A DNA stretch of 64,000 nt from a virus. The stretch covers positions 99,978-163,977 of IMG/VR virus record IMGVR_UViG_3300046096_000189; one strand, 5' to 3'. A model generated the notes under the pieces. It was given only the letters and a program-made list of their open reading frames with translations. It was not told the DNA's origin and ran no database searches. Shown in pieces: positions 1 through 64,000 of the stretch (the stretch's first letter is position 1; the number at the start of each line of letters is the position of its first letter). The position numbers and the translations under genes are program-made.

Positions 1-220
1 CTACCGCCACACCATTCACCAAGAGCTTATTTTGCGGTGTTATAGACAAGTCATCTAATAAGGGCTTATTGGCGTGAGTATGATTAGTACCACTTCCGCC
101 AGTTCCACCTGTGCCATTAGACCCAGATTCACCTTCTATGTTCTTGGCTGAGTCATCAGTAGGCTTGATAACTCCAGAACGAAGTATGCGCCTTCTGCCA
201 GAGTCGTATCGTATATACAT
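1..220 (-). CDS. Partial tail-fibre/adaptor-like protein (5' end only)
   Basis: The gene starts at ATG 218-220, preceded by a GGAG ribosome site, and runs off the left edge, so only about 73 residues are visible. After a basic start (MYIRYDSGRRRILRSGVIKP) comes a Gly/Thr/Ser-rich linker and then NHTHANKPLLDDLSI followed by NKLLVNGVAV. Such flexible linkers with an H-x-H element are common in phage fibre and baseplate adaptor proteins, so a fibre or fibre-attachment role is inferred from composition. It is the last visible gene of the minus-strand virion block and starts 12 bases after the stop of the preceding gene. The C-terminus and true length are unknown. Confidence 0.55.
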   Translation of the reverse strand, partial: MYIRYDSGRRRILRSGVIKPTDDSAKNIEGESGSNGTGGTGGSGTNHTHANKPLLDDLSITPQNKLLVNGVAV

Positions 221-231
221 ACAAAACTCCT

Positions 232-633
232 TTAAGCAGCAGGTCTGTCATCAAAGCCATCTAATCTGATAACATTATCAGCCACATCACACACAGCGAA
301 CAAAGCTTCATTTCTGGAGAGAAGAATAAAGCTTCTGTTATAAACGGCATCAGGGTCTAGAATGATACCGCTTTCATACAAATCTTCTAAAGTAGGCTGG
401 GTCTTATCACTGACCCAGATTTTTACTTTAGACTGATTGGTATTGGCATTGGTGATGTTGATGGTTACATACACACTTAAAGACAACGCGTGTGTTCTGT
501 AAATTTCTTCGATCTGATTAACAGGTAAGACAGCCTTAGCTAAAAGACCTGTCTTGTTCTTATAGTCTTCAGAATCTATCTTGGTTACTCTAGAAGTAAA
601 CGGATCTTGATATCTAGAATTCAAACTACTCAT
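232..633 (-). CDS. Small virion-associated protein, function unknown
   Basis: A 133-residue protein, with no membrane segment or signal peptide visible. The middle (ALSLSVYVTINITNANTNQ) alternates hydrophobic and polar residues as in beta-sandwich virion adaptor proteins. The C-terminal part (NRSFILLSRNEALFAVCDVADNVIRL) resembles small phage proteins that decorate tails or attach fibres, but I recognise no specific family. It lies just upstream of the partial fibre-like gene, 12 bases apart, and the two probably share a transcript. A tail or baseplate role is inferred from position only. Confidence 0.5.
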   Translation of the reverse strand: MSSLNSRYQDPFTSRVTKIDSEDYKNKTGLLAKAVLPVNQIEEIYRTHALSLSVYVTINITNANTNQSKVKIWVSDKTQPTLEDLYESGIILDPDAVYNRSFILLSRNEALFAVCDVADNVIRLDGFDDRPAA

Positions 634-689
634 AGGGATCCTTTTGTTTTAAACGTCAGGTTTTCTTAAATTTGTCATAAGATTGATTA

Positions 690-1292
690 TTAAGACATGA
701 ACTTATGCGAACCAAACAGCACCGCAGTATCATGATCAAAGTGTATTCTTGATCTGATATCGTCTAGTATATCCATGCTTAACCAAGAATGAGTAGATGG
801 ATCATAGTTTTGACTGTCAGATACCTGACTTATATCCACAGGTAAAGTCAAAGCTAGAGTAAGATCTATACTCTCATTGGTGGGTTTCTTCTTATCAACA
901 TACAGCGCATAGTTGAGGCTTTCCAACTTATCTGTAATTACCTTCTCTATTGCAGAGTGAGGTATGCCATAACGGTCATTTAAGTCTTTAGTGACGTTGT
1001 GAGTTATCAGGAACGTAAGATCGTCGTTGCTTACTAAGTTATGCTGGATATCCTTAGCAAAGCAGATGGTGACCATAGGTTCTGGTTTGTCTTTAAAGAC
1101 CGCCAACACCCTCTGACTTACTTTATCGAAAAGAGTCGTAACTATAGATAGTTTAAAATGTTTATTTCTAACCATTTTATTCTTGTGTACAAGTTTAAAC
1201 TCTAGATACTTCAGTGAGTCAGGCATTAAAAAATGCAGATCATTGTTTTTGACTTTCTGAAGTCTTTTGTCAGAGGTGGTGAGTGTTGGCAT
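690..1292 (-). CDS. Hypothetical protein in virion block
   Basis: A 200-residue protein with a basic N-terminus (MPTLTTSDKRLQKVKNNDLH) and mixed alpha/beta composition. No known motif, membrane helix or signal peptide is visible. It starts 8 bases downstream of the stop of the inner-body-like gene (1301-2677), so the two are probably co-transcribed. The setting among baseplate-like and inner-body-like genes suggests a virion or assembly role. I do not recognise a family. Confidence 0.5.
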   Translation of the reverse strand: MPTLTTSDKRLQKVKNNDLHFLMPDSLKYLEFKLVHKNKMVRNKHFKLSIVTTLFDKVSQRVLAVFKDKPEPMVTICFAKDIQHNLVSNDDLTFLITHNVTKDLNDRYGIPHSAIEKVITDKLESLNYALYVDKKKPTNESIDLTLALTLPVDISQVSDSQNYDPSTHSWLSMDILDDIRSRIHFDHDTAVLFGSHKFMS

Positions 1293-1300
1293 GGTGCTTA

Positions 1301-2677
1301 TTAACGAGATTCTGTTTGACTTTGCTTAACAGCGGTTTTATGAACGTCGATAATTTCTTTTAGTAAATCTCTAACGTCTGCAAGAGTTCGATTGCAATAT
1401 GTAACATACAACGTAAAAACTTTACTATGATCAGCTGAAAAACTCGCTACAGCAGTCATCACTTTTGTGACAATGTGTTTCACACTATCGCTTGCCTCTT
1501 TAAATGCTTCCATATTTGACAGAGCTTCCAAACTTTTCTCAACTGCTGCGTATTTTATCTGCGAGGCAGTTATTTGCTGTGCTAAGCCTAAGTTAAAGAT
1601 TCCTAAATCATGAATAGCCGTTTCCAAACGGTTGTAAACACTCTCGGCTTCATGCAGTGTCATTGCGTGACTTACAGTATCGCTATATGAAACCTTAGCT
1701 TTATCATCGGTAACTTTAAAATTAAGTCCGGTGTATAAATAACATTCATCTATGGCGGGAACTTTTCTTTTTACATAAGCTATAATTTCATTTCTTGAAA
1801 ACATATTAAGAGCTTTAATAGTTTCAGGAATGAAGATGAAACTTTGACCGATATGCTCTTCTACTTTTTTATGAAAGTCTGTCTGCGATTTAAAACCATC
1901 TAACGTGCGAGCAAAGCTACTATGTCCGTCTACACTACTGAAATATTCCTGTAATGTGGCGAATTGTACAAGCATTTCACCTTCAGGAGTTGGTATATTA
2001 TCTTTTAATTTTGAGATAAAAGTTTCAAAATCCCTAGACAACTCTTTTATAAGATTATGACCAGAATAAACATCTTCAATAATCTTAAGTAAATCAGAAA
2101 TATTTATTTGTTTATTTAAGATATCAAAATGCCTGAGTTTAGAATTTTCATCGGCATTTTTAATCTGTAAAGCACTATTGATTCTTGATATGATATCAGG
2201 ATCGTAATGATTACCTGCTTGCTGCATCAAAGTTTTTAAAGCTTCGGCGTCTCGTTTTGTGACCTCTTCATTTTTCTTGATGTCGTCTTTTTTCTTAGAG
2301 AACAAACCTTTAATCCAACCCCAGATCTTGGCAAAAAAGTTTTTGATGGCTTTCCAAACTCTGGTAAAGAACCCATCTTCATTCTTCTCGTCTTTGTCTT
2401 CATCATCACTTTCAAGACTGACAGACGTAGCAGGTATATTCAATCTGGCTCTTATAGACTCTATAGCGATATCTGCGATCTGTTGAGCTTGATCAGAAGG
2501 ATTATCACCAAGGGCGTTTTGGATATCGTAATAGGTATCAGCCCCTTCAGACATATCTTCCATTTCCATATAGTCGTCAAAGATAGCATCTAAACTATCA
2601 TCGGTGTCTATAACGGGTCTGGAATCGGCTTCTGTCAATTCTACTTCTTCTAAAGCAACGGTATCAAAGAGTTTCAT
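1301..2677 (-). CDS. Inner-body-type virion protein with cleavable propeptide (candidate)
   Basis: A 458-residue protein with a very acidic N-terminal region (about residues 1-100) and then an aromatic amphipathic stretch, FFTRVWKAIKNFFAKIW, near residues 103-119, followed by a long helical region. The same plan occurs in the genes at 8769-10154, 10258-11649 and 11723-13105: an element like E-S-I-R-A-R-L-N-I-P (about 73-82), then S-L-E (87-89), then the W-rich helix. phiKZ inner-body proteins are known to lose propeptides after S/A-x-E, so E89 is a candidate cleavage site. The stop of the upstream gene (2674-2988) overlaps its start by 4 bases. The inner-body assignment is inferred from this shared architecture. 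Confidence 0.55.
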   Translation of the reverse strand: MKLFDTVALEEVELTEADSRPVIDTDDSLDAIFDDYMEMEDMSEGADTYYDIQNALGDNPSDQAQQIADIAIESIRARLNIPATSVSLESDDEDKDEKNEDGFFTRVWKAIKNFFAKIWGWIKGLFSKKKDDIKKNEEVTKRDAEALKTLMQQAGNHYDPDIISRINSALQIKNADENSKLRHFDILNKQINISDLLKIIEDVYSGHNLIKELSRDFETFISKLKDNIPTPEGEMLVQFATLQEYFSSVDGHSSFARTLDGFKSQTDFHKKVEEHIGQSFIFIPETIKALNMFSRNEIIAYVKRKVPAIDECYLYTGLNFKVTDDKAKVSYSDTVSHAMTLHEAESVYNRLETAIHDLGIFNLGLAQQITASQIKYAAVEKSLEALSNMEAFKEASDSVKHIVTKVMTAVASFSADHSKVFTLYVTYCNRTLADVRDLLKEIIDVHKTAVKQSQTESR

Positions 2678-2988
2678 TTTTTCACCTTAATTTTTACGAA
2701 CAGCAAATCAAAAGCTGTCTTGTCGATACAAATTATTTCACCTGTCTCTACACAACGAAGTTCATAGATAGATTTTCCTGAACCATTTCGCTTCATACTC
2801 ACCAGCTCAAAATAGATATCCATAGCTTTGGTATCTACTTCATACTTAGCGCTATACGAAGAAACAGGCAGAGCTTTGGCAGAAGCCAGTGTTTCACCAG
2901 ATATCTTGTCTGAATTGAAACTGACAGATATACCCATATCCACAGGTTTACCTGTCAAGTGACTTTGAAGTCTTTTTATAAAATTCAT
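2674..2988 (-). CDS. Small hypothetical protein
   Basis: A 104-residue protein rich in beta-prone segments, ending in a basic tail (FDLLFVKIKVKK). Its stop overlaps the start of the inner-body-like gene by 4 bases (ATGA type), and its start follows the 2991-4400 gene by 2 bases, so it is tightly embedded in a virion operon and probably translationally coupled. I recognise no family. It could be a small baseplate component or an assembly factor. Confidence 0.5.
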   Translation of the reverse strand: MNFIKRLQSHLTGKPVDMGISVSFNSDKISGETLASAKALPVSSYSAKYEVDTKAMDIYFELVSMKRNGSGKSIYELRCVETGEIICIDKTAFDLLFVKIKVKK

Positions 2989-2990
2989 GA

Positions 2991-4400
2991 TCAGAACTTA
3001 CCTAAGGTTTCGCCAAAGACTTTTTTAGGTTTCTTTGGGTTGGGTTTCACAGCCAGAGTCAATGAAGCTGATGTGGCATGTTTGTATGAGGTTGATATGT
3101 TACCAGATAGACTTATCATCACATGCACATGTAATACCACACCTTCTAACTGAACCAGATCGTCGCCCTCATAGTAAACATATTTACATGGCATGCCAGG
3201 ATAAATCAATTCATGTTTACAGTTTTCCCACACTAGATCTAACCTAGCTGTGCTTTTATAAGCTAGCTTGGTGTATTCTAAGTATGGATTCTGAGAGATT
3301 CTTCCAGAAGTCACAGGACCATAGTTCAGATCATCATCTCTTTCTTTTATAGCTGACTCGTGGTTAAGAGAAGCCCTCTTACCTATAGGACCCTCTTCCT
3401 GCATTTCTACAGGCTTAGTCATAAAGGCTCTGGCGTCAGCCATCCTAAATCCCACCCCTTGGTTCATATAGTTGACTTCAGCATCATCAGAGTATTGCTT
3501 ACTAGATGTAGCTATGATCTTCAACCCATCGCCTTCTTTCTTGAAGGTTCTGTTTATACCAGGTAGTTTAAAGTTAGGTACAGAGAAGATAGTCAGATTA
3601 GGTTTACCTGATTTAAATCTACCTGTGTCGTACAGAGGATAGACAAACCAAAGTCTTTTATCATCCCACACTTGAAAATACGTACCTAAACCTTCAGGAT
3701 AAACACCACCCATTTTCTCTTGTAGAAACGTAGGTAATGCTGTTATGCCAGTAAAGCTAGGTATGGTGACGTGATCACGTTTGGCTGAGTTATTGCTCTT
3801 GATGATATCTAAGCCATCCAAAGCAGGTTTACCATCTATAGTGATCTTTTTACTTTCACTTACAAGTACGGCTTCAAGCACATCGGCTGTGCTTGTTTTT
3901 TTGAACACGCCGGATGTGGTCTTGATACGGAGTACTTCTAGAGATCTGTTATAGATCTCTAGCTTAACAGTAGTGAAATCACTGCGGTTAAGAGTATCTA
4001 TAGACATTCCGTCGTACTGGGAACCTGATACCTTCATATTAGCATCAGTTAGGAATATAGCTTTATATTTCTCTATTCTAATCTTTTCATCAGGTCTAAC
4101 AGAAGCTGACTCATCTTCAAGCTGTATTCTCTTTACAGTAACTTCAAGGTTATTCCTAAAAGGGAATACTCTTTTAACGTAGTCACCAAGAGGCACTTGC
4201 ATCTGGATGATAGTCCTGTCAGCTATGTTGTTGACATAGTCTCTCTCTATATCCAGAGACACAAGTTTATGTACATTGATGTCATCTACTTCTGTACTGA
4301 TGATAACTCTGTATTCAAAAGATGTCTTACCTGTGCCATTACCCAATATAGCAGACACATCTTTCCATATGGGTGTTTGTTCTATGCTTTCATAAGGCAT
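2991..4400 (-). CDS. Probable baseplate hub-like structural protein
   Basis: A 469-residue protein. The N-terminal 100 residues (FEYRVIISTEVDDINVHKLVSLDIERDY, then IIQMQVPLGDYVKRVFPFRNNLEVTVKR) read like the beta-barrel start of tail hub proteins, where a position- and tension-type domain opens with short antiparallel strands. The middle holds aromatic strands (QVWDDKRLWFVYPLYDTGRF), and the C-terminus has a barrel-like segment about binding height (YPGMPCKYVYYEGDDLVQLEGVV) before a Lys/Pro-rich tail. The hub call is inferred from pattern and neighbourhood; no motif is decisive. It overlaps the 4400-5014 gene at a single base. Confidence 0.45.
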   Translation of the reverse strand: MPYESIEQTPIWKDVSAILGNGTGKTSFEYRVIISTEVDDINVHKLVSLDIERDYVNNIADRTIIQMQVPLGDYVKRVFPFRNNLEVTVKRIQLEDESASVRPDEKIRIEKYKAIFLTDANMKVSGSQYDGMSIDTLNRSDFTTVKLEIYNRSLEVLRIKTTSGVFKKTSTADVLEAVLVSESKKITIDGKPALDGLDIIKSNNSAKRDHVTIPSFTGITALPTFLQEKMGGVYPEGLGTYFQVWDDKRLWFVYPLYDTGRFKSGKPNLTIFSVPNFKLPGINRTFKKEGDGLKIIATSSKQYSDDAEVNYMNQGVGFRMADARAFMTKPVEMQEEGPIGKRASLNHESAIKERDDDLNYGPVTSGRISQNPYLEYTKLAYKSTARLDLVWENCKHELIYPGMPCKYVYYEGDDLVQLEGVVLHVHVMISLSGNISTSYKHATSASLTLAVKPNPKKPKKVFGETLGKF

Positions 4401-5014
4401 CAGTATCTCCTATACCCTATCATGCGATCTTTAAAGAACTCACCCAGACTTTCTCTTTCCGGTACTTTTTCTTGTTCATTAATATTGCTGATATGAGTTA
4501 CACCATTTTCATCTACTTTGACATTATCAGTACCTAGGTACTTATTCAGACTATCCTGTCTAAAGAAGTTCTGTCTGGTAACAGCTGACAAACCAGCCAT
4601 ATGTCTGGCTATCAAAGAGTTAGCCTGGTCTCTTGAAAATTGATGCACAGCATGCTCATAGACAGCTGTGGCAAAGGTATCCATGTCAACAAGATCATCT
4701 ATAGGAGCGTTACCTATATTGATACCATACTCCAACTGTTCTTTCCAAGCAGATAGATGCTTGCTGATAAAGTCATAGATGATAGGTAGATCAGAGTAAT
4801 TAACTATCTTAACCAAAGTACCTTCTCGATGGTAATCCACCATCTTAGAGATAGATAGGTAAGTAGTCAACCACTCTTTCTTGATGTTTTCATCATCTCT
4901 TTTATTACCAGAGACTCTGACACCAGTTCTCCTCAGTTGTTCCACAGACATGGATTCCAACAAAGGCACCCTGGCCAAAAATAAATATTCCCAGATGTTC
5001 TTTGTGGTATCCAT
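4400..5014 (-). CDS. Hypothetical virion/assembly protein
   Basis: A 204-residue, mostly helical protein (EYLFLARVPLLESMSVEQLRRTGVRV; HAVHQFSRDQANSLIARHMAGLS). It is packed between two larger structural genes, overlapping the hub-like gene by one base and starting 8 bases after the 5023-6396 stop. No catalytic motif or membrane segment is visible. Its small helical form would fit a T4 gp53-type wedge subunit or an assembly factor, but this is only a guess from context. Confidence 0.45.
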   Translation of the reverse strand: MDTTKNIWEYLFLARVPLLESMSVEQLRRTGVRVSGNKRDDENIKKEWLTTYLSISKMVDYHREGTLVKIVNYSDLPIIYDFISKHLSAWKEQLEYGINIGNAPIDDLVDMDTFATAVYEHAVHQFSRDQANSLIARHMAGLSAVTRQNFFRQDSLNKYLGTDNVKVDENGVTHISNINEQEKVPERESLGEFFKDRMIGYRRY

Positions 5015-5022
5015 GATTGATC

Positions 5023-6396
5023 TTAGCTGTAAAGTGAAATGGAAGCTTCTTTCAGAAGTGTTAACAGGATAGGTCCGTAATAGAACTGCTCCAAACGAGA
5101 CCAGCTTCTGTACTTGTCTATCAGTTTCTGTAACATATCCATATCCAAAGCGTTTCCCTGTAGATAATCTTTAGTGAGTATCTCAAGTACAGACTTTGAA
5201 GCTGTGTTGTTATAGAACGCAGCAGACAGCACATAGTAGTCATCTATCAATACAGGATGGATGACAGGTATAGAAGCTGTAGCTGTTACGTAGCTATCTG
5301 TGATCAGACTAGCTAAAGATCCCTGACGACTCTTGGTTTCTTTGATCAGAAGAGTTGCATCTACAGTCTTAGGTAAGACATCGTAGGTTCCAAAAGTAGT
5401 TTCATCTGGTTGAACAGGGTAAACTAACTGCTGAATGCTGCTCAAAGCAAAACCGTGTAGATAACTGTTTCTGGTCAGTATTTTCTTACTTATCAGACCC
5501 ATACGGGCATTACCATAAGAGAGTAGGTCAAAGTCTCTCTCAACCATGGCTTTCCAGAACTGATTTTGAGACATGTAGTATTCACGCTCATTAGGTAATT
5601 CTCTCAGTTCTTTAAGCTCAGGTGCGTCTTGACTGTCTACTATCTGTGTCAGATAGCCTACTATAAAAGTATCGTAGATAGATACCTCTTGACCAGGTAA
5701 TACCAGAGTACCATGTTTAATGCTAAAGAACTGTTTGAAGTAGTCTCTTACAATAGTTACGTAAGCATCAGATACATTCAGCAGTTTTTGATTTTCTTCA
5801 GCTTTCAATAGAGGCTGGAGTCCATCTATCAGTCTGTCTTTTCTGAAAAAGAATTCTCTGGTAACTTTATTACCAAGAGAAGTAACCAGATCAGCTATGG
5901 TAGTAGAGTCTGTATATCCTACCATCACGTAATCCATGTAAAACACAGAGTCTCTGTTAAAAGACTTTCTCTCTGTGTTAGTTACACGGAACAGACCCAT
6001 CTTCTTATCGCCAGCGTCTGATGTGAAGTAGTCATTCACATTAGGTAGCACAGATCCATACACGTTACCGCTGCCAGTCACTGACATAAAACCAGTGGTG
6101 GTATCGTTAGATTCTGTCAGAGGTGTAGTTACCCTGATTTCAAAATTATGGATCTTGGTGTATTGTTGGTAGATATCTGGTTCAGCAGCATCTACCTCTC
6201 TAAGGTCATTGTGCTCAGCTACCACTTGACTGAAGTAATCCACAGTCCATGGGGCACCTTCTACATAAGCTATCAGTGATTTAACAGCCGTTACTTTATC
6301 ATCTGTGACAAGACCTTGATAGCTTGTAGGTTCTATCTTAGGTATATTAATCTTGACACTGGGGGATGATGCAGGGTTGTGTTTAGCGATACCCAT
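5023..6396 (-). CDS. Virion structural protein (unassigned)
   Basis: A 457-residue protein with Thr/Ser/Val-rich beta segments in the N-terminal third (GFMSVTGSGNVYGSVLPNVN) and a helical C-terminal third (SVLEILTKDYLQGNALDMDM). No enzyme motif is visible. It starts 92 bases downstream of the 6489-8168 gene, and the gap holds a strong hairpin terminator, so it probably begins a new transcript. The position between hub-like and other large structural genes supports a tail or baseplate role, not further defined. Confidence 0.45.
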   Translation of the reverse strand: MGIAKHNPASSPSVKINIPKIEPTSYQGLVTDDKVTAVKSLIAYVEGAPWTVDYFSQVVAEHNDLREVDAAEPDIYQQYTKIHNFEIRVTTPLTESNDTTTGFMSVTGSGNVYGSVLPNVNDYFTSDAGDKKMGLFRVTNTERKSFNRDSVFYMDYVMVGYTDSTTIADLVTSLGNKVTREFFFRKDRLIDGLQPLLKAEENQKLLNVSDAYVTIVRDYFKQFFSIKHGTLVLPGQEVSIYDTFIVGYLTQIVDSQDAPELKELRELPNEREYYMSQNQFWKAMVERDFDLLSYGNARMGLISKKILTRNSYLHGFALSSIQQLVYPVQPDETTFGTYDVLPKTVDATLLIKETKSRQGSLASLITDSYVTATASIPVIHPVLIDDYYVLSAAFYNNTASKSVLEILTKDYLQGNALDMDMLQKLIDKYRSWSRLEQFYYGPILLTLLKEASISLYS

Positions 6397-6448
6397 ATCT
6401 CGTCCTTTAAAAATACGTCATAACATTGCTGGACTCAATAAAGAAATT

Positions 6449-6486
6449 AAAGACACACCCGGCCTCTATGGCTCGGGTGTGTCTTT
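6449..6486 (-). terminator. Hairpin terminator after 6489-8168 gene
   Basis: AAAGACACACCC and its complement GGGTGTGTCTTT enclose a short GGCC-rich loop. On the minus strand it directly follows the stop of the 6489-8168 gene and precedes T-rich sequence. Confidence 0.8.
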
Positions 6487-6488
6487 AA

Positions 6489-8168
6489 TCAGTCGTTGAG
6501 ATGATTATCTCTAATAGTGATAATGCCGTTTACTTGAACAGTGTTAAAACCTATTCGATTACGTCTGTAGTTTTCCACCATAAGTGGATCCAGTCCGTCA
6601 AATATAGAATTAAACTGAGTGCTCGGGAAATAGTTACCCTGCAATCCAGTTCCGTGATAGTTAGCACCAGGGTTAATCTGATAATTATTATTACCAGGTC
6701 TATATCCTGTCAGTATGCGATAGGTCTCACTAAAGTGGAAATCAGAGATTCTATTTAAATCACCAAGATTATTAAAATCAGGATGGTTTTTCAGAAGTTC
6801 ATTCAGAGCACCTATGATCTTAACAAAGACTTTGGGATTGTTCCTTAGCCTTCGTATGGCATCACTATCTAAGTAACTGATGTCAGTCACTAAAGACAGC
6901 CTGATGCGATGTTGGTTTCTGAGATTAAGGTCAGTAAGTGATTTTATATTTAAACTGCTATCACATGTCAGAATAGGTGACGTGGTTAAAGTATCATTTC
7001 TATACAGATTCACTTGAACTATAGACCTAAACCTCTGGCATATGTACTGATACTCACCAGCTATTAACCAATCTAAAAGATCCTGATCTAAGACTATTGG
7101 ATCTAGTTCTTTTAAATTCAGTAAAGTTTTTCTATCATTCTCTACTTGAGTAAGAGCCATTAGGACAGTACCTGTACCAGGCATAGCCTGAGGTATGACA
7201 TAATCATCAAACTCAGGTAGCTTAATATAAGCTTGTGGATCTACTATGGCATTCATAGTGGTATCGTATTCGAAGGCTCTCATGGCGTAGAGACTGCCTT
7301 GGAAACTCAAAACCATCTTATTCAAATCCACACTTGTGTCTGTAAAGGCTGTATAGGCAAAGGGTAGTAACTGGTTATGCACCATGACTGGATATCTTAC
7401 ATGACAAGCATAAGGTTTGTCATACGTAAGCTTATAGTTCAAAGTAACAGTCCAGATACCTTTGTCATTATCTTTCTCTGGTTTGTCAGGTAAAGGTTCA
7501 AAATCGTAATAACCAAAGACCCTGGTTTGAGTTTCAGCTATGCCTAATCTGGCATCTTTACCTACCAGATCACCTATCAGGGTAAGTCTATCTGTGGATT
7601 TACTCTTAAAGTATTCCACAAAACCTTCGTTATAGGGTTCTATGGCTTCTCTCTGAGTGTAGATATCTTTAAGCAATATCAGTATTTCAGCAGGTAATAG
7701 ATAGTGATACTTGATCACATGTGTATTGACATCCCTCATCTGAGATATCCTTAACCGCATGTCATCTCTCCACCTCATAGCCTCAGTCCTGCTATGAGTC
7801 CTGTACCGCATGGTGATCTTAAGCTCTACCTTGGTATATAGAGGTACCACAGCCACGCCTAGGGCTTTGTCTAAGAAAACAGGCTGAGCGCCATAACCAT
7901 GCACAGACGAAGTAGCTACGTTATCTATGTCGTGATCTTCTTCTACTTCAATAAAGATAGCTTTAGTAGTATCGAAAGAAGCAAATCTATCAGCAGATGA
8001 GTTTAACTCACTACCTGCTGTCCTCATACGCTCAGTTTCACCAGGATAAAACACAGGTGTATCGGTGGGTATCTTGGTGACAGCTTTAACTTGATTAACG
8101 ATATCTATAACCACAGGTCTGGATATAGCCTGAGATGTCTCAGGTAAAGTCATGCTGATCTTAGGCAT
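6489..8168 (-). CDS. Large virion structural protein (unassigned, baseplate region)
   Basis: A 559-residue protein with mixed beta and helical segments. The region around residues 110-170 is Arg-rich (KITMRYRTHSRTEAMRW). The C-terminus is Asn/Gly/Tyr-rich (RPGNNNYQINPGANYHGTG) and ends in a strand-like VQVNGIITIRD. No catalytic motif, membrane segment or signal peptide is seen. It starts 1 base after the stop of the papain-like gene upstream (8170-8685), so the two are co-transcribed, and it ends at a strong hairpin. A structural role is inferred from size, composition and place in the virion block. Confidence 0.45.
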   Translation of the reverse strand: MPKISMTLPETSQAISRPVVIDIVNQVKAVTKIPTDTPVFYPGETERMRTAGSELNSSADRFASFDTTKAIFIEVEEDHDIDNVATSSVHGYGAQPVFLDKALGVAVVPLYTKVELKITMRYRTHSRTEAMRWRDDMRLRISQMRDVNTHVIKYHYLLPAEILILLKDIYTQREAIEPYNEGFVEYFKSKSTDRLTLIGDLVGKDARLGIAETQTRVFGYYDFEPLPDKPEKDNDKGIWTVTLNYKLTYDKPYACHVRYPVMVHNQLLPFAYTAFTDTSVDLNKMVLSFQGSLYAMRAFEYDTTMNAIVDPQAYIKLPEFDDYVIPQAMPGTGTVLMALTQVENDRKTLLNLKELDPIVLDQDLLDWLIAGEYQYICQRFRSIVQVNLYRNDTLTTSPILTCDSSLNIKSLTDLNLRNQHRIRLSLVTDISYLDSDAIRRLRNNPKVFVKIIGALNELLKNHPDFNNLGDLNRISDFHFSETYRILTGYRPGNNNYQINPGANYHGTGLQGNYFPSTQFNSIFDGLDPLMVENYRRNRIGFNTVQVNGIITIRDNHLND

Positions 8169-8169
8169 A

Positions 8170-8685
8170 TCACCAACTTTCTAAGGCTGTTTGTGTTTTC
8201 TGTACAAACGGAGAAGACTTGGTCACACCGTAGTTTTCCCTGTCTTTGATATTTACTTCACAGAGATTCAACTTCTTAAAGACTTTTTTGAAAAAAGAAA
8301 TGTCGTAGATCTCTGGAAAATCGAATTGACCTGAAGTCAAATCATAGATGGTCGTATTGATTAAAACCACTACGTGACCTGATCTAGGGTTAAGCCTACC
8401 AAACTTAAGAGCGTCGTTCTTAACTCTAACCAATCTTTTATTCTCATCGTCATCTGGTATCTCAGTGATGAGTTTAAAAGCATAGTCGTGAGCTGCTTCA
8501 CCTTCAATTGTTTTATTAAAAGAAGATCCGCCTAATATGTCACAGGGTATGTCTTTAGTGACTAACTTTCTTCTGAGATATTCGGATGCATAAGAGCAGT
8601 AACCGGTACCTCTGTGATCTGCTATATAAGGATGTTCTTCCCTGACTTCTTTCATAGAAGCAAGGACTTCTTCGTGTTGTATCAT
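8170..8685 (-). CDS. Papain-fold-like protein with Cys-His-Asp pattern
   Basis: A 171-residue protein. Residues 27-36 (TGYCSYASEY) place Cys30 at the start of a helix, residues 103-109 (GHVVVLI) place His104 at a strand start, and YDLTSGQF (114-121) places Asp115 and Gln120 behind it. Cys in a helix, then His, then Asp before Q-F is the order seen in papain-like peptidases, transglutaminases and related toxin domains. This is fold-level inference; substrate and activity are unknown. It is followed after 1 base by the 6489-8168 structural gene. It could be a virion-processing enzyme, an injected effector or an inactive structural derivative. Confidence 0.45.
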   Translation of the reverse strand: MIQHEEVLASMKEVREEHPYIADHRGTGYCSYASEYLRRKLVTKDIPCDILGGSSFNKTIEGEAAHDYAFKLITEIPDDDENKRLVRVKNDALKFGRLNPRSGHVVVLINTTIYDLTSGQFDFPEIYDISFFKKVFKKLNLCEVNIKDRENYGVTKSSPFVQKTQTALESW

Positions 8686-8734
8686 GTCTATCCAAGCCTA
8701 TTAGATTTGTTCATAGGATAGCTTAGAAATAAAT

Positions 8735-8770
8735 GACTGTAAAGAGACGGATATCCGTCTCTTTACAGTC
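8735..8770 (-). terminator. 36-base perfect palindrome, terminator of 8769-10154 gene
   Basis: A perfect inverted repeat without a loop (GACTGTAAAGAGACGGAT and its complement) that overlaps the stop codon of the inner-body-like gene. It probably terminates that gene's transcript and separates it from the 8170-8685 gene. Confidence 0.7.
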
Positions 8771-10154
8771 AGTGTTTAGCAAGTGCTAGCTCTATTTCGT
8801 GTCTGTCTTCTAATAAATGAACTAAAGGTCCAAGTATACTTGACATCATAAGATTCTGTTCTTGTATAATAGCCACTATGTGAAGTATGGAAACCAGTAT
8901 GTTCAGATTTTGTCTGACTCTAGCGGCTATATACTGACCTGTAAATGTTTCATCTATCTTTGCCTTATCAGACATTTTTTCTAATTCTTTTTGACAGTCT
9001 TTTAACAAAGGCAGAGTATATTTGGTCGCATCATTTATTTCATTTTGATTTTCTTGTATAGTCCTGATTCGATCTATAATGGTTAGTCTCATGGGGCTGA
9101 TTCCATTACCATTATGCAAATCAGGTAAATGTTTATAAATAACCTCACCTATTTTATAAATGTCATCGTTTTTAGGATCAGCTCTGAGTTTTTTAAACTC
9201 CAATCTAGAGACAGGATTTTTATTTTCATTGATGCATGTCAGTTGACACCATCCAAATACATCTGGTAAATAAAATACAATTTTTTTACCATTTGTTACA
9301 TTTTCCAATTTGCTGTCTTTTATTCTGCTTAAGGCTTCGAACACAACAGCCGCCACTTGCAGGTTCTTGCTATATGCAAACTCTCCACCTCTGAAACTCT
9401 CTAATTTACCGTGTTGTGTATATATGTCAGATTCTTTTAAATAATTTTCATAGTTAAAAGGAATAGTTTTCACCAGACTCAGAAGCGGTTTAATTTCCTT
9501 AACCAAAGCTTCTAATCTGTTAATAGAAAGATTAAAACTTTTATGGGGATCATTATCATGTTCTCTTAGGTAATCTCTGAATCTAGAAAGACCTCTGATA
9601 GTTATATCTTTTTCTTTGAGAAGATCTTCCTTGCTTCTTTCAGCGCGTGGTTTCCAGTCAGAATCTGAATTTTTACCAGCTGATGGTTTGGCGTGTGAGG
9701 TATTTTTAGAACTGCTTTTTTCAGTTTTCCTAACAACTTCCTCAGCTTTTTTTAAATTTTTATCAACCTTTTCAGACGGAGATCCACCACCGCCCCCGCC
9801 ACCAGACGATCCACCACCGAATAAATTAGCAAACCAATCTATAATTTTAGATATAATTGAGACTATTGTGTCCCAAACACCTTTTAGAAAAGTACCTATA
9901 CCTTCTTCAGCATAGCTTAAATCAGTATTGAGTCCGTATTTACCACCGATCTCTTTCAGCTGATTACATTCCGATTCTAAAGATAAATTATTTTTAGCAT
10001 CTGTTTTAAACTCACAAAGTCTATTCAGATCGGATATAGACTCCATCATTAAGTTATAATTAGTTGTAATTTCTTCAGAGGTGTCAACATAGTTTTCTAA
10101 TGATGTATTAATCTGAGAAATTTCTTCTTGAAACATAGTTGTAAACTTTAACAT
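8769..10154 (-). CDS. Inner-body-type virion protein with Gly linker (paralogue A)
   Basis: A 461-residue protein. After a helical acidic propeptide (about 1-84) comes YAEEGIGTFLKGVWDTIV, then WFANLFGGGSSGGGGGGG near residues 108-125, then a Lys-rich linker and a long helical domain. A82-E83-E84 matches the S/A-x-E cleavage rule of phiKZ-type prohead protease, which would leave a mature N-terminus at GIGTFLK. The next gene (10258-11649) repeats the whole GIG-[TS]-FLK-x-[VI]-W-D segment and the glycine linker, so the two are tandem duplicates. Packaging inside the capsid and injection with DNA are known for phiKZ inner-body proteins and are inferred here. Confidence 0.6.
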   Translation of the reverse strand: MLKFTTMFQEEISQINTSLENYVDTSEEITTNYNLMMESISDLNRLCEFKTDAKNNLSLESECNQLKEIGGKYGLNTDLSYAEEGIGTFLKGVWDTIVSIISKIIDWFANLFGGGSSGGGGGGGSPSEKVDKNLKKAEEVVRKTEKSSSKNTSHAKPSAGKNSDSDWKPRAERSKEDLLKEKDITIRGLSRFRDYLREHDNDPHKSFNLSINRLEALVKEIKPLLSLVKTIPFNYENYLKESDIYTQHGKLESFRGGEFAYSKNLQVAAVVFEALSRIKDSKLENVTNGKKIVFYLPDVFGWCQLTCINENKNPVSRLEFKKLRADPKNDDIYKIGEVIYKHLPDLHNGNGISPMRLTIIDRIRTIQENQNEINDATKYTLPLLKDCQKELEKMSDKAKIDETFTGQYIAARVRQNLNILVSILHIVAIIQEQNLMMSSILGPLVHLLEDRHEIELALAKH

Positions 10155-10203
10155 GTCGAGTTCTTTCTTTGAAATTGAGAGAGGATCATAAAATACAGAT
10201 AGG

Positions 10204-10243
10204 TAAAATAAACATCTGGATATTTATCCAGATGTTTATTTTA
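10204..10243 (-). terminator. Hairpin terminator after 10258-11649 gene
   Basis: A 19-bp perfect stem with a 2-base loop (TAAAATAAACATCTGGATA and its complement), just downstream of the paralogue B stop on the minus strand. Confidence 0.8.
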
Positions 10244-10257
10244 CAAGTAAATAGTTT

Positions 10258-11649
10258 TCACTTAACTAAATTAACGTAACATTTTGCCAGACCATTTAAT
10301 ATTTCTATTATCTTTCTCAGTTCACTGACAAGTAGTGTATTCATTTTTATCCCTATAGTTAACCCAGATAATCTTTCATGCAAAGCTTCTTTCAGCGCTG
10401 TTGTTTCCCCGTTGTTATCTTGGAAACGATCTTCTTTTAGCAATGATTCTATTTCCTTTTGCTGTCTTTTAAGTCCTGTTGAGAATTTCACACCATCTAT
10501 TTTTAAACCCTTACTAAATTCTCTTAAATGACTTACTGCATCTTTAAACGAGTTGCTATTAGAGTCAACTGAAAAATGTTGAAAATCGCTAAAATTGACA
10601 CTTAGTTTAGATATGTTAGCAAGACCGATTGGAGTTATTTCTAATGTTGTCTGTGCGGTGTTGTTATCTTTTTCAGTAATGTTAAAGTTACAATTATGAA
10701 ATACTGAGCTGAAGCTGGCGCCTGTTTCAGTACGATGAAAATCCGGTAGTTTACTTAGTTCGTCAGTAATACCTATATTAATATCTCGTTCACTGTCAAC
10801 CGATATATCTTGAATCTTGAAGCTGTCGTACACAACACAAATAGTACCCACAGCTGTCTGAAGTTTCGCGTATTTTTCTAAAGCGGTCGTTACAGAATCT
10901 TTCACATTGTATGTTATTCCTAATTTTTTCATTAGGTTGGTATAGACAGCATATTGTTTCGATATAACACCAGTGTCATTTCCGTTAACATCATGTCCTT
11001 CTTTAGGACCACCGTTAACCAAATCTACAGTAGTCAGCGGTCCGGCTTCGGCTCGCTTTTTATTCATAGCTTCAGTTTGTCTTTTCATCTCAGGGGCTTC
11101 AAGCTCCATTTGCTGACGACAGCGGTCTACAGCTTCTTGATCTATTTCTTTTATCTCCTGAGTGGTATTTTCCACCTCTTCTATTTTTCTCTCTATTACA
11201 GCTATAGAAGAACCACCACCGCCACCACCGGACGACCCACCACCGAATAAATTACTCATCCAGTCTATCATTCGTTTTATGGCTGAGATAATAGCGTCCC
11301 AGATGGATTTTAGAAAACTACCGATACCTTCAACCGCATAATTAATACCCCCATTTATGTTTTCAAGTGCAAAATAACTAGGTTTATAATCCATACCCTG
11401 GCGTTGACAAATACTCCCAACTGTTATTCCAATTTGCTCTAAACCAAATTTGTCGATATTTTGCTTTTCAACTAAATGAGATAACCTCATAAGCGTATTT
11501 GCGTCTTCTACCGCGACATCCACCATGGTAGACAGAGTTTGAATATTCTGAATATCGCTATTTACATTCTCTTCTTCAATTAACTGTTCTATAGCTAGTT
11601 GGAAATCAGATTTATTATGGACAAACAAAGTGTTAAATGACTTATTCAT
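10258..11649 (-). CDS. Inner-body-type virion protein with Gly linker (paralogue B)
   Basis: A 463-residue tandem paralogue of the 8769-10154 protein. A propeptide of about 107 residues contains GSICQRQGM (78-86), related to ESIRARLNIP and ESICNRLGIP in two other family members. Two candidate S/A-x-E sites follow, A94-L-E96 and A105-V-E107, the second directly before GIGSFLKSIWDAI. Then come WMSNLFGGGSSGGGGGG and a largely helical mature region. The poly-glycine stretch is nearly identical to paralogue A in DNA as well as protein, which points to recent duplication or gene conversion. Terminators flank the gene on both sides, so it is probably its own transcript. Confidence 0.6.
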   Translation of the reverse strand: MNKSFNTLFVHNKSDFQLAIEQLIEEENVNSDIQNIQTLSTMVDVAVEDANTLMRLSHLVEKQNIDKFGLEQIGITVGSICQRQGMDYKPSYFALENINGGINYAVEGIGSFLKSIWDAIISAIKRMIDWMSNLFGGGSSGGGGGGSSIAVIERKIEEVENTTQEIKEIDQEAVDRCRQQMELEAPEMKRQTEAMNKKRAEAGPLTTVDLVNGGPKEGHDVNGNDTGVISKQYAVYTNLMKKLGITYNVKDSVTTALEKYAKLQTAVGTICVVYDSFKIQDISVDSERDINIGITDELSKLPDFHRTETGASFSSVFHNCNFNITEKDNNTAQTTLEITPIGLANISKLSVNFSDFQHFSVDSNSNSFKDAVSHLREFSKGLKIDGVKFSTGLKRQQKEIESLLKEDRFQDNNGETTALKEALHERLSGLTIGIKMNTLLVSELRKIIEILNGLAKCYVNLVK

Positions 11650-11674
11650 GATTTTGTATAAAAAAGTTTAGGAA

Positions 11675-11708
11675 ATAAAGAGTTAGACCCAAGGGTCTAA
11701 CTCTTTAT
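11675..11708 (-). terminator. Hairpin terminator after 11723-13105 gene
   Basis: ATAAAGAGTTAGACCC and its complement with a 2-base loop, immediately downstream of the inner-body gene stop on the minus strand, followed by an A/T-rich stretch. Confidence 0.8.
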
Positions 11709-11722
11709 ATTTTTATAAAGAC

Positions 11723-13105
11723 TTAAGCGTCTTTATACTGAGCCATAGATTGAGCGCAATAGCTCAAAGCCTCTTTACCGGCCTTAACGTTCCATGCAGG
11801 CGTTTGTGTATAAACACGAGTCAGGGTAGCGTTCAGTCCGTTGAACAAGTCACGAATGTCACCAGTAGCTTTTTTAGCATCGTAATGCTCTTTGGTAGCC
11901 GTGGCATCAGCATCACTCTTAAGTTGGTTGACAACATCGGCTCTGCTAATTGCTACGTCAACAGTTTTACTCAGTTGTGTGGAAAGTTTTTCAATATCGG
12001 CTTTCTTTTTACCAAAACTGATAGTCTCGTCCATCAACTTAATGACGCTATCACAAATATTGAAAATACCACTGCTGTCTAAAGTCTTGACAGTTTTCTC
12101 ACCCTGAGATTCAACAGGTCGGGTAGCAAACTCAACAGTAAAAGACGCCACGTCAACATTATTGTTTTTGGTGGTAGATTTGATAAAGTTAAGTGTGGCA
12201 CCACCCACGTAACCACCCACGGAAGACACTTCCACAAGTTTCTTATCGTTAGATGCTTTATTGTCTTTTGTGTAAGCGACAGTGTGTTCACCAGCTTTCA
12301 TGATGCCGCCTACGTACGCTTCAGCAGCTTTAGACGCGTTCTCAACCTTGTCACCGGTCGCACTGCCTTGTGCTGTGATGGCGACTTCGAGAGTACTGAT
12401 GTTTTTATACGCATCAGCGCTACTATCGCTAACAGATTTCGTCAGCTTAAAATGATTTTCAAGAACTGTTGTCACGCTATTGTCTGCTATTTTACCACCT
12501 TGTGCAAAGGCAGCGAAAACAGACTTTGAGGTAAAAGTGTCTTTTTCTTTACGCTTACTACCCATTTTGGAAGCTTTTTCCTTCATAGCTTCAGCAGCTT
12601 TTTTAACTTTCTCAGCATTCACGAAAAAGCGAGAGAAGAAGTCTTTGATTTTCGTCCAGGTATTCTTGACGAATTTCTTGATGGCTTCCCAGATACGCTT
12701 GATGGTGTCGGTGAAACCGTTTTCCAGAGCGACTTTGGTGGCAGCCAGACGGGTGTTGCTGGAACCGAAAGATTCGGTAGCAGGCATCAGACGATGTGCG
12801 TGTGGGATACCCAGGCGGTTGCAGATCGACTCAACGACCACTTGAGCCACTTGAGCGGTGGTCTCGTCCATACCTTGACCAGACTGAACAGTCTGAGCCA
12901 CCACGTCCTGAACTTTTTCCAGGGTTTCAGCATCAGCAGCAGCAGCGACGGTGTCGTCAGCAGCTTGTGCGATTTCTTGTGCTTCGGTAGCCACTTCTTG
13001 AGCAGCGTCCGTTGCCTCAGCCATGGCTTGTGCGACGCCTTCGTCGGTACCAACCACTTGAGACACTTCATCGTTTTCCATTGCGAAAACTAAACCTTTA
13101 GCCAT
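11723..13105 (-). CDS. Inner-body-type virion protein, probably abundant
   Basis: Start placed at ATG 13103-13105 (MAKGLVFAMENDE) because GGAG lies 8 bases upstream; an in-frame ATG at 13189 lacks such a site. The 460-residue protein has an Ala/Glu/Gln/Thr-rich propeptide (1-128) with ESICNRLGIP (92-101), then A126-L-E128 followed by NGFTDTIKRIWEAIKKFVK, the same order as in the other inner-body-like genes. The mature part is Lys/Ala/Thr-rich and helical. The DNA, especially the 5' half, is visibly richer in C- and G-ending codons than its neighbours, like the chimallin candidate, which fits high expression. Hairpin terminators lie on its 3' side. Confidence 0.6.
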   Translation of the reverse strand: MAKGLVFAMENDEVSQVVGTDEGVAQAMAEATDAAQEVATEAQEIAQAADDTVAAAADAETLEKVQDVVAQTVQSGQGMDETTAQVAQVVVESICNRLGIPHAHRLMPATESFGSSNTRLAATKVALENGFTDTIKRIWEAIKKFVKNTWTKIKDFFSRFFVNAEKVKKAAEAMKEKASKMGSKRKEKDTFTSKSVFAAFAQGGKIADNSVTTVLENHFKLTKSVSDSSADAYKNISTLEVAITAQGSATGDKVENASKAAEAYVGGIMKAGEHTVAYTKDNKASNDKKLVEVSSVGGYVGGATLNFIKSTTKNNNVDVASFTVEFATRPVESQGEKTVKTLDSSGIFNICDSVIKLMDETISFGKKKADIEKLSTQLSKTVDVAISRADVVNQLKSDADATATKEHYDAKKATGDIRDLFNGLNATLTRVYTQTPAWNVKAGKEALSYCAQSMAQYKDA

Positions 13106-13210
13106 TTTGAGCACTCCAAAATTAAAATTTAACAAACGTTTGTCGGCTAACTTAACAAATAAAGCATAGATCTTTATCTGCTCTATCACCAGCCATGTAA
13201 TAGATAAAAA

Positions 13211-14707
13211 TCACTGAAGGTGCGTCAGATTGTCTTGAGCGAACTTAATATTTGCTTTCAAAACTCTAACAGCAAAATCATGGATATCCATACTGCCCTT
13301 GATATAAACCTTTTCAGCGAAGATGGTCTTAACGTAAATTAGCTCTATGAGACTTGTCTTTACGTCCAACTTATTAGAAGAGTGGAAGATTTGATTTAGA
13401 TAAGCTTTGAAGCTATACCTTAATTTCATCTTGCTGCTCATAAGCTGTTCAAACAACTTCTTATGTTCTATACAAGCCAGCATCAGTTTATTCAATTCTT
13501 CTAAGTAAGCTTTTAACTCACTCTTAGAAAGATAAGCTATGCTATTAACATGCTTATAACTGCTGGTGTCTGCAACCAAAGCTGCATAACTATGCTGGTA
13601 TGCTTTTACATAAGCATCTTCATCTGCTATACCGTTAACAGGCACCACGAGCATTAACTTGACATCGCCAGGTAGAATTGCATCGCTTATTAAGCTATGT
13701 GTGTTCTCTGGTATGTCTGTATAACCCTCTAGGTTACCTGGCTTCACTATAGATCCAAGTTCATTCAGCTTCAATATATTAGAAGGTTTTGCATTTACAG
13801 TACCAAGATCTTGTTGTACAAAGTTCATGGTCTGTGTGAAATCATCTAAAGAAGACTTCACCAAAACACTCATTGTGTTGTTCATGAAAGAAGAAAAAGC
13901 TTTGTTGTTTGCTTTTAAATCTACTGAACTTCCTATCTTAAGCTGATCTATGACTTTGGCTGAGGTGTAACTTCCTTCGGCTTTGTCTTTTTTAACGCTA
14001 TCCAGGCTTTTATGCAAAGCCACAAGTTGGTGTTGTAGATCTTCATAGCTATCAAACCTTCTGCTAATATAGTCTTTAAGATCACCCATGCTGTTAAACA
14101 GAAACTTTACCAAATGCACCGCAGTGAATAACACGGCTGACCCCACATTCTTAAGCACGACCAAGCCGTACTTAAGTCCTAACATACCGAACCATTTCAT
14201 GAAGTCAAGCGTCTTACTGCCTAACTCCTGATCGTCCATGTATTCTTTAGCGATCTGAGCTTTAGGTAAGACATAGGCTTCAGAAGCCACTTGAGCTTTC
14301 TGAGGCGTGCTAACAGGCTCTTCTGTGTCCTGAGCTTTGTCTTTATCTTTACCGTCTTCAGACTTATCCTTTTCACCATCCTGAGTTTTCTGAGTCTTCT
14401 CAGGTTCTTGAGCTTTCTGACTTTCGTCACCAGCGTCTTGGCCAGCTGGCTCCTGTGCAGACTGACCAGTCTGAGCAGAACCATCTTGACTACCAGCATC
14501 CTGAGCATTAGCGTCTTGTGATCCTGTATCCTGCGTTGGTTGTGCAGTCTGTCCTGCATCAGGCTCTTCAGCAGCCTGTTGAGCTTTAGAGGATTCTTCT
14601 ATGTCGAAAGCCAGCAAATGAGAAGAACTGGTCTTGCGGGCCAGTTCTTCTTGTTTTTCTAGTTCGTCGACAGCAAGTTCCTCTATGACGTATTTGAATT
14701 GTGTCAT
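13211..14707 (-). CDS. Inner-body-type protein with Gln/Asp/Ala repeat propeptide (candidate)
   Basis: A 498-residue protein. Residues about 40-135 are a low-complexity acidic stretch built from repeats such as QDAGSQDGSAQTGQ and KAQEPEKTQKTQDGEKDK. Next come VASEAYVLPKAQIAKEY, with A-S-E as a possible S/A-x-E processing site, and a hydrophobic run (GLKYGLVVLKNVGSAVLF) that could be membrane-active. A helical Ser/Lys-rich domain follows. The order acidic propeptide, S/A-x-E, hydrophobic helix, helical domain matches the other inner-body-like genes in the block, although direct sequence similarity is weak. A GAGG ribosome site precedes the start. Confidence 0.45.
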   Translation of the reverse strand: MTQFKYVIEELAVDELEKQEELARKTSSSHLLAFDIEESSKAQQAAEEPDAGQTAQPTQDTGSQDANAQDAGSQDGSAQTGQSAQEPAGQDAGDESQKAQEPEKTQKTQDGEKDKSEDGKDKDKAQDTEEPVSTPQKAQVASEAYVLPKAQIAKEYMDDQELGSKTLDFMKWFGMLGLKYGLVVLKNVGSAVLFTAVHLVKFLFNSMGDLKDYISRRFDSYEDLQHQLVALHKSLDSVKKDKAEGSYTSAKVIDQLKIGSSVDLKANNKAFSSFMNNTMSVLVKSSLDDFTQTMNFVQQDLGTVNAKPSNILKLNELGSIVKPGNLEGYTDIPENTHSLISDAILPGDVKLMLVVPVNGIADEDAYVKAYQHSYAALVADTSSYKHVNSIAYLSKSELKAYLEELNKLMLACIEHKKLFEQLMSSKMKLRYSFKAYLNQIFHSSNKLDVKTSLIELIYVKTIFAEKVYIKGSMDIHDFAVRVLKANIKFAQDNLTHLQ

Positions 14708-14719
14708 AGAGCCTCTTTC

Positions 14720-15364
14720 TTAATAACCACGGATATTGTTAGACACATCCACGATATCATATCTGCTACCAAAGATAGTAAACAGAGACAACAACATATC
14801 AGCAAATCGTTCAGTATCCCCAGACCAATGCTGCACCAACTCTAAAGTAGTGATGTTTTCAAGCACTGCTTGATTATGCGTAAAAGCGTTCTTATACTTA
14901 CCAGCATAAGTATTCTTAAAGTAATAATCAAAGTCAACCAACGTAGCTTTACTAGCCAAGTTGTTTTCAAGCATACGATGCCATTGAACAGCCTGTATTT
15001 TACGCGGCTGTTTGTAAATGGCAAACTCAATAGTCTCAGTTAAGAAAACTGTGTGTAGTTGAGATATGTTTCCCGATTTATACTGAATATTAATCCAGTC
15101 GTAGAAATACATCTTTGGGAATTGTCCAAAAGCAAATTTTAAAACACTCTCGATAAACTCAGTAGAATTTAACAGCTGTTTATTCTTAGATGCTCTTTTG
15201 TAAAAGTTAGTAATCTCTTCACTGTAAAAGAAATCATTTCTGTTTTTCAAATGATCTTTATTAAGAGTGAAGTCAACAAAGGGGTCTTTTTCCATTTGGG
15301 TTTTGGTCAGACCTTTTTCCCGCATGGCTATAAACCCTGATTGAAGTATGGCGTATCGTTCCAT
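14720..15364 (-). CDS. Hypothetical virion-block protein
   Basis: A 214-residue protein rich in aromatic and charged residues (FFYSEEITNFYKRASKNKQ; FPKMYFYDWINIQYKSGN). No motif, membrane segment or signal peptide is recognised. It ends 12 bases before the 13211-14707 start and begins 9 bases after the 15374-16285 stop, so it is in an operon with a coiled-coil protein and an inner-body-like protein. A structural or morphogenetic role is inferred from context. Confidence 0.45.
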   Translation of the reverse strand: MERYAILQSGFIAMREKGLTKTQMEKDPFVDFTLNKDHLKNRNDFFYSEEITNFYKRASKNKQLLNSTEFIESVLKFAFGQFPKMYFYDWINIQYKSGNISQLHTVFLTETIEFAIYKQPRKIQAVQWHRMLENNLASKATLVDFDYYFKNTYAGKYKNAFTHNQAVLENITTLELVQHWSGDTERFADMLLSLFTIFGSRYDIVDVSNNIRGY

Positions 15365-15373
15365 TTATATACC

Positions 15374-16285
15374 TCAATCTTCGTTAAGATCTTCTTCCAC
15401 ACGCTTCAGTTCGCGTTCGATCTTGTCGATACGACTCTGAAGATATGTGATTTCCTGTTCCAGTTTAGGGTCGCTTTTGTTCTCAGCTTTTAATTTTAGA
15501 TGCAGAAGACGAAGTTCAAGGACTTTCTTTTTGTCCTTGTTAGCCTTATAACGACCGGCTTGCCATTCAGAGATAGCCAAACGAACATGATAGATAGGGT
15601 TGTAATAGAACCCGGACATCATATACCCTGTGCTAAAAGGATCTAAAGTAGATTCCTTGTAGACGCCAGACACAGACATCTGAGTCTTTTCATTTACAAC
15701 CACCTCAGGAATCTCTTTGATGACTTTTCTGAACTCATTAGGTTGAACAGCATACTCACCCAGAACCTTAGCAAAGCGACTCATGTTGTTTTCGACGTGT
15801 TTGATCTTAACAACAGAGAGATCAAAAGCATCGCTGTCTTCAGAAACCACAGCAGTTTCCTGAACATAAGCATAGTTCAACAGATCGAGCATGTAGCCAG
15901 ATAAGAAAGAAATGCTTTCAGCAGCTCTGACCATCAAGACTTTACGAGCCGTCATGCCATCACGTATAACGTCTTGTTCCATCTCAGCTTCTATAAGAGT
16001 AGCCAGATACTTGGTGTTTTCCACCAGGTTAGGCAAACGTCTATAGATATCAGCGATAACACTGCTTTGCTTAATAGACTTGTCGTTGATATTTCTATAG
16101 AACTCATCAGAGATATCTTTGACTTCAGAAGATTTGACTCTGTTCATCTTAAAGAACTCTGTAGCTACAGAGTAATTAGGAACCACAGAGTTCTCGATCT
16201 CAGCCAGAGTCACACGCAGATCTTCTATGATCCTATTCTTTTCTAAGCTGGGTAGAAGACGTTTTGCAAAATCGTACAGTTTCAT
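15374..16285 (-). CDS. Hypothetical helical protein with C-terminal coiled coil
   Basis: A 303-residue, mostly helical protein. The last 60 residues are a strong coiled-coil candidate (KKVLELRLLHLKLKAENKSD, then KLEQEITYLQSRIDKIEREL, then KRVEEDLNED). The region around 100-125 contains MTARKVLMVRAAESISFLSG. No enzyme motif is seen. It is the middle gene of a tight minus-strand set of virion-type genes. An oligomeric structural or assembly role is plausible; no family is recognised. Confidence 0.45.
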   Translation of the reverse strand: MKLYDFAKRLLPSLEKNRIIEDLRVTLAEIENSVVPNYSVATEFFKMNRVKSSEVKDISDEFYRNINDKSIKQSSVIADIYRRLPNLVENTKYLATLIEAEMEQDVIRDGMTARKVLMVRAAESISFLSGYMLDLLNYAYVQETAVVSEDSDAFDLSVVKIKHVENNMSRFAKVLGEYAVQPNEFRKVIKEIPEVVVNEKTQMSVSGVYKESTLDPFSTGYMMSGFYYNPIYHVRLAISEWQAGRYKANKDKKKVLELRLLHLKLKAENKSDPKLEQEITYLQSRIDKIERELKRVEEDLNED

Positions 16286-16304
16286 TTTTTAACTTTCTTT
16301 TGAT

Positions 16305-17453
16305 TTAGAACACAGGAGCATGACCGGTGTTCAACGACTTCAGGATATCCATGATGTCAGGACCTTTGTCTTTACCGACAGACTTCAGTTCTTTATAAGA
16401 CAGATCAGTATAGGACTGGATACCGCGTGTGTAGAAAGTCACACGCTGCCATTCACGGTCGATCACCACGATAACCATGGCGTAGGTGTTCTCAAATGCT
16501 TGTTCGCGGGTCTTGAAGTTAGTCAGGCGACCGCCTAACTTACCTTCTAGTTCACGAGCGATTTCTTCAGTCACCACAAACAGATTAGAAGCAGAAACCA
16601 AAGAAGGGTTCTTGGTCAGAAGACCGTACTTCTTAGAGTTATTCACACGACGCATGATTTCAAGCATGGTGCCTGTCTCATCACCGATCATAGCGCGTTT
16701 GTTCTCATCTATCAAATCTTGACAGAAAATCAAATCACGAATGAAAGAGATGCGGCCGGATCTCCAAGCATGGAAACGTTCTACGATAGAAGTATCGTCC
16801 TTATGCACAGCCAGCAAATGTCCAATCGTGCTATTAGGTACAGCAGAAACCATCAATCTGAAGTTAACAGGGATTGTAACCTGACTAGCACAATCATCTT
16901 TAACACCTTCAACAGACTTGTTATAGGTGATGCTGATGTTAACCAGCTTGCCCACAGACAAGTTAGAGATATCCATGATGACTTCACTGGGGTCTTTACC
17001 TTTAGGGCCAGAAGGACCTTTACCACCGTCTTTGTCACCTGGGGCTTCTAAAGCCAATCGAGTAGAGGTAGGCAAGCTATATTTATAAGACTCTAGAGAA
17101 AGAGTAGATAAAGACTCACGAGAGACTTTCTCTTCTAACAGAAAACCTGTCTCATCCCGATCTGGGTTGAGCTTATCCAGAATTCTAACTACTTCTACAT
17201 CGTTCACTGTGGTCAACATGTGTACAGCTTGCAGGTAGTAACCAGCAAACATATTCAACAAAACATTGTTGACATCAGACATGCATTCAATATTAAGGCA
17301 GTCTTTAGATACTATAGTCAATGGCTCCACTCTGGTCAGCCGGGTTGCATCTGAAAGCGATTTTGTCGTGTAGTAATTTGTGAAGCTGTCTTTGACTGTA
17401 TTGATCGCTTTAGCGATCGAGGTCAAAGCCGTATTGATAAGACCTAGTTCCAT
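16305..17453 (-). CDS. Virion protein with probable propeptide
   Basis: A 382-residue protein. The N-terminal 136 residues are helical and contain two S/A-x-E candidates, S119-L-E121 and A134-L-E136. The second directly precedes a Gly/Pro/Lys linker (APGDKDGGKGPSGPKGKD), as expected for a processed propeptide. The C-terminal part is mixed alpha/beta with no recognisable catalytic motif (ETYAMVIVVI-like strands, WQRVTFYTRGIQSY). GGAG lies 11 bases upstream of the start. The divergent gene at 17484 is only 30 bases away, so promoters for the two must overlap coding sequence. Function unknown. Confidence 0.45.
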   Translation of the reverse strand: MELGLINTALTSIAKAINTVKDSFTNYYTTKSLSDATRLTRVEPLTIVSKDCLNIECMSDVNNVLLNMFAGYYLQAVHMLTTVNDVEVVRILDKLNPDRDETGFLLEEKVSRESLSTLSLESYKYSLPTSTRLALEAPGDKDGGKGPSGPKGKDPSEVIMDISNLSVGKLVNISITYNKSVEGVKDDCASQVTIPVNFRLMVSAVPNSTIGHLLAVHKDDTSIVERFHAWRSGRISFIRDLIFCQDLIDENKRAMIGDETGTMLEIMRRVNNSKKYGLLTKNPSLVSASNLFVVTEEIARELEGKLGGRLTNFKTREQAFENTYAMVIVVIDREWQRVTFYTRGIQSYTDLSYKELKSVGKDKGPDIMDILKSLNTGHAPVF

Positions 17454-17483
17454 GTTGACTCCGATTTCAGAAAGAATGAAAAA

Positions 17484-18743
17484 ATGGCAAAAACGATTGT
17501 TCCGTATACGTTAGATGATTACTTTGCATCTACGCCTATAGGATCTGTGGATAGGGCGTCTGGTAATAACCTTTTCGGTATCAATCATCAGCAAACACCT
17601 GGTGCGGTACCTGCTAATAAAGATACTTTTGGTCTGACTTTTTTCACCAGACCTCAGTTGAATCTTCAAGCTGATAACTTAAGAAATGAAAGAAGATTCT
17701 ATTCTTTATTGACTAATCAACCTTTGAGCATACAACGGTATATACGCTGTATGTTGGATCCCAGAGCGCAATTAGGTCATCAACCCAAGTCTTCAAATAA
17801 CGTTGAAGCTTTATATCCGCCTATACCATGTCCTTTGGTGGATTCTTCACAGGCGTTTATACCTGTGCTTACAAACAATTTACTCACATTATCAGGCTGG
17901 CCTGATGTGGTAGCTCCTGTCTTTGAATCTGAAAGTGGGATGTATAAAGAATCTTACGCTCAGGTTGATGGGCTGTCAAGGAATTACGAGTCATTCGATT
18001 TGGACGCTTCCTTTAGAAATACCAGAGGAGATCCTATCCTCTATATGTTCTACATATGGTTACAGTACATGAGTGATGTCTTTGAAGGTAAACTTGTACC
18101 TTACATGGACTATCTGGTAGAAAACGTTATTGACTACAACACTAGGATCTACAGATTGGTTTTAGATGTCAATAAACAGAAGGTCAAAAAGATAGCCGCC
18201 ACAGGCGCTTCGTTTCCTGTCTCTGTACCCACAGGCAGTTTCTTTGACTTTAACTCTGAGACACCTTACTCTGACCAGAATAAGGATATCACGATTCGAT
18301 TCAGATGTATGGGTGCTGACTATTTAGACGATATACTAATCAAAGAGTTTAACGACACAGTCAAGATCTTCAATCCTTCTATGTTTAATAGATACAGAGA
18401 TCAAGAGATGGTAAGAGTCAGTCAGAAGACTTTACCTTTGTTTAACAACAGAGGTTACCCAAGGATAGATGAAACCACCTATGACCTAGAGTGGTGGGTC
18501 AGTAAAGATATGTATGCTTCTGTGATAACTGGCACACATCCAGATCTTCTGTCCTTCTATCCTTCAGCATCTGTAGGTAGTGATACTGAAAGAAATGCTG
18601 ATATAGATGTGCCTATGGATACAGCTGATCAGACTTATCAGGACATAGAGAAAGCTGCTGGGACAAATAGTCCAGCTATACAAGCTGCTAAAGATGCAGC
18701 TACTCAAGCAGCTAAAGATGAATATGACAACACAGGCGAATAA
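17484..18743 (+). CDS. Virion structural protein upstream of baseplate wedge gene
   Basis: A 419-residue protein. The N-terminus is Asn/Gln/Pro-rich, the middle holds aromatic helices (DPILYMFYIWLQYMSDVFEG) and strands (DITIRFRCMGADYLDDILIKEF), and the C-terminus is an Ala-rich acidic helix. It ends 9 bases before the gp6-like wedge gene and is clearly co-transcribed with it. Position next to a wedge protein suggests another baseplate or tube-attachment component. No motif allows a more precise assignment. Confidence 0.45.
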   Translation: MAKTIVPYTLDDYFASTPIGSVDRASGNNLFGINHQQTPGAVPANKDTFGLTFFTRPQLNLQADNLRNERRFYSLLTNQPLSIQRYIRCMLDPRAQLGHQPKSSNNVEALYPPIPCPLVDSSQAFIPVLTNNLLTLSGWPDVVAPVFESESGMYKESYAQVDGLSRNYESFDLDASFRNTRGDPILYMFYIWLQYMSDVFEGKLVPYMDYLVENVIDYNTRIYRLVLDVNKQKVKKIAATGASFPVSVPTGSFFDFNSETPYSDQNKDITIRFRCMGADYLDDILIKEFNDTVKIFNPSMFNRYRDQEMVRVSQKTLPLFNNRGYPRIDETTYDLEWWVSKDMYASVITGTHPDLLSFYPSASVGSDTERNADIDVPMDTADQTYQDIEKAAGTNSPAIQAAKDAATQAAKDEYDNTGE

Positions 18744-18752
18744 GGAATAAAC

Positions 18753-21677
18753 ATGCCAACTTTAACAGATCTGCAAGCAGGTGTGGAAAGATACAAATTC
18801 AGTCCTGTGGATATACAGAGAACTGTACTTGAACATCTTGACGCAGTCACAGACGGTAAAATCAATCTGGTAGATGCCACCTCACCTTTTATGTTTCTTC
18901 TGGATGCAAGCTGTGTTAATACAGCTACAGCCATACAAGAATATGAAATTAACCTCAGAAGACAATATCCTAGTTTAGCACAAACTGAATTAGATCTCTA
19001 TAGCCATATGGCTGATGTAGACTATTTAGATAGATTCGCCAAACCATCTTCTGTGACCTATACATTAGCTATCTCTGTAGCCGACATCAAATCTAAATTG
19101 GTCAGAAATGATGCTGAAGAGTGCTACCAGGCTACTATACCTAGGGATACCTATTTCACAGTAGATGAATATACCTTTACTTTGGAATACCCTATAGACA
19201 TCAGAAGGTTCTCTAACGGAGCCTATCAGTTTAGTTATAACGGAGAATTAGAATCTCCTTTGGGTCCTCTGACCAACAACATCATAGACTACGTGGTCAG
19301 AAGAGACGCAGACGGTAATGATTGGGTGTTTCTGACTGTTCCTTTGAAACAGTTCAAGATAGAAACGCACTATCAGACTGTGCTCAGATCCACACCTTAC
19401 GAAGAAAATATTGTATTTAACGATCAGTATTATTACTGCCGTGTGTTCTACAAGAATGAAAACACCCCAACGTGGGTGGAGATGAAGACCACTCACAGCG
19501 ACCAGATCTTTGACCCTTACCATCCAACAGCTTTACTGAGTGTTATAAACAACCAGGTTACTGTATCTGTACCTATGGTCTATATCACCACAGAACAAGT
19601 CTATGGTAATGTTCGTGTGGATGTTTATACAACCAAAGGACCTATAGCAGTTAACATGTCGAACTATAAGGTGAACTTCTTTGGTTATAAGCTTAAGGCT
19701 ATAAACGAAGAAAGAGACCTGAATATATATACAGCGGCTATGACTGAAATAGGTCTGTTGTCGTTTAGTGATCAGATCACTTATGGCGGTAGTGACCAAA
19801 TTGAATTCTTAGAGCTTAGAGATCGTGTCATACAGAACTCTATCGGTGACAGACAGCTACCTGTCACTAATGCACAAGCTACCAGCTATATAGAGAACAG
19901 AGGTTTTGAATTAGTGAAGAACGTGGATGTGGTTACTAACCGTGTCTTCTTAGCTATTAAGAAACTACCTATACCTAATAACCTTAAGTTGCTGACATCT
20001 GCTAACATCGGTATGTCCACAACCAACATGGATTTAGGCTATATCAGAACTCTTGAAACAGCCACAGATAACTTCAACAGAATCACAGTACATAGCAACA
20101 ACCTGTTCATCAACGAAAACGGTGTGGTGCGTATCGTGACTGCTTCTGAGTTGATTAGTTTAAGAGGTATGTCTAAAACAGCTTTGGCTGTGGAAGTCAA
20201 TAGTAAACAGTATATCTATAACCCTTTCTACTACGTGCTTGATAGTTCTGAATCTGAGTTTGATTCAAGAGCCTATCATCTAGATCAACCTTTTGCCAAG
20301 AACTTAAGTTTCATTTACCAGAATGAAACCATGATGTTGCCTGTCAATACCAAGACTTTCAGTTTGACAAAGACATCTGTGGGTTATAATCTTATTATCA
20401 GTACCAAGTCTGGTAATCAATACAAAGCCGTGGCTGATAACGACATAACCGTGGTGCTAGGTTATGTACCTGTCAATGAAACCAATGCAGCTTTTATTAA
20501 AGGTATCTATCAAGGTAGAAGCGACGCAGCTTCTGGTAATGAGCGTATCTTTAAATTTGAGATCAAGACCAACCACGATATAGATACAGATGACTATATC
20601 ACTTTGACATCAGGTAAGATGTTCTCTACTTCAGAGATCAAAACCAAATGTCTGTTGAGTAAGTCGTTTAAAATCTACCACATGTCGTCTTCCATTACCG
20701 TAGGGTTTAAACCCAGCGAAGCGGATGGTGATGCTCCTATATTCCTAACAGGACCAGGCTTTAAGGTTATCACACACGAAACCTTAGATCTTACCTTTGG
20801 TTATGCTTTAAAGAACCTCTGGTCCAGATCAAGGACTCTACCAGGCGGTACTGTATATAAAAAGCACTCTGCAGACATACCTCTTTTATACACAGAAGAT
20901 GTTTACAGAACAGATCCTATCACAGGTTCTATCTTTAGTATAAATGCATCTGGTAATGTGGTTTACGATAAACTTCATACAGCTGGAGATATAGTAAGAG
21001 ATAACTCTGGTGCTGTGATATATAAATACAAAGCTGGCGATACAGTCATAGATGCTGATGGTAACCCTGTACCTGATGAGATAGCTTCTATGGATAAAGA
21101 GTTAGACATCCTCTTTGTGGATGGTCGATACTACTTTACGACAGATGCTAACTTTATAGCATACAGAGCTGAGATAGCTGAAACTATCAGAACCTGGATC
21201 ACTGAAGATCTTAAAGAAAGTCAAAAGAAACTGTTAGAGCAGACTAAGTTGTTCTTCTATCCTAAGACTACCTTAGGTAAAGTAAGAGTCTATCCAGACA
21301 GTTACACAGAAGACATCGTAGACGCTGAACAGTCTTTGACTATAGATCTCTATGTAAATAACAAAGTCTATCACGACAATGATATTAGAAACAGATTGAC
21401 GTCTGGTATCGTTAAGCTGGTAGATGAGTGGATAGATGATCCTGTTGTTAATATAACTGAGCTGCATAAACAGATCACGGTATTCTCAAGCGCCTCTGTG
21501 GTGAGTGTGAGTATCAAAGGTTTGGCTGGTGATAAGAACTATCAGATATTGACTCTGGCGCAGAACGAAAGTCGTTTATGTGTTAAGAAGAAACTGTTTG
21601 TTCAACCAGATGGTACGACTATTATTAAAGAAGACATCACAGTCAACTTCACTAACGTAGAAAAACTGGCAGTTTAA
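18753..21677 (+). CDS. Baseplate wedge protein, T4 gp6 / baseplate J-like (candidate)
   Basis: At 974 residues this is the largest protein in the window. The N-terminus (SLAQTELDLYSHMADVDYLDRF) and especially the mid-region (QIEFLELRDRVIQNSIGDRQ, then LPVTNAQATSYIENRGFELV) follow the pattern of gp6/J-type wedge proteins: a core domain with an E-x(3-5)-R segment, then a strand-helix module that recurs in contractile-tail wedges. It forms a two-gene plus-strand unit with the 17484-18743 gene and ends at a hairpin shared with the convergent 21735 gene. The wedge role is inferred from these patterns and gene size; a profile search would settle it. Confidence 0.55.
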   Translation: MPTLTDLQAGVERYKFSPVDIQRTVLEHLDAVTDGKINLVDATSPFMFLLDASCVNTATAIQEYEINLRRQYPSLAQTELDLYSHMADVDYLDRFAKPSSVTYTLAISVADIKSKLVRNDAEECYQATIPRDTYFTVDEYTFTLEYPIDIRRFSNGAYQFSYNGELESPLGPLTNNIIDYVVRRDADGNDWVFLTVPLKQFKIETHYQTVLRSTPYEENIVFNDQYYYCRVFYKNENTPTWVEMKTTHSDQIFDPYHPTALLSVINNQVTVSVPMVYITTEQVYGNVRVDVYTTKGPIAVNMSNYKVNFFGYKLKAINEERDLNIYTAAMTEIGLLSFSDQITYGGSDQIEFLELRDRVIQNSIGDRQLPVTNAQATSYIENRGFELVKNVDVVTNRVFLAIKKLPIPNNLKLLTSANIGMSTTNMDLGYIRTLETATDNFNRITVHSNNLFINENGVVRIVTASELISLRGMSKTALAVEVNSKQYIYNPFYYVLDSSESEFDSRAYHLDQPFAKNLSFIYQNETMMLPVNTKTFSLTKTSVGYNLIISTKSGNQYKAVADNDITVVLGYVPVNETNAAFIKGIYQGRSDAASGNERIFKFEIKTNHDIDTDDYITLTSGKMFSTSEIKTKCLLSKSFKIYHMSSSITVGFKPSEADGDAPIFLTGPGFKVITHETLDLTFGYALKNLWSRSRTLPGGTVYKKHSADIPLLYTEDVYRTDPITGSIFSINASGNVVYDKLHTAGDIVRDNSGAVIYKYKAGDTVIDADGNPVPDEIASMDKELDILFVDGRYYFTTDANFIAYRAEIAETIRTWITEDLKESQKKLLEQTKLFFYPKTTLGKVRVYPDSYTEDIVDAEQSLTIDLYVNNKVYHDNDIRNRLTSGIVKLVDEWIDDPVVNITELHKQITVFSSASVVSVSIKGLAGDKNYQILTLAQNESRLCVKKKLFVQPDGTTIIKEDITVNFTNVEKLAV

Positions 21678-21688
21678 AAATTAAAAAT

Positions 21689-21726
21689 ATCTATACACCC
21701 GGCCTATATGGCTCGGGTGTATAGAT
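21689..21726. terminator. Bidirectional hairpin terminator
   Basis: ATCTATACACCC and its complement GGGTGTATAGAT surround a GGCC-rich loop, between the convergent wedge gene (+) and the 21735 gene (-). The loop is nearly identical to that at 6449-6486. Confidence 0.85.
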
Positions 21727-21734
21727 AAATCTTT

Positions 21735-22841
21735 TTAAGCTCTTTTAAGCTCTTCAAATAATACGTGTGTGTTAAAGTTCAATTGACCTAAGCTGTATAA
21801 AGCACTAGCAGCTGAGACAGAAGCACGTATAGTGCGCATCAACTCAGCATTGTGCGTTAACAGATAGTTATGTAATTCAGCTGGTGTGGCAGTATCTACA
21901 TTAGCACTGTTCTTCATGAACTCAAGCTTACCAGCTATATCGTTCAAACAAGTACCTATAGATTCTAACAAAGAAGCATACTTTTCACTGGTGTAGAACG
22001 TTAACAGATCTTTAAACGTCAGATCGTGTACAGTTTCACCGCGCATGTTCTCATCGCTGAATAGATTATCCATAGACTTACCGTAGATAACAGTAGCTAT
22101 ACACATCTTTAAAGCTCTGCATTCATAAGCTGTCTTTATATTTAAAACAGCTTTAGTGAACTCAGCTCCATCCATGGTACCACCCTTGAACATATCTGGG
22201 ATAAGTTCAGACACAGGTATCTCTAAGAAAGATTTGAACTCTTCCTTGTACTGCACTATGGTGTTTTTAGATCCCTCTAATTTAGAAGAGATATCTTTTC
22301 CATTGACATGCAGATCGTTACCTGTAGCTCTGATAGCTGGAAGATGTTCACCTGAAAGCACACTTACAGTAGCTATAGCTGCTTCAAGTGGTTCTTTTAA
22401 GAATGTCTTTGCGTCTTCAAATAACAAAGCTTGTTCAACAGCAATAGAACGTTTCATATTAGAAACAGTCGCATCAAAGTTGACTTTGGTTTTATTGACG
22501 GAGAATTGCTCAAGTGTAAGTCTTGTACCCAGTAGAGCTGGAAACTGTTCAAGAGCATATGAAACATCTGCTCTACATACAGCACCTTCTGTACTGATCT
22601 CATCATGTACAGCTTGCATTTCTACTATTTTAACTGTCTTACCATCTAAAGCAGCAAAGTTAACTTGAGCTGTAGCTAAAGCTTGACCTGCTTGAGTAGT
22701 CGTTTGTGGATTAACAGGTTGGGAAGGAGCACCGACTATGACTGTGGACTTATCTGTGGATTGCACAGAAGATGGACCTTTGATTAAATCATGATCCACC
22801 ACAGTGTTGTCGATGTCGTCCATGACGTCATCATTTAACAT
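21735..22841 (-). CDS. Hypothetical virion-type protein
   Basis: A 368-residue protein with an acidic N-terminus (DDVMDDIDNTVVDHD), a Thr/Gln/Pro linker, then a helical Ala/Leu-rich body. A sequence ISTEGAVCRADVSYALEQF lies near residues 76-95. The general make-up (acidic start, linker, helical domain) resembles the inner-body-type proteins, but the W-rich helix is absent. It starts 1 base downstream of the 22843-23307 stop. Not assigned to a family. Confidence 0.45.
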   Translation of the reverse strand: MLNDDVMDDIDNTVVDHDLIKGPSSVQSTDKSTVIVGAPSQPVNPQTTTQAGQALATAQVNFAALDGKTVKIVEMQAVHDEISTEGAVCRADVSYALEQFPALLGTRLTLEQFSVNKTKVNFDATVSNMKRSIAVEQALLFEDAKTFLKEPLEAAIATVSVLSGEHLPAIRATGNDLHVNGKDISSKLEGSKNTIVQYKEEFKSFLEIPVSELIPDMFKGGTMDGAEFTKAVLNIKTAYECRALKMCIATVIYGKSMDNLFSDENMRGETVHDLTFKDLLTFYTSEKYASLLESIGTCLNDIAGKLEFMKNSANVDTATPAELHNYLLTHNAELMRTIRASVSAASALYSLGQLNFNTHVLFEELKRA

Positions 22842-22842
22842 A

Positions 22843-23307
22843 TCAGACGACCTTCTTACTGAGTTGTTCCAACACCTTCTTAAAGCCGTTGTTCATCACA
22901 GAGACTTCAGTAGCATTGTCTTTCATGAAACAAAGAGTTTCTTCAGAGAAGTGTTTATACAGCTTGAAGATATCTACGATACCGTTGGCTGTACCACTTT
23001 GACTGTGGAACATGCTGTTGTCGTAGCAGCTCTGGTATCTGAACATATAGAAAGATATAACCTCCTTCATGACAGCGTCTGTGTCTAACAAACAGACTTC
23101 CATGATGCGACCCACCAAAGTAGATACAGTCTGAAGGTGTTCAGATCTGTAGTACATGTGAGGATCTTCAACAGGAGCCTGTGGTAATTCAAGATCGTAA
23201 GCCAAGACACGAGCTAAACCCAAAGTCACAGACTTGGTCTTAGATTTACCTGTAGAACCAATGCCTACCAGAAAGGTATTGGATTCTTGATTGATAGAAA
23301 GCAACAT
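22843..23307 (-). CDS. Small hypothetical protein
   Basis: A 154-residue protein beginning MLLSINQESNTFLVGIGSTG. The GIGSTGKSKTKS segment recalls a glycine-rich loop but does not fit a Walker A (GxxxxGK[ST]) with any supporting Walker B, so I do not call it an ATPase. Otherwise helical. It is tightly packed between the 21735 and 23323 genes and probably co-transcribed. Function unknown. Confidence 0.45.
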   Translation of the reverse strand: MLLSINQESNTFLVGIGSTGKSKTKSVTLGLARVLAYDLELPQAPVEDPHMYYRSEHLQTVSTLVGRIMEVCLLDTDAVMKEVISFYMFRYQSCYDNSMFHSQSGTANGIVDIFKLYKHFSEETLCFMKDNATEVSVMNNGFKKVLEQLSKKVV

Positions 23308-23322
23308 TTTTAATTTTCCTTA

Positions 23323-24675
23323 TCAGGACTGAAGTCTTAACTCAGCAGATTTAATAAACAAAGGATTCGCCGAAAGCTCTTCCAACAACTGTTCTTCACG
23401 GATGCTTCTACCTGCATTGCGATCAGAAGACCAGAACACATTTAAGAATCCATCTAGGATAGTGTTGTATTCCATCGTGTCTTTTATGATACCGTCCATG
23501 ACGTAGATGTTATCCACGATAGGCTTCATCTCTTTAGGAGACAACTTCTGGTCTTTCAAAGACTCGATCATGTCGTTACGCAGCCTCACATACCGAAGTT
23601 TAAGCTTGTCGTATGTGTAATCTCTTCCAGATTCGCCTGAATCACCAAGCATACTTGTTACAATAAGCGCAGAGATGATAGCATAAAAGATCCAACCGCT
23701 GCCAATAGCAACAGCTAAGCAAGTAACACCCAAGCAGAACCAAAGAAGATTTAACAGCTGGAAGAACACCCAAGCAGATCTTTGTTTCTCAGGACTCCAG
23801 CCAGCTTTGGTTAGTTTATCTAAAGCGATAGTAACTTCTCTGCCGTATCCAAATCTGCTGGAGAAAGTATCCGCCATCTGTTCAAAGCTGGTTTTAGAAT
23901 AAGTGCCATTATCCATCTGTGTACCAGTGCCTGTGTCAGCAGCATCCACAATGAACTTAAACCAGTGATAAGAAGCGATAGTTCTGTTGTCAGACATCAT
24001 CTTATCGACTTCCTCACGCTTGATCTTAGGCGTTACGGTCTTCAGTTCTCTGAAGATATAGTCAGAATCTGCTTTAGACTTCTTACCTAAGCAAACTTTA
24101 GCCGTATTAGCTAAGACTTGGTTGTTGGTGTCAAGACGATCAGAGTATTCAAATGCATAGAAAGCATGACCTAATTCATGAAGGATCACACCAGTAGTTT
24201 CAGCTGGTGTTAGTTTATAATCACGCTTAAGGCTAGTGAAATTAAGATACAGGTTTACCACCACATCAGAGAATACACCACCCACAGTAGCATCAGCTAC
24301 ATTAACACTACCTTTGACCTTACCCTTTTTCAGAAGATCACCTATTTGCTCTTGAACATAGTCTTCAGCTGGTTTACCTTGCCACATCTTAGGTATAAAT
24401 ACATGATGAGACTGAGCATAGAAAGGCTGAACAGCTGCTAGAGCCAGAATAGTATTTATTTTAACACCAAAGCCTAAACGGCTCTTTACCAACATTTCCA
24501 ACTGTTTAGTCTCAGGCCACATAGCCAGCTCTTCAGCGTTGACAGCCACAGAAGTCTCAATCTTCTTATAGATATCAGATACGATAACTTCTATCCGACT
24601 ACCGAAGTTATCTTTTTGGAAATCGATCGTTTCCATAGCGAAGCTCATTAGCTTCTTTCTCTTGTTAAAAAACAT
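23323..24675 (-). CDS. Membrane-associated zinc metalloprotease (HExxH)
   Basis: Start placed at ATG 24673-24675 (MFFNKRKKLM) because AGGAG lies 8 bases upstream; a longer frame to 24750 lacks a site. About 450 residues. H166-E-L-G-H170 (VILHELGHAFYAFEYS) is the zincin active-site helix, with two His ligands and a general base Glu. A strongly hydrophobic pair of segments near residues 300-340 (LNLLWFCLGVTCLAVAIGSG, then WIFYAIISALIVTSML) predicts one or two membrane helices. The layout (catalytic domain, then hairpin membrane anchor) recalls M48-like peptidases, but the family is not certain. A phage membrane protease could process virion proteins or act on the host envelope. It diverges from the DNA polymerase gene. 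Confidence 0.65.
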   Translation of the reverse strand: MFFNKRKKLMSFAMETIDFQKDNFGSRIEVIVSDIYKKIETSVAVNAEELAMWPETKQLEMLVKSRLGFGVKINTILALAAVQPFYAQSHHVFIPKMWQGKPAEDYVQEQIGDLLKKGKVKGSVNVADATVGGVFSDVVVNLYLNFTSLKRDYKLTPAETTGVILHELGHAFYAFEYSDRLDTNNQVLANTAKVCLGKKSKADSDYIFRELKTVTPKIKREEVDKMMSDNRTIASYHWFKFIVDAADTGTGTQMDNGTYSKTSFEQMADTFSSRFGYGREVTIALDKLTKAGWSPEKQRSAWVFFQLLNLLWFCLGVTCLAVAIGSGWIFYAIISALIVTSMLGDSGESGRDYTYDKLKLRYVRLRNDMIESLKDQKLSPKEMKPIVDNIYVMDGIIKDTMEYNTILDGFLNVFWSSDRNAGRSIREEQLLEELSANPLFIKSAELRLQS

Positions 24676-24767
24676 GGGTGTAACTCCTGCGGCGTGGGTG
24701 TTTGGAAAAAAAGAAAAACCAGGTTTCGGCGAGATGTTATGTATTAACACCCAACCTATTCTGTACC

Positions 24768-26495
24768 ATGGCTAATATCAAAGGCAAAGAATGTAAATTT
24801 GTCGTACACGTTCCGAGTAATCACCCGGATGTGGAAGACGTCCATTTGATTAAAGAAGTCACTCATTATGATGATGGTAGCACCATACCTGGTATCAGGA
24901 TGATTAAAAATTACAAGAGACCTTTCTATGTAACTAAGAGATCTTACAGAAATCACAAACAGAAAAAAGAATGTGAGCATATCTCTAAGTTGGATAGGTT
25001 TGATTGTACTGAATCAGAGCTGAGAAACCAAATAGCTAGAGTTCTTGATAAAGCTTGGTCTAAGGATCATCTTAAAGAACTGTTGGTTTCACCATACATC
25101 TACGGAGCTGATGTAACTTCTACTTCGTTTATCAAGAATGATTATAAGAACAAGTACCCTGGTATAGCTTCTGCCAACTCTTTGGCTTTTCTTGATATTG
25201 AGACTGACATGGTGCATGGACACAAGAAAACTGTGTTGATCACTGTTGTTATGAAAGGTATCTGCTTTACAGCTGTGACAGAAGAGTTTGCCAAAGGGAT
25301 AGGGGATATCCAATCTCTCTACAACCTGGGTAAAAAGAAGTATATACAAGAGTACATAGATAAACATCAACTTGAATGTCAGTTGGTTGTGGTCAAAGAC
25401 AACATCGAAGCTATTAAAGCCGCTTTTAAATTACTCCATGAAAAGAAACCAGATCTTCTTGCTATCTGGAACATCAACTACGACGTTCCTAAGATGATAG
25501 GTGAGATAGAGGATGAAGGTTTGGACCCTGCTGATATCTTTTGTGATCCTGCTGTGCCTAAGGCTTATAGACTCTGTAAGTACAAGATGGGGAAAACCAA
25601 AAAGGTCACAGCCTCTGGTAAAGTATCGGGCATCAACATCGCTGCTCAGTGGCATACATTGTTTCTGACAGCTTCTTTCTATATGGTAGATGCCATGTGT
25701 ATCTATAAACTACTTAGATTGGCTAAGGCTGAACAACCTCATTACTCCTTAGATTGGATACTTGGTGTTGAGCTAGGGATCAGAAAACTTAAGTTCAAAG
25801 AAGCTGATGGTTATGAAAAGGAACAATGGCACAGCTTTATGCAGTCTCAATATAAAGTAGAATACATCATCTACAACATGTTTGACTGTATATCCATGAT
25901 GGAATTAGATGCCAAGACCACAGACATGGCTTTTGCGTTTACATCTTCTTGCGATACCACTGACTTCAGTAAGTTTAACTCACAACCTAAGAAGATCGCT
26001 GATGCTTTTTATTACTTCATTCAGGAAAAGAAAGGATTCATATTAGGTACTGTTGGATTCAGTAAAGAGTCTAACGTCAGTGATGACACAGATCCTGATG
26101 TGGTCTTGGATGATGATGACGGTGGTGATGAAGACAGTATGACTTATGACGATGGGGCTAGATGCCTATCTTTAGCAGGATGGATCGTCACACTACCTTC
26201 TTATATGTCAGTGCTGGGTTTGAACATCATTGAAGAAGACCCTACCATCAAAACTAACATCAGAGCTTTTGTATACGACTCAGATAGCAGTGCTGCTTAT
26301 CCAAGTGCTACTTCAGTCTGTAATGTAAGTAAAGCTACCACACACAGAGAGATCATTGAGATATCTGGTATAGACGAGAATGTATTCAGGGCTCAAAATC
26401 TGAATATTGTTCTAGGCTCTACCAACTCTCTAGAATACTGTGTGAATATGTTCGGTATGCCTGAACCACATAAGCTCTTAGATCTGATAGACTAA
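24768..26495 (+). CDS. Family B DNA polymerase, N-terminal half (exonuclease + motif A)
   Basis: Start placed at MANIKGKECK (ATG 24768-24770); an earlier in-frame ATG at 24702 lies in the promoter region of the divergent protease. About 575 residues. Exo I is FLDIETD (D143, E145), Exo II is IWNINYD (N235, D239), Exo III is YNMFD (Y369, D373). Polymerase motif A is YDSDSSAAYPS (503-513), the D-x-x-S-x-Y-P-S element. Motifs B and C are missing, and the protein ends soon after motif A; both are supplied by the separate gene at 60514-62637. An acidic insertion (about 439-462) precedes motif A. No clear Shine-Dalgarno is seen, but TTATG lies about 30 bases upstream. The two halves presumably assemble into the replicative polymerase; phiKZ relatives are, I believe, known to split this enzyme. 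Confidence 0.85.
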   Translation: MANIKGKECKFVVHVPSNHPDVEDVHLIKEVTHYDDGSTIPGIRMIKNYKRPFYVTKRSYRNHKQKKECEHISKLDRFDCTESELRNQIARVLDKAWSKDHLKELLVSPYIYGADVTSTSFIKNDYKNKYPGIASANSLAFLDIETDMVHGHKKTVLITVVMKGICFTAVTEEFAKGIGDIQSLYNLGKKKYIQEYIDKHQLECQLVVVKDNIEAIKAAFKLLHEKKPDLLAIWNINYDVPKMIGEIEDEGLDPADIFCDPAVPKAYRLCKYKMGKTKKVTASGKVSGINIAAQWHTLFLTASFYMVDAMCIYKLLRLAKAEQPHYSLDWILGVELGIRKLKFKEADGYEKEQWHSFMQSQYKVEYIIYNMFDCISMMELDAKTTDMAFAFTSSCDTTDFSKFNSQPKKIADAFYYFIQEKKGFILGTVGFSKESNVSDDTDPDVVLDDDDGGDEDSMTYDDGARCLSLAGWIVTLPSYMSVLGLNIIEEDPTIKTNIRAFVYDSDSSAAYPSATSVCNVSKATTHREIIEISGIDENVFRAQNLNIVLGSTNSLEYCVNMFGMPEPHKLLDLID

Positions 26496-26537
26496 AAAAA
26501 TAAACACCCTGGCCTTTTGGGCTGGGGTGTTTATTTT
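26494..26537. terminator. Bidirectional hairpin terminator
   Basis: AAATAAACACCC and GGGTGTTTATTT (allowing one bulge) flank a GGCC-type loop between the polymerase N-half (+) and the 26539 gene (-), with A and T tracts on either side. The hairpin overlaps the polymerase stop region. Confidence 0.85.
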
Positions 26538-26538
26538 G

Positions 26539-27153
26539 TCATCGCTTACTCAGTTCAATGCGGTGGATATCGGAATCAGTAACCTCACACCAAATTGCTT
26601 CTTCCTCTTTATCAACCAAGCTGAATTGATGCCAGTATCCATTCCCTGAGTAATTATACCCACGGTAAATCAGACGCTCTGACTGACCCTTCCAGTTACA
26701 TCGATCACCTACATTAAAGCGAGTGATGTTACCGTTGCTATCAAACCCCAGTTCTTTCAGTAATTCTACTACACTCCAAACAATCTTACTATCTTTATCA
26801 AATACCTTTTCGTAGGTTTCGAAATCATCAATTAGTCCAGACGGACATTCTTCACGAGGTGTCACCCACAGTGGAAAATAAGACGTCGACGCTACATGAC
26901 TCACAGTAAAGCCGGATGATTGATTTTTACTGGTGGTTAAATCTAGTTTATAACCAAACATGTGATTGTCATTATGGAACAGCACGCGTTTTTCATTATC
27001 ACCTGACTTGATGTAAAGACAATGAGTGGCCAGGCGATGCTTTTGGGTAACTAAACTCTTTACTTTTTCTCTGGACATAACAATATCCTCTGGATGGCGT
27101 GTATGTTCGTTATGGTTAAAATACATAGCCTGCACAATACTAACTTGATTCAT
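26539..27153 (-). CDS. Hypothetical protein with SH3/KOW-like C-terminus
   Basis: A 204-residue protein. The C-terminal third (RFNVGDRCNWKGQSERLIYR, then YHQFSLVD-like strands, then WCEVTDSDIHRIEL) has the spacing of a small SH3-like beta barrel (V-G-D-x-C near its start). The N-terminal part has many His and Arg residues and no motif. A copy of the early-type motif (see 27180-27199) lies about 30-45 bases upstream, so it is probably transcribed with the chimallin and RNAP group rather than the structural genes. It is convergent with the polymerase N-half. Function unknown. Confidence 0.5.
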   Translation of the reverse strand: MNQVSIVQAMYFNHNEHTRHPEDIVMSREKVKSLVTQKHRLATHCLYIKSGDNEKRVLFHNDNHMFGYKLDLTTSKNQSSGFTVSHVASTSYFPLWVTPREECPSGLIDDFETYEKVFDKDSKIVWSVVELLKELGFDSNGNITRFNVGDRCNWKGQSERLIYRGYNYSGNGYWHQFSLVDKEEEAIWCEVTDSDIHRIELSKR

Positions 27154-27179
27154 GACACATTCCTTTAAAAAGTTGTTAA

Positions 27180-27199
27180 GGTCAAATAAAGTTTAAATG
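27180..27199 (-). promoter_or_regulatory. Candidate early-type phage promoter
   Basis: Minus-strand CATTTAAACTTTATTTGACC, sharing the core ACTTTATTTGACC with the sites upstream of the beta' N and chimallin-candidate genes. It lies 27 bases upstream of the 26539-27153 start. Confidence 0.55.
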
Positions 27200-27219
27200 A
27201 CTCAAATGTTTTATAAAAC

Positions 27220-27229
27220 CTATACTATG
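27220..27229 (+). promoter_or_regulatory. Candidate promoter of a small RNA
   Basis: CTATACTATG, an exact match to the site at 29960-29969 upstream of the plus-strand gene at 30016. It ends in TATG, the core reported for phiKZ late promoters. Confidence 0.35.
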
Positions 27230-27346
27230 GCTGAGTGTTAATATTGGTTATCCGATATGGTCACGATGCTCCTTGAGGTGGACTCGGTGGTCAAACGCCG
27301 TTTATGTCTCCATGATTTGTTAACTCGGGTCGTGGAGACTTTTTTC
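27229..27346 (+). ncRNA. Candidate small RNA of about 115 bases
   Basis: A stretch without a plausible reading frame is bounded by a promoter-like CTATACTATG (27220-27229) and a strong intrinsic terminator (27306-27346). Inside, CGGTG and CGCCG can pair around a 6-base loop (about 27285-27300). No tRNA cloverleaf or known RNA family is recognised. The RNA would be divergent from the 26539 gene and antisense to nothing annotated. Evidence is structural only. Confidence 0.35.
27306..27346 (+). terminator. Intrinsic terminator of the candidate small RNA
   Basis: GTCTCCATGA pairs with TCGTGGAGAC (10 bp, one G-T) around a 14-base loop, followed by six T residues on the plus strand. Confidence 0.75.
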
Positions 27347-27383
27347 CTCGTGAATGGTTGGAAGTTAAAAGTGCAGCATAGTA

Positions 27384-27411
27384 CCTTATCCACCTTAACG
27401 GGTGGATAAGG
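27384..27411. terminator. Hairpin at 3' end of the 27421 frame
   Basis: CCTTATCCACC and GGTGGATAAGG form a perfect 11-bp stem with a 6-base loop just after the stop at 27421. T-rich sequence follows only on the plus strand, so the direction is unclear. Confidence 0.6.
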
Positions 27412-27420
27412 TTTCTATGT

Positions 27421-27876
27421 TTAGCTTTTTAAATCCTTCTCTATGTCTGCCATAGCTGAAGACTTCTTCTTGATTTGATCCAAGGCTATTTGGTTCATCA
27501 TCTCGTGTACATCTCTAGGGACAGCTAAGTACTCTTCAAACGACAACCCAAAATGCTCTCGAATATTACTATCTATATAAACACGCATAGCTAACTGTAA
27601 GCCACTGCCGTCGTTGACGTCTTCGATGTTGTGAAAAGCCACCGAGGCTAATGGGCGTGTCTTGTTGGATTGACCGAAATGATTGTAGATCCCTATTTCT
27701 GTTTCATAGAGATCCCCAAGCACTATTTTTACATCTGTTCTGTCCAGCTTAGGTAGCATGGAGAAGAGTTTGTCCCTGAACTTATCTATGCTAAAGTCAG
27801 CTCCAAACTCTGGATGTGTGATGTTGTTAATACTCAGCGTTCGGTCAATCTCGTTAGACGTTGAGTATAGAGGTCG
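27421..27876 (-). CDS. -1 frameshift extension of the 27834-29348 protein (candidate)
   Basis: The frame is open from 27876 to 27421 (151 codons). Its first ATG (27759) has no ribosome site, and 39 sense codons lie between that ATG and the slip site. These include a protein-like SINNITHPEFGADFSIDKF overlapping and following the stop of the upstream gene. The simplest reading is a -1 shift at T-TTT-TTC (27882-27876), which appends 151 residues to the first 491 of the upstream protein (642 total). A 6-bp stem begins 8 bases after the slip site. Phage tail assembly chaperones are a known class using such shifts. Alternatively it is a separate gene from ATG 27759 (112 residues) or from a CTG overlapping the TGA stop. 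Confidence 0.55.
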   Translation of the reverse strand, partial: RPLYSTSNEIDRTLSINNITHPEFGADFSIDKFRDKLFSMLPKLDRTDVKIVLGDLYETEIGIYNHFGQSNKTRPLASVAFHNIEDVNDGSGLQLAMRVYIDSNIREHFGLSFEEYLAVPRDVHEMMNQIALDQIKKKSSAMADIEKDLKS

Positions 27877-29348
27877 AAAAAAACTGTCATGGTATCCAAC
27901 GGAATGATGTTGGTGTGACGTGGCAGCTTATGTTCGACTTCTTGTTTCTTACCGCAAGCAGGGCAGTCATAAACAGGAATGCCGATTACAGAGATGGTGC
28001 TTTCTCCGATGTATTTGATGATCTCTTTGATGAAGTCTGACAGAATCACATCTTCACTAGAAAGAACATCTAAACATTGAGAGAGAGTCTCAGGATCAGA
28101 AATCACATTACTATCGATCTCCACACACTCCACCCAATGACGGTACTGTCGCATAGCCGATGCTTGACCGTATTTAGTCAGCAAAGACTCACGTTCCGTT
28201 TGGGAAGTCTCTGTGGTGATGGCTTTCTCCATGATCTCTACCATATCAGAGATCCAGACATGACCAGCATCCACATATTCTTTAATAGAGGGCGTTCTCA
28301 AAGTAAAGAAGATCTTGCTGCCGTTAACTGTATCGATAGATACTTTTTTGTTATTGGCTACGGCAAGTTCTTCTTTATAACGAGTTACTGATGCAAGATC
28401 TTTGCTTCTGGCTTGTCTTGAAGCCATGTGTGATTTTTGCCAATCAGTGAGCGGAGCAGTGTTGACCCACTGAAGCTTAGACAAATTAAGAGTTTCTTCA
28501 AGAACATGGTGACACTTCTCAGGATCAGCAACACAAGCTCGTTGATATTTAAACCCACGAGGATAGACAGAACACATCAAACCCCAGATCAATGTAGGGA
28601 TGTCTTGTGAGACTATGATGTTCTTCAGAAGTTCTGTATTAAGATCTTCTGATTTCAGAGTCGTGTCATAAACATGACTCAGCACAAAGTCAGTAAGACG
28701 ATCTGTGGTGTAGGAGCTGGTGTTGGAAAATGCCAAACTGTGAGTGAAACGACCAAAACGGATCTTGTCACTCAGCATCAGTCGATTCAACTCCAGCAGT
28801 TCAGCTTCACTTGGTGGTTTGATTGTTACCCAAATGCCTGTGTGCCACAGAGGCACCTGAATCAAAGTACCCAGACCCAACTGAGTAATCATTCGAATGA
28901 TAGCTCGTTCACCTTTGATCTGTTGATTCTCAAGAGGTTTGAACCGAGGAGCCGCCGCATTCAGGTTGATGCCTTTATACTCTACCTTTTGTGTGAAGTT
29001 AGATCCAGGTTTAGTAACTGTATCACCAAAGACATCTGAATACATGGTCCTGGTCAGACCTTCCGTCAAAGCGGTTGCCCACTTTCGAGACTCAGGGTTG
29101 TCCAGCATGTTGACGTTAGGAATATTAGAAACAATATCCCGAGTGCGTTTGGCTGTATCAGAAGGTAGAGCGATATTATCTACAGCTCCTTGAATGTTAC
29201 TGGAATATTCTACTTCCAAAAGACAGTTACCATCTCCATGAATAACAGTCTCTGCCACAGGAGCTGTCTCATGTTCTGGTTCATCTACAACAGGAACACC
29301 TTGTGGATGAACCTCAGTTGTTTCAACTTTGACTTCTTCACTGTTCAT
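27834..29348 (-). CDS. Zinc-ribbon protein, possible tail/baseplate assembly factor
   Basis: Start placed at ATG 29346-29348 (MNSEEVKVETTEV), with AAGGA 7 bases upstream; the ATG overlaps the end of the 29338 gene. 504 residues in the normal frame. The N-terminus is acidic and Pro/Val/Glu-rich; the body has GTLIQVPLWHTGIWVTIKPP and a helical central region. Near the C-terminus lies YDCPACGKKQEVEHKLPRHT, a half zinc-ribbon followed by TMTVFFDLYTQ. T4 gp26-like baseplate-hub assembly proteins also end in a C-P-x-C-G-type element, so a related role is possible but unproven. A slippery T-TTT-TTC sits 13 codons before the stop (see 27421-27876). Confidence 0.5.
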   Translation of the reverse strand: MNSEEVKVETTEVHPQGVPVVDEPEHETAPVAETVIHGDGNCLLEVEYSSNIQGAVDNIALPSDTAKRTRDIVSNIPNVNMLDNPESRKWATALTEGLTRTMYSDVFGDTVTKPGSNFTQKVEYKGINLNAAAPRFKPLENQQIKGERAIIRMITQLGLGTLIQVPLWHTGIWVTIKPPSEAELLELNRLMLSDKIRFGRFTHSLAFSNTSSYTTDRLTDFVLSHVYDTTLKSEDLNTELLKNIIVSQDIPTLIWGLMCSVYPRGFKYQRACVADPEKCHHVLEETLNLSKLQWVNTAPLTDWQKSHMASRQARSKDLASVTRYKEELAVANNKKVSIDTVNGSKIFFTLRTPSIKEYVDAGHVWISDMVEIMEKAITTETSQTERESLLTKYGQASAMRQYRHWVECVEIDSNVISDPETLSQCLDVLSSEDVILSDFIKEIIKYIGESTISVIGIPVYDCPACGKKQEVEHKLPRHTNIIPLDTMTVFFDLYTQRLTRLTER

Positions 29349-29919
29349 TTGCGGTTCCTTCAGCAACAGGGGTTTTAACTTCAGCATCAGAAATTACAGT
29401 TGGATCTACCAAATCTTTCTGTTTCTGAGCTTCAATTGTTTCTTGATCGCGCTTTTTCAATTCATCCTGCATGGCGATCAGATGATCAGTCACCGTCAAC
29501 ATAGGTGAAACCAACAAAGATTGAATGCGCAAAGCCGATGTTTTGTAGTCCTCGCCGATAGTAAGGTAAGCAGAGATATCTGCATCTTCTACTTTACCTG
29601 TCTTATCAACATGTCCTTTATGGATGGTAACCAGTTCTTGAGTGAGGGTTTCAATATCAGAAGACAAACCTTTGATAGTCACAGACAACTCATTGTTAAC
29701 TGGAACAGCATGCATTTTGAACAAAGTGATGGCGCGTTCGACAGAGATAGCCTGATCTACCAGACCACCGGCTACTGTCTTGTAAAGTTCTTCGAGTTCT
29801 TCCCAAGTCATCGAGAAGGGTTTTTCTTCAGCAGTGATACCTGCACGATCCATCAGCTGGTTCAGCAGAGGAAAAGTCACAGGTCCTTGGGAATTTTGCT
29901 GGGGGATGTTTTGTGCCAT
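29338..29919 (-). CDS. Hypothetical partner of the zinc-ribbon protein
   Basis: A 193-residue helical protein. The N-terminus is Gln/Asn-rich, the middle (WEELEELYKTVAGGLVDQAI) is helical, and the C-terminus is Lys/Glu-rich. It ends with GAAGGAACCGCAAATGAACAG-type overlap that supplies the ribosome site for the next gene, so the two are translationally coupled. Small helical chaperone-like proteins commonly precede larger tail assembly factors, but no family is recognised. Confidence 0.45.
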   Translation of the reverse strand: MAQNIPQQNSQGPVTFPLLNQLMDRAGITAEEKPFSMTWEELEELYKTVAGGLVDQAISVERAITLFKMHAVPVNNELSVTIKGLSSDIETLTQELVTIHKGHVDKTGKVEDADISAYLTIGEDYKTSALRIQSLLVSPMLTVTDHLIAMQDELKKRDQETIEAQKQKDLVDPTVISDAEVKTPVAEGTANEQ

Positions 29920-29959
29920 GTTGGTTCCTTATATATAGAAAAGTTTTTAAGCCCTGAAG

Positions 29960-29969
29960 CTATACTATG
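29960..29969 (+). promoter_or_regulatory. Candidate late-type promoter (CTATACTATG)
   Basis: An exact repeat of the site at 27220-27229, 46 bases upstream of the 30016 start. It contains TATG, the phiKZ late-promoter core. TATG also occurs 25-30 bases upstream of the plus-strand genes at 24768 and 58220. Confidence 0.35.
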
Positions 29970-30015
29970 ATTCCACAGCTTATTTTTTAGACTAAGTAGA
30001 AAAAAGGTAACCACC

Positions 30016-30876
30016 ATGAACGAATTGGTGTCAGAATTTATAAGTCAACAGTTTGCACCAGAAGCTGTTGAAGATTTTAAAAGAGCTTTTGAACTTTTCA
30101 ATGCGTTTAACAGTCTTGACGATGATGAAAAGTTAATCGATATCCTGACTGATAGCAGCTTGACATCTATAGATCAAAAGGACGCTATATATAAAGCAGT
30201 GAATGATTCGGCTGATAAGATCTTATCGGCACACACCATCCGTACTTACGATGATGTAAGTTTAGCTGTTAAGAATGAGATACTGTCTGCTTTATTTCTT
30301 GTTCAGCATTTAGAAGATTCCAAACCTTTTCAGATAGCTTTAGAATCGCCTGAGAACGATGATGAGATTCTGGCTTTTATCATCAGTGAACTATCTACTC
30401 TAGATAAACTGGATGTTATGTCTGCAATAGCTGACTTTAGACCATCAGTTCTGAAACAGTTAAAAGCTTACCTACTCTCTAAAGAAACAGAAGATAGCAG
30501 CCCTGTGGTGGATAAGTATATTAAGATACTTAAAGAATTTAAAGTATTTTCCAAAAAAGACGACCTTATAGGTTTACAACTGACTGAGAGCGGTATGCTC
30601 TTGGGTCAGAGATTAGAGACGTACGCTGGATACATATCTAATATAGAGGTCAGAGATTTAGATACTTTGAGTTATCACATACTCTCTTTGCTGTACATGA
30701 CACCTGAAGGTATCAACAGCCCTATCCTGGCTTATAGAAGATCAAGCCATGTTCTGTTTGATGATCTGGCTGTGGTCAGTAACGTAGAAAATAAATTGGC
30801 TTCCTTAGTGGCCAATTTCAATGAATACCAGAAAGCCTTAAATGAAAAGATTAGACTATCTGAAACTGGCTCTTAA
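30016..30876 (+). CDS. Hypothetical protein preceding virion RNAP subunit
   Basis: A 286-residue acidic, mostly helical protein with no motif, membrane segment or signal recognised (KRAFELFNAFNSLDDDEKLI; SAIADFRPSVLKQLKAYLLS). The 3' end overlaps the next gene by 35 bases, so translation is probably coupled to the RNAP beta' C-terminal homologue. It may be a structural partner of that subunit, but this is context only. Confidence 0.5.
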   Translation: MNELVSEFISQQFAPEAVEDFKRAFELFNAFNSLDDDEKLIDILTDSSLTSIDQKDAIYKAVNDSADKILSAHTIRTYDDVSLAVKNEILSALFLVQHLEDSKPFQIALESPENDDEILAFIISELSTLDKLDVMSAIADFRPSVLKQLKAYLLSKETEDSSPVVDKYIKILKEFKVFSKKDDLIGLQLTESGMLLGQRLETYAGYISNIEVRDLDTLSYHILSLLYMTPEGINSPILAYRRSSHVLFDDLAVVSNVENKLASLVANFNEYQKALNEKIRLSETGS

Positions 30877-32173
30877 GAATAGAGCTTACGCAACACAGGA
30901 CTGGATCATACGTTGTTTTGCGATCATGCGTCCTAAAACAGAAGCTGAGTTAGCAGGTAATACGTATTACCTCATGCCTGTGCTCCTGCCTTTTGCTTAC
31001 GGGTTCATCAATGAAGAAAATGTCTTTGTTAAGTTTGATGAGGATCTGGATGTCAAACAACCTTTGTTTTCTTTTAGTGAAAGACTCACTATAGATAACA
31101 CATGGGCTGATAATGTCAAACAACCAACAGAGACTTGCATAGGCAATGTGCTGGTTAATGCAATAGGTGTGCTTGAGTGTTTTGGTTCTAAGTTTCCTTT
31201 TCAGACAGGTTCTTTGTCCATGGGGAGTTTTGAATCTCTTATAGTCGACAAGCTAAGAGACACACCAAAAACAGAAACAGAAAGATCTACTGAGTATTAT
31301 TACGTTGATGAATATGTTAAGTTCATCAACGCTATGTCTTATATAAGGGACTTCTCACACTTAGTTTCCATATCAGCTACCAGAAAGAACATACGTAAGC
31401 CAGACGGCATAGAAGCTTTTAAGAAACAATTGCTTGTTAAATATGAAGGTAAGTTAACAGATCCTGTTGAGCTTTCTAAATTTGAAGGTGAGTTGAAAGC
31501 TTTTGACGATGCTTACATGGCAGATGACCCAAGTAACAATAAGTTTGTTAAAGGTAAGATTAAGAACATTGCTAGAAAGAAATTGTTTCTTACGCTAGGT
31601 CAAGGACTGTCCTTTAATGAAGGTGGTGAACAAAATCCTATTGTCGGTTCTTTAACAGAAGGTTGGTCAACAGATCCTAAAGATATAACAGCCATGGTGA
31701 ATGATACACGTATGGCCAGTTATTACCGAGGTTCCGAAACTGTTAAAGGTGGTGTGTCAGCTAAAACCTTACTCAGAGCCGCTAATAATTTCAAAATCTG
31801 GAAAGACAGAAGTGGTTCACCCACAGACTGTGGTTCTAAGCTTGGTTTGAAAAGAATCTATACGTCTGGCAATATCTCTCAACTACCTGGTAAAACTTTA
31901 CTGTTAGGATCTTCTTCTAAGTTAATAGAGAACGATCAAGAGGCAGGTGTCTATCTGGGTAAAACTTTGACTGTCAGATCTCCTATGTATTGCACACTGT
32001 CGGGTGATGTTATATGTGAGGTCTGTGCCGGTAAGAAACTTTCTACTTTACCCACAGGTCTGTCCATCCCTCTGACAGAAATTTCAGCCATCATCATGAC
32101 ATCTTCTATGAAACGTATGCATGGTGTGGTATTGTCAACAGCAAAAATAACTTTAGAAGACCACTTCTCTTAA
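30842..32173 (+). CDS. RNA polymerase beta' C-terminal homologue (virion-type RNAP, phiKZ gp80-like)
   Basis: A 443-residue protein. C330 (GSPTDCGSKLG), then C384, C392 and C395 (RSPMYCTLSGDVICEVCAG) reproduce the second zinc site of bacterial beta' (Cys, then C-x6/7-C-x2-C preceded by V-R-S-P). Upstream, VKGGVSAKTLLRAANNFKI lines up with the region after the bridge helix. Downstream, GLSIPLTEISAIIMTSSMKR stands where bacterial beta' has its trigger-loop GEP-T-Q-L segment, but is very diverged. Phages of the phiKZ group carry a virion RNAP and a separate non-virion RNAP. This protein differs from the non-virion-type beta' C gene at 36922-38934, so it is probably a virion RNAP subunit. No beta or beta' N partner is in the window. 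Confidence 0.75.
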   Translation: MKRLDYLKLALKNRAYATQDWIIRCFAIMRPKTEAELAGNTYYLMPVLLPFAYGFINEENVFVKFDEDLDVKQPLFSFSERLTIDNTWADNVKQPTETCIGNVLVNAIGVLECFGSKFPFQTGSLSMGSFESLIVDKLRDTPKTETERSTEYYYVDEYVKFINAMSYIRDFSHLVSISATRKNIRKPDGIEAFKKQLLVKYEGKLTDPVELSKFEGELKAFDDAYMADDPSNNKFVKGKIKNIARKKLFLTLGQGLSFNEGGEQNPIVGSLTEGWSTDPKDITAMVNDTRMASYYRGSETVKGGVSAKTLLRAANNFKIWKDRSGSPTDCGSKLGLKRIYTSGNISQLPGKTLLLGSSSKLIENDQEAGVYLGKTLTVRSPMYCTLSGDVICEVCAGKKLSTLPTGLSIPLTEISAIIMTSSMKRMHGVVLSTAKITLEDHFS

Positions 32174-32182
32174 GGATAAATC

Positions 32183-33019
32183 ATGAACTTCTTCGAGCAG
32201 CGTGAAAGCACACAGCAATCAAGCAATCAAAACCGTGAAATGCGTTCTGAAAATTCTGAACAATCTGGCGGTCAGTATAATCAGAATTATAATTCTGGTG
32301 AGCGACAACCCTATAACAACTCTGGTAATAATTCCGGTGGTGGTTATCAAGGCGGGCAAGGCGGCTATCAGAAGAAACCTTATACACCAGGTGGTGGCTA
32401 TCAGAAACAAGGCGGTTATCAAGGTGGTCAAGGCGGTGGATTTAAAAATCGACCACCAGCTGAGCAGGAAGATCCTTATTTGTATCTACCTTACGCAGCT
32501 ACAGGTAACAAGGACATGCCTGAAAGTTTCAAACCTATGATTCAACGCATCGGAAGAAACCTTCAGGAAGCCGGACTGATTCTTCGTACTGGTGGTATGG
32601 AAGGTCTTGAGGATGTGATTGAAAAATCAGCTACCAAGCTTGAAGTCCATCTTCCTTTTAAAGACTTTGACGGAAAACAGAGTAAGTTTACTTACACTTC
32701 TGATTTCGTTAAAGGCATTGCTAAGATGTTCCATACATCTTTTGACACACTAAAACCAGTCGTGCAAACGTTTCTTGCTAAGAACGTGCGATTGGTTTTG
32801 GGTAAAGATGGTAAGAGTCCTGCTTTGTTTTTGGTGGTTTGGACTGAAGATGGTGCAGAGACCACAGCAGAAAAAACTTTCAAAACAGGTAACTCAGGCA
32901 ATGCCATCGAGATCGCCAATGCGATTAAGATCCCTGTGTTTAACTTAGCTCGTCCTGATGCTGAACAACGCATCTATGAATTTGTAGCTGCCAAAACAAA
33001 CAAAGAGATTCAACGTTAA
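32183..33019 (+). CDS. Disordered Gly/Tyr/Gln-rich tail fused to SLOG-like domain
   Basis: 278 residues with an AAGGA site upstream. Residues about 1-95 are low complexity (GGYQGGQGGYQKKPYTPGGG and relatives), a composition typical of RNA-binding or phase-separating tails. The following domain has RIGRNLQEAGLILRTGGMEG near 110-135, matching the SLOG/DprA-type pattern (basic helix, then T-G-G-x-E-G-x-x-D). Known SLOG proteins bind nucleotides or single-stranded DNA. Here a role in nucleic-acid handling is inferred. The catalytic residues of LOG phosphoribohydrolases are not clearly present. It is co-transcribed with the RNAP subunit and the 33045 gene. Confidence 0.5.
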   Translation: MNFFEQRESTQQSSNQNREMRSENSEQSGGQYNQNYNSGERQPYNNSGNNSGGGYQGGQGGYQKKPYTPGGGYQKQGGYQGGQGGGFKNRPPAEQEDPYLYLPYAATGNKDMPESFKPMIQRIGRNLQEAGLILRTGGMEGLEDVIEKSATKLEVHLPFKDFDGKQSKFTYTSDFVKGIAKMFHTSFDTLKPVVQTFLAKNVRLVLGKDGKSPALFLVVWTEDGAETTAEKTFKTGNSGNAIEIANAIKIPVFNLARPDAEQRIYEFVAAKTNKEIQR

Positions 33020-33044
33020 TCTGAGAATAAAGGAATAGTGAAGA

Positions 33045-33773
33045 ATGAATGCTAAATATCAACCTAAGAAACCTTACGTCAAACCTGTTCAAGAAAGCGC
33101 AAAACCCATGTCTGAAGAAAACACCCAAGCTCCTGCTGAAGAAGTAATTGAACCAGCTGCAGAGACACAAGAAGCAGTTGCTGAAACTCCTGTGGTGGAA
33201 CAAGTTCCCACACCTGCTCCAGCACCTGCAGTCGTACCAGCGCCTGTGGTTAAACCAGCTGTGGTTAACACAGTGGTCGCACCAGCTGCTAAACCAGCTA
33301 CTGCTGCTGAATCCAGCATGGAAAATGTGTTTCAAAAAATGCGTGAGACCGGCACTGTGTTTGAAAAGATGACTATGGCTAGTCTCGACAGCTATGTGGA
33401 CAAGATGAAACCAGGTTTGCCTATTCCAGCTGACGTGGGTGCTCGGAATCAATACGCTTTGTGGAAACTGTTTGAGTCTGTTATTGAAACAGCCCCAGAA
33501 ACAGAATTCAAAAAATTGTGGTCTGTCATTCTGGCTTTTTTCAATGCGGACAAGACAGGCGTTTTTGGAGAGCGGTATGTTTATCGCTTTGCTGATCAGT
33601 GGGTTTGGTCTATTGACGAACTGAACTCCATGCAGCGTATCATCAATCTGGTTATCAACACCAAGACTCCAGCTACACGTCCTTTGGATATCAAACGTAT
33701 CAGCATCGCTAAGACTGTTGAAGGTTTCAGTGAGAAGGCCAAAGAGCGTCTGAATAACTATTATCAATCTTGA
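33045..33773 (+). CDS. Pro/Ala/Val-rich protein of unknown function
   Basis: 242 residues. About the first 90 are a low-complexity Pro/Ala/Val/Glu linker (VPTPAPAPAVVPAPVVKPAV), and the rest is a folded helical domain (NVFQKMRETGTVFEKMTMAS; LWKLFESVIETAPETEFKKL). It follows the SLOG-like gene by 25 bases. Long Pro/Ala tails recur in the gene before it, so both may be members of a nuclear or virion assembly complex. No family is recognised. Confidence 0.45.
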   Translation: MNAKYQPKKPYVKPVQESAKPMSEENTQAPAEEVIEPAAETQEAVAETPVVEQVPTPAPAPAVVPAPVVKPAVVNTVVAPAAKPATAAESSMENVFQKMRETGTVFEKMTMASLDSYVDKMKPGLPIPADVGARNQYALWKLFESVIETAPETEFKKLWSVILAFFNADKTGVFGERYVYRFADQWVWSIDELNSMQRIINLVINTKTPATRPLDIKRISIAKTVEGFSEKAKERLNNYYQS

Positions 33774-33784
33774 TAAAGAATAAG

Positions 33785-33812
33785 GATACAGAGAGCCTAG
33801 GCTCTCTGTATC
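33785..33812 (+). terminator. Hairpin terminator after 33045-33773 gene
   Basis: GATACAGAGAGCCT and its exact complement, followed by TTTCTTTC, just after the stop. Confidence 0.8.
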
Positions 33813-33866
33813 TTTCTTTCGGCAAATGTTTTGGTACAGGTTATTGACCTATCAAGGAACACCCAA

Positions 33867-35279
33867 ATGAGAAATATCATCAATGCAAAAGCTCCTGGCT
33901 CTCATGAAGGACTTTACACATTAGACATCGGTGGTACAAGTGCTACCACCGTAGCTGTCGCTCTGACTAATTTAAACGGCGTTGAGAAAACTTTGATCAA
34001 CCAAGTAGGTGGTCCAGTAAGTCTTGACGAACACGGTAATATCCCTAAGAACTTTTTACCCAAGGGGCTGAAACAAAAACCTACAGTATCTGGTCCTGCT
34101 ACGCTCCCACCAGCTACACAAGGTGTTTACACCATCACCAACTATGATAGCAAAAGAACTTACGATCTAACTCTACAGGTAATAGGTGCTGGGGCTGTTT
34201 ATAGAAACGACAATCAGGTTATATTCACTACACCTGATGCTTCTATAGTAGGCACCGGTGGTATGTACGGTTTTAAGTTAAATGGATTTAATTTTCCTGT
34301 GATGGTAAATTTGGCTAATCCAATATTGCCTACTCCGTCTATACTCACACCTTCTCAAGGTTTAGTAATAAACAACAATAAGTTTACTGTTTCCTACCTG
34401 ATAGCACCAGGTAACTATGCTGGTACAGCTTTCTCTCCTTTGTTTGTAGACTATCAGTTAGCTACAGACAGTCAATTCAACAACATCTTTGATTACGGAG
34501 TAGATGTGCCTGTAACAGGCAGTAGCTTTGTAGTAGAAGATATGCCGCAGAGTACAGATTGTTATCTGAGAATCAGACAGAGAGATAATAACTTCGGTCA
34601 CAGCGAATGGTCTGCTGTGCGTAAGTTTAACTCTGGTACTTATTCAGAAGCTTTGAGATCCAGGATACCTTTGATACAGTATCCGATCTATAGCGATTTG
34701 GGTATACTACCTACAGATAGATTACAGACAAGTCCTTTTGTAGCTATTAACTTTGATGACAAACACGTCGAAACAGAATGGCATTTGGATGGTCTGTCTT
34801 CTCTTAGCAAAACCTTTCTAACCAGTGGACAGATCTTTAGAATCTTTAACTATTTAGAATCTGGTAGAACGTTAGAGCTTAAGGCTAGACACAGAGGTAG
34901 TTTGTCTGGATGGTCTGAATGGTCACAACCTGTGATCTTCACTATGATCTATCCTTATAAAGCCGAGCCTGTGTTAAAGAGCGTAAGTCAAGCTACATTC
35001 TACGCAGGTGAATACACAGTAGCTAATAACTCTGTGGTAGAGATAGATCCTCTAGATAGTTTATGGCCAAGTGAGATCACACTAGGTGTAGCTTGGGAAG
35101 TACAGAAAGTAGGATCTACTGCTGTAACTGTGGTGAATACTTACGGTCAGTCTATGAACGTGATCATATCTGTACTGTTAGCTGGTCAGTCTAGTGGTGT
35201 GTATTATATCAGACCTCGCATACTGACTAACTATTCTTCTGTTAAAGTAACTGCAGCTTTTAGATTAAGAAAGCTTTAA
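33867..35279 (+). CDS. Tail fibre-like/adaptor protein
   Basis: Start placed at ATG 33867 (MRNIINAKAPGSHEG) because AAGGA lies 8 bases upstream; an earlier ATG at 33831 lacks one. About 470 residues in several Trp/Tyr-rich beta modules with fibronectin-like spacing: SILTPSQGLVINNNKFTVSY, then DCYLRIRQRDNNFGHSEWSA, then LELKARHRGSLSGWSEWSQP. The W-S-E/x-W patterns at the end of each module are typical of Ig/Fn3-like repeats in fibre or neck proteins. It is the last gene of the plus-strand unit and ends at a shared terminator. A host-recognition or fibre-attachment role is inferred from the fold pattern. Confidence 0.5.
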   Translation: MRNIINAKAPGSHEGLYTLDIGGTSATTVAVALTNLNGVEKTLINQVGGPVSLDEHGNIPKNFLPKGLKQKPTVSGPATLPPATQGVYTITNYDSKRTYDLTLQVIGAGAVYRNDNQVIFTTPDASIVGTGGMYGFKLNGFNFPVMVNLANPILPTPSILTPSQGLVINNNKFTVSYLIAPGNYAGTAFSPLFVDYQLATDSQFNNIFDYGVDVPVTGSSFVVEDMPQSTDCYLRIRQRDNNFGHSEWSAVRKFNSGTYSEALRSRIPLIQYPIYSDLGILPTDRLQTSPFVAINFDDKHVETEWHLDGLSSLSKTFLTSGQIFRIFNYLESGRTLELKARHRGSLSGWSEWSQPVIFTMIYPYKAEPVLKSVSQATFYAGEYTVANNSVVEIDPLDSLWPSEITLGVAWEVQKVGSTAVTVVNTYGQSMNVIISVLLAGQSSGVYYIRPRILTNYSSVKVTAAFRLRKL

Positions 35280-35282
35280 ACA

Positions 35283-35326
35283 AAAAAAAAAAATACTCCC
35301 GGCCTTTTGGCCTGGGAGTATTTTTT
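35283..35326. terminator. Bidirectional hairpin terminator
   Basis: AAATACTCCC and GGGAGTATTT around a GGCC loop, with A- and T-runs on both sides, between the fibre-like gene (+) and the helicase gene (-). Confidence 0.9.
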
Positions 35327-35330
35327 GCTG

Positions 35331-36878
35331 TCATATCATGTTTGGATAGTGTAGCTCATTGATGGAAGCTACCTTAGGCTGATACAAAAGCTTTCGATTA
35401 CGGTGATAACCTACTTGCTTAGGGATCTGTAAGCAATACAGGTAGTAGAACTTAACATCTCTGTCTTTCAACTCTCTCAGTCTACCTAACGCTTGAAGAT
35501 TAGATACAGGACTGTCTACGGAGACAGACATGATCGCCACTCTTAGATTAGGTATATCGATAGCCGTACCACCAGACTGGATCGTAGTGACTCTTATGTC
35601 AGCTTCGATCACATTCTCATAAGGGTCGTCTTCCACATACCTTCGCACATCCAGATCAGGAAACTCTTCTTTCAAATGTTTGGTATACTCAGTACACATA
35701 TCTATACTGGCACAAAAGACAACGAGTTTATCGTTTTCCATCTTACCAGATATATACGTGTCCTTAACCAACCTCGTAAGCATCATGAAGTAGTTATCTC
35801 TCTTCATGGTATTCTTAGTTATACTTTTCTCAAACTCTATATGGCTGTAGTTATTACTACCAAAAGGTGAGGTTCGTATTTTAGAGGCGTTGAAATTAGA
35901 GATCTCATAGCTGATAGGGAACAGCTTGATGTATTTCTTCATTTCGATTTTGTCGAAACGGATCTGTTTAGGGAAGATGAGACTATACATCCTCTTTAGA
36001 AACGGATCTTCAGATACCAGGGTAGCTGTTAGAAATACCAAGTTGTGGATATGCATGTGCGTTAGCGCTCTGAATACTGCATGAAAGTGCTGGTGACCTT
36101 CATCGACAATCATCGTACCTGCCTTGATCGTTCTTGCAAAGTCACAAGGTTTGCACTCATACCCACTCATCTCAAATTCATCTACGGATCCAGAATATGC
36201 TTCTAGGTAGTACATGAATGTAGTCAAACTACAGATGATAAACTTACTGGTAAGCTGTCCATCTGCGGCTAAGGATATCAAACCCTTTAGCTGATCACCA
36301 CCTTGTACGGTCATGATCTCTTTGGGCTTAACATTAACCACAGCTACTATTTCCTCAGCCCACTTTTCTATGTACTTAGGTAGAACAAGTACAAATACTC
36401 GCTCACCCATGTTCACAGCCGTGGCTAAAGAACTTATACCTTTACCTGTACCTGTCGGTAAAGACACCAATCTGCTGTTGAAATCACCTTCGTACTTGGC
36501 AGAGCAGAATTGCACCACCTCGTTTTGATAATCTCTAAGTTCCCAACCTGGGTTGAGTTTTAGATCTACTTTAGTAGCTTCATAGGAATCCGCTACTGTA
36601 ACTTCATACATGCTGTCATCAAAGTGTTCATAAGCAAGAAGCTTCAGAAACTCTGAGTATTGAGCTATGTGAAATCTAAACTCTGTGCTGGCTTTGTTCT
36701 TCCAAGCATATGTCTTCTGTACTGTGTTTTGTTTATTCCCTATTTTCACATAGTTGATTTGAACAAACTTAACACAGAACTTAAGCAACATAGCCAAAGC
36801 TCTGGGTGTAGGGAAAGTGACGCTGAATGAATGTGTGTATTTGGTTACATGGAAGTGTTTGGGTATATCGATTTGCAT
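35331..36878 (-). CDS. SF2 DNA helicase, UvsW-like
   Basis: 515 residues. LRDYQ (114-118) is the Q-type motif, PTGTGKG (141-147) is Walker A, MIVDEGHQHF holds the DEGH box (motif II), FLTATL is motif III, and QALGRLRELKD is motif VI with its arginines. This is the order of Superfamily 2 helicases such as T4 UvsW, which unwinds recombination and stalled-fork intermediates. phiKZ has a comparable helicase near the same RNAP genes (from memory). No ribosome site lies directly before ATG. The nearest AAGGAG overlaps the stop of the beta' C gene and is brought to 8 bases from ATG only if the hairpin 36886-36916 folds. Confidence 0.75.
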   Translation of the reverse strand: MQIDIPKHFHVTKYTHSFSVTFPTPRALAMLLKFCVKFVQINYVKIGNKQNTVQKTYAWKNKASTEFRFHIAQYSEFLKLLAYEHFDDSMYEVTVADSYEATKVDLKLNPGWELRDYQNEVVQFCSAKYEGDFNSRLVSLPTGTGKGISSLATAVNMGERVFVLVLPKYIEKWAEEIVAVVNVKPKEIMTVQGGDQLKGLISLAADGQLTSKFIICSLTTFMYYLEAYSGSVDEFEMSGYECKPCDFARTIKAGTMIVDEGHQHFHAVFRALTHMHIHNLVFLTATLVSEDPFLKRMYSLIFPKQIRFDKIEMKKYIKLFPISYEISNFNASKIRTSPFGSNNYSHIEFEKSITKNTMKRDNYFMMLTRLVKDTYISGKMENDKLVVFCASIDMCTEYTKHLKEEFPDLDVRRYVEDDPYENVIEADIRVTTIQSGGTAIDIPNLRVAIMSVSVDSPVSNLQALGRLRELKDRDVKFYYLYCLQIPKQVGYHRNRKLLYQPKVASINELHYPNMI

Positions 36879-36885
36879 AGAGAAA

Positions 36886-36916
36886 AAGAAAAGCCTGGTG
36901 TTAATAGGCTTTTCTT
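36886..36916 (-). promoter_or_regulatory. Hairpin between Shine-Dalgarno and helicase start
   Basis: AAGAAAAGCCT and AGGCTTTTCTT form a perfect 11-bp stem with a 9-base loop. On the minus strand the order is TAAGGAG, T, stem-loop, TTTCTCT, ATG. Unfolded, SD to ATG is 39 bases; folded it is 8. It may also act as a partial terminator for the beta' C gene, since T-rich sequence follows. T4 gene 38 is a known case of a hairpin-bridged ribosome site. Confidence 0.55.
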
Positions 36917-36921
36917 ACTCC

Positions 36922-38934
36922 TTAGACAGTTAAGGTTCTTCGTTGTCGTTCAGCTTCGAGTACCTCATGAGGCATCACGAACACATCGAACGGGCTGTCG
37001 GGTCTGTCCAACTTGTAATAGCTGGCTGGATTCAGGATCACATCTTGCTGACCCTGATAAGCAAATGCCACAGAGAGACTTCGGTTCTTCATGACTCTGG
37101 CTGCGATAGACATCACAGCTTTATCAGACCCACGAGAAAGACCGAAGGTACCTGGTTCACTTACCATACTTGCGTAGATAATCACTTCAAGACAAGCTAT
37201 GTTCACATTGAGTTTGGCATTCACCAACATGAACAGCTGTTGCAGTGTGTAGACAGCAGACTCTGGAGTCTGTCGATCATTCAGGTTTTCCAACTTAGAC
37301 TCGATGATCTCGGCCACTTGTTTAGAGTGATCTGAGAACGAGTACTCGATGTCGGGCATCTTGAACAACGGCAGTGTATAGTTCCAGTTGGTCAACTCAA
37401 GAACAAAGTTGTTTTTGCTGTCTGTGTGCCATCCATGATCTTTAAGATAATACAGAAACTCCTGGCTCAGATTAGCTCCTCGATTACCTTGAGAAAGATC
37501 TACTGTATCAACAAGCTTGTTACCTTTGGCGTCTGTCAAACACAGATCGATCGTAGAGATGTTACTCACACGAGTCGGGTTGATCTTAGTCACATCTTGA
37601 GCAATATGCAGATCCACCAACCCAGGCAAGCAATCCCTACTGATCGTTATCGTAGGATTCATCTTCTTGAACCTTGTGTTCAGGATGTATCCAGTCTTCT
37701 CTTTAGTCAGATCAAAGAATCTTCCTGTGTTATCAGAGAGGTTGATGGTGGGTGAGACTGAACTGGCCTGATAGTGCTTGTTCGACAACACAGACTGAGA
37801 GGTCTGTTGAGTCATCGTGGCTGCACAAATATGCCCAAGGTTGGTATATGCAGACAGGTTGTATGACAACCCACCGAAGCATACAGCACAGACACCGTGC
37901 TTGTCGTTGTGCTTACAACCCAGAACAGACCTGATTTTAAGTGTCTTCCCATACAGAGTAGAGTCGTCACCACGGATCATTTTCAGATTACCAGTTTCTT
38001 CATCCAGATAATACTTGCCAGCCATGTAAGCCAGATCACCTTGGTAGGTCGTTACACCAGCTTCATCTTTGGTAGGTGGAAGTATTAGCCAGTGAATGTA
38101 ATCTGTAGATCCACAATCTACATAGTGAAGTCTTTCTACTGTCATGCACAACAGCTGAAGTCGCCGAGCAAAATACTCAGCATCTTCCAAAGGCGACTCT
38201 GAGAAATAGTGACTCTTAGCAGCAGAACGTGATTCAGCTGCGTAGTCGTGAAGTCTCACAAACCCTTCTGTGAAGTTGGACATGATAGGAGTAGGAAGGA
38301 TCTTACCATCTACCTCTGTCAGAAACCCACGCACAGCCACACACTGGGTAACTTGGTTGGCATTCACCATCTTAGACCGAACAGCCCTAGCCAAGTTGTT
38401 GTTGGAAAACTCCTCGTTAGTCTTAAGGATGTTCAGGATCTTATTGTAACTATCCACAATGGAATCGTTATTTGGCTGTACAGAGTCATTGATCTGTTTA
38501 ACAGTCGGGTGATCCACCACTTCAATGAAGTCCAAAATGTCGATAGATGACACATAAGCTTCTGCCTCACATGTCACCTTGTTATGAACATTGTTTGTGA
38601 TTTGGTAAATCAGTTTGTTGATGTTCTCTCGATCCACTGGACTGTTGATCTTGAAGTGCCAGATCGTATCCTCAGCTATCCTTCCCAACAGCTCGATATG
38701 CGTCTCTGAACTCAAGGGTTGGTTCTTGAGCACAGTCTCAACACAATGCCTACTCGTCAAAGGCAAGCCAGCATACCTTCTGTGGAATTCCCAGAAGTGC
38801 CAACTATAGGTAGTCTTATTCCGTGTAGACGGAACGGTGTTTCCGTCGTCAAAAGTCAGAAGAAAGCTTTTGGGAAGCTCGCTCAACTGACTCTGGCTAA
38901 GGAAGCAGATTTCTCTTGCAGACAAATTGTTCAT
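36922..38934 (-). CDS. RNA polymerase beta' C-terminal subunit (non-virion type, phiKZ gp74-like)
   Basis: 670 residues. Cys of YVDCGSTDYIH, then LKIRSVLGCKHNDKHGVCAV plus VCFG give the Cys and C-x8-C-x2-C pattern of the second beta' zinc site. A trigger-loop-like stretch follows (LGHICAATMTQQTSQSVLSN), with the bacterial counterpart G-x-x-A-A-Q-S-I-G-E-P. The gene begins 6 bases after beta C and runs up to the helicase gene, matching the phiKZ order gp71-73, gp74. The NADFDGD part of beta' is in a separate, intron-split gene at 52140-55906. It acts with the beta C, beta' N and other pieces in a phage non-virion RNAP; the beta N piece is not in the window. Confidence 0.85.
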   Translation of the reverse strand: MNNLSAREICFLSQSQLSELPKSFLLTFDDGNTVPSTRNKTTYSWHFWEFHRRYAGLPLTSRHCVETVLKNQPLSSETHIELLGRIAEDTIWHFKINSPVDRENINKLIYQITNNVHNKVTCEAEAYVSSIDILDFIEVVDHPTVKQINDSVQPNNDSIVDSYNKILNILKTNEEFSNNNLARAVRSKMVNANQVTQCVAVRGFLTEVDGKILPTPIMSNFTEGFVRLHDYAAESRSAAKSHYFSESPLEDAEYFARRLQLLCMTVERLHYVDCGSTDYIHWLILPPTKDEAGVTTYQGDLAYMAGKYYLDEETGNLKMIRGDDSTLYGKTLKIRSVLGCKHNDKHGVCAVCFGGLSYNLSAYTNLGHICAATMTQQTSQSVLSNKHYQASSVSPTINLSDNTGRFFDLTKEKTGYILNTRFKKMNPTITISRDCLPGLVDLHIAQDVTKINPTRVSNISTIDLCLTDAKGNKLVDTVDLSQGNRGANLSQEFLYYLKDHGWHTDSKNNFVLELTNWNYTLPLFKMPDIEYSFSDHSKQVAEIIESKLENLNDRQTPESAVYTLQQLFMLVNAKLNVNIACLEVIIYASMVSEPGTFGLSRGSDKAVMSIAARVMKNRSLSVAFAYQGQQDVILNPASYYKLDRPDSPFDVFVMPHEVLEAERQRRTLTV

Positions 38935-38940
38935 GATACT

Positions 38941-39867
38941 TTATTCTTCCACGTACTTGGTTTTAAATCCGGTACAGGTGAACATGTGGTTGATGATCTG
39001 TATGGGTTTCGTGTTACCGTAAGTAACCAGATTCCTATCCACGATCTCTTTGATATCAGAAGGTTTCTCAGCATCCAAGATGTTCCTTGCCATATGGCGC
39101 TGAACAAGAGGGTTACCAGATCTATCCAACATCTCAGCCACAGCTTCCCGACCACAATACCCCACAAACAAACGACCCTCAGTCTCACCGATGGTCCTGA
39201 CCGGTGTGTTGCGATAAGGTCTTGCATGCTTTTCACGACGGTTGACCTGAGCCAACAATCCATGCAACTGAAGGTTGCCTGTGCTCACAGCTGTCCAGTC
39301 GTCAGCGATCTTTTCCAACAGCATCATGTACAGAGGAGCGATCCTTACATTTCTTTCCGTAGTCACCATTTCACCAGAATTACCACGATAGGTTACCTTA
39401 CCGTAGACTGGTTTGTAAGGAGACGCCTCTATCCTTTTGACGATCTCTTTGGATGAGAGCTGTTTGTCAATAGGCACATAGGCATACGCATGGTTAGAGA
39501 TGATACTGACCATGTGCTCAGCCTGACTCTCTGGTGTTACCATACTTGCGTAGTACATGGCTTGTTTGTCTGAGAACAACTTATAGAAGTCCACGACATA
39601 CTGATGCACGGCTTGTATCTTTTGGATATCGTGCTTAGCCAGTAACTGTTCTGCTGTCACAGCTGTGGGTGTCAATCGCTCATATCCAAATTGTTGTCTG
39701 ACGTGCTGGGTGATGTCCCTCAGCGTAGCACTCATGTGCTGTTCATACAACCTACCTAAGTTCATGCGGGAGATAGTAGATGCTGCGTCCATCACCACAT
39801 CCGCACGATTGCCATTTTCGTCCACTGGCATGTTCTCAGGTTCCTCAGTTTTTACAACTACGCCTTT
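38941..39867 (-). CDS. RNA polymerase beta C-terminal subunit, exon 2 (phiKZ gp71-73-like)
   Basis: Exon 2 encodes the last 308 residues of a 703-residue protein; exon 1 is 41184-42368. It opens AAA GGC GTA GTT (K-G-V-V), directly after the intron-ending G at 39868. PENMPVDENGNRADVVMDAA, then STISRMNLGRLYEQH, correspond to bacterial beta [20 protein letters not shown]...SRMNIGQ. This holds the switch region and the lead-in to the C-terminal clamp. The ATG at 39831 used by a simple frame finder is internal. Joined to exon 1 it restores N-H-G-G-K-G-V-V without gap. Confidence 0.9.
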   Translation of the reverse strand, partial: KGVVVKTEEPENMPVDENGNRADVVMDAASTISRMNLGRLYEQHMSATLRDITQHVRQQFGYERLTPTAVTAEQLLAKHDIQKIQAVHQYVVDFYKLFSDKQAMYYASMVTPESQAEHMVSIISNHAYAYVPIDKQLSSKEIVKRIEASPYKPVYGKVTYRGNSGEMVTTERNVRIAPLYMMLLEKIADDWTAVSTGNLQLHGLLAQVNRREKHARPYRNTPVRTIGETEGRLFVGYCGREAVAEMLDRSGNPLVQRHMARNILDAEKPSDIKEIVDRNLVTYGNTKPIQIINHMFTCTGFKTKYVEE

Positions 39868-41183
39868 CTTATTGTCCAGTAAAGTCGCTCAGCTTCACAG
39901 CTTACTCTCTTTACCCGGTGTGCTAAGACACCCGCCTGTACTTTCATACAGGAACAGACTATATCTTCATCCTTCCTTTCGGTTAGGATGTCTCCCATTT
40001 CGAATCTTGCTAAGATCCTACGCCTTACGGCTAGTCGTTGGCCACACCCCATGTAAGTATATATGTACATACTTAGTTAGGAGCTTCGGTGCGGATTGCC
40101 CATATATCTTTATTAGTTTTACCTTACCTGTGTGATTAGCACAGCCGTTAACTCATTTTCATGGTTAAGTTGGTCAATAAAGTTTTGGGGGTTCCCCGGC
40201 AATTAGAGAGATTTTTTGTATTTACATTACTGTAAATAGGTGGCAGGATTTTATATTTCATTGGTAGTTACCAGACTTATTTCGATGTGTCGATCTAGCT
40301 AAGTCTAAAGATATTCTCTGGCCAGGTGGTAAATCCAGTCAGATATCTTAAAATGTAGTTCTCATATGGGATTTCATGATTATCATCCAAAAGCTCTATG
40401 ACTTTATTTTGGTCTAGCTTAGTTTGATTTATAAAATCTTGAAAATTCCATACGGTTTGTTTACGCTCAGTGACATTGTAAACAATTATATCGAAAGTGT
40501 TGAACAACGTTTCCTTAAAACCTAAACCGCGAAGTAGTCTTGTTTTAAACTTCTCACGGTCTATATTTAGTTGTCTTATCCACTCTTCAATAGGTTGTAT
40601 TATATCACCGTACTTGACGTTTTGATGGTAGTATCTTACATTCACCATTTGCTCTCTTGGATTACTCCATTTACAATTAGCTTTGTAATAACCCTTATCG
40701 CCGTCTATTCTGTCGAGCGTTGTGTTGTCCGGTCTTGGACCCATATCGTCGTAAAAGTGCTTGAATGACTTAAGCCAGCTTTCACATATGGTGATCCCGC
40801 GTTCACCGTAAAGATGGTATTTTATGTTATTTTTATTAGTGCAACGCTGGATCATATTCTCCCAAGTAGAATATTCCCTGCTTTGCCATAAACCATGCTT
40901 TGTTTTATTAGCCTGACGGTAACACCCACAACTTTTATTTGTAGGTCTTTTCAATAGAGGTAGACATATATTTTTAATTACGCCGCAATCACACTGGCAT
41001 TTAAAAATACGCCCGCTCTTACCCATCGGAGCTTCTTCGAGAACTGTTAACATATTGAAACGTTGTCCAATATCAATCTTGCTTCTGCTCATTTCATACT
41101 CACCTCTTTCTTTTAAATGATTTCAAATCGACACATCTGAAATCTAGGTTGTTGTTCTACCAATGAACTATAAATTTTTATTT
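39868..41183 (-). ncRNA. Group I intron in RNAP beta C gene
   Basis: 1316 bases. It follows T of the GGT codon at 41184 and ends in G at 39868, as group I introns do. The guide GCCACC (40239-40244) pairs with exon GGUGGU in six pairs ending in the required U-G. P2 (TATTTAC/GTAAATA) follows at 40219-40238. The core (about 39870-40200) has the CTAATTGCC...GGAA segment and ...GATATAGTC-type P7 elements. The HNH gene lies between the 5' splice site and the guide, in an extended P1 hairpin: TTCATTGGTAG/CTACCAATGAA (40257-40267 with 41157-41167) and GATGTGTCGAT/ATCGACACATC (40284-40294 with 41127-41137) flank it. Large parts match the other two introns. Confidence 0.9.
40295..41092 (-). CDS. HNH homing endonuclease in beta C intron
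   Basis: 265 residues. An N-terminal Cys cluster (CQCDCGVIKNICLPL, then SCGCY) is a zinc motif. The core HGLWQSREYSTWENMIQRCT, then YGERGITICESWLKSFKHFY, then DMGPRPDNTTLDRIDGDKGY and NCKWSNPREQ is the HNH family common in phage introns. GAGGTGA precedes ATG by about 9 bases. phiKZ has an HNH gene (gp72) in its own beta C intron. The enzyme would nick or cut intron-less alleles of the RNAP gene and spread the intron. Its 3' end abuts the inverted repeat 40284-40294. Confidence 0.85.
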   Translation of the reverse strand: MSRSKIDIGQRFNMLTVLEEAPMGKSGRIFKCQCDCGVIKNICLPLLKRPTNKSCGCYRQANKTKHGLWQSREYSTWENMIQRCTNKNNIKYHLYGERGITICESWLKSFKHFYDDMGPRPDNTTLDRIDGDKGYYKANCKWSNPREQMVNVRYYHQNVKYGDIIQPIEEWIRQLNIDREKFKTRLLRGLGFKETLFNTFDIIVYNVTERKQTVWNFQDFINQTKLDQNKVIELLDDNHEIPYENYILRYLTGFTTWPENIFRLS

Positions 41184-42368
41184 ACCACCATGATTATCGG
41201 TTAACTTAAACCCTTCGCATGGCTCTATGGTGTACTCAATCACAAACTGGATTTGATATTCGTCAACAGATGTTTTCCGTGATTGGAGTTGCAGTGGTTG
41301 TTTAAAGCTACTGCTGTTGTGATTGGTTTGCACCATGGCTTCACAGACAAGCTTGTCAAACTTAGGTGTAGTCAAGATCTCATTTGTGCCAAACTTTGTT
41401 CTGTTGTCCTTGCGAAGAGAAATTTCCAGATCGATCACTTTCTTGTAAAAAGATTGATTGGCCTCATGGTACCTGTTTAGGTAGTGAGACATCTCCACCG
41501 GCATATTCTTAACAGGTGCGTTATTGCGAATGACTTTGACATCCACCACCACTCCACCCCCACCTCGTACGTAGACAGCTTCGTCAAACATGTGGTCGAC
41601 TTCCATCAGATCGATACGGGACATCTCTACAGGCGAAAGAGATGTGTTGAAATCTCTGAACGCCATGAGAATACCATCTTCACGGATCTTGTCACCAATC
41701 TCTGGGAAAGGTTTGACCTCGTTGATGGTACCGTAAAGGTTGAGCGGGAATTGTTTACTACCGAAGTTGACCACTCGGGTGTCATAGATCTTGAACTTAA
41801 GCTTAGGCAGAAAGTCCTTAGAGACCATAATACCGTCCTCAGCCACAGACGGAATAGACATCAAAGCGATGTTAGCGTTGATGCCAAACATGAAGTTACC
41901 GTTGTCAGAGACAGCTGGCGTGTCCGCAAAGATTGTGTCTTTTTGGATGTAAGCACCTGGCTGAAGCTTACCGATGTTCTTCTTGTTAACTTTGTACTTA
42001 AAGCCAAAGTTCTGATGGTATTGGGCTTTGTACGGAATGACCAGATAGTCTATCTGTTTGTTATCTTCACGTTCAAAGAACACATAAGTCTCTGGATTGA
42101 AGTTCAAAGACTTGTTACCGATACCTCTTGGGTAGCGATCCATGATGGCGATGATGCGGCCATCTTCAGGCATCTTTACGTTAAAGGTATACTTACCGAA
42201 CTCTTGTTCAAGCCCAGTCTGTACCAGTTTCTCTTGAGCGCCGTCGATCACCAGACGCTGACCGATATGTGAAGAGAACATAACTGCTCGTGAGGAGCTG
42301 TTATGTGCACAGTAGGCATTCAGACCTTGAATACCTACGAATTCCAGTTTCAGTTCATTCTTTTGCAT
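41184..42368 (-). CDS. RNA polymerase beta C-terminal subunit, exon 1 (phiKZ gp71-73-like)
   Basis: Exon 1 encodes 395 residues; a simple frame reads one lysine and a stop (41183-41178) from the intron. MSRIDLMEVDHMFDEAVYVR and FKLTDNHGG correspond to bacterial beta regions around the catalytic GDK-A-x-R-H-G-N-K-G motif. AAGGAG lies 5 bases before ATG, and the start overlaps the upstream 42355-42858 gene. Together with exon 2 the product is the C-terminal half of beta, bearing part of the active-site wall and flap. The gene lies in the same order as phiKZ gp71-73 before beta' C. Confidence 0.9.
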
Positions 42369-42858
42369 GATTGCTCCTTATGGTGGATATGATCCAGTGT
42401 GGTACTTTTGATGGAAGAGACCAGTGAGCAAACTTAAGTTTTTCACCGATGTAGAAGGATCTATAAGCTTGAACAAGGTCGTCTTGCTTATATTTGTCTG
42501 GCATACAAAGAGGTATGGGGGTTCTTTCTTTCTTTGTGATTTTCTCAGGTGGTATGGATAACCTACTCTGTAATAACAGGTGAGTCAAATGTTGTTTACC
42601 GTAGCGTTCTTCGTATTCTTCTGCCATGCAGCAGAAATACTCATAGTGCCACAGATAGTTACCTATGCTTTCTCTTGTCCAGATGGTGGATGGGTGATTA
42701 ACATGGGCGGCTTTGTAAAGACCGTCTGTGTAATCTGATTCGAGTTGGTGAGCTGTGGATAACATCTGACCAGACTCAAGAACCATCTTTACGACATGTT
42801 CATTGCATAGGTATCTAGCAGAAACCTTAGGATCTAAGTCCAATAAGAATATGTTCAT
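42355..42858 (-). CDS. Conserved phage protein of unknown function (HVVKM family)
   Basis: 167 residues. MNIFLLDLDPKVSARYLCNE, then HVVKMVLESGQMLSTAH, AHVNHPSTIWTRES and NYLWHYEYFCCMAEEY form a well-conserved phage family I recognise from T4-like and other phages, function unproven; its invariant His and acidic residues suggest an enzyme. It starts an operon with beta C, whose ATG lies 14 bases inside this gene. An early-type promoter motif (42881-42899) lies about 23-41 bases upstream of its start. Confidence 0.7.
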   Translation of the reverse strand: MNIFLLDLDPKVSARYLCNEHVVKMVLESGQMLSTAHQLESDYTDGLYKAAHVNHPSTIWTRESIGNYLWHYEYFCCMAEEYEERYGKQHLTHLLLQSRLSIPPEKITKKERTPIPLCMPDKYKQDDLVQAYRSFYIGEKLKFAHWSLPSKVPHWIISTIRSNHAKE

Positions 42859-42880
42859 GTTTAGACTTTGATGGATGATA

Positions 42881-42899
42881 CAGTCAAATAGAATATATG
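42881..42899 (-). promoter_or_regulatory. Candidate early-type promoter of the beta C operon
   Basis: Minus-strand CATATATTCTATTTGACTG, related to the copies at 27180, 47703, 55947, 58021 and 60431. It lies 23 bases upstream of the 42355-42858 start, in the divergent gap with the 42934 gene. Confidence 0.5.
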
Positions 42900-42933
42900 T
42901 GGTCTAGATGGTATAGACACAGGAACATAAACC

Positions 42934-43257
42934 ATGGACATCCTAAAACAAATCCCTAATCTAGAATCTTTCTTTTTTGAGAAAGACTTCATTAACACTT
43001 TGGAATCCCACCTGACTTACTTAAGAAGTAAGAACACCAAAGTAAAAACTATCACTACTCATCTTCTAGATAAGTACAGTGGTGACTTCTATGGGTTGTT
43101 AGATGAACTCAACATACCTAAACAGTATCATTATGCTGTCATGAGGGTGAATGGGTTCGATAACAGTGATAATTATAGATCTACCATTACTGCTATTATC
43201 ATACCTGATTTCAGTGAGATAGAGTCTATTAAAGATATCTATCGTACAAAAAAATAA
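42934..43257 (+). CDS. Small hypothetical protein
   Basis: 107 residues, helical and charged, without motif or membrane segment (DILKQIPNLESFFFEKDFIN; KTITTHLLDKYSGDFYGLLD). It is divergent from the 42355-42858 gene and stands alone on the plus strand inside a minus-strand core region, closed by a terminator at 43276. No family recognised. Confidence 0.45.
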   Translation: MDILKQIPNLESFFFEKDFINTLESHLTYLRSKNTKVKTITTHLLDKYSGDFYGLLDELNIPKQYHYAVMRVNGFDNSDNYRSTITAIIIPDFSEIESIKDIYRTKK

Positions 43258-43275
43258 CCCATAGGCTGTTATATG

Positions 43276-43307
43276 TCCAGAGTCCCTTGTGGGGACTCTG
43301 GATTTTT
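43276..43307. terminator. Hairpin terminator between convergent genes
   Basis: TCCAGAGTCCC and GGGACTCTGGA with a short loop, followed by TTTTT on the plus strand. It ends the 42934 gene and faces the 43319 gene. Confidence 0.85.
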
Positions 43308-43318
43308 AACCCGAGTTA

Positions 43319-44656
43319 TCAGTAGTATCCGGTTCCTGGATACCTAACGTTTCCAGCCATGGCAGGTTGCGGCCAGCCATTTTGCGGGGACGCTATCTGT
43401 TGTTGCTGCATAGGTTGTTGAAACTGCGGTGGGTAACCATGCATCTGCTGCTGCATCGGCATCTGTTGAGGATGTCCTTGCATAGGCATTTGCATAGGTC
43501 GACCATAGCTGTCATACACAACACCCATAGGCTGCATGGGCATTTGCTGCATAGGCATGGGTTGCACAGGACGCCCATATGGATCGTAGGCCATAGGCAT
43601 TTGCTGAGGTACAAATTGACCGTTACTTTGAGTAGCTTGCTCAAAGCTGACTTTACCATTCTTATTAGCCGGAGCTTGTGGCTTTGGCTGTTGGACTGGC
43701 ATTGTGCTCATCTGAGGCATCATCTGAACAGCTGTCTGTGTAGACTCTGGCTCAGTTGGTGCTTTGGGTGTCAGACTTCCGTCACTTCCATACTGCACAG
43801 GAATGCGCAATATTTCAGCTTTCAGAGAGTCAATATCCCGCATAGCGTCAAGCCAATCAGATGCAAACATGCATTGCTCATTCTCGTCGATGTAATCTTT
43901 GTAGATCTCAACGAGGTCATTGATGCGTGCAGTTATCTTGGCTGAACCAAACATCAACACATCCAGATAAGGAATAGTGCTGTTATTGCTACCGTAGTTA
44001 TAACTCTCTTGCTTCTCCAGATCAGGAAAGACAAACTCAAACATCTTCTGAAGACATTCTTTGTCCTTGATGCGCAGGTGATCAACAGGAAGTCCGTTAG
44101 GAGTTTCTTTCTCTTTGGTCAGTTGCTCATAGAACGGGAATGACACCACAGATACCCGAGTACAGCGCTTGCCTTGGTAAGACGCACCGCGATTCAGATA
44201 AAGAGACACAAAGCCTTTGTCAGGCTTGTTCTTCACTGCATGTGTCATGATTTTGACAAAGTTTGTCAAAGTCTTCATGTCAGCATCCATACCCATGTTG
44301 AACAACTCAGCTTGCTGAGGGTTCATTTGGTTATGAAGGTCTGGACTGGCCAGAATGTTGATCAGAGTCTGAAGCAGGTAACATGTCGAGATATTGATCT
44401 TCGTCATGATCTTCTGTTTCAGCAGGCTGATCACAACAGACTCACCTTTAAAGATGTTCTCCGCCATGGGGTGAAAGATCATCTTTTCACTGGGATTGAA
44501 GTTCCTCAACTGTTGATCATAAGGCATCACCAGTTGCTTTCCTTCAATCAGGATCGATTCATTACCTGACCCGTAGGCATTCTTAATGAACCCACTCTTG
44601 TCTACCTTCATGGTGGCGTATTCAAGAATGGCTTCGTAAACATCCAACAGTTTCAT
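43319..44656 (-). CDS. phiKZ gp70-position protein with Met/Pro/Gln-rich repeats
   Basis: 445 residues. The first 260 are a folded, mostly helical domain. The last 140 hold Met/Pro/Gln-rich repeats with two near-identical units, YDPYGRPVQPMPMQQMP and YDSYGRPMQMPMQ, before a Gly/Tyr end. Such a tail is probably disordered and could mediate assembly. The gene lies between the 44667 gene and beta C, where phiKZ has gp70 next to gp71-73. phiKZ naming is by order only. Confidence 0.5.
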   Translation of the reverse strand: MKLLDVYEAILEYATMKVDKSGFIKNAYGSGNESILIEGKQLVMPYDQQLRNFNPSEKMIFHPMAENIFKGESVVISLLKQKIMTKINISTCYLLQTLINILASPDLHNQMNPQQAELFNMGMDADMKTLTNFVKIMTHAVKNKPDKGFVSLYLNRGASYQGKRCTRVSVVSFPFYEQLTKEKETPNGLPVDHLRIKDKECLQKMFEFVFPDLEKQESYNYGSNNSTIPYLDVLMFGSAKITARINDLVEIYKDYIDENEQCMFASDWLDAMRDIDSLKAEILRIPVQYGSDGSLTPKAPTEPESTQTAVQMMPQMSTMPVQQPKPQAPANKNGKVSFEQATQSNGQFVPQQMPMAYDPYGRPVQPMPMQQMPMQPMGVVYDSYGRPMQMPMQGHPQQMPMQQQMHGYPPQFQQPMQQQQIASPQNGWPQPAMAGNVRYPGTGYY

Positions 44657-44666
44657 TTTGTTACCT

Positions 44667-46121
44667 TTAAACTATGTTGTTGATGACGGACTGCTGAGAT
44701 GGTGCGTAGGTTTGTTCAACCACTTTGAACATCTGCTCAAAGTTGTGAACGTTGTGGTCAAACACTTGGTTGTTAGGAGCCAATACAGGAGCCAACAACC
44801 CATCACAGAACGAAGGTGTTACATACATGATGGCAGGACCACCGTCGATACTCACGTTGATTTTGGTTTCGCCAAAGATGTTGACGTCCATTTCAAGTGT
44901 GTACAGTTGCTGTCCACCATACGAGATATCAGAGAATACCTCAGTATCCAGACGGTTCTTAAATGTCTGGAAAGCCTGGGTCATGTCTGCTGACGTCACA
45001 GAAGAACCACCAATAAGAGTGGTGTGTACTTGTCCCATACTGCTATGGTTTGTACTCATGAATGTTACCTTTGAGATGAAAAGTGACATCATGATAGCCG
45101 GCACTGCATTAGACAACATGGTCGCCACCACAGTTTCACGGTTGGCTGAGTTCCAGTACTCGCTTTGACCAGATTGATGAACAGCTGCTTGATGGGTGTT
45201 ACCCAGTCGCAGCATGTTGGTCATAGCCACAGTGTTGCTGTCCAGTTTGATCAGATCGCCATAGTTGAACGTCGTCGCCAAAGGCATGCCGCGAATCTGA
45301 CTGATAGCCCGAATAAACGGATTCTCAGAAATCATCGTGTCCAGAGCAATCTGTGTACCCCTTGAGTAGATATCAACATCAGACTGGCCAAAGTCAGCCA
45401 GTGCGTATGCTTGACGATGAGTGTCGAACACTTTGCTGATGAACTGACCTGGTAGATTGTTCTCACGGTTAGACCCAATAGGTTCAGTACCCAACCGCAA
45501 ACGCCCATCGTTGTATCCGATTCCAGGTTCAAGATAGGAATGCGCATTTTGAATGTAACCAGATTGGATGCCTGTGAAGACTTCCTGTGGTCGCATCTTG
45601 TGTACGCCTTTGTTCACGCTGTTGGGTTCCGGGTTGATGATCTGAGAACTCTGAGTTACCAAGTCTTTACTTGTATAACCCATAGGTGTCAATTGCTCAA
45701 CACGATTGACACGAATGAAACTGTTCAGGACAAAGACCATGTTAGGATCGATGTTACCATTTGCAGTTACACCCAGGGTGTCTGTAAACCCTTGGAAGTA
45801 GTACACACACAGACTACCCGTGTTAGACACTGTGTGGATTTCCAGAATAAACCTGATGCGTTTCTCAGTCCACCCATATGGAATATGGATCACATCGCCT
45901 GGTGTGGCACTGGGAGCCATGATGGTACTTGCGATACCACCTAACAGATTCCCAGTGATGTTACCGTTACCGACCTGTTGCAGTCGGTTACCGATAGCGT
46001 TCATTGTATCCCCACTTACGTGGGTCATGTAAGGACGCTGATGTACGGGATTGTAAGTCCCAGTCTCTTGCATGGTGAGTTTCGCAACTCTTATGGTTTG
46101 TTTCATGGCACTTTGCATCAT
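44667..46121 (-). CDS. phiKZ gp69-position protein, candidate nuclear-import factor (PicA/Imp1-like)
   Basis: 484 residues, beta-rich in the middle (GDVIHIPYGWTEKRIRFILE) and with conserved-looking Asn/Gly/Tyr segments. No motif or membrane segment. Its start overlaps the 46118 stop by 4 bases, so it is coupled to the gp68-like gene, and the 43319 gene follows. In phiKZ and PhiPA3 the gene after the gp68-type RNAP subunit encodes a factor required for protein import into the phage nucleus (PicA/Imp1, as I recall). This assignment is by gene order alone, since I cannot align the sequences; a plain virion or shell component is the alternative. Confidence 0.4.
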   Translation of the reverse strand: MMQSAMKQTIRVAKLTMQETGTYNPVHQRPYMTHVSGDTMNAIGNRLQQVGNGNITGNLLGGIASTIMAPSATPGDVIHIPYGWTEKRIRFILEIHTVSNTGSLCVYYFQGFTDTLGVTANGNIDPNMVFVLNSFIRVNRVEQLTPMGYTSKDLVTQSSQIINPEPNSVNKGVHKMRPQEVFTGIQSGYIQNAHSYLEPGIGYNDGRLRLGTEPIGSNRENNLPGQFISKVFDTHRQAYALADFGQSDVDIYSRGTQIALDTMISENPFIRAISQIRGMPLATTFNYGDLIKLDSNTVAMTNMLRLGNTHQAAVHQSGQSEYWNSANRETVVATMLSNAVPAIMMSLFISKVTFMSTNHSSMGQVHTTLIGGSSVTSADMTQAFQTFKNRLDTEVFSDISYGGQQLYTLEMDVNIFGETKINVSIDGGPAIMYVTPSFCDGLLAPVLAPNNQVFDHNVHNFEQMFKVVEQTYAPSQQSVINNIV

Positions 46122-47668
46122 AACCAGTTCCTTTCGCCCAACTCAATGAGCAGTTTTGCAAGATCTGACCTTATGTCAGGTTTAATAACAAACACCCTAC
46201 TCGTATTGCCAAGAGTTTCTCTCAGCCAACGATCTTCTGCTGTAGGTACCCAGCTGTGAGACACAAGGTCTGCAACAACTTGATCAACAGCTTCCAGGGC
46301 GTAGTTGGATACTTTGCCTGTAGACACACGACCGATAGGTTTGCTGAAAGGATACAACAGCTCAATCTTATCGGAAAGTTCTTTAGGGATTCTGTCCTTA
46401 GAACTTTGTGGTGCCAATACGTATTCATCGTTGGAGTATCTTGGATAAGACGTAACCAACAAAGATAAATACTTGTGTCCTCGTGCCCACAAGACACTTT
46501 GAAGAACACCAAGCAGTTGTATAATGATATCTCGATTCAAGTACGAGATACCTCTTGGTGAGATCACAGGTTTCATGACCCATGATAACAACAGCACTTG
46601 CACATCAGTGACCTGATGCGGTTGTAACAATTGACAAGTCCTCTGTGCTGAATTAAAAATGTCTTCTGACATCAGGGACGTTAGTCGAGTAGCTACATAC
46701 GGCAGATCTTCTACCGAGTATTCCAACTCTACCACCTCACCCAACGACAAGTTGGTTTTCATTCGGTAGCGCTCAAGCACAGTTCCTTTGTTCTCACGAC
46801 CGATGTCGTCCAGTTTGTTCTTCTGGATTCTATTGGCATGATCCGCATCAGGACTGCGAATACGCTGCATCAAGAACTTGTACAAATATTTGACAATATC
46901 TTGTTTGGGGTCTTTTGGATTGTTACCAGAGATATCTCCGATACAGAGCTTCTTGACCACAGTCAAAGACAACAGCCACTGAGGATAGTCTTCAGTAGAC
47001 AACACATTCATCAACTTCTCACTGTCGTCTTTTGACTGATTCATGAGGTTTGAAATATATGTTCTCAGCTTCTGTACTGCCAGAGAGTTGTTGATCTCTG
47101 AATACTTCAGCAGCATGTATGCATGGAACTCTTTGTAGTAGTTACCATACGACCTGCGTGTTGAAGAGATATACTCACCCCAGATAGGGATCATGGACCT
47201 CAGAGCTAAGGACAAAGCCACCAGCTCCAGATAGTCTGACCTTGTGTAAGTCTTTTCTCTTGTAGAGTTGTTATCCATGTTAGGTACATACTCAGGCAAG
47301 AATGTCTGAGGTACCATCACACCAGAACTAAAAGACAACCACATCTGTACTTCAGACAGCTTATGGTAAGACAACAGCTCAGCTACTGCCTTAGAGAGAT
47401 TTTCATTCATATCACCCACGGTGTAGGATGAATTAATGATCTCCCTTACATTCTCATACACCTGAAAGATCCCGTCTTGAACAGGATCGTCCAGTTGCGA
47501 CCAATAAAAGTTCAGATAATGGAAGACGTCATTGCTGAGTCCGTCATCGTCACCTTCCTCGATCATGGCACCTTTTCCAAATACGGATACTTGGAATTCT
47601 ACCACTTTACCCTTGTGCTCAATAATAGCTTTTGGCGATTGTTGAGCTATGCTTGTAGTTATCCTCAT
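46118..47668 (-). CDS. Candidate fifth subunit of non-virion RNAP (phiKZ gp68-like)
   Basis: 516 residues, helical, with no recognised catalytic motif (RTYISNLMNQSKDDSEKLMN; DQVVADLVSHSWVPTAEDRW). It is close to the length I recall for phiKZ gp68 (about 520), and stands in the same relative order: upstream the SSB/ChmC-like gene, downstream the gp69- and gp70-position genes and then beta C. phiKZ gp68 is the subunit with no bacterial homologue, needed for promoter recognition. The call is from size and order, not similarity. An early-type motif (47703-47719) lies 35 bases upstream. Confidence 0.5.
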   Translation of the reverse strand: MRITTSIAQQSPKAIIEHKGKVVEFQVSVFGKGAMIEEGDDDGLSNDVFHYLNFYWSQLDDPVQDGIFQVYENVREIINSSYTVGDMNENLSKAVAELLSYHKLSEVQMWLSFSSGVMVPQTFLPEYVPNMDNNSTREKTYTRSDYLELVALSLALRSMIPIWGEYISSTRRSYGNYYKEFHAYMLLKYSEINNSLAVQKLRTYISNLMNQSKDDSEKLMNVLSTEDYPQWLLSLTVVKKLCIGDISGNNPKDPKQDIVKYLYKFLMQRIRSPDADHANRIQKNKLDDIGRENKGTVLERYRMKTNLSLGEVVELEYSVEDLPYVATRLTSLMSEDIFNSAQRTCQLLQPHQVTDVQVLLLSWVMKPVISPRGISYLNRDIIIQLLGVLQSVLWARGHKYLSLLVTSYPRYSNDEYVLAPQSSKDRIPKELSDKIELLYPFSKPIGRVSTGKVSNYALEAVDQVVADLVSHSWVPTAEDRWLRETLGNTSRVFVIKPDIRSDLAKLLIELGERNWL

Positions 47669-47702
47669 GTTGACACTTTCGTTAAAAGAATTTGAACCTA
47701 AG

Positions 47703-47719
47703 CTCAGATAAAGTAAATG
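47703..47719 (-). promoter_or_regulatory. Candidate early-type promoter of gp68-like gene
   Basis: Minus-strand CATTTACTTTATCTGAG, related to the copies at 55947-55964 and 58021-58038, 35 bases upstream of the gp68-like start. Confidence 0.5.
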
Positions 47720-47732
47720 TTACTTAAAACAT

Positions 47733-47765
47733 CTAGACAGGCCCTTCGAAAGAGGGCCTGTCTAG
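47733..47765 (-). terminator. Hairpin terminator after 47768-48439 gene
   Basis: CTAGACAGGCCC and GGGCCTGTCTAG with a TTCGAAAGA-type loop, just downstream of the stop on the minus strand. Confidence 0.85.
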
Positions 47766-47767
47766 TA

Positions 47768-48439
47768 TTAGAATGTCAAATCGTCAAAGTCCATGACTGG
47801 TTTAGCTGCTGCTTTTTGTTCGAAAGGTTTCTTAGCCTGGTAAGCACCAGGTGCATTCTTATCGTAAGGCGGTTTATACACATTCACGTTCTGTGTATAG
47901 ATGTTACGCAAAGCACGAATAGTAGCTGCTGCGTGTAGGCACGAAGCCTCTGATTCTGAAAGCTGTGTACCATCTGACCGATATACCTTGTGGAAATCAG
48001 ACAACCGGAACGTAAACTTCAGCCTTGGGCGAGTCTCACTCTCGACAGAGATCACAGACAACCAAGCCATACCTTGGTCATCCTTACCAAAGAAGAGTTT
48101 GGAGTTGGTGACCTTTGGTGCGTCCGGTGTCCGATCAGCTGGATTATCCGATCTTGGATAGGATAGCATGTCGATAGACATCTTCTTGTTGTTTTCCCCT
48201 TTGACGATTTCTTCAAAGAGATCTAGGAACAAGAAGAACGTCTCAGGATTCATAGGGGCTGTGATAGCCCCGCGTCCATCTTTATCACCAGGATCATTGG
48301 TCCAAATCGTGATCCTTGGGTTGCCATCACGAATAGCCCAAACCAACCTACTCCTTCGAGTAGCGTTGTTTGGATTGGGTGTAAACATCATGAACTTTGA
48401 GAGTTCATTAATTTTTGGTGGTTCTGATACGGTTGTCAT
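47768..48439 (-). CDS. Single-strand nucleic-acid-binding protein candidate (SSB- or ChmC-like)
   Basis: 223 residues. The body is beta-rich (RSRLVWAIRDGNPRITIWTN; PRLKFTFRLSDFHKVYRSDG), a Lys/Ala/Pro linker follows, and the protein ends in MDFDDLTF, very like the acidic D-F-D-D-x-x-F tail of SSB proteins that recruits partners. It lies directly upstream of the gp68-position gene. In phiKZ relatives that slot holds, as I recall, the whirly-fold RNA-binding ChmC. Sequence alone does not decide between SSB and ChmC-like roles. Confidence 0.5.
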   Translation of the reverse strand: MTTVSEPPKINELSKFMMFTPNPNNATRRSRLVWAIRDGNPRITIWTNDPGDKDGRGAITAPMNPETFFLFLDLFEEIVKGENNKKMSIDMLSYPRSDNPADRTPDAPKVTNSKLFFGKDDQGMAWLSVISVESETRPRLKFTFRLSDFHKVYRSDGTQLSESEASCLHAAATIRALRNIYTQNVNVYKPPYDKNAPGAYQAKKPFEQKAAAKPVMDFDDLTF

Positions 48440-48490
48440 TGTGTTCCTAGTGGGTGGAGTTCATCATACATTATATACGAAAAATAATTT

Positions 48491-49348
48491 TTAGAGTTGA
48501 GCTAACATCCTAGCTACCATGGGTTCTGGAATGTCAGTGGATAAATCCATAACTACTTTGGCTTTGGTCGTCATGGAAGTCCAACCTCTTTTAATAGATA
48601 CATCGTAGACTTGTTGACGTATCTTAATAAGAGCAGGTTGAAACAGCACGCGATCACCAAACACCATCAGAAGTTTACTCAGGAAAGGAAGATGTTTCAT
48701 ATCTCTTTCCCCAAGTGGGTAATACTTAGAATTCCATTCATATCTGGGTTTGAGTTTACCAGTATGACTTTCAAGTAAATCCAATCGACTGAGTTTCTCG
48801 TGTGAGAGCAGATCCCAAGGTACGTGGGATAAAATCAAAGCCCTCGTGCTATGAGGAGCTTTGATATAATCTTTGAACTTTTGAACATCTGGGCTGTCTT
48901 TGAATTTACCAAGCGTCTTTACAAGGATAGCTTTTTCATGTTTCTGAATGTCTGTTTTATCAGCTCTCAGTTCCACGATAGCTGACTTGGCTTTGGAAAC
49001 AGCCTTGTCATACTCCATGATGTAAAAGACAGGAGTGGCAGTACCACCGCCTTCTACTTTAAATAAACTTTGGATAAGTTCGATTTCTTGCTGGATAACT
49101 TCGGCAAAATCATCAGCCGTGGCTTGTAACTTAACTTCTTTATCTACAGACCCAAGTATGTTTCTGTAGAGTGTTGAAAGATTGACAAAACAGGAGTTGT
49201 AATTACTCAGTATGACCTGATTGGGTATTTCTCTTTCAGGATCATAAGGAGTCTGTCTTCCTGCAAAGACAGACTCAAAAGCCAGAGACGTACCTATGCT
49301 TAGTGGAAAAGCACTGATGTCTCTGTTAAATAAAGGGTTCATAGTCAC
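48491..49348 (-). CDS. Hypothetical protein next to SbcD-like nuclease
   Basis: 285 residues, helical, without motif (KFKDYIKAPHSTRALILSHV; RDMKHLPFLSKLLMVFGDRV). Its start overlaps the nuclease stop by 4 bases, so it is coupled to the nuclease and may be a partner. It is not an SbcC-type ATPase, since no Walker motif is present. Family not recognised. Confidence 0.5.
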   Translation of the reverse strand: MTMNPLFNRDISAFPLSIGTSLAFESVFAGRQTPYDPEREIPNQVILSNYNSCFVNLSTLYRNILGSVDKEVKLQATADDFAEVIQQEIELIQSLFKVEGGGTATPVFYIMEYDKAVSKAKSAIVELRADKTDIQKHEKAILVKTLGKFKDSPDVQKFKDYIKAPHSTRALILSHVPWDLLSHEKLSRLDLLESHTGKLKPRYEWNSKYYPLGERDMKHLPFLSKLLMVFGDRVLFQPALIKIRQQVYDVSIKRGWTSMTTKAKVVMDLSTDIPEPMVARMLAQL

Positions 49349-50496
49349 CTCATGTTGGTAAGTGTGTTGGTCATGATTGTGTTAAATATGGTCTGTTGAG
49401 CGGTGTTAAGACTATGCTTTTTTTGGATCTCGTCAAATAACAAAGTTGTTATGTTAGATCTTTCTATTTGCACAGAGCTGTACTCCATCCCCAATAAGTC
49501 ATTGATATACTCATTATGAACAGCTTCTTCTTCATCCTCTAAGCTTTTTTTACTTAGGTGATAGAGAGGATACCTGAGTTTCAATTCCTCAAAGGCTTGA
49601 TAAACACCGTGATCTTTACGGGCCTTAATTCTAATATATGAGTTTATAGGAATCTTTAAGAGCTGTTTGTCTATGGATTCTAAACATCTATCCACATCAG
49701 CTAACTTAAGAGTGATTGTTTTGAAGATCTTGGCTTTTTTATTCTCTAGAAAGAAGAACTTATTACCATCATCAGGATCCAATATCATCAACATAGCACC
49801 CTTGGGTTCTTCTTCCCCGTGAGTAAGTCTATCAAAAGAACCTTGAGCTAAGATTCTTTCGTATGTCGAGTGGGTGTGGATATGTCCTATATTGATAAAG
49901 TACTTGACTAACTCAAGATAAGATAACTCATCATGTTTACTGGTGGTCTTACCCACACCAGGTAACTGATAGTTAAACAAACCATGCATGATAGCTATAT
50001 CCACAGTTTTCAACTGCATCTCAGCCATCAAAGTCTTTACCTGATCTAAAGTTTCTTGTGTTGTGGCAGCCCATTCATCAGGCACATAAAGAACGTGTAT
50101 GTCATGTTTCTCCATGTACTCTATAGAAAGAATGTCTATGTATTTGAAATCACCAGGTGTCTGCGATATCTTCCAAACAGTTTCTGCTTGAGACGATTGA
50201 TTCCAATCATGACTGGGCGTACCTTTCAGGATCCTCAGTGAGATGTTCTCTCTAGAGCAAAATCTAGATAGTCTATCCAACCACAGTTTGATAAGGTGCG
50301 TATTCTCATCATCCATGTCTAGTAATCTGTCAAACAAATCACCAGCTATGAAGATGATATCTAGTTTACAATGATCGCTTTTAGGGCTATAGTCTTCAAA
50401 GAAAGTATCTAGATTTGCAATAATTTCCTCTGTTGGGTTATTCTTACTACCCAGATGTACATCACTGAGAACTAAATACCTTAAACGTTCAGTCAT
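49345..50496 (-). CDS. Metallophosphoesterase nuclease, SbcD/Mre11-like
   Basis: 383 residues. S11-D-V-H-L-G16, G52-D-L-F-D56, G92-T-P-S-H-D97, then IMHGLFNY and GHIHTHS are the five metal-binding blocks of calcineurin-like phosphoesterases in the SbcD/Mre11 arrangement. The C-terminal 150 residues are helical and acidic. Known enzymes of this type process DNA ends and hairpins with SbcC/Rad50. Here it probably works in phage DNA recombination or maturation. The start overlaps the 50489 stop (ATGA type), and the gene is co-transcribed with both neighbours. Confidence 0.85.
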   Translation of the reverse strand: MTERLRYLVLSDVHLGSKNNPTEEIIANLDTFFEDYSPKSDHCKLDIIFIAGDLFDRLLDMDDENTHLIKLWLDRLSRFCSRENISLRILKGTPSHDWNQSSQAETVWKISQTPGDFKYIDILSIEYMEKHDIHVLYVPDEWAATTQETLDQVKTLMAEMQLKTVDIAIMHGLFNYQLPGVGKTTSKHDELSYLELVKYFINIGHIHTHSTYERILAQGSFDRLTHGEEEPKGAMLMILDPDDGNKFFFLENKKAKIFKTITLKLADVDRCLESIDKQLLKIPINSYIRIKARKDHGVYQAFEELKLRYPLYHLSKKSLEDEEEAVHNEYINDLLGMEYSSVQIERSNITTLLFDEIQKKHSLNTAQQTIFNTIMTNTLTNMR

Positions 50497-51016
50497 AGAT
50501 CAGATCGTCTTTGTCATCATTATTAGTTACAGATCCTGAGTTTTCAGTCTTTGAACCTAAGTTATACCTAGTAAGGATGCCTTCCCAATCTTTTTGCGCC
50601 TGGGTTAAAGGCACTTCGGTATAACCATCAGACTTATGCTCAAGAGCTTTAGCTAAAAAGTTATTGGCTACTTGAGGTAGGTTGTTGTTATACAGCTCAT
50701 ACTGACTGAAGATCTCCCGCATGGTTTTACCTTGCAGCATAGTCACCATGCCTGTGTCATAAAGAGCAGGCACTCTGAACAATACTTCGTTGTTATTACC
50801 GATGACATCTACAGGTGCCATGGGGTTACCAGCCACACTTACCCATTCGGCAAAGACAGGTTGCGAAACAGTCGGAGTTTTCTCACCGGAGAAATAAGGT
50901 AGGAAGTACTGTGAGAAGATCTTCTCTGGTAGTTTAGCGACAGGGGTTTCACTAACCAAAGTTTTATAGCTTTGATCTATGTTGTTCTGCAATTCTTGTT
51001 TAACGTCTTTATCCAT
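50489..51016 (-). CDS. Hypothetical protein upstream of nuclease
   Basis: 175 residues with an Asp/Asn-rich acidic C-terminus (GSVTNNDDKDDLIYD). No motif. It starts 4 bases after the 51021 stop and overlaps the nuclease start, so it belongs to the same operon. May be a structural or replication accessory protein. Confidence 0.45.
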   Translation of the reverse strand: MDKDVKQELQNNIDQSYKTLVSETPVAKLPEKIFSQYFLPYFSGEKTPTVSQPVFAEWVSVAGNPMAPVDVIGNNNEVLFRVPALYDTGMVTMLQGKTMREIFSQYELYNNNLPQVANNFLAKALEHKSDGYTEVPLTQAQKDWEGILTRYNLGSKTENSGSVTNNDDKDDLIYD

Positions 51017-51020
51017 GTTG

Positions 51021-51428
51021 TCACCCGTTATTGATAGATATGATTTTGCTGATGGTTGTGTTGGTATACTCTACCATTTTACCTAAGGTATAAGTAGTAC
51101 CTACTGTGTCTGTAAAGTTAATAAATAAACTTAAACTAACAGAACTGGAACCTGTTGCTGTAAGACTGTCATCTACTTCCACAACAACATTTTCAAAAAA
51201 CTTACTGAAGTATTTAGCCAAAACAGATTCTAAAGACCTGATTGTAGCGGGTATGTCACCTTGGTTGGTATGGAGTATGTAAGAAAAAGAAGTTACACCT
51301 TCTGGAAAAGTGTAAGATTGACTGTGGTCAGAAGCAAAGAAATGTGAAAACAAATAGTCTGCTGTTTTCAAACTGCCTGTGACCCAGCCGTCTGTGCTCA
51401 GACTAGGCATAGTGGCTGAAGAACTCAT
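51021..51428 (-). CDS. Hypothetical small structural-type protein
   Basis: 135 residues, Ser/Thr-rich, beta-prone (TGSSSVSLSLFINFTDTVGT). The pattern LESVLAKYFSKFF followed by an alternating strand region faintly recalls gp25-type baseplate proteins, but I would not assign it. It heads the nuclease operon, after the terminator at 51480. Confidence 0.4.
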   Translation of the reverse strand: MSSSATMPSLSTDGWVTGSLKTADYLFSHFFASDHSQSYTFPEGVTSFSYILHTNQGDIPATIRSLESVLAKYFSKFFENVVVEVDDSLTATGSSSVSLSLFINFTDTVGTTYTLGKMVEYTNTTISKIISINNG

Positions 51429-51479
51429 ACGGGCCTCTTAAAGGTAAAAGATCATACCATACTACCAGCCGGTGAAAAA

Positions 51480-51509
51480 AGAAATACCCAGCTTTGGCCG
51501 GGTATTTCT
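51480..51509 (-). terminator. Hairpin terminator after 51517-52140 gene
   Basis: AGAAATACCC and GGGTATTTCT with a loop AGCTTTGGCC, just downstream of the stop on the minus strand. Confidence 0.85.
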
Positions 51510-51516
51510 TTATGTA

Positions 51517-52140
51517 TCACTCACCAAAGATATCGGTAGGGTCACGACCCTCAGCCAAGATCTGTTGGATCTTATCCCATGTCAACAATATATCGTGACG
51601 TTCTTCTGTTGAAAGATCTTGATGACCTTCAAATAGTTCATCACAATACTGTTTAGCCACCCACTCATACTTACCATCCACTTCAATGTCCTGGACCACA
51701 CCATCCATCACCCTGCGGTAATAGTAGTGCTGATCATTACTTTGCTTAGGATCGATATCGATATAAGTGTCGCTGTAGCCATTGACGAGTTGTCTATGGT
51801 ACATGTTTCGAAGGTCCGGCTGTGCCATGATGTAGTTTTGCATCATGGGTGTAGCGCTTCTCATACCTTCGATGTCATCTATCTGGATAATGACGTTAGG
51901 TTGATATAACCCACCGGCATGTCTGATAGCAGCTTTAGCTATCCTGATAGCTGTGTTATCATGGATTCTTGCATACAACTCTTTAGCACCTTGCATAAAT
52001 CTTTGACCAGTTTCAGTCAGCGCATTACTGAACGACTGCATTTGGTTTTGGAAATACTGCAAAGTGCTTGGAGATTGATTTGGGAATGCAAGGTAATCAA
52101 AAGCCAAAGGTGAAGCTTCGATCACATTGATTTGATACAT
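51517..52140 (-). CDS. Conserved-context protein coupled to RNAP beta' N
   Basis: The frame opens further up at 52155, but the real start is ATG 52138-52140 (MYQINVIEASPLAF), which shares TAATG with the stop of beta' N exon 3. 207 residues with a Gln/Asn/Tyr-rich body (NMYHRQLVNGYSDTYIDIDP), no motif. Translational coupling makes it likely that its product functions alongside RNAP; family unknown. Confidence 0.5.
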   Translation of the reverse strand: MYQINVIEASPLAFDYLAFPNQSPSTLQYFQNQMQSFSNALTETGQRFMQGAKELYARIHDNTAIRIAKAAIRHAGGLYQPNVIIQIDDIEGMRSATPMMQNYIMAQPDLRNMYHRQLVNGYSDTYIDIDPKQSNDQHYYYRRVMDGVVQDIEVDGKYEWVAKQYCDELFEGHQDLSTEERHDILLTWDKIQQILAEGRDPTDIFGE

Positions 52141-52307
52141 TAACTCTCCAACCAAGATGAGATTGTTGCAATATTAGGCTTTGGGATACTTACGTTACCT
52201 GAAACCTGGAACGGCTTAGTCATCTGAAATATGTTAAACTCTGGTGAGAGAGGATACCACATATTAGACATCTTTTCGTCAAGTGAGATAGAGACATTGA
52301 GAGCGTC
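52140..52307 (-). CDS. RNA polymerase beta' N-terminal subunit, exon 3
   Basis: Exon 3 supplies the last 55 residues: DALNVSISLDEKMSNMWYPL to the stop at 52140-52142. Its first Asp completes N-A-D-F-D-G-D, and ALNVSISL follows as in bacterial DQMAVHVPLS and eukaryotic DEMNLHVPQS. It begins directly after the G at 52308 that ends intron B. Without splicing, this fragment would have no start codon. Confidence 0.9.
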   Translation of the reverse strand, partial: DALNVSISLDEKMSNMWYPLSPEFNIFQMTKPFQVSGNVSIPKPNIATISSWLES

Positions 52308-52652
52308 CATAACTACCTCACTCTAGCTTTAACTAAGTTCGCTAAACTTATTGATCTTGCTTAAGGATCCTGATACTTTCATATCAGATTAGACTATATC
52401 TTCATCTTTCGATGCTCTTCGTTTCCACTCGCTTGAGTGTACTCCCATGTGGGATAGTCGTTGACCACACTCCATGTAAGTATATATGTCTATACTTAGT
52501 TAGGAGCTTCGGTGCGGATTGCCCAATCCTTGTATCTTTTACCATACCCAGATAGTTACTCTGGCCACTGCATATATTTCTATCGCAGTTTGGTGCACAA
52601 GGCTCTAAGGAGTTTCCCGCAATTAGAAGAGTTTAAACGACGGCAACACTCT
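52308..52652 (-). ncRNA. Group I intron B (ORF-less) in RNAP beta' N gene
   Basis: 345 bases, starting after GGT of exon 2 and ending in G. The guide GCCGUC pairs with exon GACGGU in six pairs ending in U-G. AATTGCGGGAAACTCC (P3 side), AACGACTATCC and AAGATATAGTCT (P7 strands) are the recognisable core elements of phage group IA introns. No ORF. The P4-P6 region, with ACTTACATGGAGTGTGGTC, is nearly identical to the beta C intron. Confidence 0.9.
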
Positions 52653-52673
52653 ACCGTCAAAATCAGCATTTGG
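52653..52673 (-). CDS. RNA polymerase beta' N-terminal subunit, 21-nt micro-exon 2
   Basis: CCA AAT GCT GAT TTT GAC GGT encodes P-N-A-D-F-D-G (residues 415-421), lying between intron A (ends in G at 52674) and intron B (starts at 52652). Joined to exons 1 and 3 it gives HILTVRA-PNADFDG-DALN, a gap-free match to the universal beta' motif whose three aspartates bind catalytic magnesium. Only 21 bases, so it is not seen as an ORF. Confidence 0.9.
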
Positions 52674-53006
52674 CTTATTGTCCAGTAAAGTCGCTCAGCT
52701 TCACAGCTTACCCTCTTTACCCGGTGCGCTTACACACCCACCTGTACTTTCATACAGGAACAGATCATATCTTCATCCTTATTAAAGGATGCTCTCCGCT
52801 TCTTCCCTGCTTAGGGCTTTACTCGGTCGCAACTCCGATGATCGTTGAACTTTACGCATGGTTGATAAGAATCAACTTTAGCGTCTTAGCTGCTGATTAC
52901 CCAATTCTTATATTTTTCAAACTATCACGCTCATCGTTTCCGATCACGTTGTAGTATATAAGACTCTAAAGGACTTCCCAGCAATTCAAAGAGATAACTT
53001 AGTCAA

Positions 53007-54605
53007 TTACTCAACTAAGTGCCTTATCTCATCATTATTAAAATACAATGTCAATCGCCACACACCGCCTATCAATGCTTTTCTTCTAGCTATTGTAGGG
53101 ATATATTGTCTAGCATACCCAAATTGCTGACTAATATCTATAGGACTTGTTATAATCCTAGTTTCGCCAGTTTCAACGTTTTCGATAAAATATCCGTTAC
53201 CCCTAAAAGATCTTTTATCGAGACATAATTGTTTAAAGTACCTCAGCTCCTTATCGGTAAGATCTTTAAACTGTCCGTTGAAACTAAATTGCCAACCTTT
53301 AATCGGAATGTTCTTTAATCTTTTATTTTTAATAGATAGTTGAACACCCCATGAAACACCAGTTATTTTCTCACAAGCTGCCAGCGATTCAAATTTACGT
53401 TCTTTGCGTGTGAATATATTTCTAGCAGTAACTGGTATTTTTATTTGTAAATCTTCTAAGGATGGTTTTTCCTGAGGCCATGGTCTTGCATCTAATTTTC
53501 GTTTGAAACATAATCCGTCTGAATAGATTTTAATATCGGAAGATCTAAGTCTGACGGACACGGTTAGTTCAGAATATCCAAGTTTCAGAGAGCAATCCCT
53601 AGCACTTTTATATTCAGTCACCTCATCCGTGATTATGTTTTTAACAAGTATTGCTGAACCATACCTGAATTGATCGTACTCATTTTCTAAATTTTCATAA
53701 TTTTTCCATTCTTTTAATTCAGATAGCCATTGAAACTGCATGTAATTTTCCCAAAGTTTACAACCGGGTTTTGTTTTTAACCGATGGTAAAGTAAATCAT
53801 TACTCAAGCCTAATGCAATTGCGCATTGCGTCGGGTTATCATAAATAGTGATTTCATTGGTTTTAACATTTCTAGTTATGACGTCTATGGTATACTTTTT
53901 CTCATTTTCAAGAATTCTATTTACTTTTTCATCAGATCTATCACAATTCGAATAAATGACATTTCCTCTAGGTGTCACCCATTCTAAATTATCTAAGGTG
54001 TCAAAGCCAGGTATCTCATTTTTATGATTTACGTACAGCGATTCAACGTTTCTAGGATAATCTAGCCATGCTAAGCACATAGCTCTGTGTCTGAAAAATT
54101 TGTAAGATGTATTCTCATTAAGGGAAACATCAGGAATACCTGAATAGGAATGGTAACCATCTCTATCACAAAAAGCTTTTTTATCCACACCAGTTATCAA
54201 ATTTCTAACTTTTCCTTCCTTTGTTATACCATATCTTGTAAAACCAGGAATATAAGCATGATCTTTGTGTACTGGATGTGATAAACCAACTGGAAATTTC
54301 CAAATCAAGTTGCTAGGATGAGAGTTATTAAAATCACCGTCCTCGAACATCAAGTGTAATAAATGCACTTGACTTTCATGAACGTGAACGGGCTTAAAAG
54401 CCGAAGCTATGATAAACTCTATTGGATATAGACCAGGACCTCTTATCCAATCTAAGAAAATCAAAGTGCTTCCTGTTTCAGTTGAGATACACTCAATCTG
54501 AATGTTCTCTCGCGATATGACATCACCTTCTGAGTTAACAGAATAACGACCGTCAGACCAGGGTAGCGAAAGATAGTTTTGGGTTTGTAAATATTTACTA
54601 AGCAT
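53007..54605 (-). CDS. Large HNH homing endonuclease with duplicated modules and NUMOD-like repeats
   Basis: 532 residues. The catalytic HNH is HRAMCLAWLDYPRNVESLYV, then NHKNEIPGFDTLDNLEWVTP (about 173-212). An N-terminal module (about 1-105; IASAFKP...HLLHLMFEDGDFNNSHPSN, then LIWKF) has the same layout but lacks the N-H-K triad, so it is probably a degenerate copy. C-terminal repeats of about 35-45 residues around IDVITRNVKTNEITIYDN, LVKNIITDEVTEYKSARDCS, TARNIFTRKERKFESLAACE and ENVETGETRIITSPIDIS resemble NUMOD1-type DNA-binding units. A perfect palindrome (54610-54627) covers the AAAGG of the ribosome site. The 3' end of the gene overlaps intron core elements. Confidence 0.8.
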   Translation of the reverse strand: MLSKYLQTQNYLSLPWSDGRYSVNSEGDVISRENIQIECISTETGSTLIFLDWIRGPGLYPIEFIIASAFKPVHVHESQVHLLHLMFEDGDFNNSHPSNLIWKFPVGLSHPVHKDHAYIPGFTRYGITKEGKVRNLITGVDKKAFCDRDGYHSYSGIPDVSLNENTSYKFFRHRAMCLAWLDYPRNVESLYVNHKNEIPGFDTLDNLEWVTPRGNVIYSNCDRSDEKVNRILENEKKYTIDVITRNVKTNEITIYDNPTQCAIALGLSNDLLYHRLKTKPGCKLWENYMQFQWLSELKEWKNYENLENEYDQFRYGSAILVKNIITDEVTEYKSARDCSLKLGYSELTVSVRLRSSDIKIYSDGLCFKRKLDARPWPQEKPSLEDLQIKIPVTARNIFTRKERKFESLAACEKITGVSWGVQLSIKNKRLKNIPIKGWQFSFNGQFKDLTDKELRYFKQLCLDKRSFRGNGYFIENVETGETRIITSPIDISQQFGYARQYIPTIARRKALIGGVWRLTLYFNNDEIRHLVE

Positions 54606-54609
54606 ATAT

Positions 54610-54627
54610 CCTTTCTATATAGAAAGG
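54610..54627 (-). promoter_or_regulatory. Palindrome masking the HNH ribosome site
   Basis: CCTTTCTATATAGAAAGG, an 18-base perfect palindrome ending 4 bases before ATG. Its 3' half holds AAAGG, so folding of the long transcript would hide the ribosome site, as known for I-TevI in the T4 td intron. Confidence 0.55.
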
Positions 54628-54664
54628 TATGCTAAACGGCGATTGACAATAATGATAAGAATTA

Positions 54665-55906
54665 AGCGCGCACTGTTAAAATGTGCATTCCAATAGTGAG
54701 GTCATTTGGGTTCTTTTTGAACTTAGTAATCTTCACTCGTTGAGCCGACCCCTGCAAAAGGCTCGGATTTCTTTGGAGACATACATACAAACCTTTATCA
54801 GGCGCTTCGTCTATCAGCTCCTGCATAAACCTTTCTAACAAGGGGTGGTGTTTGTTAGTATGTTTGTATAGGAAACCAATAGAGTCATTCAGACCCATGC
54901 CGTAACGCCGCAGCTTATTCAACATGTGGATACGGTAAGCTGTGGTGGCCATACACCAAGGAGCTTCTATTTCATCATACTCTTTACCCGCTGTAATAGA
55001 GATGATAACTGCTCGGAATGAGAAGTTGGTTCTGGCTCCGAACATGTGTTTCCTGAAGTGACCGTGCTTATGAGCCATCAACAACAGGGTGTCGTTGTAG
55101 AAATCACAAAGCATGATCAAGGACTTAACTGTTCGGTTTTGCTTGGTCTTACTTGTCTGATCGTAAAAGTCTCTGTCAATAGACACCATCGTGTTGACAG
55201 CATTCACAGCCTTCATAATGGAAGGATCTGTGTATGTGCCTAGCGGTTGTGTATCAAAGATCAGGACTATCTTGTTCGGCAAAGGCAGATACTCACTGAA
55301 AATTATCTTACGATAGTCTTTTAGCAAGGATTGAAGATAGTCTATCCTCTCACTCTTAAGCTCGAACTTCTGAGTCTTAGGTGCAAACTCAGTCATGGAG
55401 AAGAGAGTATCCATGATGTAATCGAAATTAGTCACAAAGTAATTGTAACCGCGCTCGATATTGCACGTCATCAGTTTGGTCAGCACTTTGTCAGGTGTTT
55501 TAGCTGCTGTCGTATAGCTTGTGTTACAAAGCCATTCGATCACAGAGAACCCTGATTTGGTAAACCTCTTGATGAGCATCATGAAAACCACAGGAGAAAT
55601 AAGCTTCTCTACCCCTACTGGTTGTTTGAGCCAGATGACTGGTTCGATATCTGACACAACTGAAGCTTTAACTTCAGTGTGACAGACTGGACAGATAGTA
55701 CTCTTAGAATATTCACCTTTGGTATGTCCACATTGACAACTGGGAATCAGACTGATCTGATCACTAGAGAGATGTGTGGTAAGTTTCTCTTTGACAGCCT
55801 CACGTTCTTCAAGCGTAGAACACGCCATGTGGTTGATGAGGGTGGGGGTATGACGTAATGTATAAAACATCTCGTCGTAGTTAACCAGTTCTTGGATAAC
55901 AGGCAT
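54665..55906 (-). CDS. RNA polymerase beta' N-terminal subunit, exon 1 (phiKZ gp55-like)
   Basis: Exon 1 encodes 414 of 476 residues. C57-x-C59 and C72-x-x-C75 (SCQCGHTKGEYSKSTICPVC) match the first beta' zinc site exactly (C-x-C-x12-C-x2-C). FGARTNFSFRAVIISITAG parallels bacterial GKRVDYSARSVI. YVCLQRNPSLLQGSAQRVKI parallels the L-N-R-A-P-T-L-H-R segment. The exon ends HILTVRA; the next codon would be a stop from the intron. It is directly downstream of the chimallin candidate, as in phiKZ (gp54, gp55), and uses an early-type motif (55947-55964) 41 bases before its ATG. Confidence 0.9.
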
Positions 55907-55946
55907 GAGTTTCCTTTATGGTTGGTTGATGATACATTCAGACAGC

Positions 55947-55964
55947 GGTCACATAAAGTATATG
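55947..55964 (-). promoter_or_regulatory. Candidate early-type promoter of beta' N gene
   Basis: Minus-strand CATATACTTTATGTGACC, 41 bases upstream of the exon 1 start. It differs by one base from the consensus core ACTTTATTTGACC. Confidence 0.6.
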
Positions 55965-55994
55965 GTATTAGTAAAATTAACAAACAGGACAAAA

Positions 55995-56026
55995 AAAGAT
56001 ACACCAGCCGAAGCTGGTGTATCTTT
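55995..56026 (-). terminator. Hairpin terminator after chimallin candidate
   Basis: AAAGATACACCAGC and GCTGGTGTATCTTT around a CGAA loop, immediately downstream of the chimallin candidate stop, with A- and T-runs on both sides. Confidence 0.9.
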
Positions 56027-56050
56027 ATGTCAGATCCGTATCTCTACAGA

Positions 56051-57919
56051 TCAGTAGCGGTAACCACCCATGTTGATGTAGTTCTGCATATGCTGAGGAG
56101 CCATGCCGAAACCCATGAACGATTGAGTAGGTGCCAGCAGACCAGCGTTGGCGAAACTTGCAACACCGCGTTGGTTGTTGAAGTCTGCACCAGACATTGG
56201 GCTGTTGATACGCACCATCAGGTTGCAAGCCTGAATACCCTTACGCAGAGCGTCCAGGAACGTAGCGCTGAAGGTCACTCGTTGAGCATAGCCTGTAAAC
56301 ACAGCGGACTCATTGGACATGCTGGAGATCATACGCTTGCGATCGGAGAGACGCTCTGCCAACGAGATGTTGGTGTTCAGGTACGTTTCGGTGAACTGAC
56401 GCAATGCATGCACATTGTTGGCACCAAGGATGTTGGCAGCTGCCAAGTAGTCGATGTCACGGATGTCACGCTGAGCACCGTTGCGATCGGTGTAGTAACC
56501 CAGATGGACACGGTTACCCACATCCACGAACATCTGTGCGTTGTTCGGGAAATAGCGACCGAAGTTGCCAGCAGTCAGTTCCTGAGCAGCTTTGTACATG
56601 ATGTCGTAAGCACCACCACCGCTTGCAGCAGCTGCACTGTACAGACCAGTATACCATGCCTGAGGACCAGCTTCTGGGCAGTCAACAGCAACCATCAGAC
56701 CAGGCTGAACCAGAGTGTTCAAGAACTGACCCAAGTTCTCAGTCGTAAAACTGGAAGACTTGGTGTCGAGGATGTTGCTGATACCAGTGGGTTGATTGTC
56801 AAAGTTGCCTTCGATGTTCAACGCACCTGCATCACGCAGATCCAAATCCTTAGTCATCTGGGGTCGGAAGATCTGGTAGTAGTTGTTGTTCAACGCCAGA
56901 GCATCCATGTTCGCCACTGCCAACAGCATGTTAGCTGGAGTGTATGCGTGAGCACTGGACAGAGTGGTGATCACAGCACGAGCTGCAAACTTCTGTGGCA
57001 AACGCTGTTGTGCAGGCATGTAGGGGTTGACCATGGGTTCACGAGGAGCCCAGAGCATTTCTACAAAGCCGCCAACTTCACTGATGCGAGTCTCACGACC
57101 GCCGCTGTTCAGACTGCGGTTCTGATTTTGGTTCTGATTGTTCTGAGCTGCAAAGCTCAGTTGGAAGTCAGAACGAATCAAGTTACCGACATCGTCAGCC
57201 ACAGGTGTCGAACCAAAGGTCATGTTGATGACCAATTGTTGACCCGTAGGGATCTGCGACAGGTTCAGATCCTGGAACGTAGGAACCAGTTGAGACAACT
57301 CAGTACCGTTAGCCAAGCCAGCGTTCAGTGCCAGCTTATACACAGCAGCTTTGTCCTTCGTATTGAAAGTAGCTGGTACGACAGTGGCGTCGGTGAACCG
57401 CAGTTCGTGCTGAGGAAACGCACGACCAACAGCCGCCTTGGCTTTTGCAATCAAGATGTCGTCGAGAGCATCGCCCGCTACCCGATACAACTCGATTTGC
57501 TTTTGGTGGTGGTACTGCACCACAGGAGTGGGTTTGTCACCAGTTGCTTCGAGGATCAGCACATGGAATGCTACCTTGTTAGGTACATCCTTCAGACGCA
57601 TCGCCACGACCAGGCAAGAGAATGCCAGAGCCGTTTCGTTCTGGTTGTCCAGATCCAGAATGCTGATCAGACTGTCAGAACTTGCGTTCTTGTAGATCTC
57701 AATAAGTGCGGTCTTGAGGTCGTTGTAAGCCTCAGACCCAATTGAGCGACCGATAGGGGCACCGAAGATGTTACCGCCGGAACCGAAGTTCCAAGAAGAT
57801 TTCACAGGTGCTTGTTGGGTAGCAGTAGCTGCTTGACCAGGAGAACCGGCTTGGGTGAAAGCGGTTGCTTCAGCAGAGGTTGCAGAAGCGGAAGAGTTGT
57901 TACCAGTATTGAGAGCCAT
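56051..57919 (-). CDS. Chimallin candidate: phage nucleus major shell protein (phiKZ gp54 position)
   Basis: 622 residues (known chimallins are about 600-630). A low-complexity Ala/Thr/Ser/Gln start (about 1-40) is followed by a folded core (NIFGAPIGRSIGSEAYNDLK; FVEMLWAPREPMVNPYMPAQ) and a Met/Gly/Phe/Tyr-rich C-terminal tail (GFGMAPQHMQNYINMGGYRY), the sort of flexible ends that tile this shell. It lies next to the beta' N gene, as phiKZ gp54 does next to gp55. The DNA is visibly richer in C- and G-ending codons than neighbouring genes, as expected for an abundant protein. AAGGA precedes ATG. An early-type motif lies about 100 bases upstream. I cannot align it to known chimallins here. Confidence 0.65.
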   Translation of the reverse strand: MALNTGNNSSASATSAEATAFTQAGSPGQAATATQQAPVKSSWNFGSGGNIFGAPIGRSIGSEAYNDLKTALIEIYKNASSDSLISILDLDNQNETALAFSCLVVAMRLKDVPNKVAFHVLILEATGDKPTPVVQYHHQKQIELYRVAGDALDDILIAKAKAAVGRAFPQHELRFTDATVVPATFNTKDKAAVYKLALNAGLANGTELSQLVPTFQDLNLSQIPTGQQLVINMTFGSTPVADDVGNLIRSDFQLSFAAQNNQNQNQNRSLNSGGRETRISEVGGFVEMLWAPREPMVNPYMPAQQRLPQKFAARAVITTLSSAHAYTPANMLLAVANMDALALNNNYYQIFRPQMTKDLDLRDAGALNIEGNFDNQPTGISNILDTKSSSFTTENLGQFLNTLVQPGLMVAVDCPEAGPQAWYTGLYSAAAASGGGAYDIMYKAAQELTAGNFGRYFPNNAQMFVDVGNRVHLGYYTDRNGAQRDIRDIDYLAAANILGANNVHALRQFTETYLNTNISLAERLSDRKRMISSMSNESAVFTGYAQRVTFSATFLDALRKGIQACNLMVRINSPMSGADFNNQRGVASFANAGLLAPTQSFMGFGMAPQHMQNYINMGGYRY

Positions 57920-58020
57920 GATTTTCCTTGAGTTATGGAAGGTTAAAATTGATTGTGCACAATCAGCCTTTAGAGCTAAAGACTAAGCAGAACTACTCGT
58001 TAAAACTAATTATCGACTAG

Positions 58021-58038
58021 GGCCAAATAAAGTATATG
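58021..58038 (-). promoter_or_regulatory. Candidate early-type promoter of chimallin candidate
   Basis: Minus-strand CATATACTTTATTTGGCC, 102 bases upstream of the chimallin candidate ATG. The roughly 300-base gap 57920-58219 otherwise shows an A/T-rich leader and no other recognisable gene. A second, divergent promoter for the 58220 gene must also lie here: TATG occurs at 58193-58196. Confidence 0.6.
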
Positions 58039-58219
58039 AACCCTGGTTTTTTTAGAAACGGGATTTTTGCGGCCAAGAGTTTACTCAGAGGTTACCCTCT
58101 AAGTTGCACGGACGTTCAGTTCCATACTATAAGTATACTGTCTGTAAAAAATGTACCTAACTTTTATCTTAAGTCTAATCACTATAGCAATCTTATGAAT
58201 TATTTTTAAAGCCAGAACC

Positions 58220-59299
58220 ATGTACGAGCTTTTCACAAAACGTTTCGAAGAAAATAACGATATCATACGTCCTGGTCAAATAGACCTCATCAAGAGAAAC
58301 TATCAGAAACAGATCACTAAAATTGAAAACTATTACAGAGCATCTGGCTTTAGTGTAAGAAGCAAACATTTGTTCTGTAGGATCATCACGACAGCTTTAT
58401 CTGGCATGTCTTTAGATATATACAGATTCAATCAGCTGAATGATCTAAGGGCCAATAACTACGCTAGGTATTTTGAACTGACCTCAGAAGTAAGCTTTGG
58501 TAAATTCAGAAAAGACTTTCTATATAGAGGGTTGACTGGTTTGCTATCTATATCCGAATATTTCGACGTAGCTGAGGCTTATAGAGACTGGGAAAACTTA
58601 AGACCTGTGGAGGTACTTACACACAACGTAAGCAACACAAGGTTTTTACTACCTGACAATCCAAACTACAACAGTGAAGAAGGCATCAACTACGTCAAGA
58701 TAGACATACCTAAGTTATTGTTGATGTACAGAGCTTTCTATGAGAAACAGGTAAGTGCCAGAGGAGATGTTGACGGTGGTATGGTCCCCGTGGCTCAGTT
58801 TGTCATGAGGTATGTATTACCTAACATGATGAGATCTCATTTAGAGCTGGTTTTGTTTAACAGATTTAACAATTTGTTAACTGGTGAGCCTATGGGTGAG
58901 ACTTATAAGAACCACCCTTTTCCTGTTCTGGATCAAGATAAGTCTTTAGATAATGTTCTCTATGAGCTGGTCAAACATGTTCAAAGAAAACCTATGCACT
59001 ATTATAGTGTATTGAAGCTGATACCTTCTGTCTACTCAGAAGACTTTCAACAGTTTGGTCTGATGCCTGATTTAGCACCTACCAAACAAGTCTGGTGGTA
59101 TCTGCTTATGTCTAAGAGAAGAGTTATGGAAATGTTAATGACACAGAACCCTGAGAGGGGTGAGAGGTTAAACAATTTCTATATACAGGATCTTAAAGTA
59201 GATCTGCAAAGATTGAACAGAGACAACAGTCTGAATTTCATGAAACAAGATGATTTGTTCATGGATGATATACTGTTTGCTAATGAACATTCTAAATAA
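58220..59299 (+). CDS. Probable virion protein upstream of chimallin candidate
   Basis: 359 residues. Helical with aromatic-rich segments (YFDVAEAYRDWENLRPVEVL; DKSLDNVLYELVKHVQRKPM). No motif, membrane segment or signal. It is divergent from the chimallin candidate and is followed after 8 bases by the 59308 gene. TATG, the late promoter core, lies about 25 bases before its start, so late expression and a structural role are plausible. Confidence 0.45.
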   Translation: MYELFTKRFEENNDIIRPGQIDLIKRNYQKQITKIENYYRASGFSVRSKHLFCRIITTALSGMSLDIYRFNQLNDLRANNYARYFELTSEVSFGKFRKDFLYRGLTGLLSISEYFDVAEAYRDWENLRPVEVLTHNVSNTRFLLPDNPNYNSEEGINYVKIDIPKLLLMYRAFYEKQVSARGDVDGGMVPVAQFVMRYVLPNMMRSHLELVLFNRFNNLLTGEPMGETYKNHPFPVLDQDKSLDNVLYELVKHVQRKPMHYYSVLKLIPSVYSEDFQQFGLMPDLAPTKQVWWYLLMSKRRVMEMLMTQNPERGERLNNFYIQDLKVDLQRLNRDNSLNFMKQDDLFMDDILFANEHSK

Positions 59300-59307
59300 G
59301 GAACCTT

Positions 59308-60117
59308 ATGTCTATACTGACTAAAGCTTTAGATGAGATAAAGTACAGGATACCTATACAGGTACTGATGGAAGCTTTTAAACCTAATCATACCACATGG
59401 AGACCCACAGCTCCCGTGAGTATGGATTCTGAAATATTAAATAAAGTCATTAAGCCTAGAGTGGTGGTCGATACCAACATCGTAGGCGGTCAGACTGCTT
59501 TGATATCTTTAGATGGTTTAACTCCTGAGTATATAGATAGGTATAGCATGCTGTACCATATACCACCAGAGAGATTGAACAACAGAGCTATTATGTCTGT
59601 GTTATCTGTAGGCTTAGCTCCTTATGGAGTAGGTAACAACGGATTTCCTTCTGTAGCCAGTAACTGTTCCAGTGATCTGGTGGGTGTTGGGGCCAGAGTG
59701 GGTAACTCTTTCTCATCTGTACCTATGATGTCAAATGCCACTGCTGAATTGGTAGAAAGATCTACCGTAGTGGTCAGAGACAGCGCACATCCTAATTACT
59801 ATTATGTATTAAGATGTGTGGTGGCTAATGAAGCTAACATGGAAAATATAAACCCCAGATCTTGGCACGTTTTTGCTAAGCTTTGTGAATTGGCTGTAAA
59901 GTCTTATATCTACAACACCATGTTGATAAAGATGGATCAGGCTTTTCTGTCTGGCGGTCAAGAGTTAGGCGCTTTTAAGAATTACGTAGAGGGCCTGTCT
60001 GATAGTGAAGAGATGTATCAGACTCAGTTACGTGAAGTATGGCAAGCAGTTAACTTTATGAATTCTGCTTCTGATTACAGCAGGTTTATTAGATTACAGG
60101 TAAGTCCTGGGATTTAA
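59308..60117 (+). CDS. Probable virion protein, second in unit
   Basis: 269 residues. Val/Ser/Asn-rich (SVLSVGLAPYGVGNNGFPSV) with a helical C-terminus (GAFKNYVEGLSDSEEMYQTQ). It follows the 58220 gene by 8 bases and ends at a convergent terminator. No family is recognised; a structural role is inferred from composition and pairing. Confidence 0.45.
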   Translation: MSILTKALDEIKYRIPIQVLMEAFKPNHTTWRPTAPVSMDSEILNKVIKPRVVVDTNIVGGQTALISLDGLTPEYIDRYSMLYHIPPERLNNRAIMSVLSVGLAPYGVGNNGFPSVASNCSSDLVGVGARVGNSFSSVPMMSNATAELVERSTVVVRDSAHPNYYYVLRCVVANEANMENINPRSWHVFAKLCELAVKSYIYNTMLIKMDQAFLSGGQELGAFKNYVEGLSDSEEMYQTQLREVWQAVNFMNSASDYSRFIRLQVSPGI

Positions 60118-60130
60118 AGTAAAAAAAAAA

Positions 60131-60169
60131 ATAACACCCCTAGTCCTTACAGGCTGGGGGTGTTATTTT
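60131..60169. terminator. Bidirectional hairpin terminator
   Basis: AATAACACCCC and GGGGTGTTATT with a short loop, flanked by an A-run and T-run, between convergent genes 59308 (+) and 60168 (-). The hairpin overlaps the stop of the latter. Confidence 0.9.
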
Positions 60170-60374
60170 ACCACTCAAATCCAACATGCCAATACACGTT
60201 GCATATTTTCTCACCAGCTTTCTGATCAGAAACCCCATACAAAAGTATGGGCACGCCACTCAAATTGAGGTTCTTCCCACATGAGAACCCGGACGAGAAG
60301 TCCGTTGTGGTGGAAAGGGAAATTTTTCCTTCCGTCACATGTTTGCAACTCCGGCAAGGTAGTCCGTCGCTCAT
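60168..60374 (-). CDS. Small zinc-finger-like protein
   Basis: Start placed at ATG 60372-60374 (MSDGLPCRSC), because AAGGAG lies 7 bases upstream; the longer frame from 60395 has no site. 68 residues with C7-x-x-C10, C33 and C57-type cysteines, arguing for a small zinc-binding fold. An early-type promoter motif lies at 60431-60449. It may be a host-takeover or regulatory protein; no family recognised. Confidence 0.55.
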   Translation of the reverse strand: MSDGLPCRSCKHVTEGKISLSTTTDFSSGFSCGKNLNLSGVPILLYGVSDQKAGEKICNVYWHVGFEW

Positions 60375-60430
60375 AACCATCTCCTTAGCCATCAAGTATT
60401 ACAGAAGTGTAACTTAAACTGATAACGATA

Positions 60431-60449
60431 GTCAAGTTAAGTATATATG
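60431..60449 (-). promoter_or_regulatory. Candidate early-type promoter of small zinc protein
   Basis: Minus-strand CATATATACTTAACTTGAC, related to the copies at 42881 and 58021, about 57 bases upstream of the start. Confidence 0.45.
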
Positions 60450-60473
60450 ACTGAATTTATTTATAAGCCGAAA

Positions 60474-60508
60474 AAGACACTACCCAGCTCTAAGCTGGGT
60501 AGTGTCTT
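60474..60508 (-). terminator. Hairpin terminator after DNA polymerase C-half
   Basis: AAGACACTACCCAGCT and AGCTGGGTAGTGTCTT-type stem, just downstream of the polymerase C-half stop on the minus strand. Confidence 0.85.
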
Positions 60509-60513
60509 AAATC

Positions 60514-62637
60514 TCAATACCCTTGAGCAGTCAATGTCATGTCATGTTTACCATAGAAACCTAAGCTTCCAAGTATCAGTCTATAAGCACTTGTTAAATC
60601 TAAAACGATGCGTTCTGCATCCAACACCATCAAAGCTTCTTTAGGTATACCTCTACCCAACACATAATCCATCGGTATGTAAAGAGTAGGAAGATCTACT
60701 TTGTTTCGTTCAGCCATCCACTTTATCAGGTTGGTTTTAAACTCTACGTTGTCGATCTTATCTAGCCAAGCTTTATAACCGGTCACGTTAGCTACTGTGG
60801 TGGGTACTTTCAACACGCTGTATGGTGGTGGTGGTACTTCTCCATAGGTAGGTTCAAAGACAGATCTCCAGAACTTATACCACTTATAGTTAGACTTATC
60901 CTCATCTTCACTATAACTCTCTTTAACTTTGATCTTACTTCTCTTATAATAGATAGGTTCGCCAGAGTTTAGAGATTTGATAATCTGTTTCTCGAAATCA
61001 GCCACATGTTTGATAAGCTCAGTCATCTTGATCTTCTTACCAGCATAGACATCAAGAAGGACTTTCTCCATCATTTCAGTAGCATCTTTGATAACCTCTA
61101 CAGGAGAAGCTGAGTTTTTAAGGTGCACGCCTTTGATTTCAAAGTCTGGTTTCTTATATACGTTACCTTCTTGGATAGTTTTAAACGTAAAATAGTGTTT
61201 AGACACAGGCGTCTGTGCAAACACAGGAAACACAAACTCTGGTTTCATAGCTATCTGAAAGAGTTTCTTCTCAGACACACCCATGTTGGCAGAAAACACA
61301 GCCAAAGTATGCGCTACACACTGAGTAGCTAAGAAAACCACAGCACCCGCTACTGCAAAAGCCTCATCATGAAAACACAAACCATTGAAGTACCAAGTTA
61401 CATAATCATCCACACTAAACATAGTAGAGTCTGTGTCACTTAACACCACAGCTCTTCTAACCATGTTAGGTATAAACGCTGTACTTACAGGTACGTTATC
61501 CGTCAAGAATAGATTTTGAATAAAATCAAGATACTCACCTACAACTCTGTCTATATTCTCACAGGTAGCCGCCAGTGTGTTTACAGACTCGGGTGAGAGT
61601 TCATGATACTTTTTACCAAAACCTTTAAGTTCTGATTGACAGATTTGATGTGCGTAGTTAACAAAGCTTTCATCAAAGCAGTGTATGGTTTTGATAGGGT
61701 CTTCAAAGGTTTTGTCTTTGATCTTTCTGGAAATCTTCTCCAGAAACTTCCAAACAAACTGAGGATTGTGTTTTCTGATGTGATAGAGATCGCTGATATA
61801 AACAACAGCTGCTCTTTCATACCCATCCAAAGTCTTAACAAACTGTTCTATAGAGGCTTTACCCCTTCCGTCTAACCAGTAAAGATTAGACGAATAAGCA
61901 ATGCATTCCATAGTCTCTTCTGCCGAAGGTATATGAAGCTGATACTTATCCAGAGTTTGTTTAAAAGACTCTGTCACACTCATGGATAAAGTAATTACGT
62001 TGTTAAGAGTGGTCTGTATGTCTTTATAATGACGACTGCCAGCCACGATCTTTTCATTTAACGCATTACCCAATGAACTCTCTGTCCTTACAGTACTGGT
62101 TAAAGTACTGTGAGCTGTTGGGTTATAAAAAGGAGAACCTTTAGATCCAAAGGCTCCTGACATGGAGTTGTTATACCCTTTCTTGTTGTTCTGTTCGTTC
62201 TCTTTGATAGCGTAGAGAATCATGTCTCCGTTGGTCCTAGCTACAAAGGATTCTTTCTTAGCTTTAGAACGAACAACAACGTTGTCATCTACAAAGTCTA
62301 CTAGCAAAGATGGTTGCTCTTTGGCAGATAGATAGGTTGTGAATGTAGGAGCTATGATGCGCTCTGTCTTCGTAATGAAGTTGATATACTGATACAGACC
62401 TGTTTTAGTCACATACCTATCACCATTGTCACCACGCTCATAGTGTGTAACCGTCGGGTTTTTGACACCAGGTATAGATCCATCAAAAAGTTTAACCTTC
62501 AACTGTTCTCTATAATAGTCAACAGGTTTACCCTTCTGTTTATGAAGAAAGTAAGCTGTCTGATCTATGTAATGCTTGATAGGATCCAGATCTCTCTTGT
62601 ATTCAGAAGCCGGACGAAGAAACGGATTGTTAGCCAT
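60514..62637 (-). CDS. Family B DNA polymerase, C-terminal half (motifs B and C)
   Basis: 707 residues. NNKKGYNNSMSGAFG (150-164) is motif B (K-x-x-x-N-S-x-Y-G type), and VVLSDTDST (397-405) is motif C with the two catalytic aspartates, D401 and D403. KKPDFEIKGVHLKNS later resembles the K-K-R-Y/K-G-x thumb motif. No exonuclease motifs are present; the N-half at 24768-26495 has them, plus motif A. The two halves are 34 kb apart on opposite strands, so they must assemble as proteins. AAGGAATGTAAC precedes ATG. The gene is flanked by terminators and is its own transcript. Confidence 0.85.
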   Translation of the reverse strand: MANNPFLRPASEYKRDLDPIKHYIDQTAYFLHKQKGKPVDYYREQLKVKLFDGSIPGVKNPTVTHYERGDNGDRYVTKTGLYQYINFITKTERIIAPTFTTYLSAKEQPSLLVDFVDDNVVVRSKAKKESFVARTNGDMILYAIKENEQNNKKGYNNSMSGAFGSKGSPFYNPTAHSTLTSTVRTESSLGNALNEKIVAGSRHYKDIQTTLNNVITLSMSVTESFKQTLDKYQLHIPSAEETMECIAYSSNLYWLDGRGKASIEQFVKTLDGYERAAVVYISDLYHIRKHNPQFVWKFLEKISRKIKDKTFEDPIKTIHCFDESFVNYAHQICQSELKGFGKKYHELSPESVNTLAATCENIDRVVGEYLDFIQNLFLTDNVPVSTAFIPNMVRRAVVLSDTDSTMFSVDDYVTWYFNGLCFHDEAFAVAGAVVFLATQCVAHTLAVFSANMGVSEKKLFQIAMKPEFVFPVFAQTPVSKHYFTFKTIQEGNVYKKPDFEIKGVHLKNSASPVEVIKDATEMMEKVLLDVYAGKKIKMTELIKHVADFEKQIIKSLNSGEPIYYKRSKIKVKESYSEDEDKSNYKWYKFWRSVFEPTYGEVPPPPYSVLKVPTTVANVTGYKAWLDKIDNVEFKTNLIKWMAERNKVDLPTLYIPMDYVLGRGIPKEALMVLDAERIVLDLTSAYRLILGSLGFYGKHDMTLTAQGY

Positions 62638-62688
62638 GTTACATTCCTTTAACTATATTATCCATCGGCTGAATAAAAAAGAACAATC

Positions 62689-62720
62689 ATAACACACAGC
62701 CACATTAGGCTGTGTGTTAT
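62689..62720 (-). terminator. Hairpin terminator after 62729-63454 gene
   Basis: ATAACACACAGCC and GGCTGTGTGTTAT with a short loop, directly downstream of the 62729 stop on the minus strand. Confidence 0.85.
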
Positions 62721-62728
62721 GTGTTCAG

Positions 62729-63454
62729 TTAACGCTGAGCCATCAACAACTGCTTAACTGTAGGCATGTGTTTGAATATGTCCTTAACCACAAATGGCCA
62801 GTTGAGTTTGTAAGATTTGATTCTTGCCCAGTTGGTCATGCAGTTTGCGTTTATCAGCTTACCAATTTGCAAATTCACTGATGGTTCAGTAAGTTCTTTA
62901 TCGCTAAAGAGATCACATAAAAACTGTATCTTATCTATATCTTTGTTATATAGATACATATGCCCTGCATCCCATAGAACCATGGCGATAACCAGATCAG
63001 AAGACTTAGGTTTGGTTTTCTTCTGGACCAAGCTCAGAAGATTCTCAATAAACACGTCTTTGTCAAGTGATTGAGCTGTATGGGTGATGTGATCGCAGGC
63101 GGTATGTTTTTTGATAATTTCCCTGGCTTTGACTTTACCCACACTTTTAAAAAGCGCAGCAGCCACAGCTAATCTTTTCTCTTTTAAAGAAAGATTGCTA
63201 TAGCAACAACCTTCAAACACATTCAGCGCATAGATTCTGTCTCTGATATATTGCGGGTGGTGGCACTCCGTCCACAAGCAATATATATCTGCGTGTGCTC
63301 TACCAAACAATTCTAAACCCAATTCTATTAAAAGACGTTCCATGAGATTGTGATCTTCAGCAGTTCTATATTGCTCCATCAAAACATCATAGTTAAATGT
63401 CTCTTTCTTTTTCGGTTCTTGTCTTGTCATGTTTCTTAGTTTTATACGAGTCAT
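62729..63454 (-). CDS. Hypothetical helical protein
   Basis: 241 residues. Cys-rich (HADIYCLWTECHHPQYIRDR; NVFEGCCYSNLSLKEKRLAV), helical in the middle. HHP and CC pairs might bind metal, but no known motif is formed. It is the last of three minus-strand genes in a row. Function unknown. Confidence 0.5.
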   Translation of the reverse strand: MTRIKLRNMTRQEPKKKETFNYDVLMEQYRTAEDHNLMERLLIELGLELFGRAHADIYCLWTECHHPQYIRDRIYALNVFEGCCYSNLSLKEKRLAVAAALFKSVGKVKAREIIKKHTACDHITHTAQSLDKDVFIENLLSLVQKKTKPKSSDLVIAMVLWDAGHMYLYNKDIDKIQFLCDLFSDKELTEPSVNLQIGKLINANCMTNWARIKSYKLNWPFVVKDIFKHMPTVKQLLMAQR

Positions 63455-63487
63455 TGTTGCACCATTTTATCACCCTGAATATGTTTT

Positions 63488-63739
63488 TTATTCCGGAGAA
63501 GAAAGAAAATTGATAGCTGATATAAGTCCTTTTGCCCTAAACAGTTCTGAGAACCCAACAGCTTTAGCTTTAGAGTAAAAAGAAAGTGCCAACATTGTTT
63601 CACTTATTTCAGATGCAGATTCCCATTTTAAAGTCTTAAACTCAGGGTGGTCAATCATTTCTTTTTTAGAAGCGTAGACTTTATAAACCTTCACAGGTTC
63701 TGGAACATCTGGCATTTTCATTAAATCGTTAAGAGTCAT
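63488..63739 (-). CDS. Small hypothetical protein
   Basis: 83 residues, helical (EMIDHPEFKTLKWESASEIS), with no motif. It ends 33 bases before the 62729 start and begins 1 base after the 63741 stop, so it is coupled to its neighbour. Function unknown. Confidence 0.4.
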   Translation of the reverse strand: MTLNDLMKMPDVPEPVKVYKVYASKKEMIDHPEFKTLKWESASEISETMLALSFYSKAKAVGFSELFRAKGLISAINFLSSPE

Positions 63740-63740
63740 T

Positions 63741-63932
63741 TTATTCTTTAGGTTTAAATAAAGCCGGTATTCGTTCTTTTATACGAATACCTAATTTATC
63801 CATGGCTGTAGCCATCTCAACCAACTCTTTCTCTCGCCTAGCTGCTTTTAACTCAAGCTCAGCTATTCTATCATTTTGAGTTTTTATACTCTCGATTATG
63901 GTCAATATCTGAGAACTTTGTATGTTTGACAT
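63741..63932 (-). CDS. Small coiled-coil hypothetical protein
   Basis: 63 residues dominated by heptad-like repeats (QNDRIAELELKAARREKELV), so a short coiled coil is likely. Its ATG shares TAATG with the stop of the partial upstream frame, and AAGG lies 7 bases before ATG. Function unknown. Confidence 0.4.
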   Translation of the reverse strand: MSNIQSSQILTIIESIKTQNDRIAELELKAARREKELVEMATAMDKLGIRIKERIPALFKPKE

Positions 63933-64000
63933 TATAGAGCCTTGGATTGCTTGTTACCAACTGATTTCCAGAAAAGCCTGAGAATGCCGACAAAAAAAAA
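63932..64000 (-). CDS. C-terminal fragment of a gene cut by the window edge
   Basis: An open frame from the right edge to TAA at 63932-63934 gives GILRLFWKSVGNKQSKAL as the end of a protein. The TAATG overlap with the next gene supports a real coding end. Too short to identify. Confidence 0.35.
   Translation of the reverse strand, partial: FFFVGILRLFWKSVGNKQSKAL

Follow-up and report, generated by a model that had tools for sequence, protein, structure and literature searches.

Candidate programmed −1 frameshifting at a gp26-like tail assembly chaperone gene of phiKZ-like jumbo phages

Introduction

Frameshifting in tail assembly chaperones (TACs) is represented by the lambda gpG/gpGT system (Xu, Hendrix and Duda 2004, as cited in PMC5009743). 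The tail frameshift is described in that review as widely conserved, with the exception of T4. Poly-T signals have been attributed to the TAC-N genes of T4-like phages (Vladimirov, Gautam and Davidson 2022, as cited in PMC12846349). The TAC genes of Vandenendeviridae and Andersonviridae are associated with a GTTTTT frameshift (PMC12846349; Moogle, PMC4319497).

The phiKZ-like jumbo phages are a major model group. A search of the literature, mostly of non-subscription papers, found no report of frameshifted or identified TACs in phiKZ-like phages, including phiKZ, 201phi2-1 and SPN3US, in agreement with an earlier sequence-only reading of the present locus, to which no such frameshift was known in this group. 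A TAC frameshift is a known kind of event; for the phiKZ-like jumbo phages it appears to be new as far as the literature was searched. Here the gene pair of the phiKZ gp77 and gp76.4 families is proposed as a frameshifted TAC. The locus lies on the minus strand of a 64,000-nucleotide stretch of viral DNA (the window; positions 99,978 to 163,977 of IMG/VR record IMGVR_UViG_3300046096_000189, a virus contig 163,977 bases long).

The slip site and its two reading frames

The 0-frame gene (27834..29348, minus strand) begins with an ATG at 29348 and ends with a TGA at 27836-27834, giving 504 codons plus the stop and a product of 504 residues. Close to its end, a slippery heptamer T_TTT_TTC is found in the 0 frame at 27882-27876. 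The codon context is GTT TTT TTC GAC, in which TTT TTC encodes F490-F491 and is preceded by GTT; the stop is 13 codons past the slip codon. An open −1 frame runs from 27927 to 27424 (168 codons, 151 of them counted from 27876) and is closed by a stop at 27423-27421. The predicted extension thus occupies 27421..27876 on the minus strand, 151 codons plus the stop, and the fused product computed from the sequence is 491+151 = 642 residues. The heptamer position, its distance from the stop, the 151 open codons and the product lengths of 504 and 642 residues had all been given by the sequence-only reading and were confirmed. The 17,018 codons of the window ORFs with at least 250 aa contain two in-frame copies of T_TTT_TTN, and only the copy at 27882-27876 is near a gene end.

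The gene upstream of the chaperone (29338-29919, minus strand) has a weak match to phrog_14050, overlaps the chaperone start by 11 nt and may belong to the same unit. In the jumbo phages examined, the chaperone likewise has a gene in front of it at this position. Just past the −1 stop is a perfect 12-bp inverted repeat (27383..27412), a possible transcript end, followed by a conserved 20-base stretch (27363-27384). Each occurs once in the window and both recur in L023, the closest relative, where the stem of the repeat carries a paired change. In the annotations of relatives the neighbouring genes are those of RNA polymerase and helicase, with no recognised tape measure gene adjoining.

Conservation of the arrangement

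The loci compared were drawn from 22 isolate phages and from IMG/VR, giving 87 non-duplicate loci including the window, or 51 clusters at 60% identity. The isolate loci included kmuB (listed as Phikzvirus), phiKZ itself being left out. The sequence-only reading had singled out the heptamer and the −1 overlap for checking, and related phages keep a slippery run together with the overlap. A profile of the −1 domain placed it in the −1 frame in 87/87 loci, and a run of five to nine T is present at each of them. The form T_TTT_TTN is found in 62 of the 87 (TTTTTTT in 45, TTTTTTC in 16 and TTTTTTG in one). A further 18 have A/G_TTT_TTY (GTTTTTT in nine, ATTTTTT in seven and A/G_TTT_TTC in two) and six have A/G_CTT_TTT, while the site of the remaining locus, L078, is degraded. 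With A or G leading the heptamer at about one-fifth of the loci, CTT as the P-site codon at six and a degraded site at one, the efficiency of slippage must vary or another rule must apply. At L078 (3338-3383) GTT TTT TCC stands where relatives have GTT TTT TTC, with the −1 frame intact; this may represent a different slip, a sequencing error or an escape variant.

The distance from slip to stop ranges from 8 to 44 codons among the loci, and the 0-frame tail past the slip is poorly conserved in the family alignment. Between the window and L023 (84% identical), there are two changes in the 67 nt from slip to stop, compared with 283/1284 upstream and 101/407 downstream (22% and 25%). Such low divergence is as expected of a sequence that is predicted to be doubly coding and to bear a signal.

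None of the 22 isolate annotations joins the two frames; in all of them separate genes are called or the second frame is missed. The annotation of kmuB has no gene for the second frame, and that of FLC9 starts the second gene 77 nt after the stop.

Absence of a shared start for the second frame

The calling of a separate gene by annotators would be in keeping with two ordinary genes, the second having an internal start of its own or being translationally coupled to the stop of the first. Candidate starts do exist. The first ATG of the −1 frame in the window (27757..27759, minus strand) is 39 codons in and 77 nt past the 0-frame stop, and in a group of Pseudomonas phages (Psa21, D6 and relatives) an ATG is found at +26. 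However, the ATG of the window is probably not a start, as it is replaced by AAT in L023 and lacks a well-placed ribosome site. The sole ribosome-site-like element is an AGGGA 13 nt upstream, too far away for a good site, which bears out the earlier claim of 39 codons before a first ATG with no ribosome site. A normal start codon with an SD sequence in relatives had been named as one finding that would count against a frameshift; the relatives have no such start in common. By a count from the locus table, the −1 frame of 32/87 loci is free of ATG, GTG and TTG codons as far as about codon 30 of the homologous domain. In addition, homology of the −1 domain begins before residue 20, well ahead of the ATG. 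The −1 domain overlaps the first gene by 46-511 nt across the 87 loci, always in the −1 phase, whereas coupled genes usually overlap by a few bases. Together with the codon selection on the T run described below, these observations make two ordinary genes a very improbable explanation.

Codon selection at the T run

A Phe-Phe pair could be a requirement of the protein, so selection at the nucleotide level was tested. In the P site, Phe is encoded by TTT in 80/80 loci, and elsewhere in the same genes there are 355 TTT against 780 TTC (31% TTT). When the loci are thinned to the 51 clusters at 60% identity, the P-site codon is TTT in 49/49, against 246 TTT and 425 TTC elsewhere. The codon preceding the slip ends in T in 38/46 of these clusters, compared with 372/1366 for the same codon boxes, although the loci are related and the trials in all of these counts are thus not fully independent. 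Judged from codon choice, the T run is under codon selection.

A T run of this kind could also act during transcription, with the RNA polymerase adding a base and the second frame being read from the altered mRNA. Runs of eight to nine T are present at many loci, and by annotation these phages carry their own RNA polymerases, which may slip on such runs. Many other loci, and in some clades all of them, have no more than five or six T, which is short for polymerase slippage. The run is also kept in codon phase, though a Phe-Phe requirement would have the same effect. On account of the short runs and the codon phase, transcriptional slippage is considered improbable, and slippage of the ribosome is preferred.

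A clade-specific downstream stem

A stem TACTCA/TGAGTA begins 8 nt past the slip, its 5′ arm at 27859..27868 and its 3′ arm, which overlaps the 0-frame stop, at 27830..27839 (both minus strand). In the window 9/10 stem positions pair, with one A.C mismatch. Covariation is seen in the six members of the clade (the window, L023 and L048-L051): the ten-pair stem pairs in 86.7% of cells, three pairs have changed on both sides and sliding of the partner lowers pairing to 22-42%. Taken alone, the stem of the window is marginally better than shuffles (z −1.7), and folding 75 nt of the window alone favours a structure other than the covarying stem. Family-wide, no general downstream hairpin was found, the 60 nt past the slip showing no folding advantage over other segments of these genes; other clades must therefore use another stimulator or none. 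Of the stem described by the sequence-only reading, its presence 8 bases past the slip site holds and is strengthened by covariation, but it is a feature of this clade and not of the family.

Relationship with T4 gp26

Both products fall into phrog families of unknown function, the first into phrog_4585 (E 8e-100) and the second into phrog_12109 (E 4e-23). By tblastn, the first protein was found in 235 phage records, all at <60% identity and mostly from phages of Pseudomonas, Erwinia, Salmonella, Serratia, Klebsiella, Aeromonas and Vibrio. By annotation it corresponds to phiKZ gp77, PhiPA3 074, 201phi2-1 gp136 and EL gp47, and the second frame to phiKZ gp76.4 and 201phi2-1 gp135. Searches of Pfam gave no credible family and no match to a TAC family, and sequence and fold searches of the PDB gave nothing credible.

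An AlphaFold model of the 504-residue protein, made with 52 sequences from the window and IMG/VR, has a pTM of 0.83; that of the extension is helical, with a mean pLDDT of 84 and a pTM of only 0.58. In a Foldseek comparison with viral models, the matches outside the family were T4-like baseplate hub assembly proteins (probability 1.00, E 9e-5 to 1.5e-3). Comparison of both products with the single T4 gp26 and gp51 sequences was uninformative, and profile-versus-profile comparison was needed. With hhalign, the C-terminal part matched T4-like gp26 at 78% (E 1.8e-5), the CPxCG motif and the FF-L end being aligned, and it matched the gp26 of cyanophages and Chrysonvirus at 91% (E 1e-6). The CPAC half of a zinc-ribbon-like motif common to T4 gp26 lies at 27954..27965 on the minus strand. 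The earlier guess of a tail chaperone is thus supported by profile and fold similarity, and a relationship of the 0-frame protein with T4 gp26, a known TAC, is indicated with moderate, not strong, confidence.

For the extension, the match to cyanophage gp51 is weak (probability 5%). T4 gene 51 was considered as its counterpart and rejected: in T4 it is transcribed divergently from gene 26 and has a zinc-ribbon-like motif of its own, unlike the 57-aa cyanophage gp51.

A real frameshift could also yield proteins other than tail assembly chaperones, such as baseplate proteins of the virion. Some records name family members as baseplate proteins, no tape measure gene adjoins the locus, and the chaperone role is a putative one. 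Against this, gp26, called a baseplate hub assembly protein elsewhere, is annotated in Konradin as a tape measure protein assembly chaperone, and the jumbo protein resembles it. In the 201phi2-1 record, moreover, gp135-gp137 are without a mass-spectrometry note and the neighbouring gp138 and gp139 have one, a missing note being weak evidence. A baseplate or other role is accordingly rated as unlikely, and a chaperone role is favoured.

Candidate slip sites in gp26 of cyanophage-like and T4-like phages

In S-PM2 (L106, 2106-2342), and in phiAS5 with three relatives (L104, L109-L111), T_TTT_TTC is found at the same FF pair, one codon before the gp26 stop. The −1 frame that follows holds the so-called gp51 or a truncated version of it, and in the phiAS5 relatives the −1 peptide is conserved ahead of its first Met. 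A search with S-PM2 gp26 gave 62 distinct loci (L112-L191); the heptamer is invariant at this position in 62/62 and is followed by a −1 frame of at least 50 codons. This arrangement in cyanophage and phiAS5 gp26 may already have been described, to judge from the citation of Vladimirov et al. 2022 in PMC12846349. In Cba120 (L107, Ackermannviridae), an unannotated −1 frame of 61 codons at 2220-2402 follows gp26 and resembles the gp51-like extension; no obvious canonical slippery heptamer accompanies it.

There is about an even chance that the phiKZ-like jumbo phages and the T4-like phages inherited from a common ancestor a T-run frameshift at the Phe-Phe end of their gp26-type chaperones. If so, the slip was kept in the jumbo phages and cyanophages and lost in T4, which is the textbook exception to the rule of tail frameshifting.

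Proposed mechanism

The best explanation of the locus is most probably −1 programmed ribosomal frameshifting on U_UUU_UUY, yielding a short and a long TAC. This is favoured because of the −1 arrangement, the codon selection, the missing starts, the clade-specific stem and the likeness to T4 gp26; the FF slippery heptamer in the gp26 of cyanophage-like phages and Chrysonvirus was also counted as support. From sequence and by analogy, we infer the slippage itself, its level, the chaperone activity and the part played by each form, as follows. Most ribosomes would stop at the TGA (27836) and release the T4 gp26-related protein of 504 residues. On the T run, a minority would slip back one base while decoding TTT-TTC and enter the −1 frame, helped in the clade of the window by the stem 8 nt downstream. 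The slipped ribosomes would produce the 642-residue protein with its helical C-terminal extension. If the two forms act like lambda gpG and gpGT, the tape measure protein would be the binding partner of the short one, and the rarer long one would use its extension to bring in subunits of the tail tube or hub. The predicted fusion protein is open to search in existing infection proteomes.

Comparison with known systems

If correct, the finding ties T4 gp26 to the frameshifting chaperones of the lambda type. As in lambda gpG/gpGT, a −1 slip near the end of a chaperone gene would give a short form and a long form with a C-terminal extension. Unlike the lambda system, the short form of the window is gp26-like with a length of about 500 aa, the slip is on poly-T and the jumbo gene is surrounded by genes for RNA polymerase and helicase instead of directly preceding that for the tape measure protein.

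T4 gene 26, similarly, does not adjoin gene 29. Its product shares with the jumbo protein a related C-terminal region, the CPxCG motif and the FF end, but T4 gene 26 has no long −1 extension besides gene 25. Compared with T4-like gp26, the jumbo protein is more than twice as long, and its slip is 8-44 codons before the stop instead of one.

The TAC genes of Vandenendeviridae and Andersonviridae are similar in having poly-T at the end of TAC-N, a −1 frame open in all genomes and a second frame that is usually annotated separately. They differ in belonging to other phage families and in the position of the TAC directly upstream of the tape measure gene.
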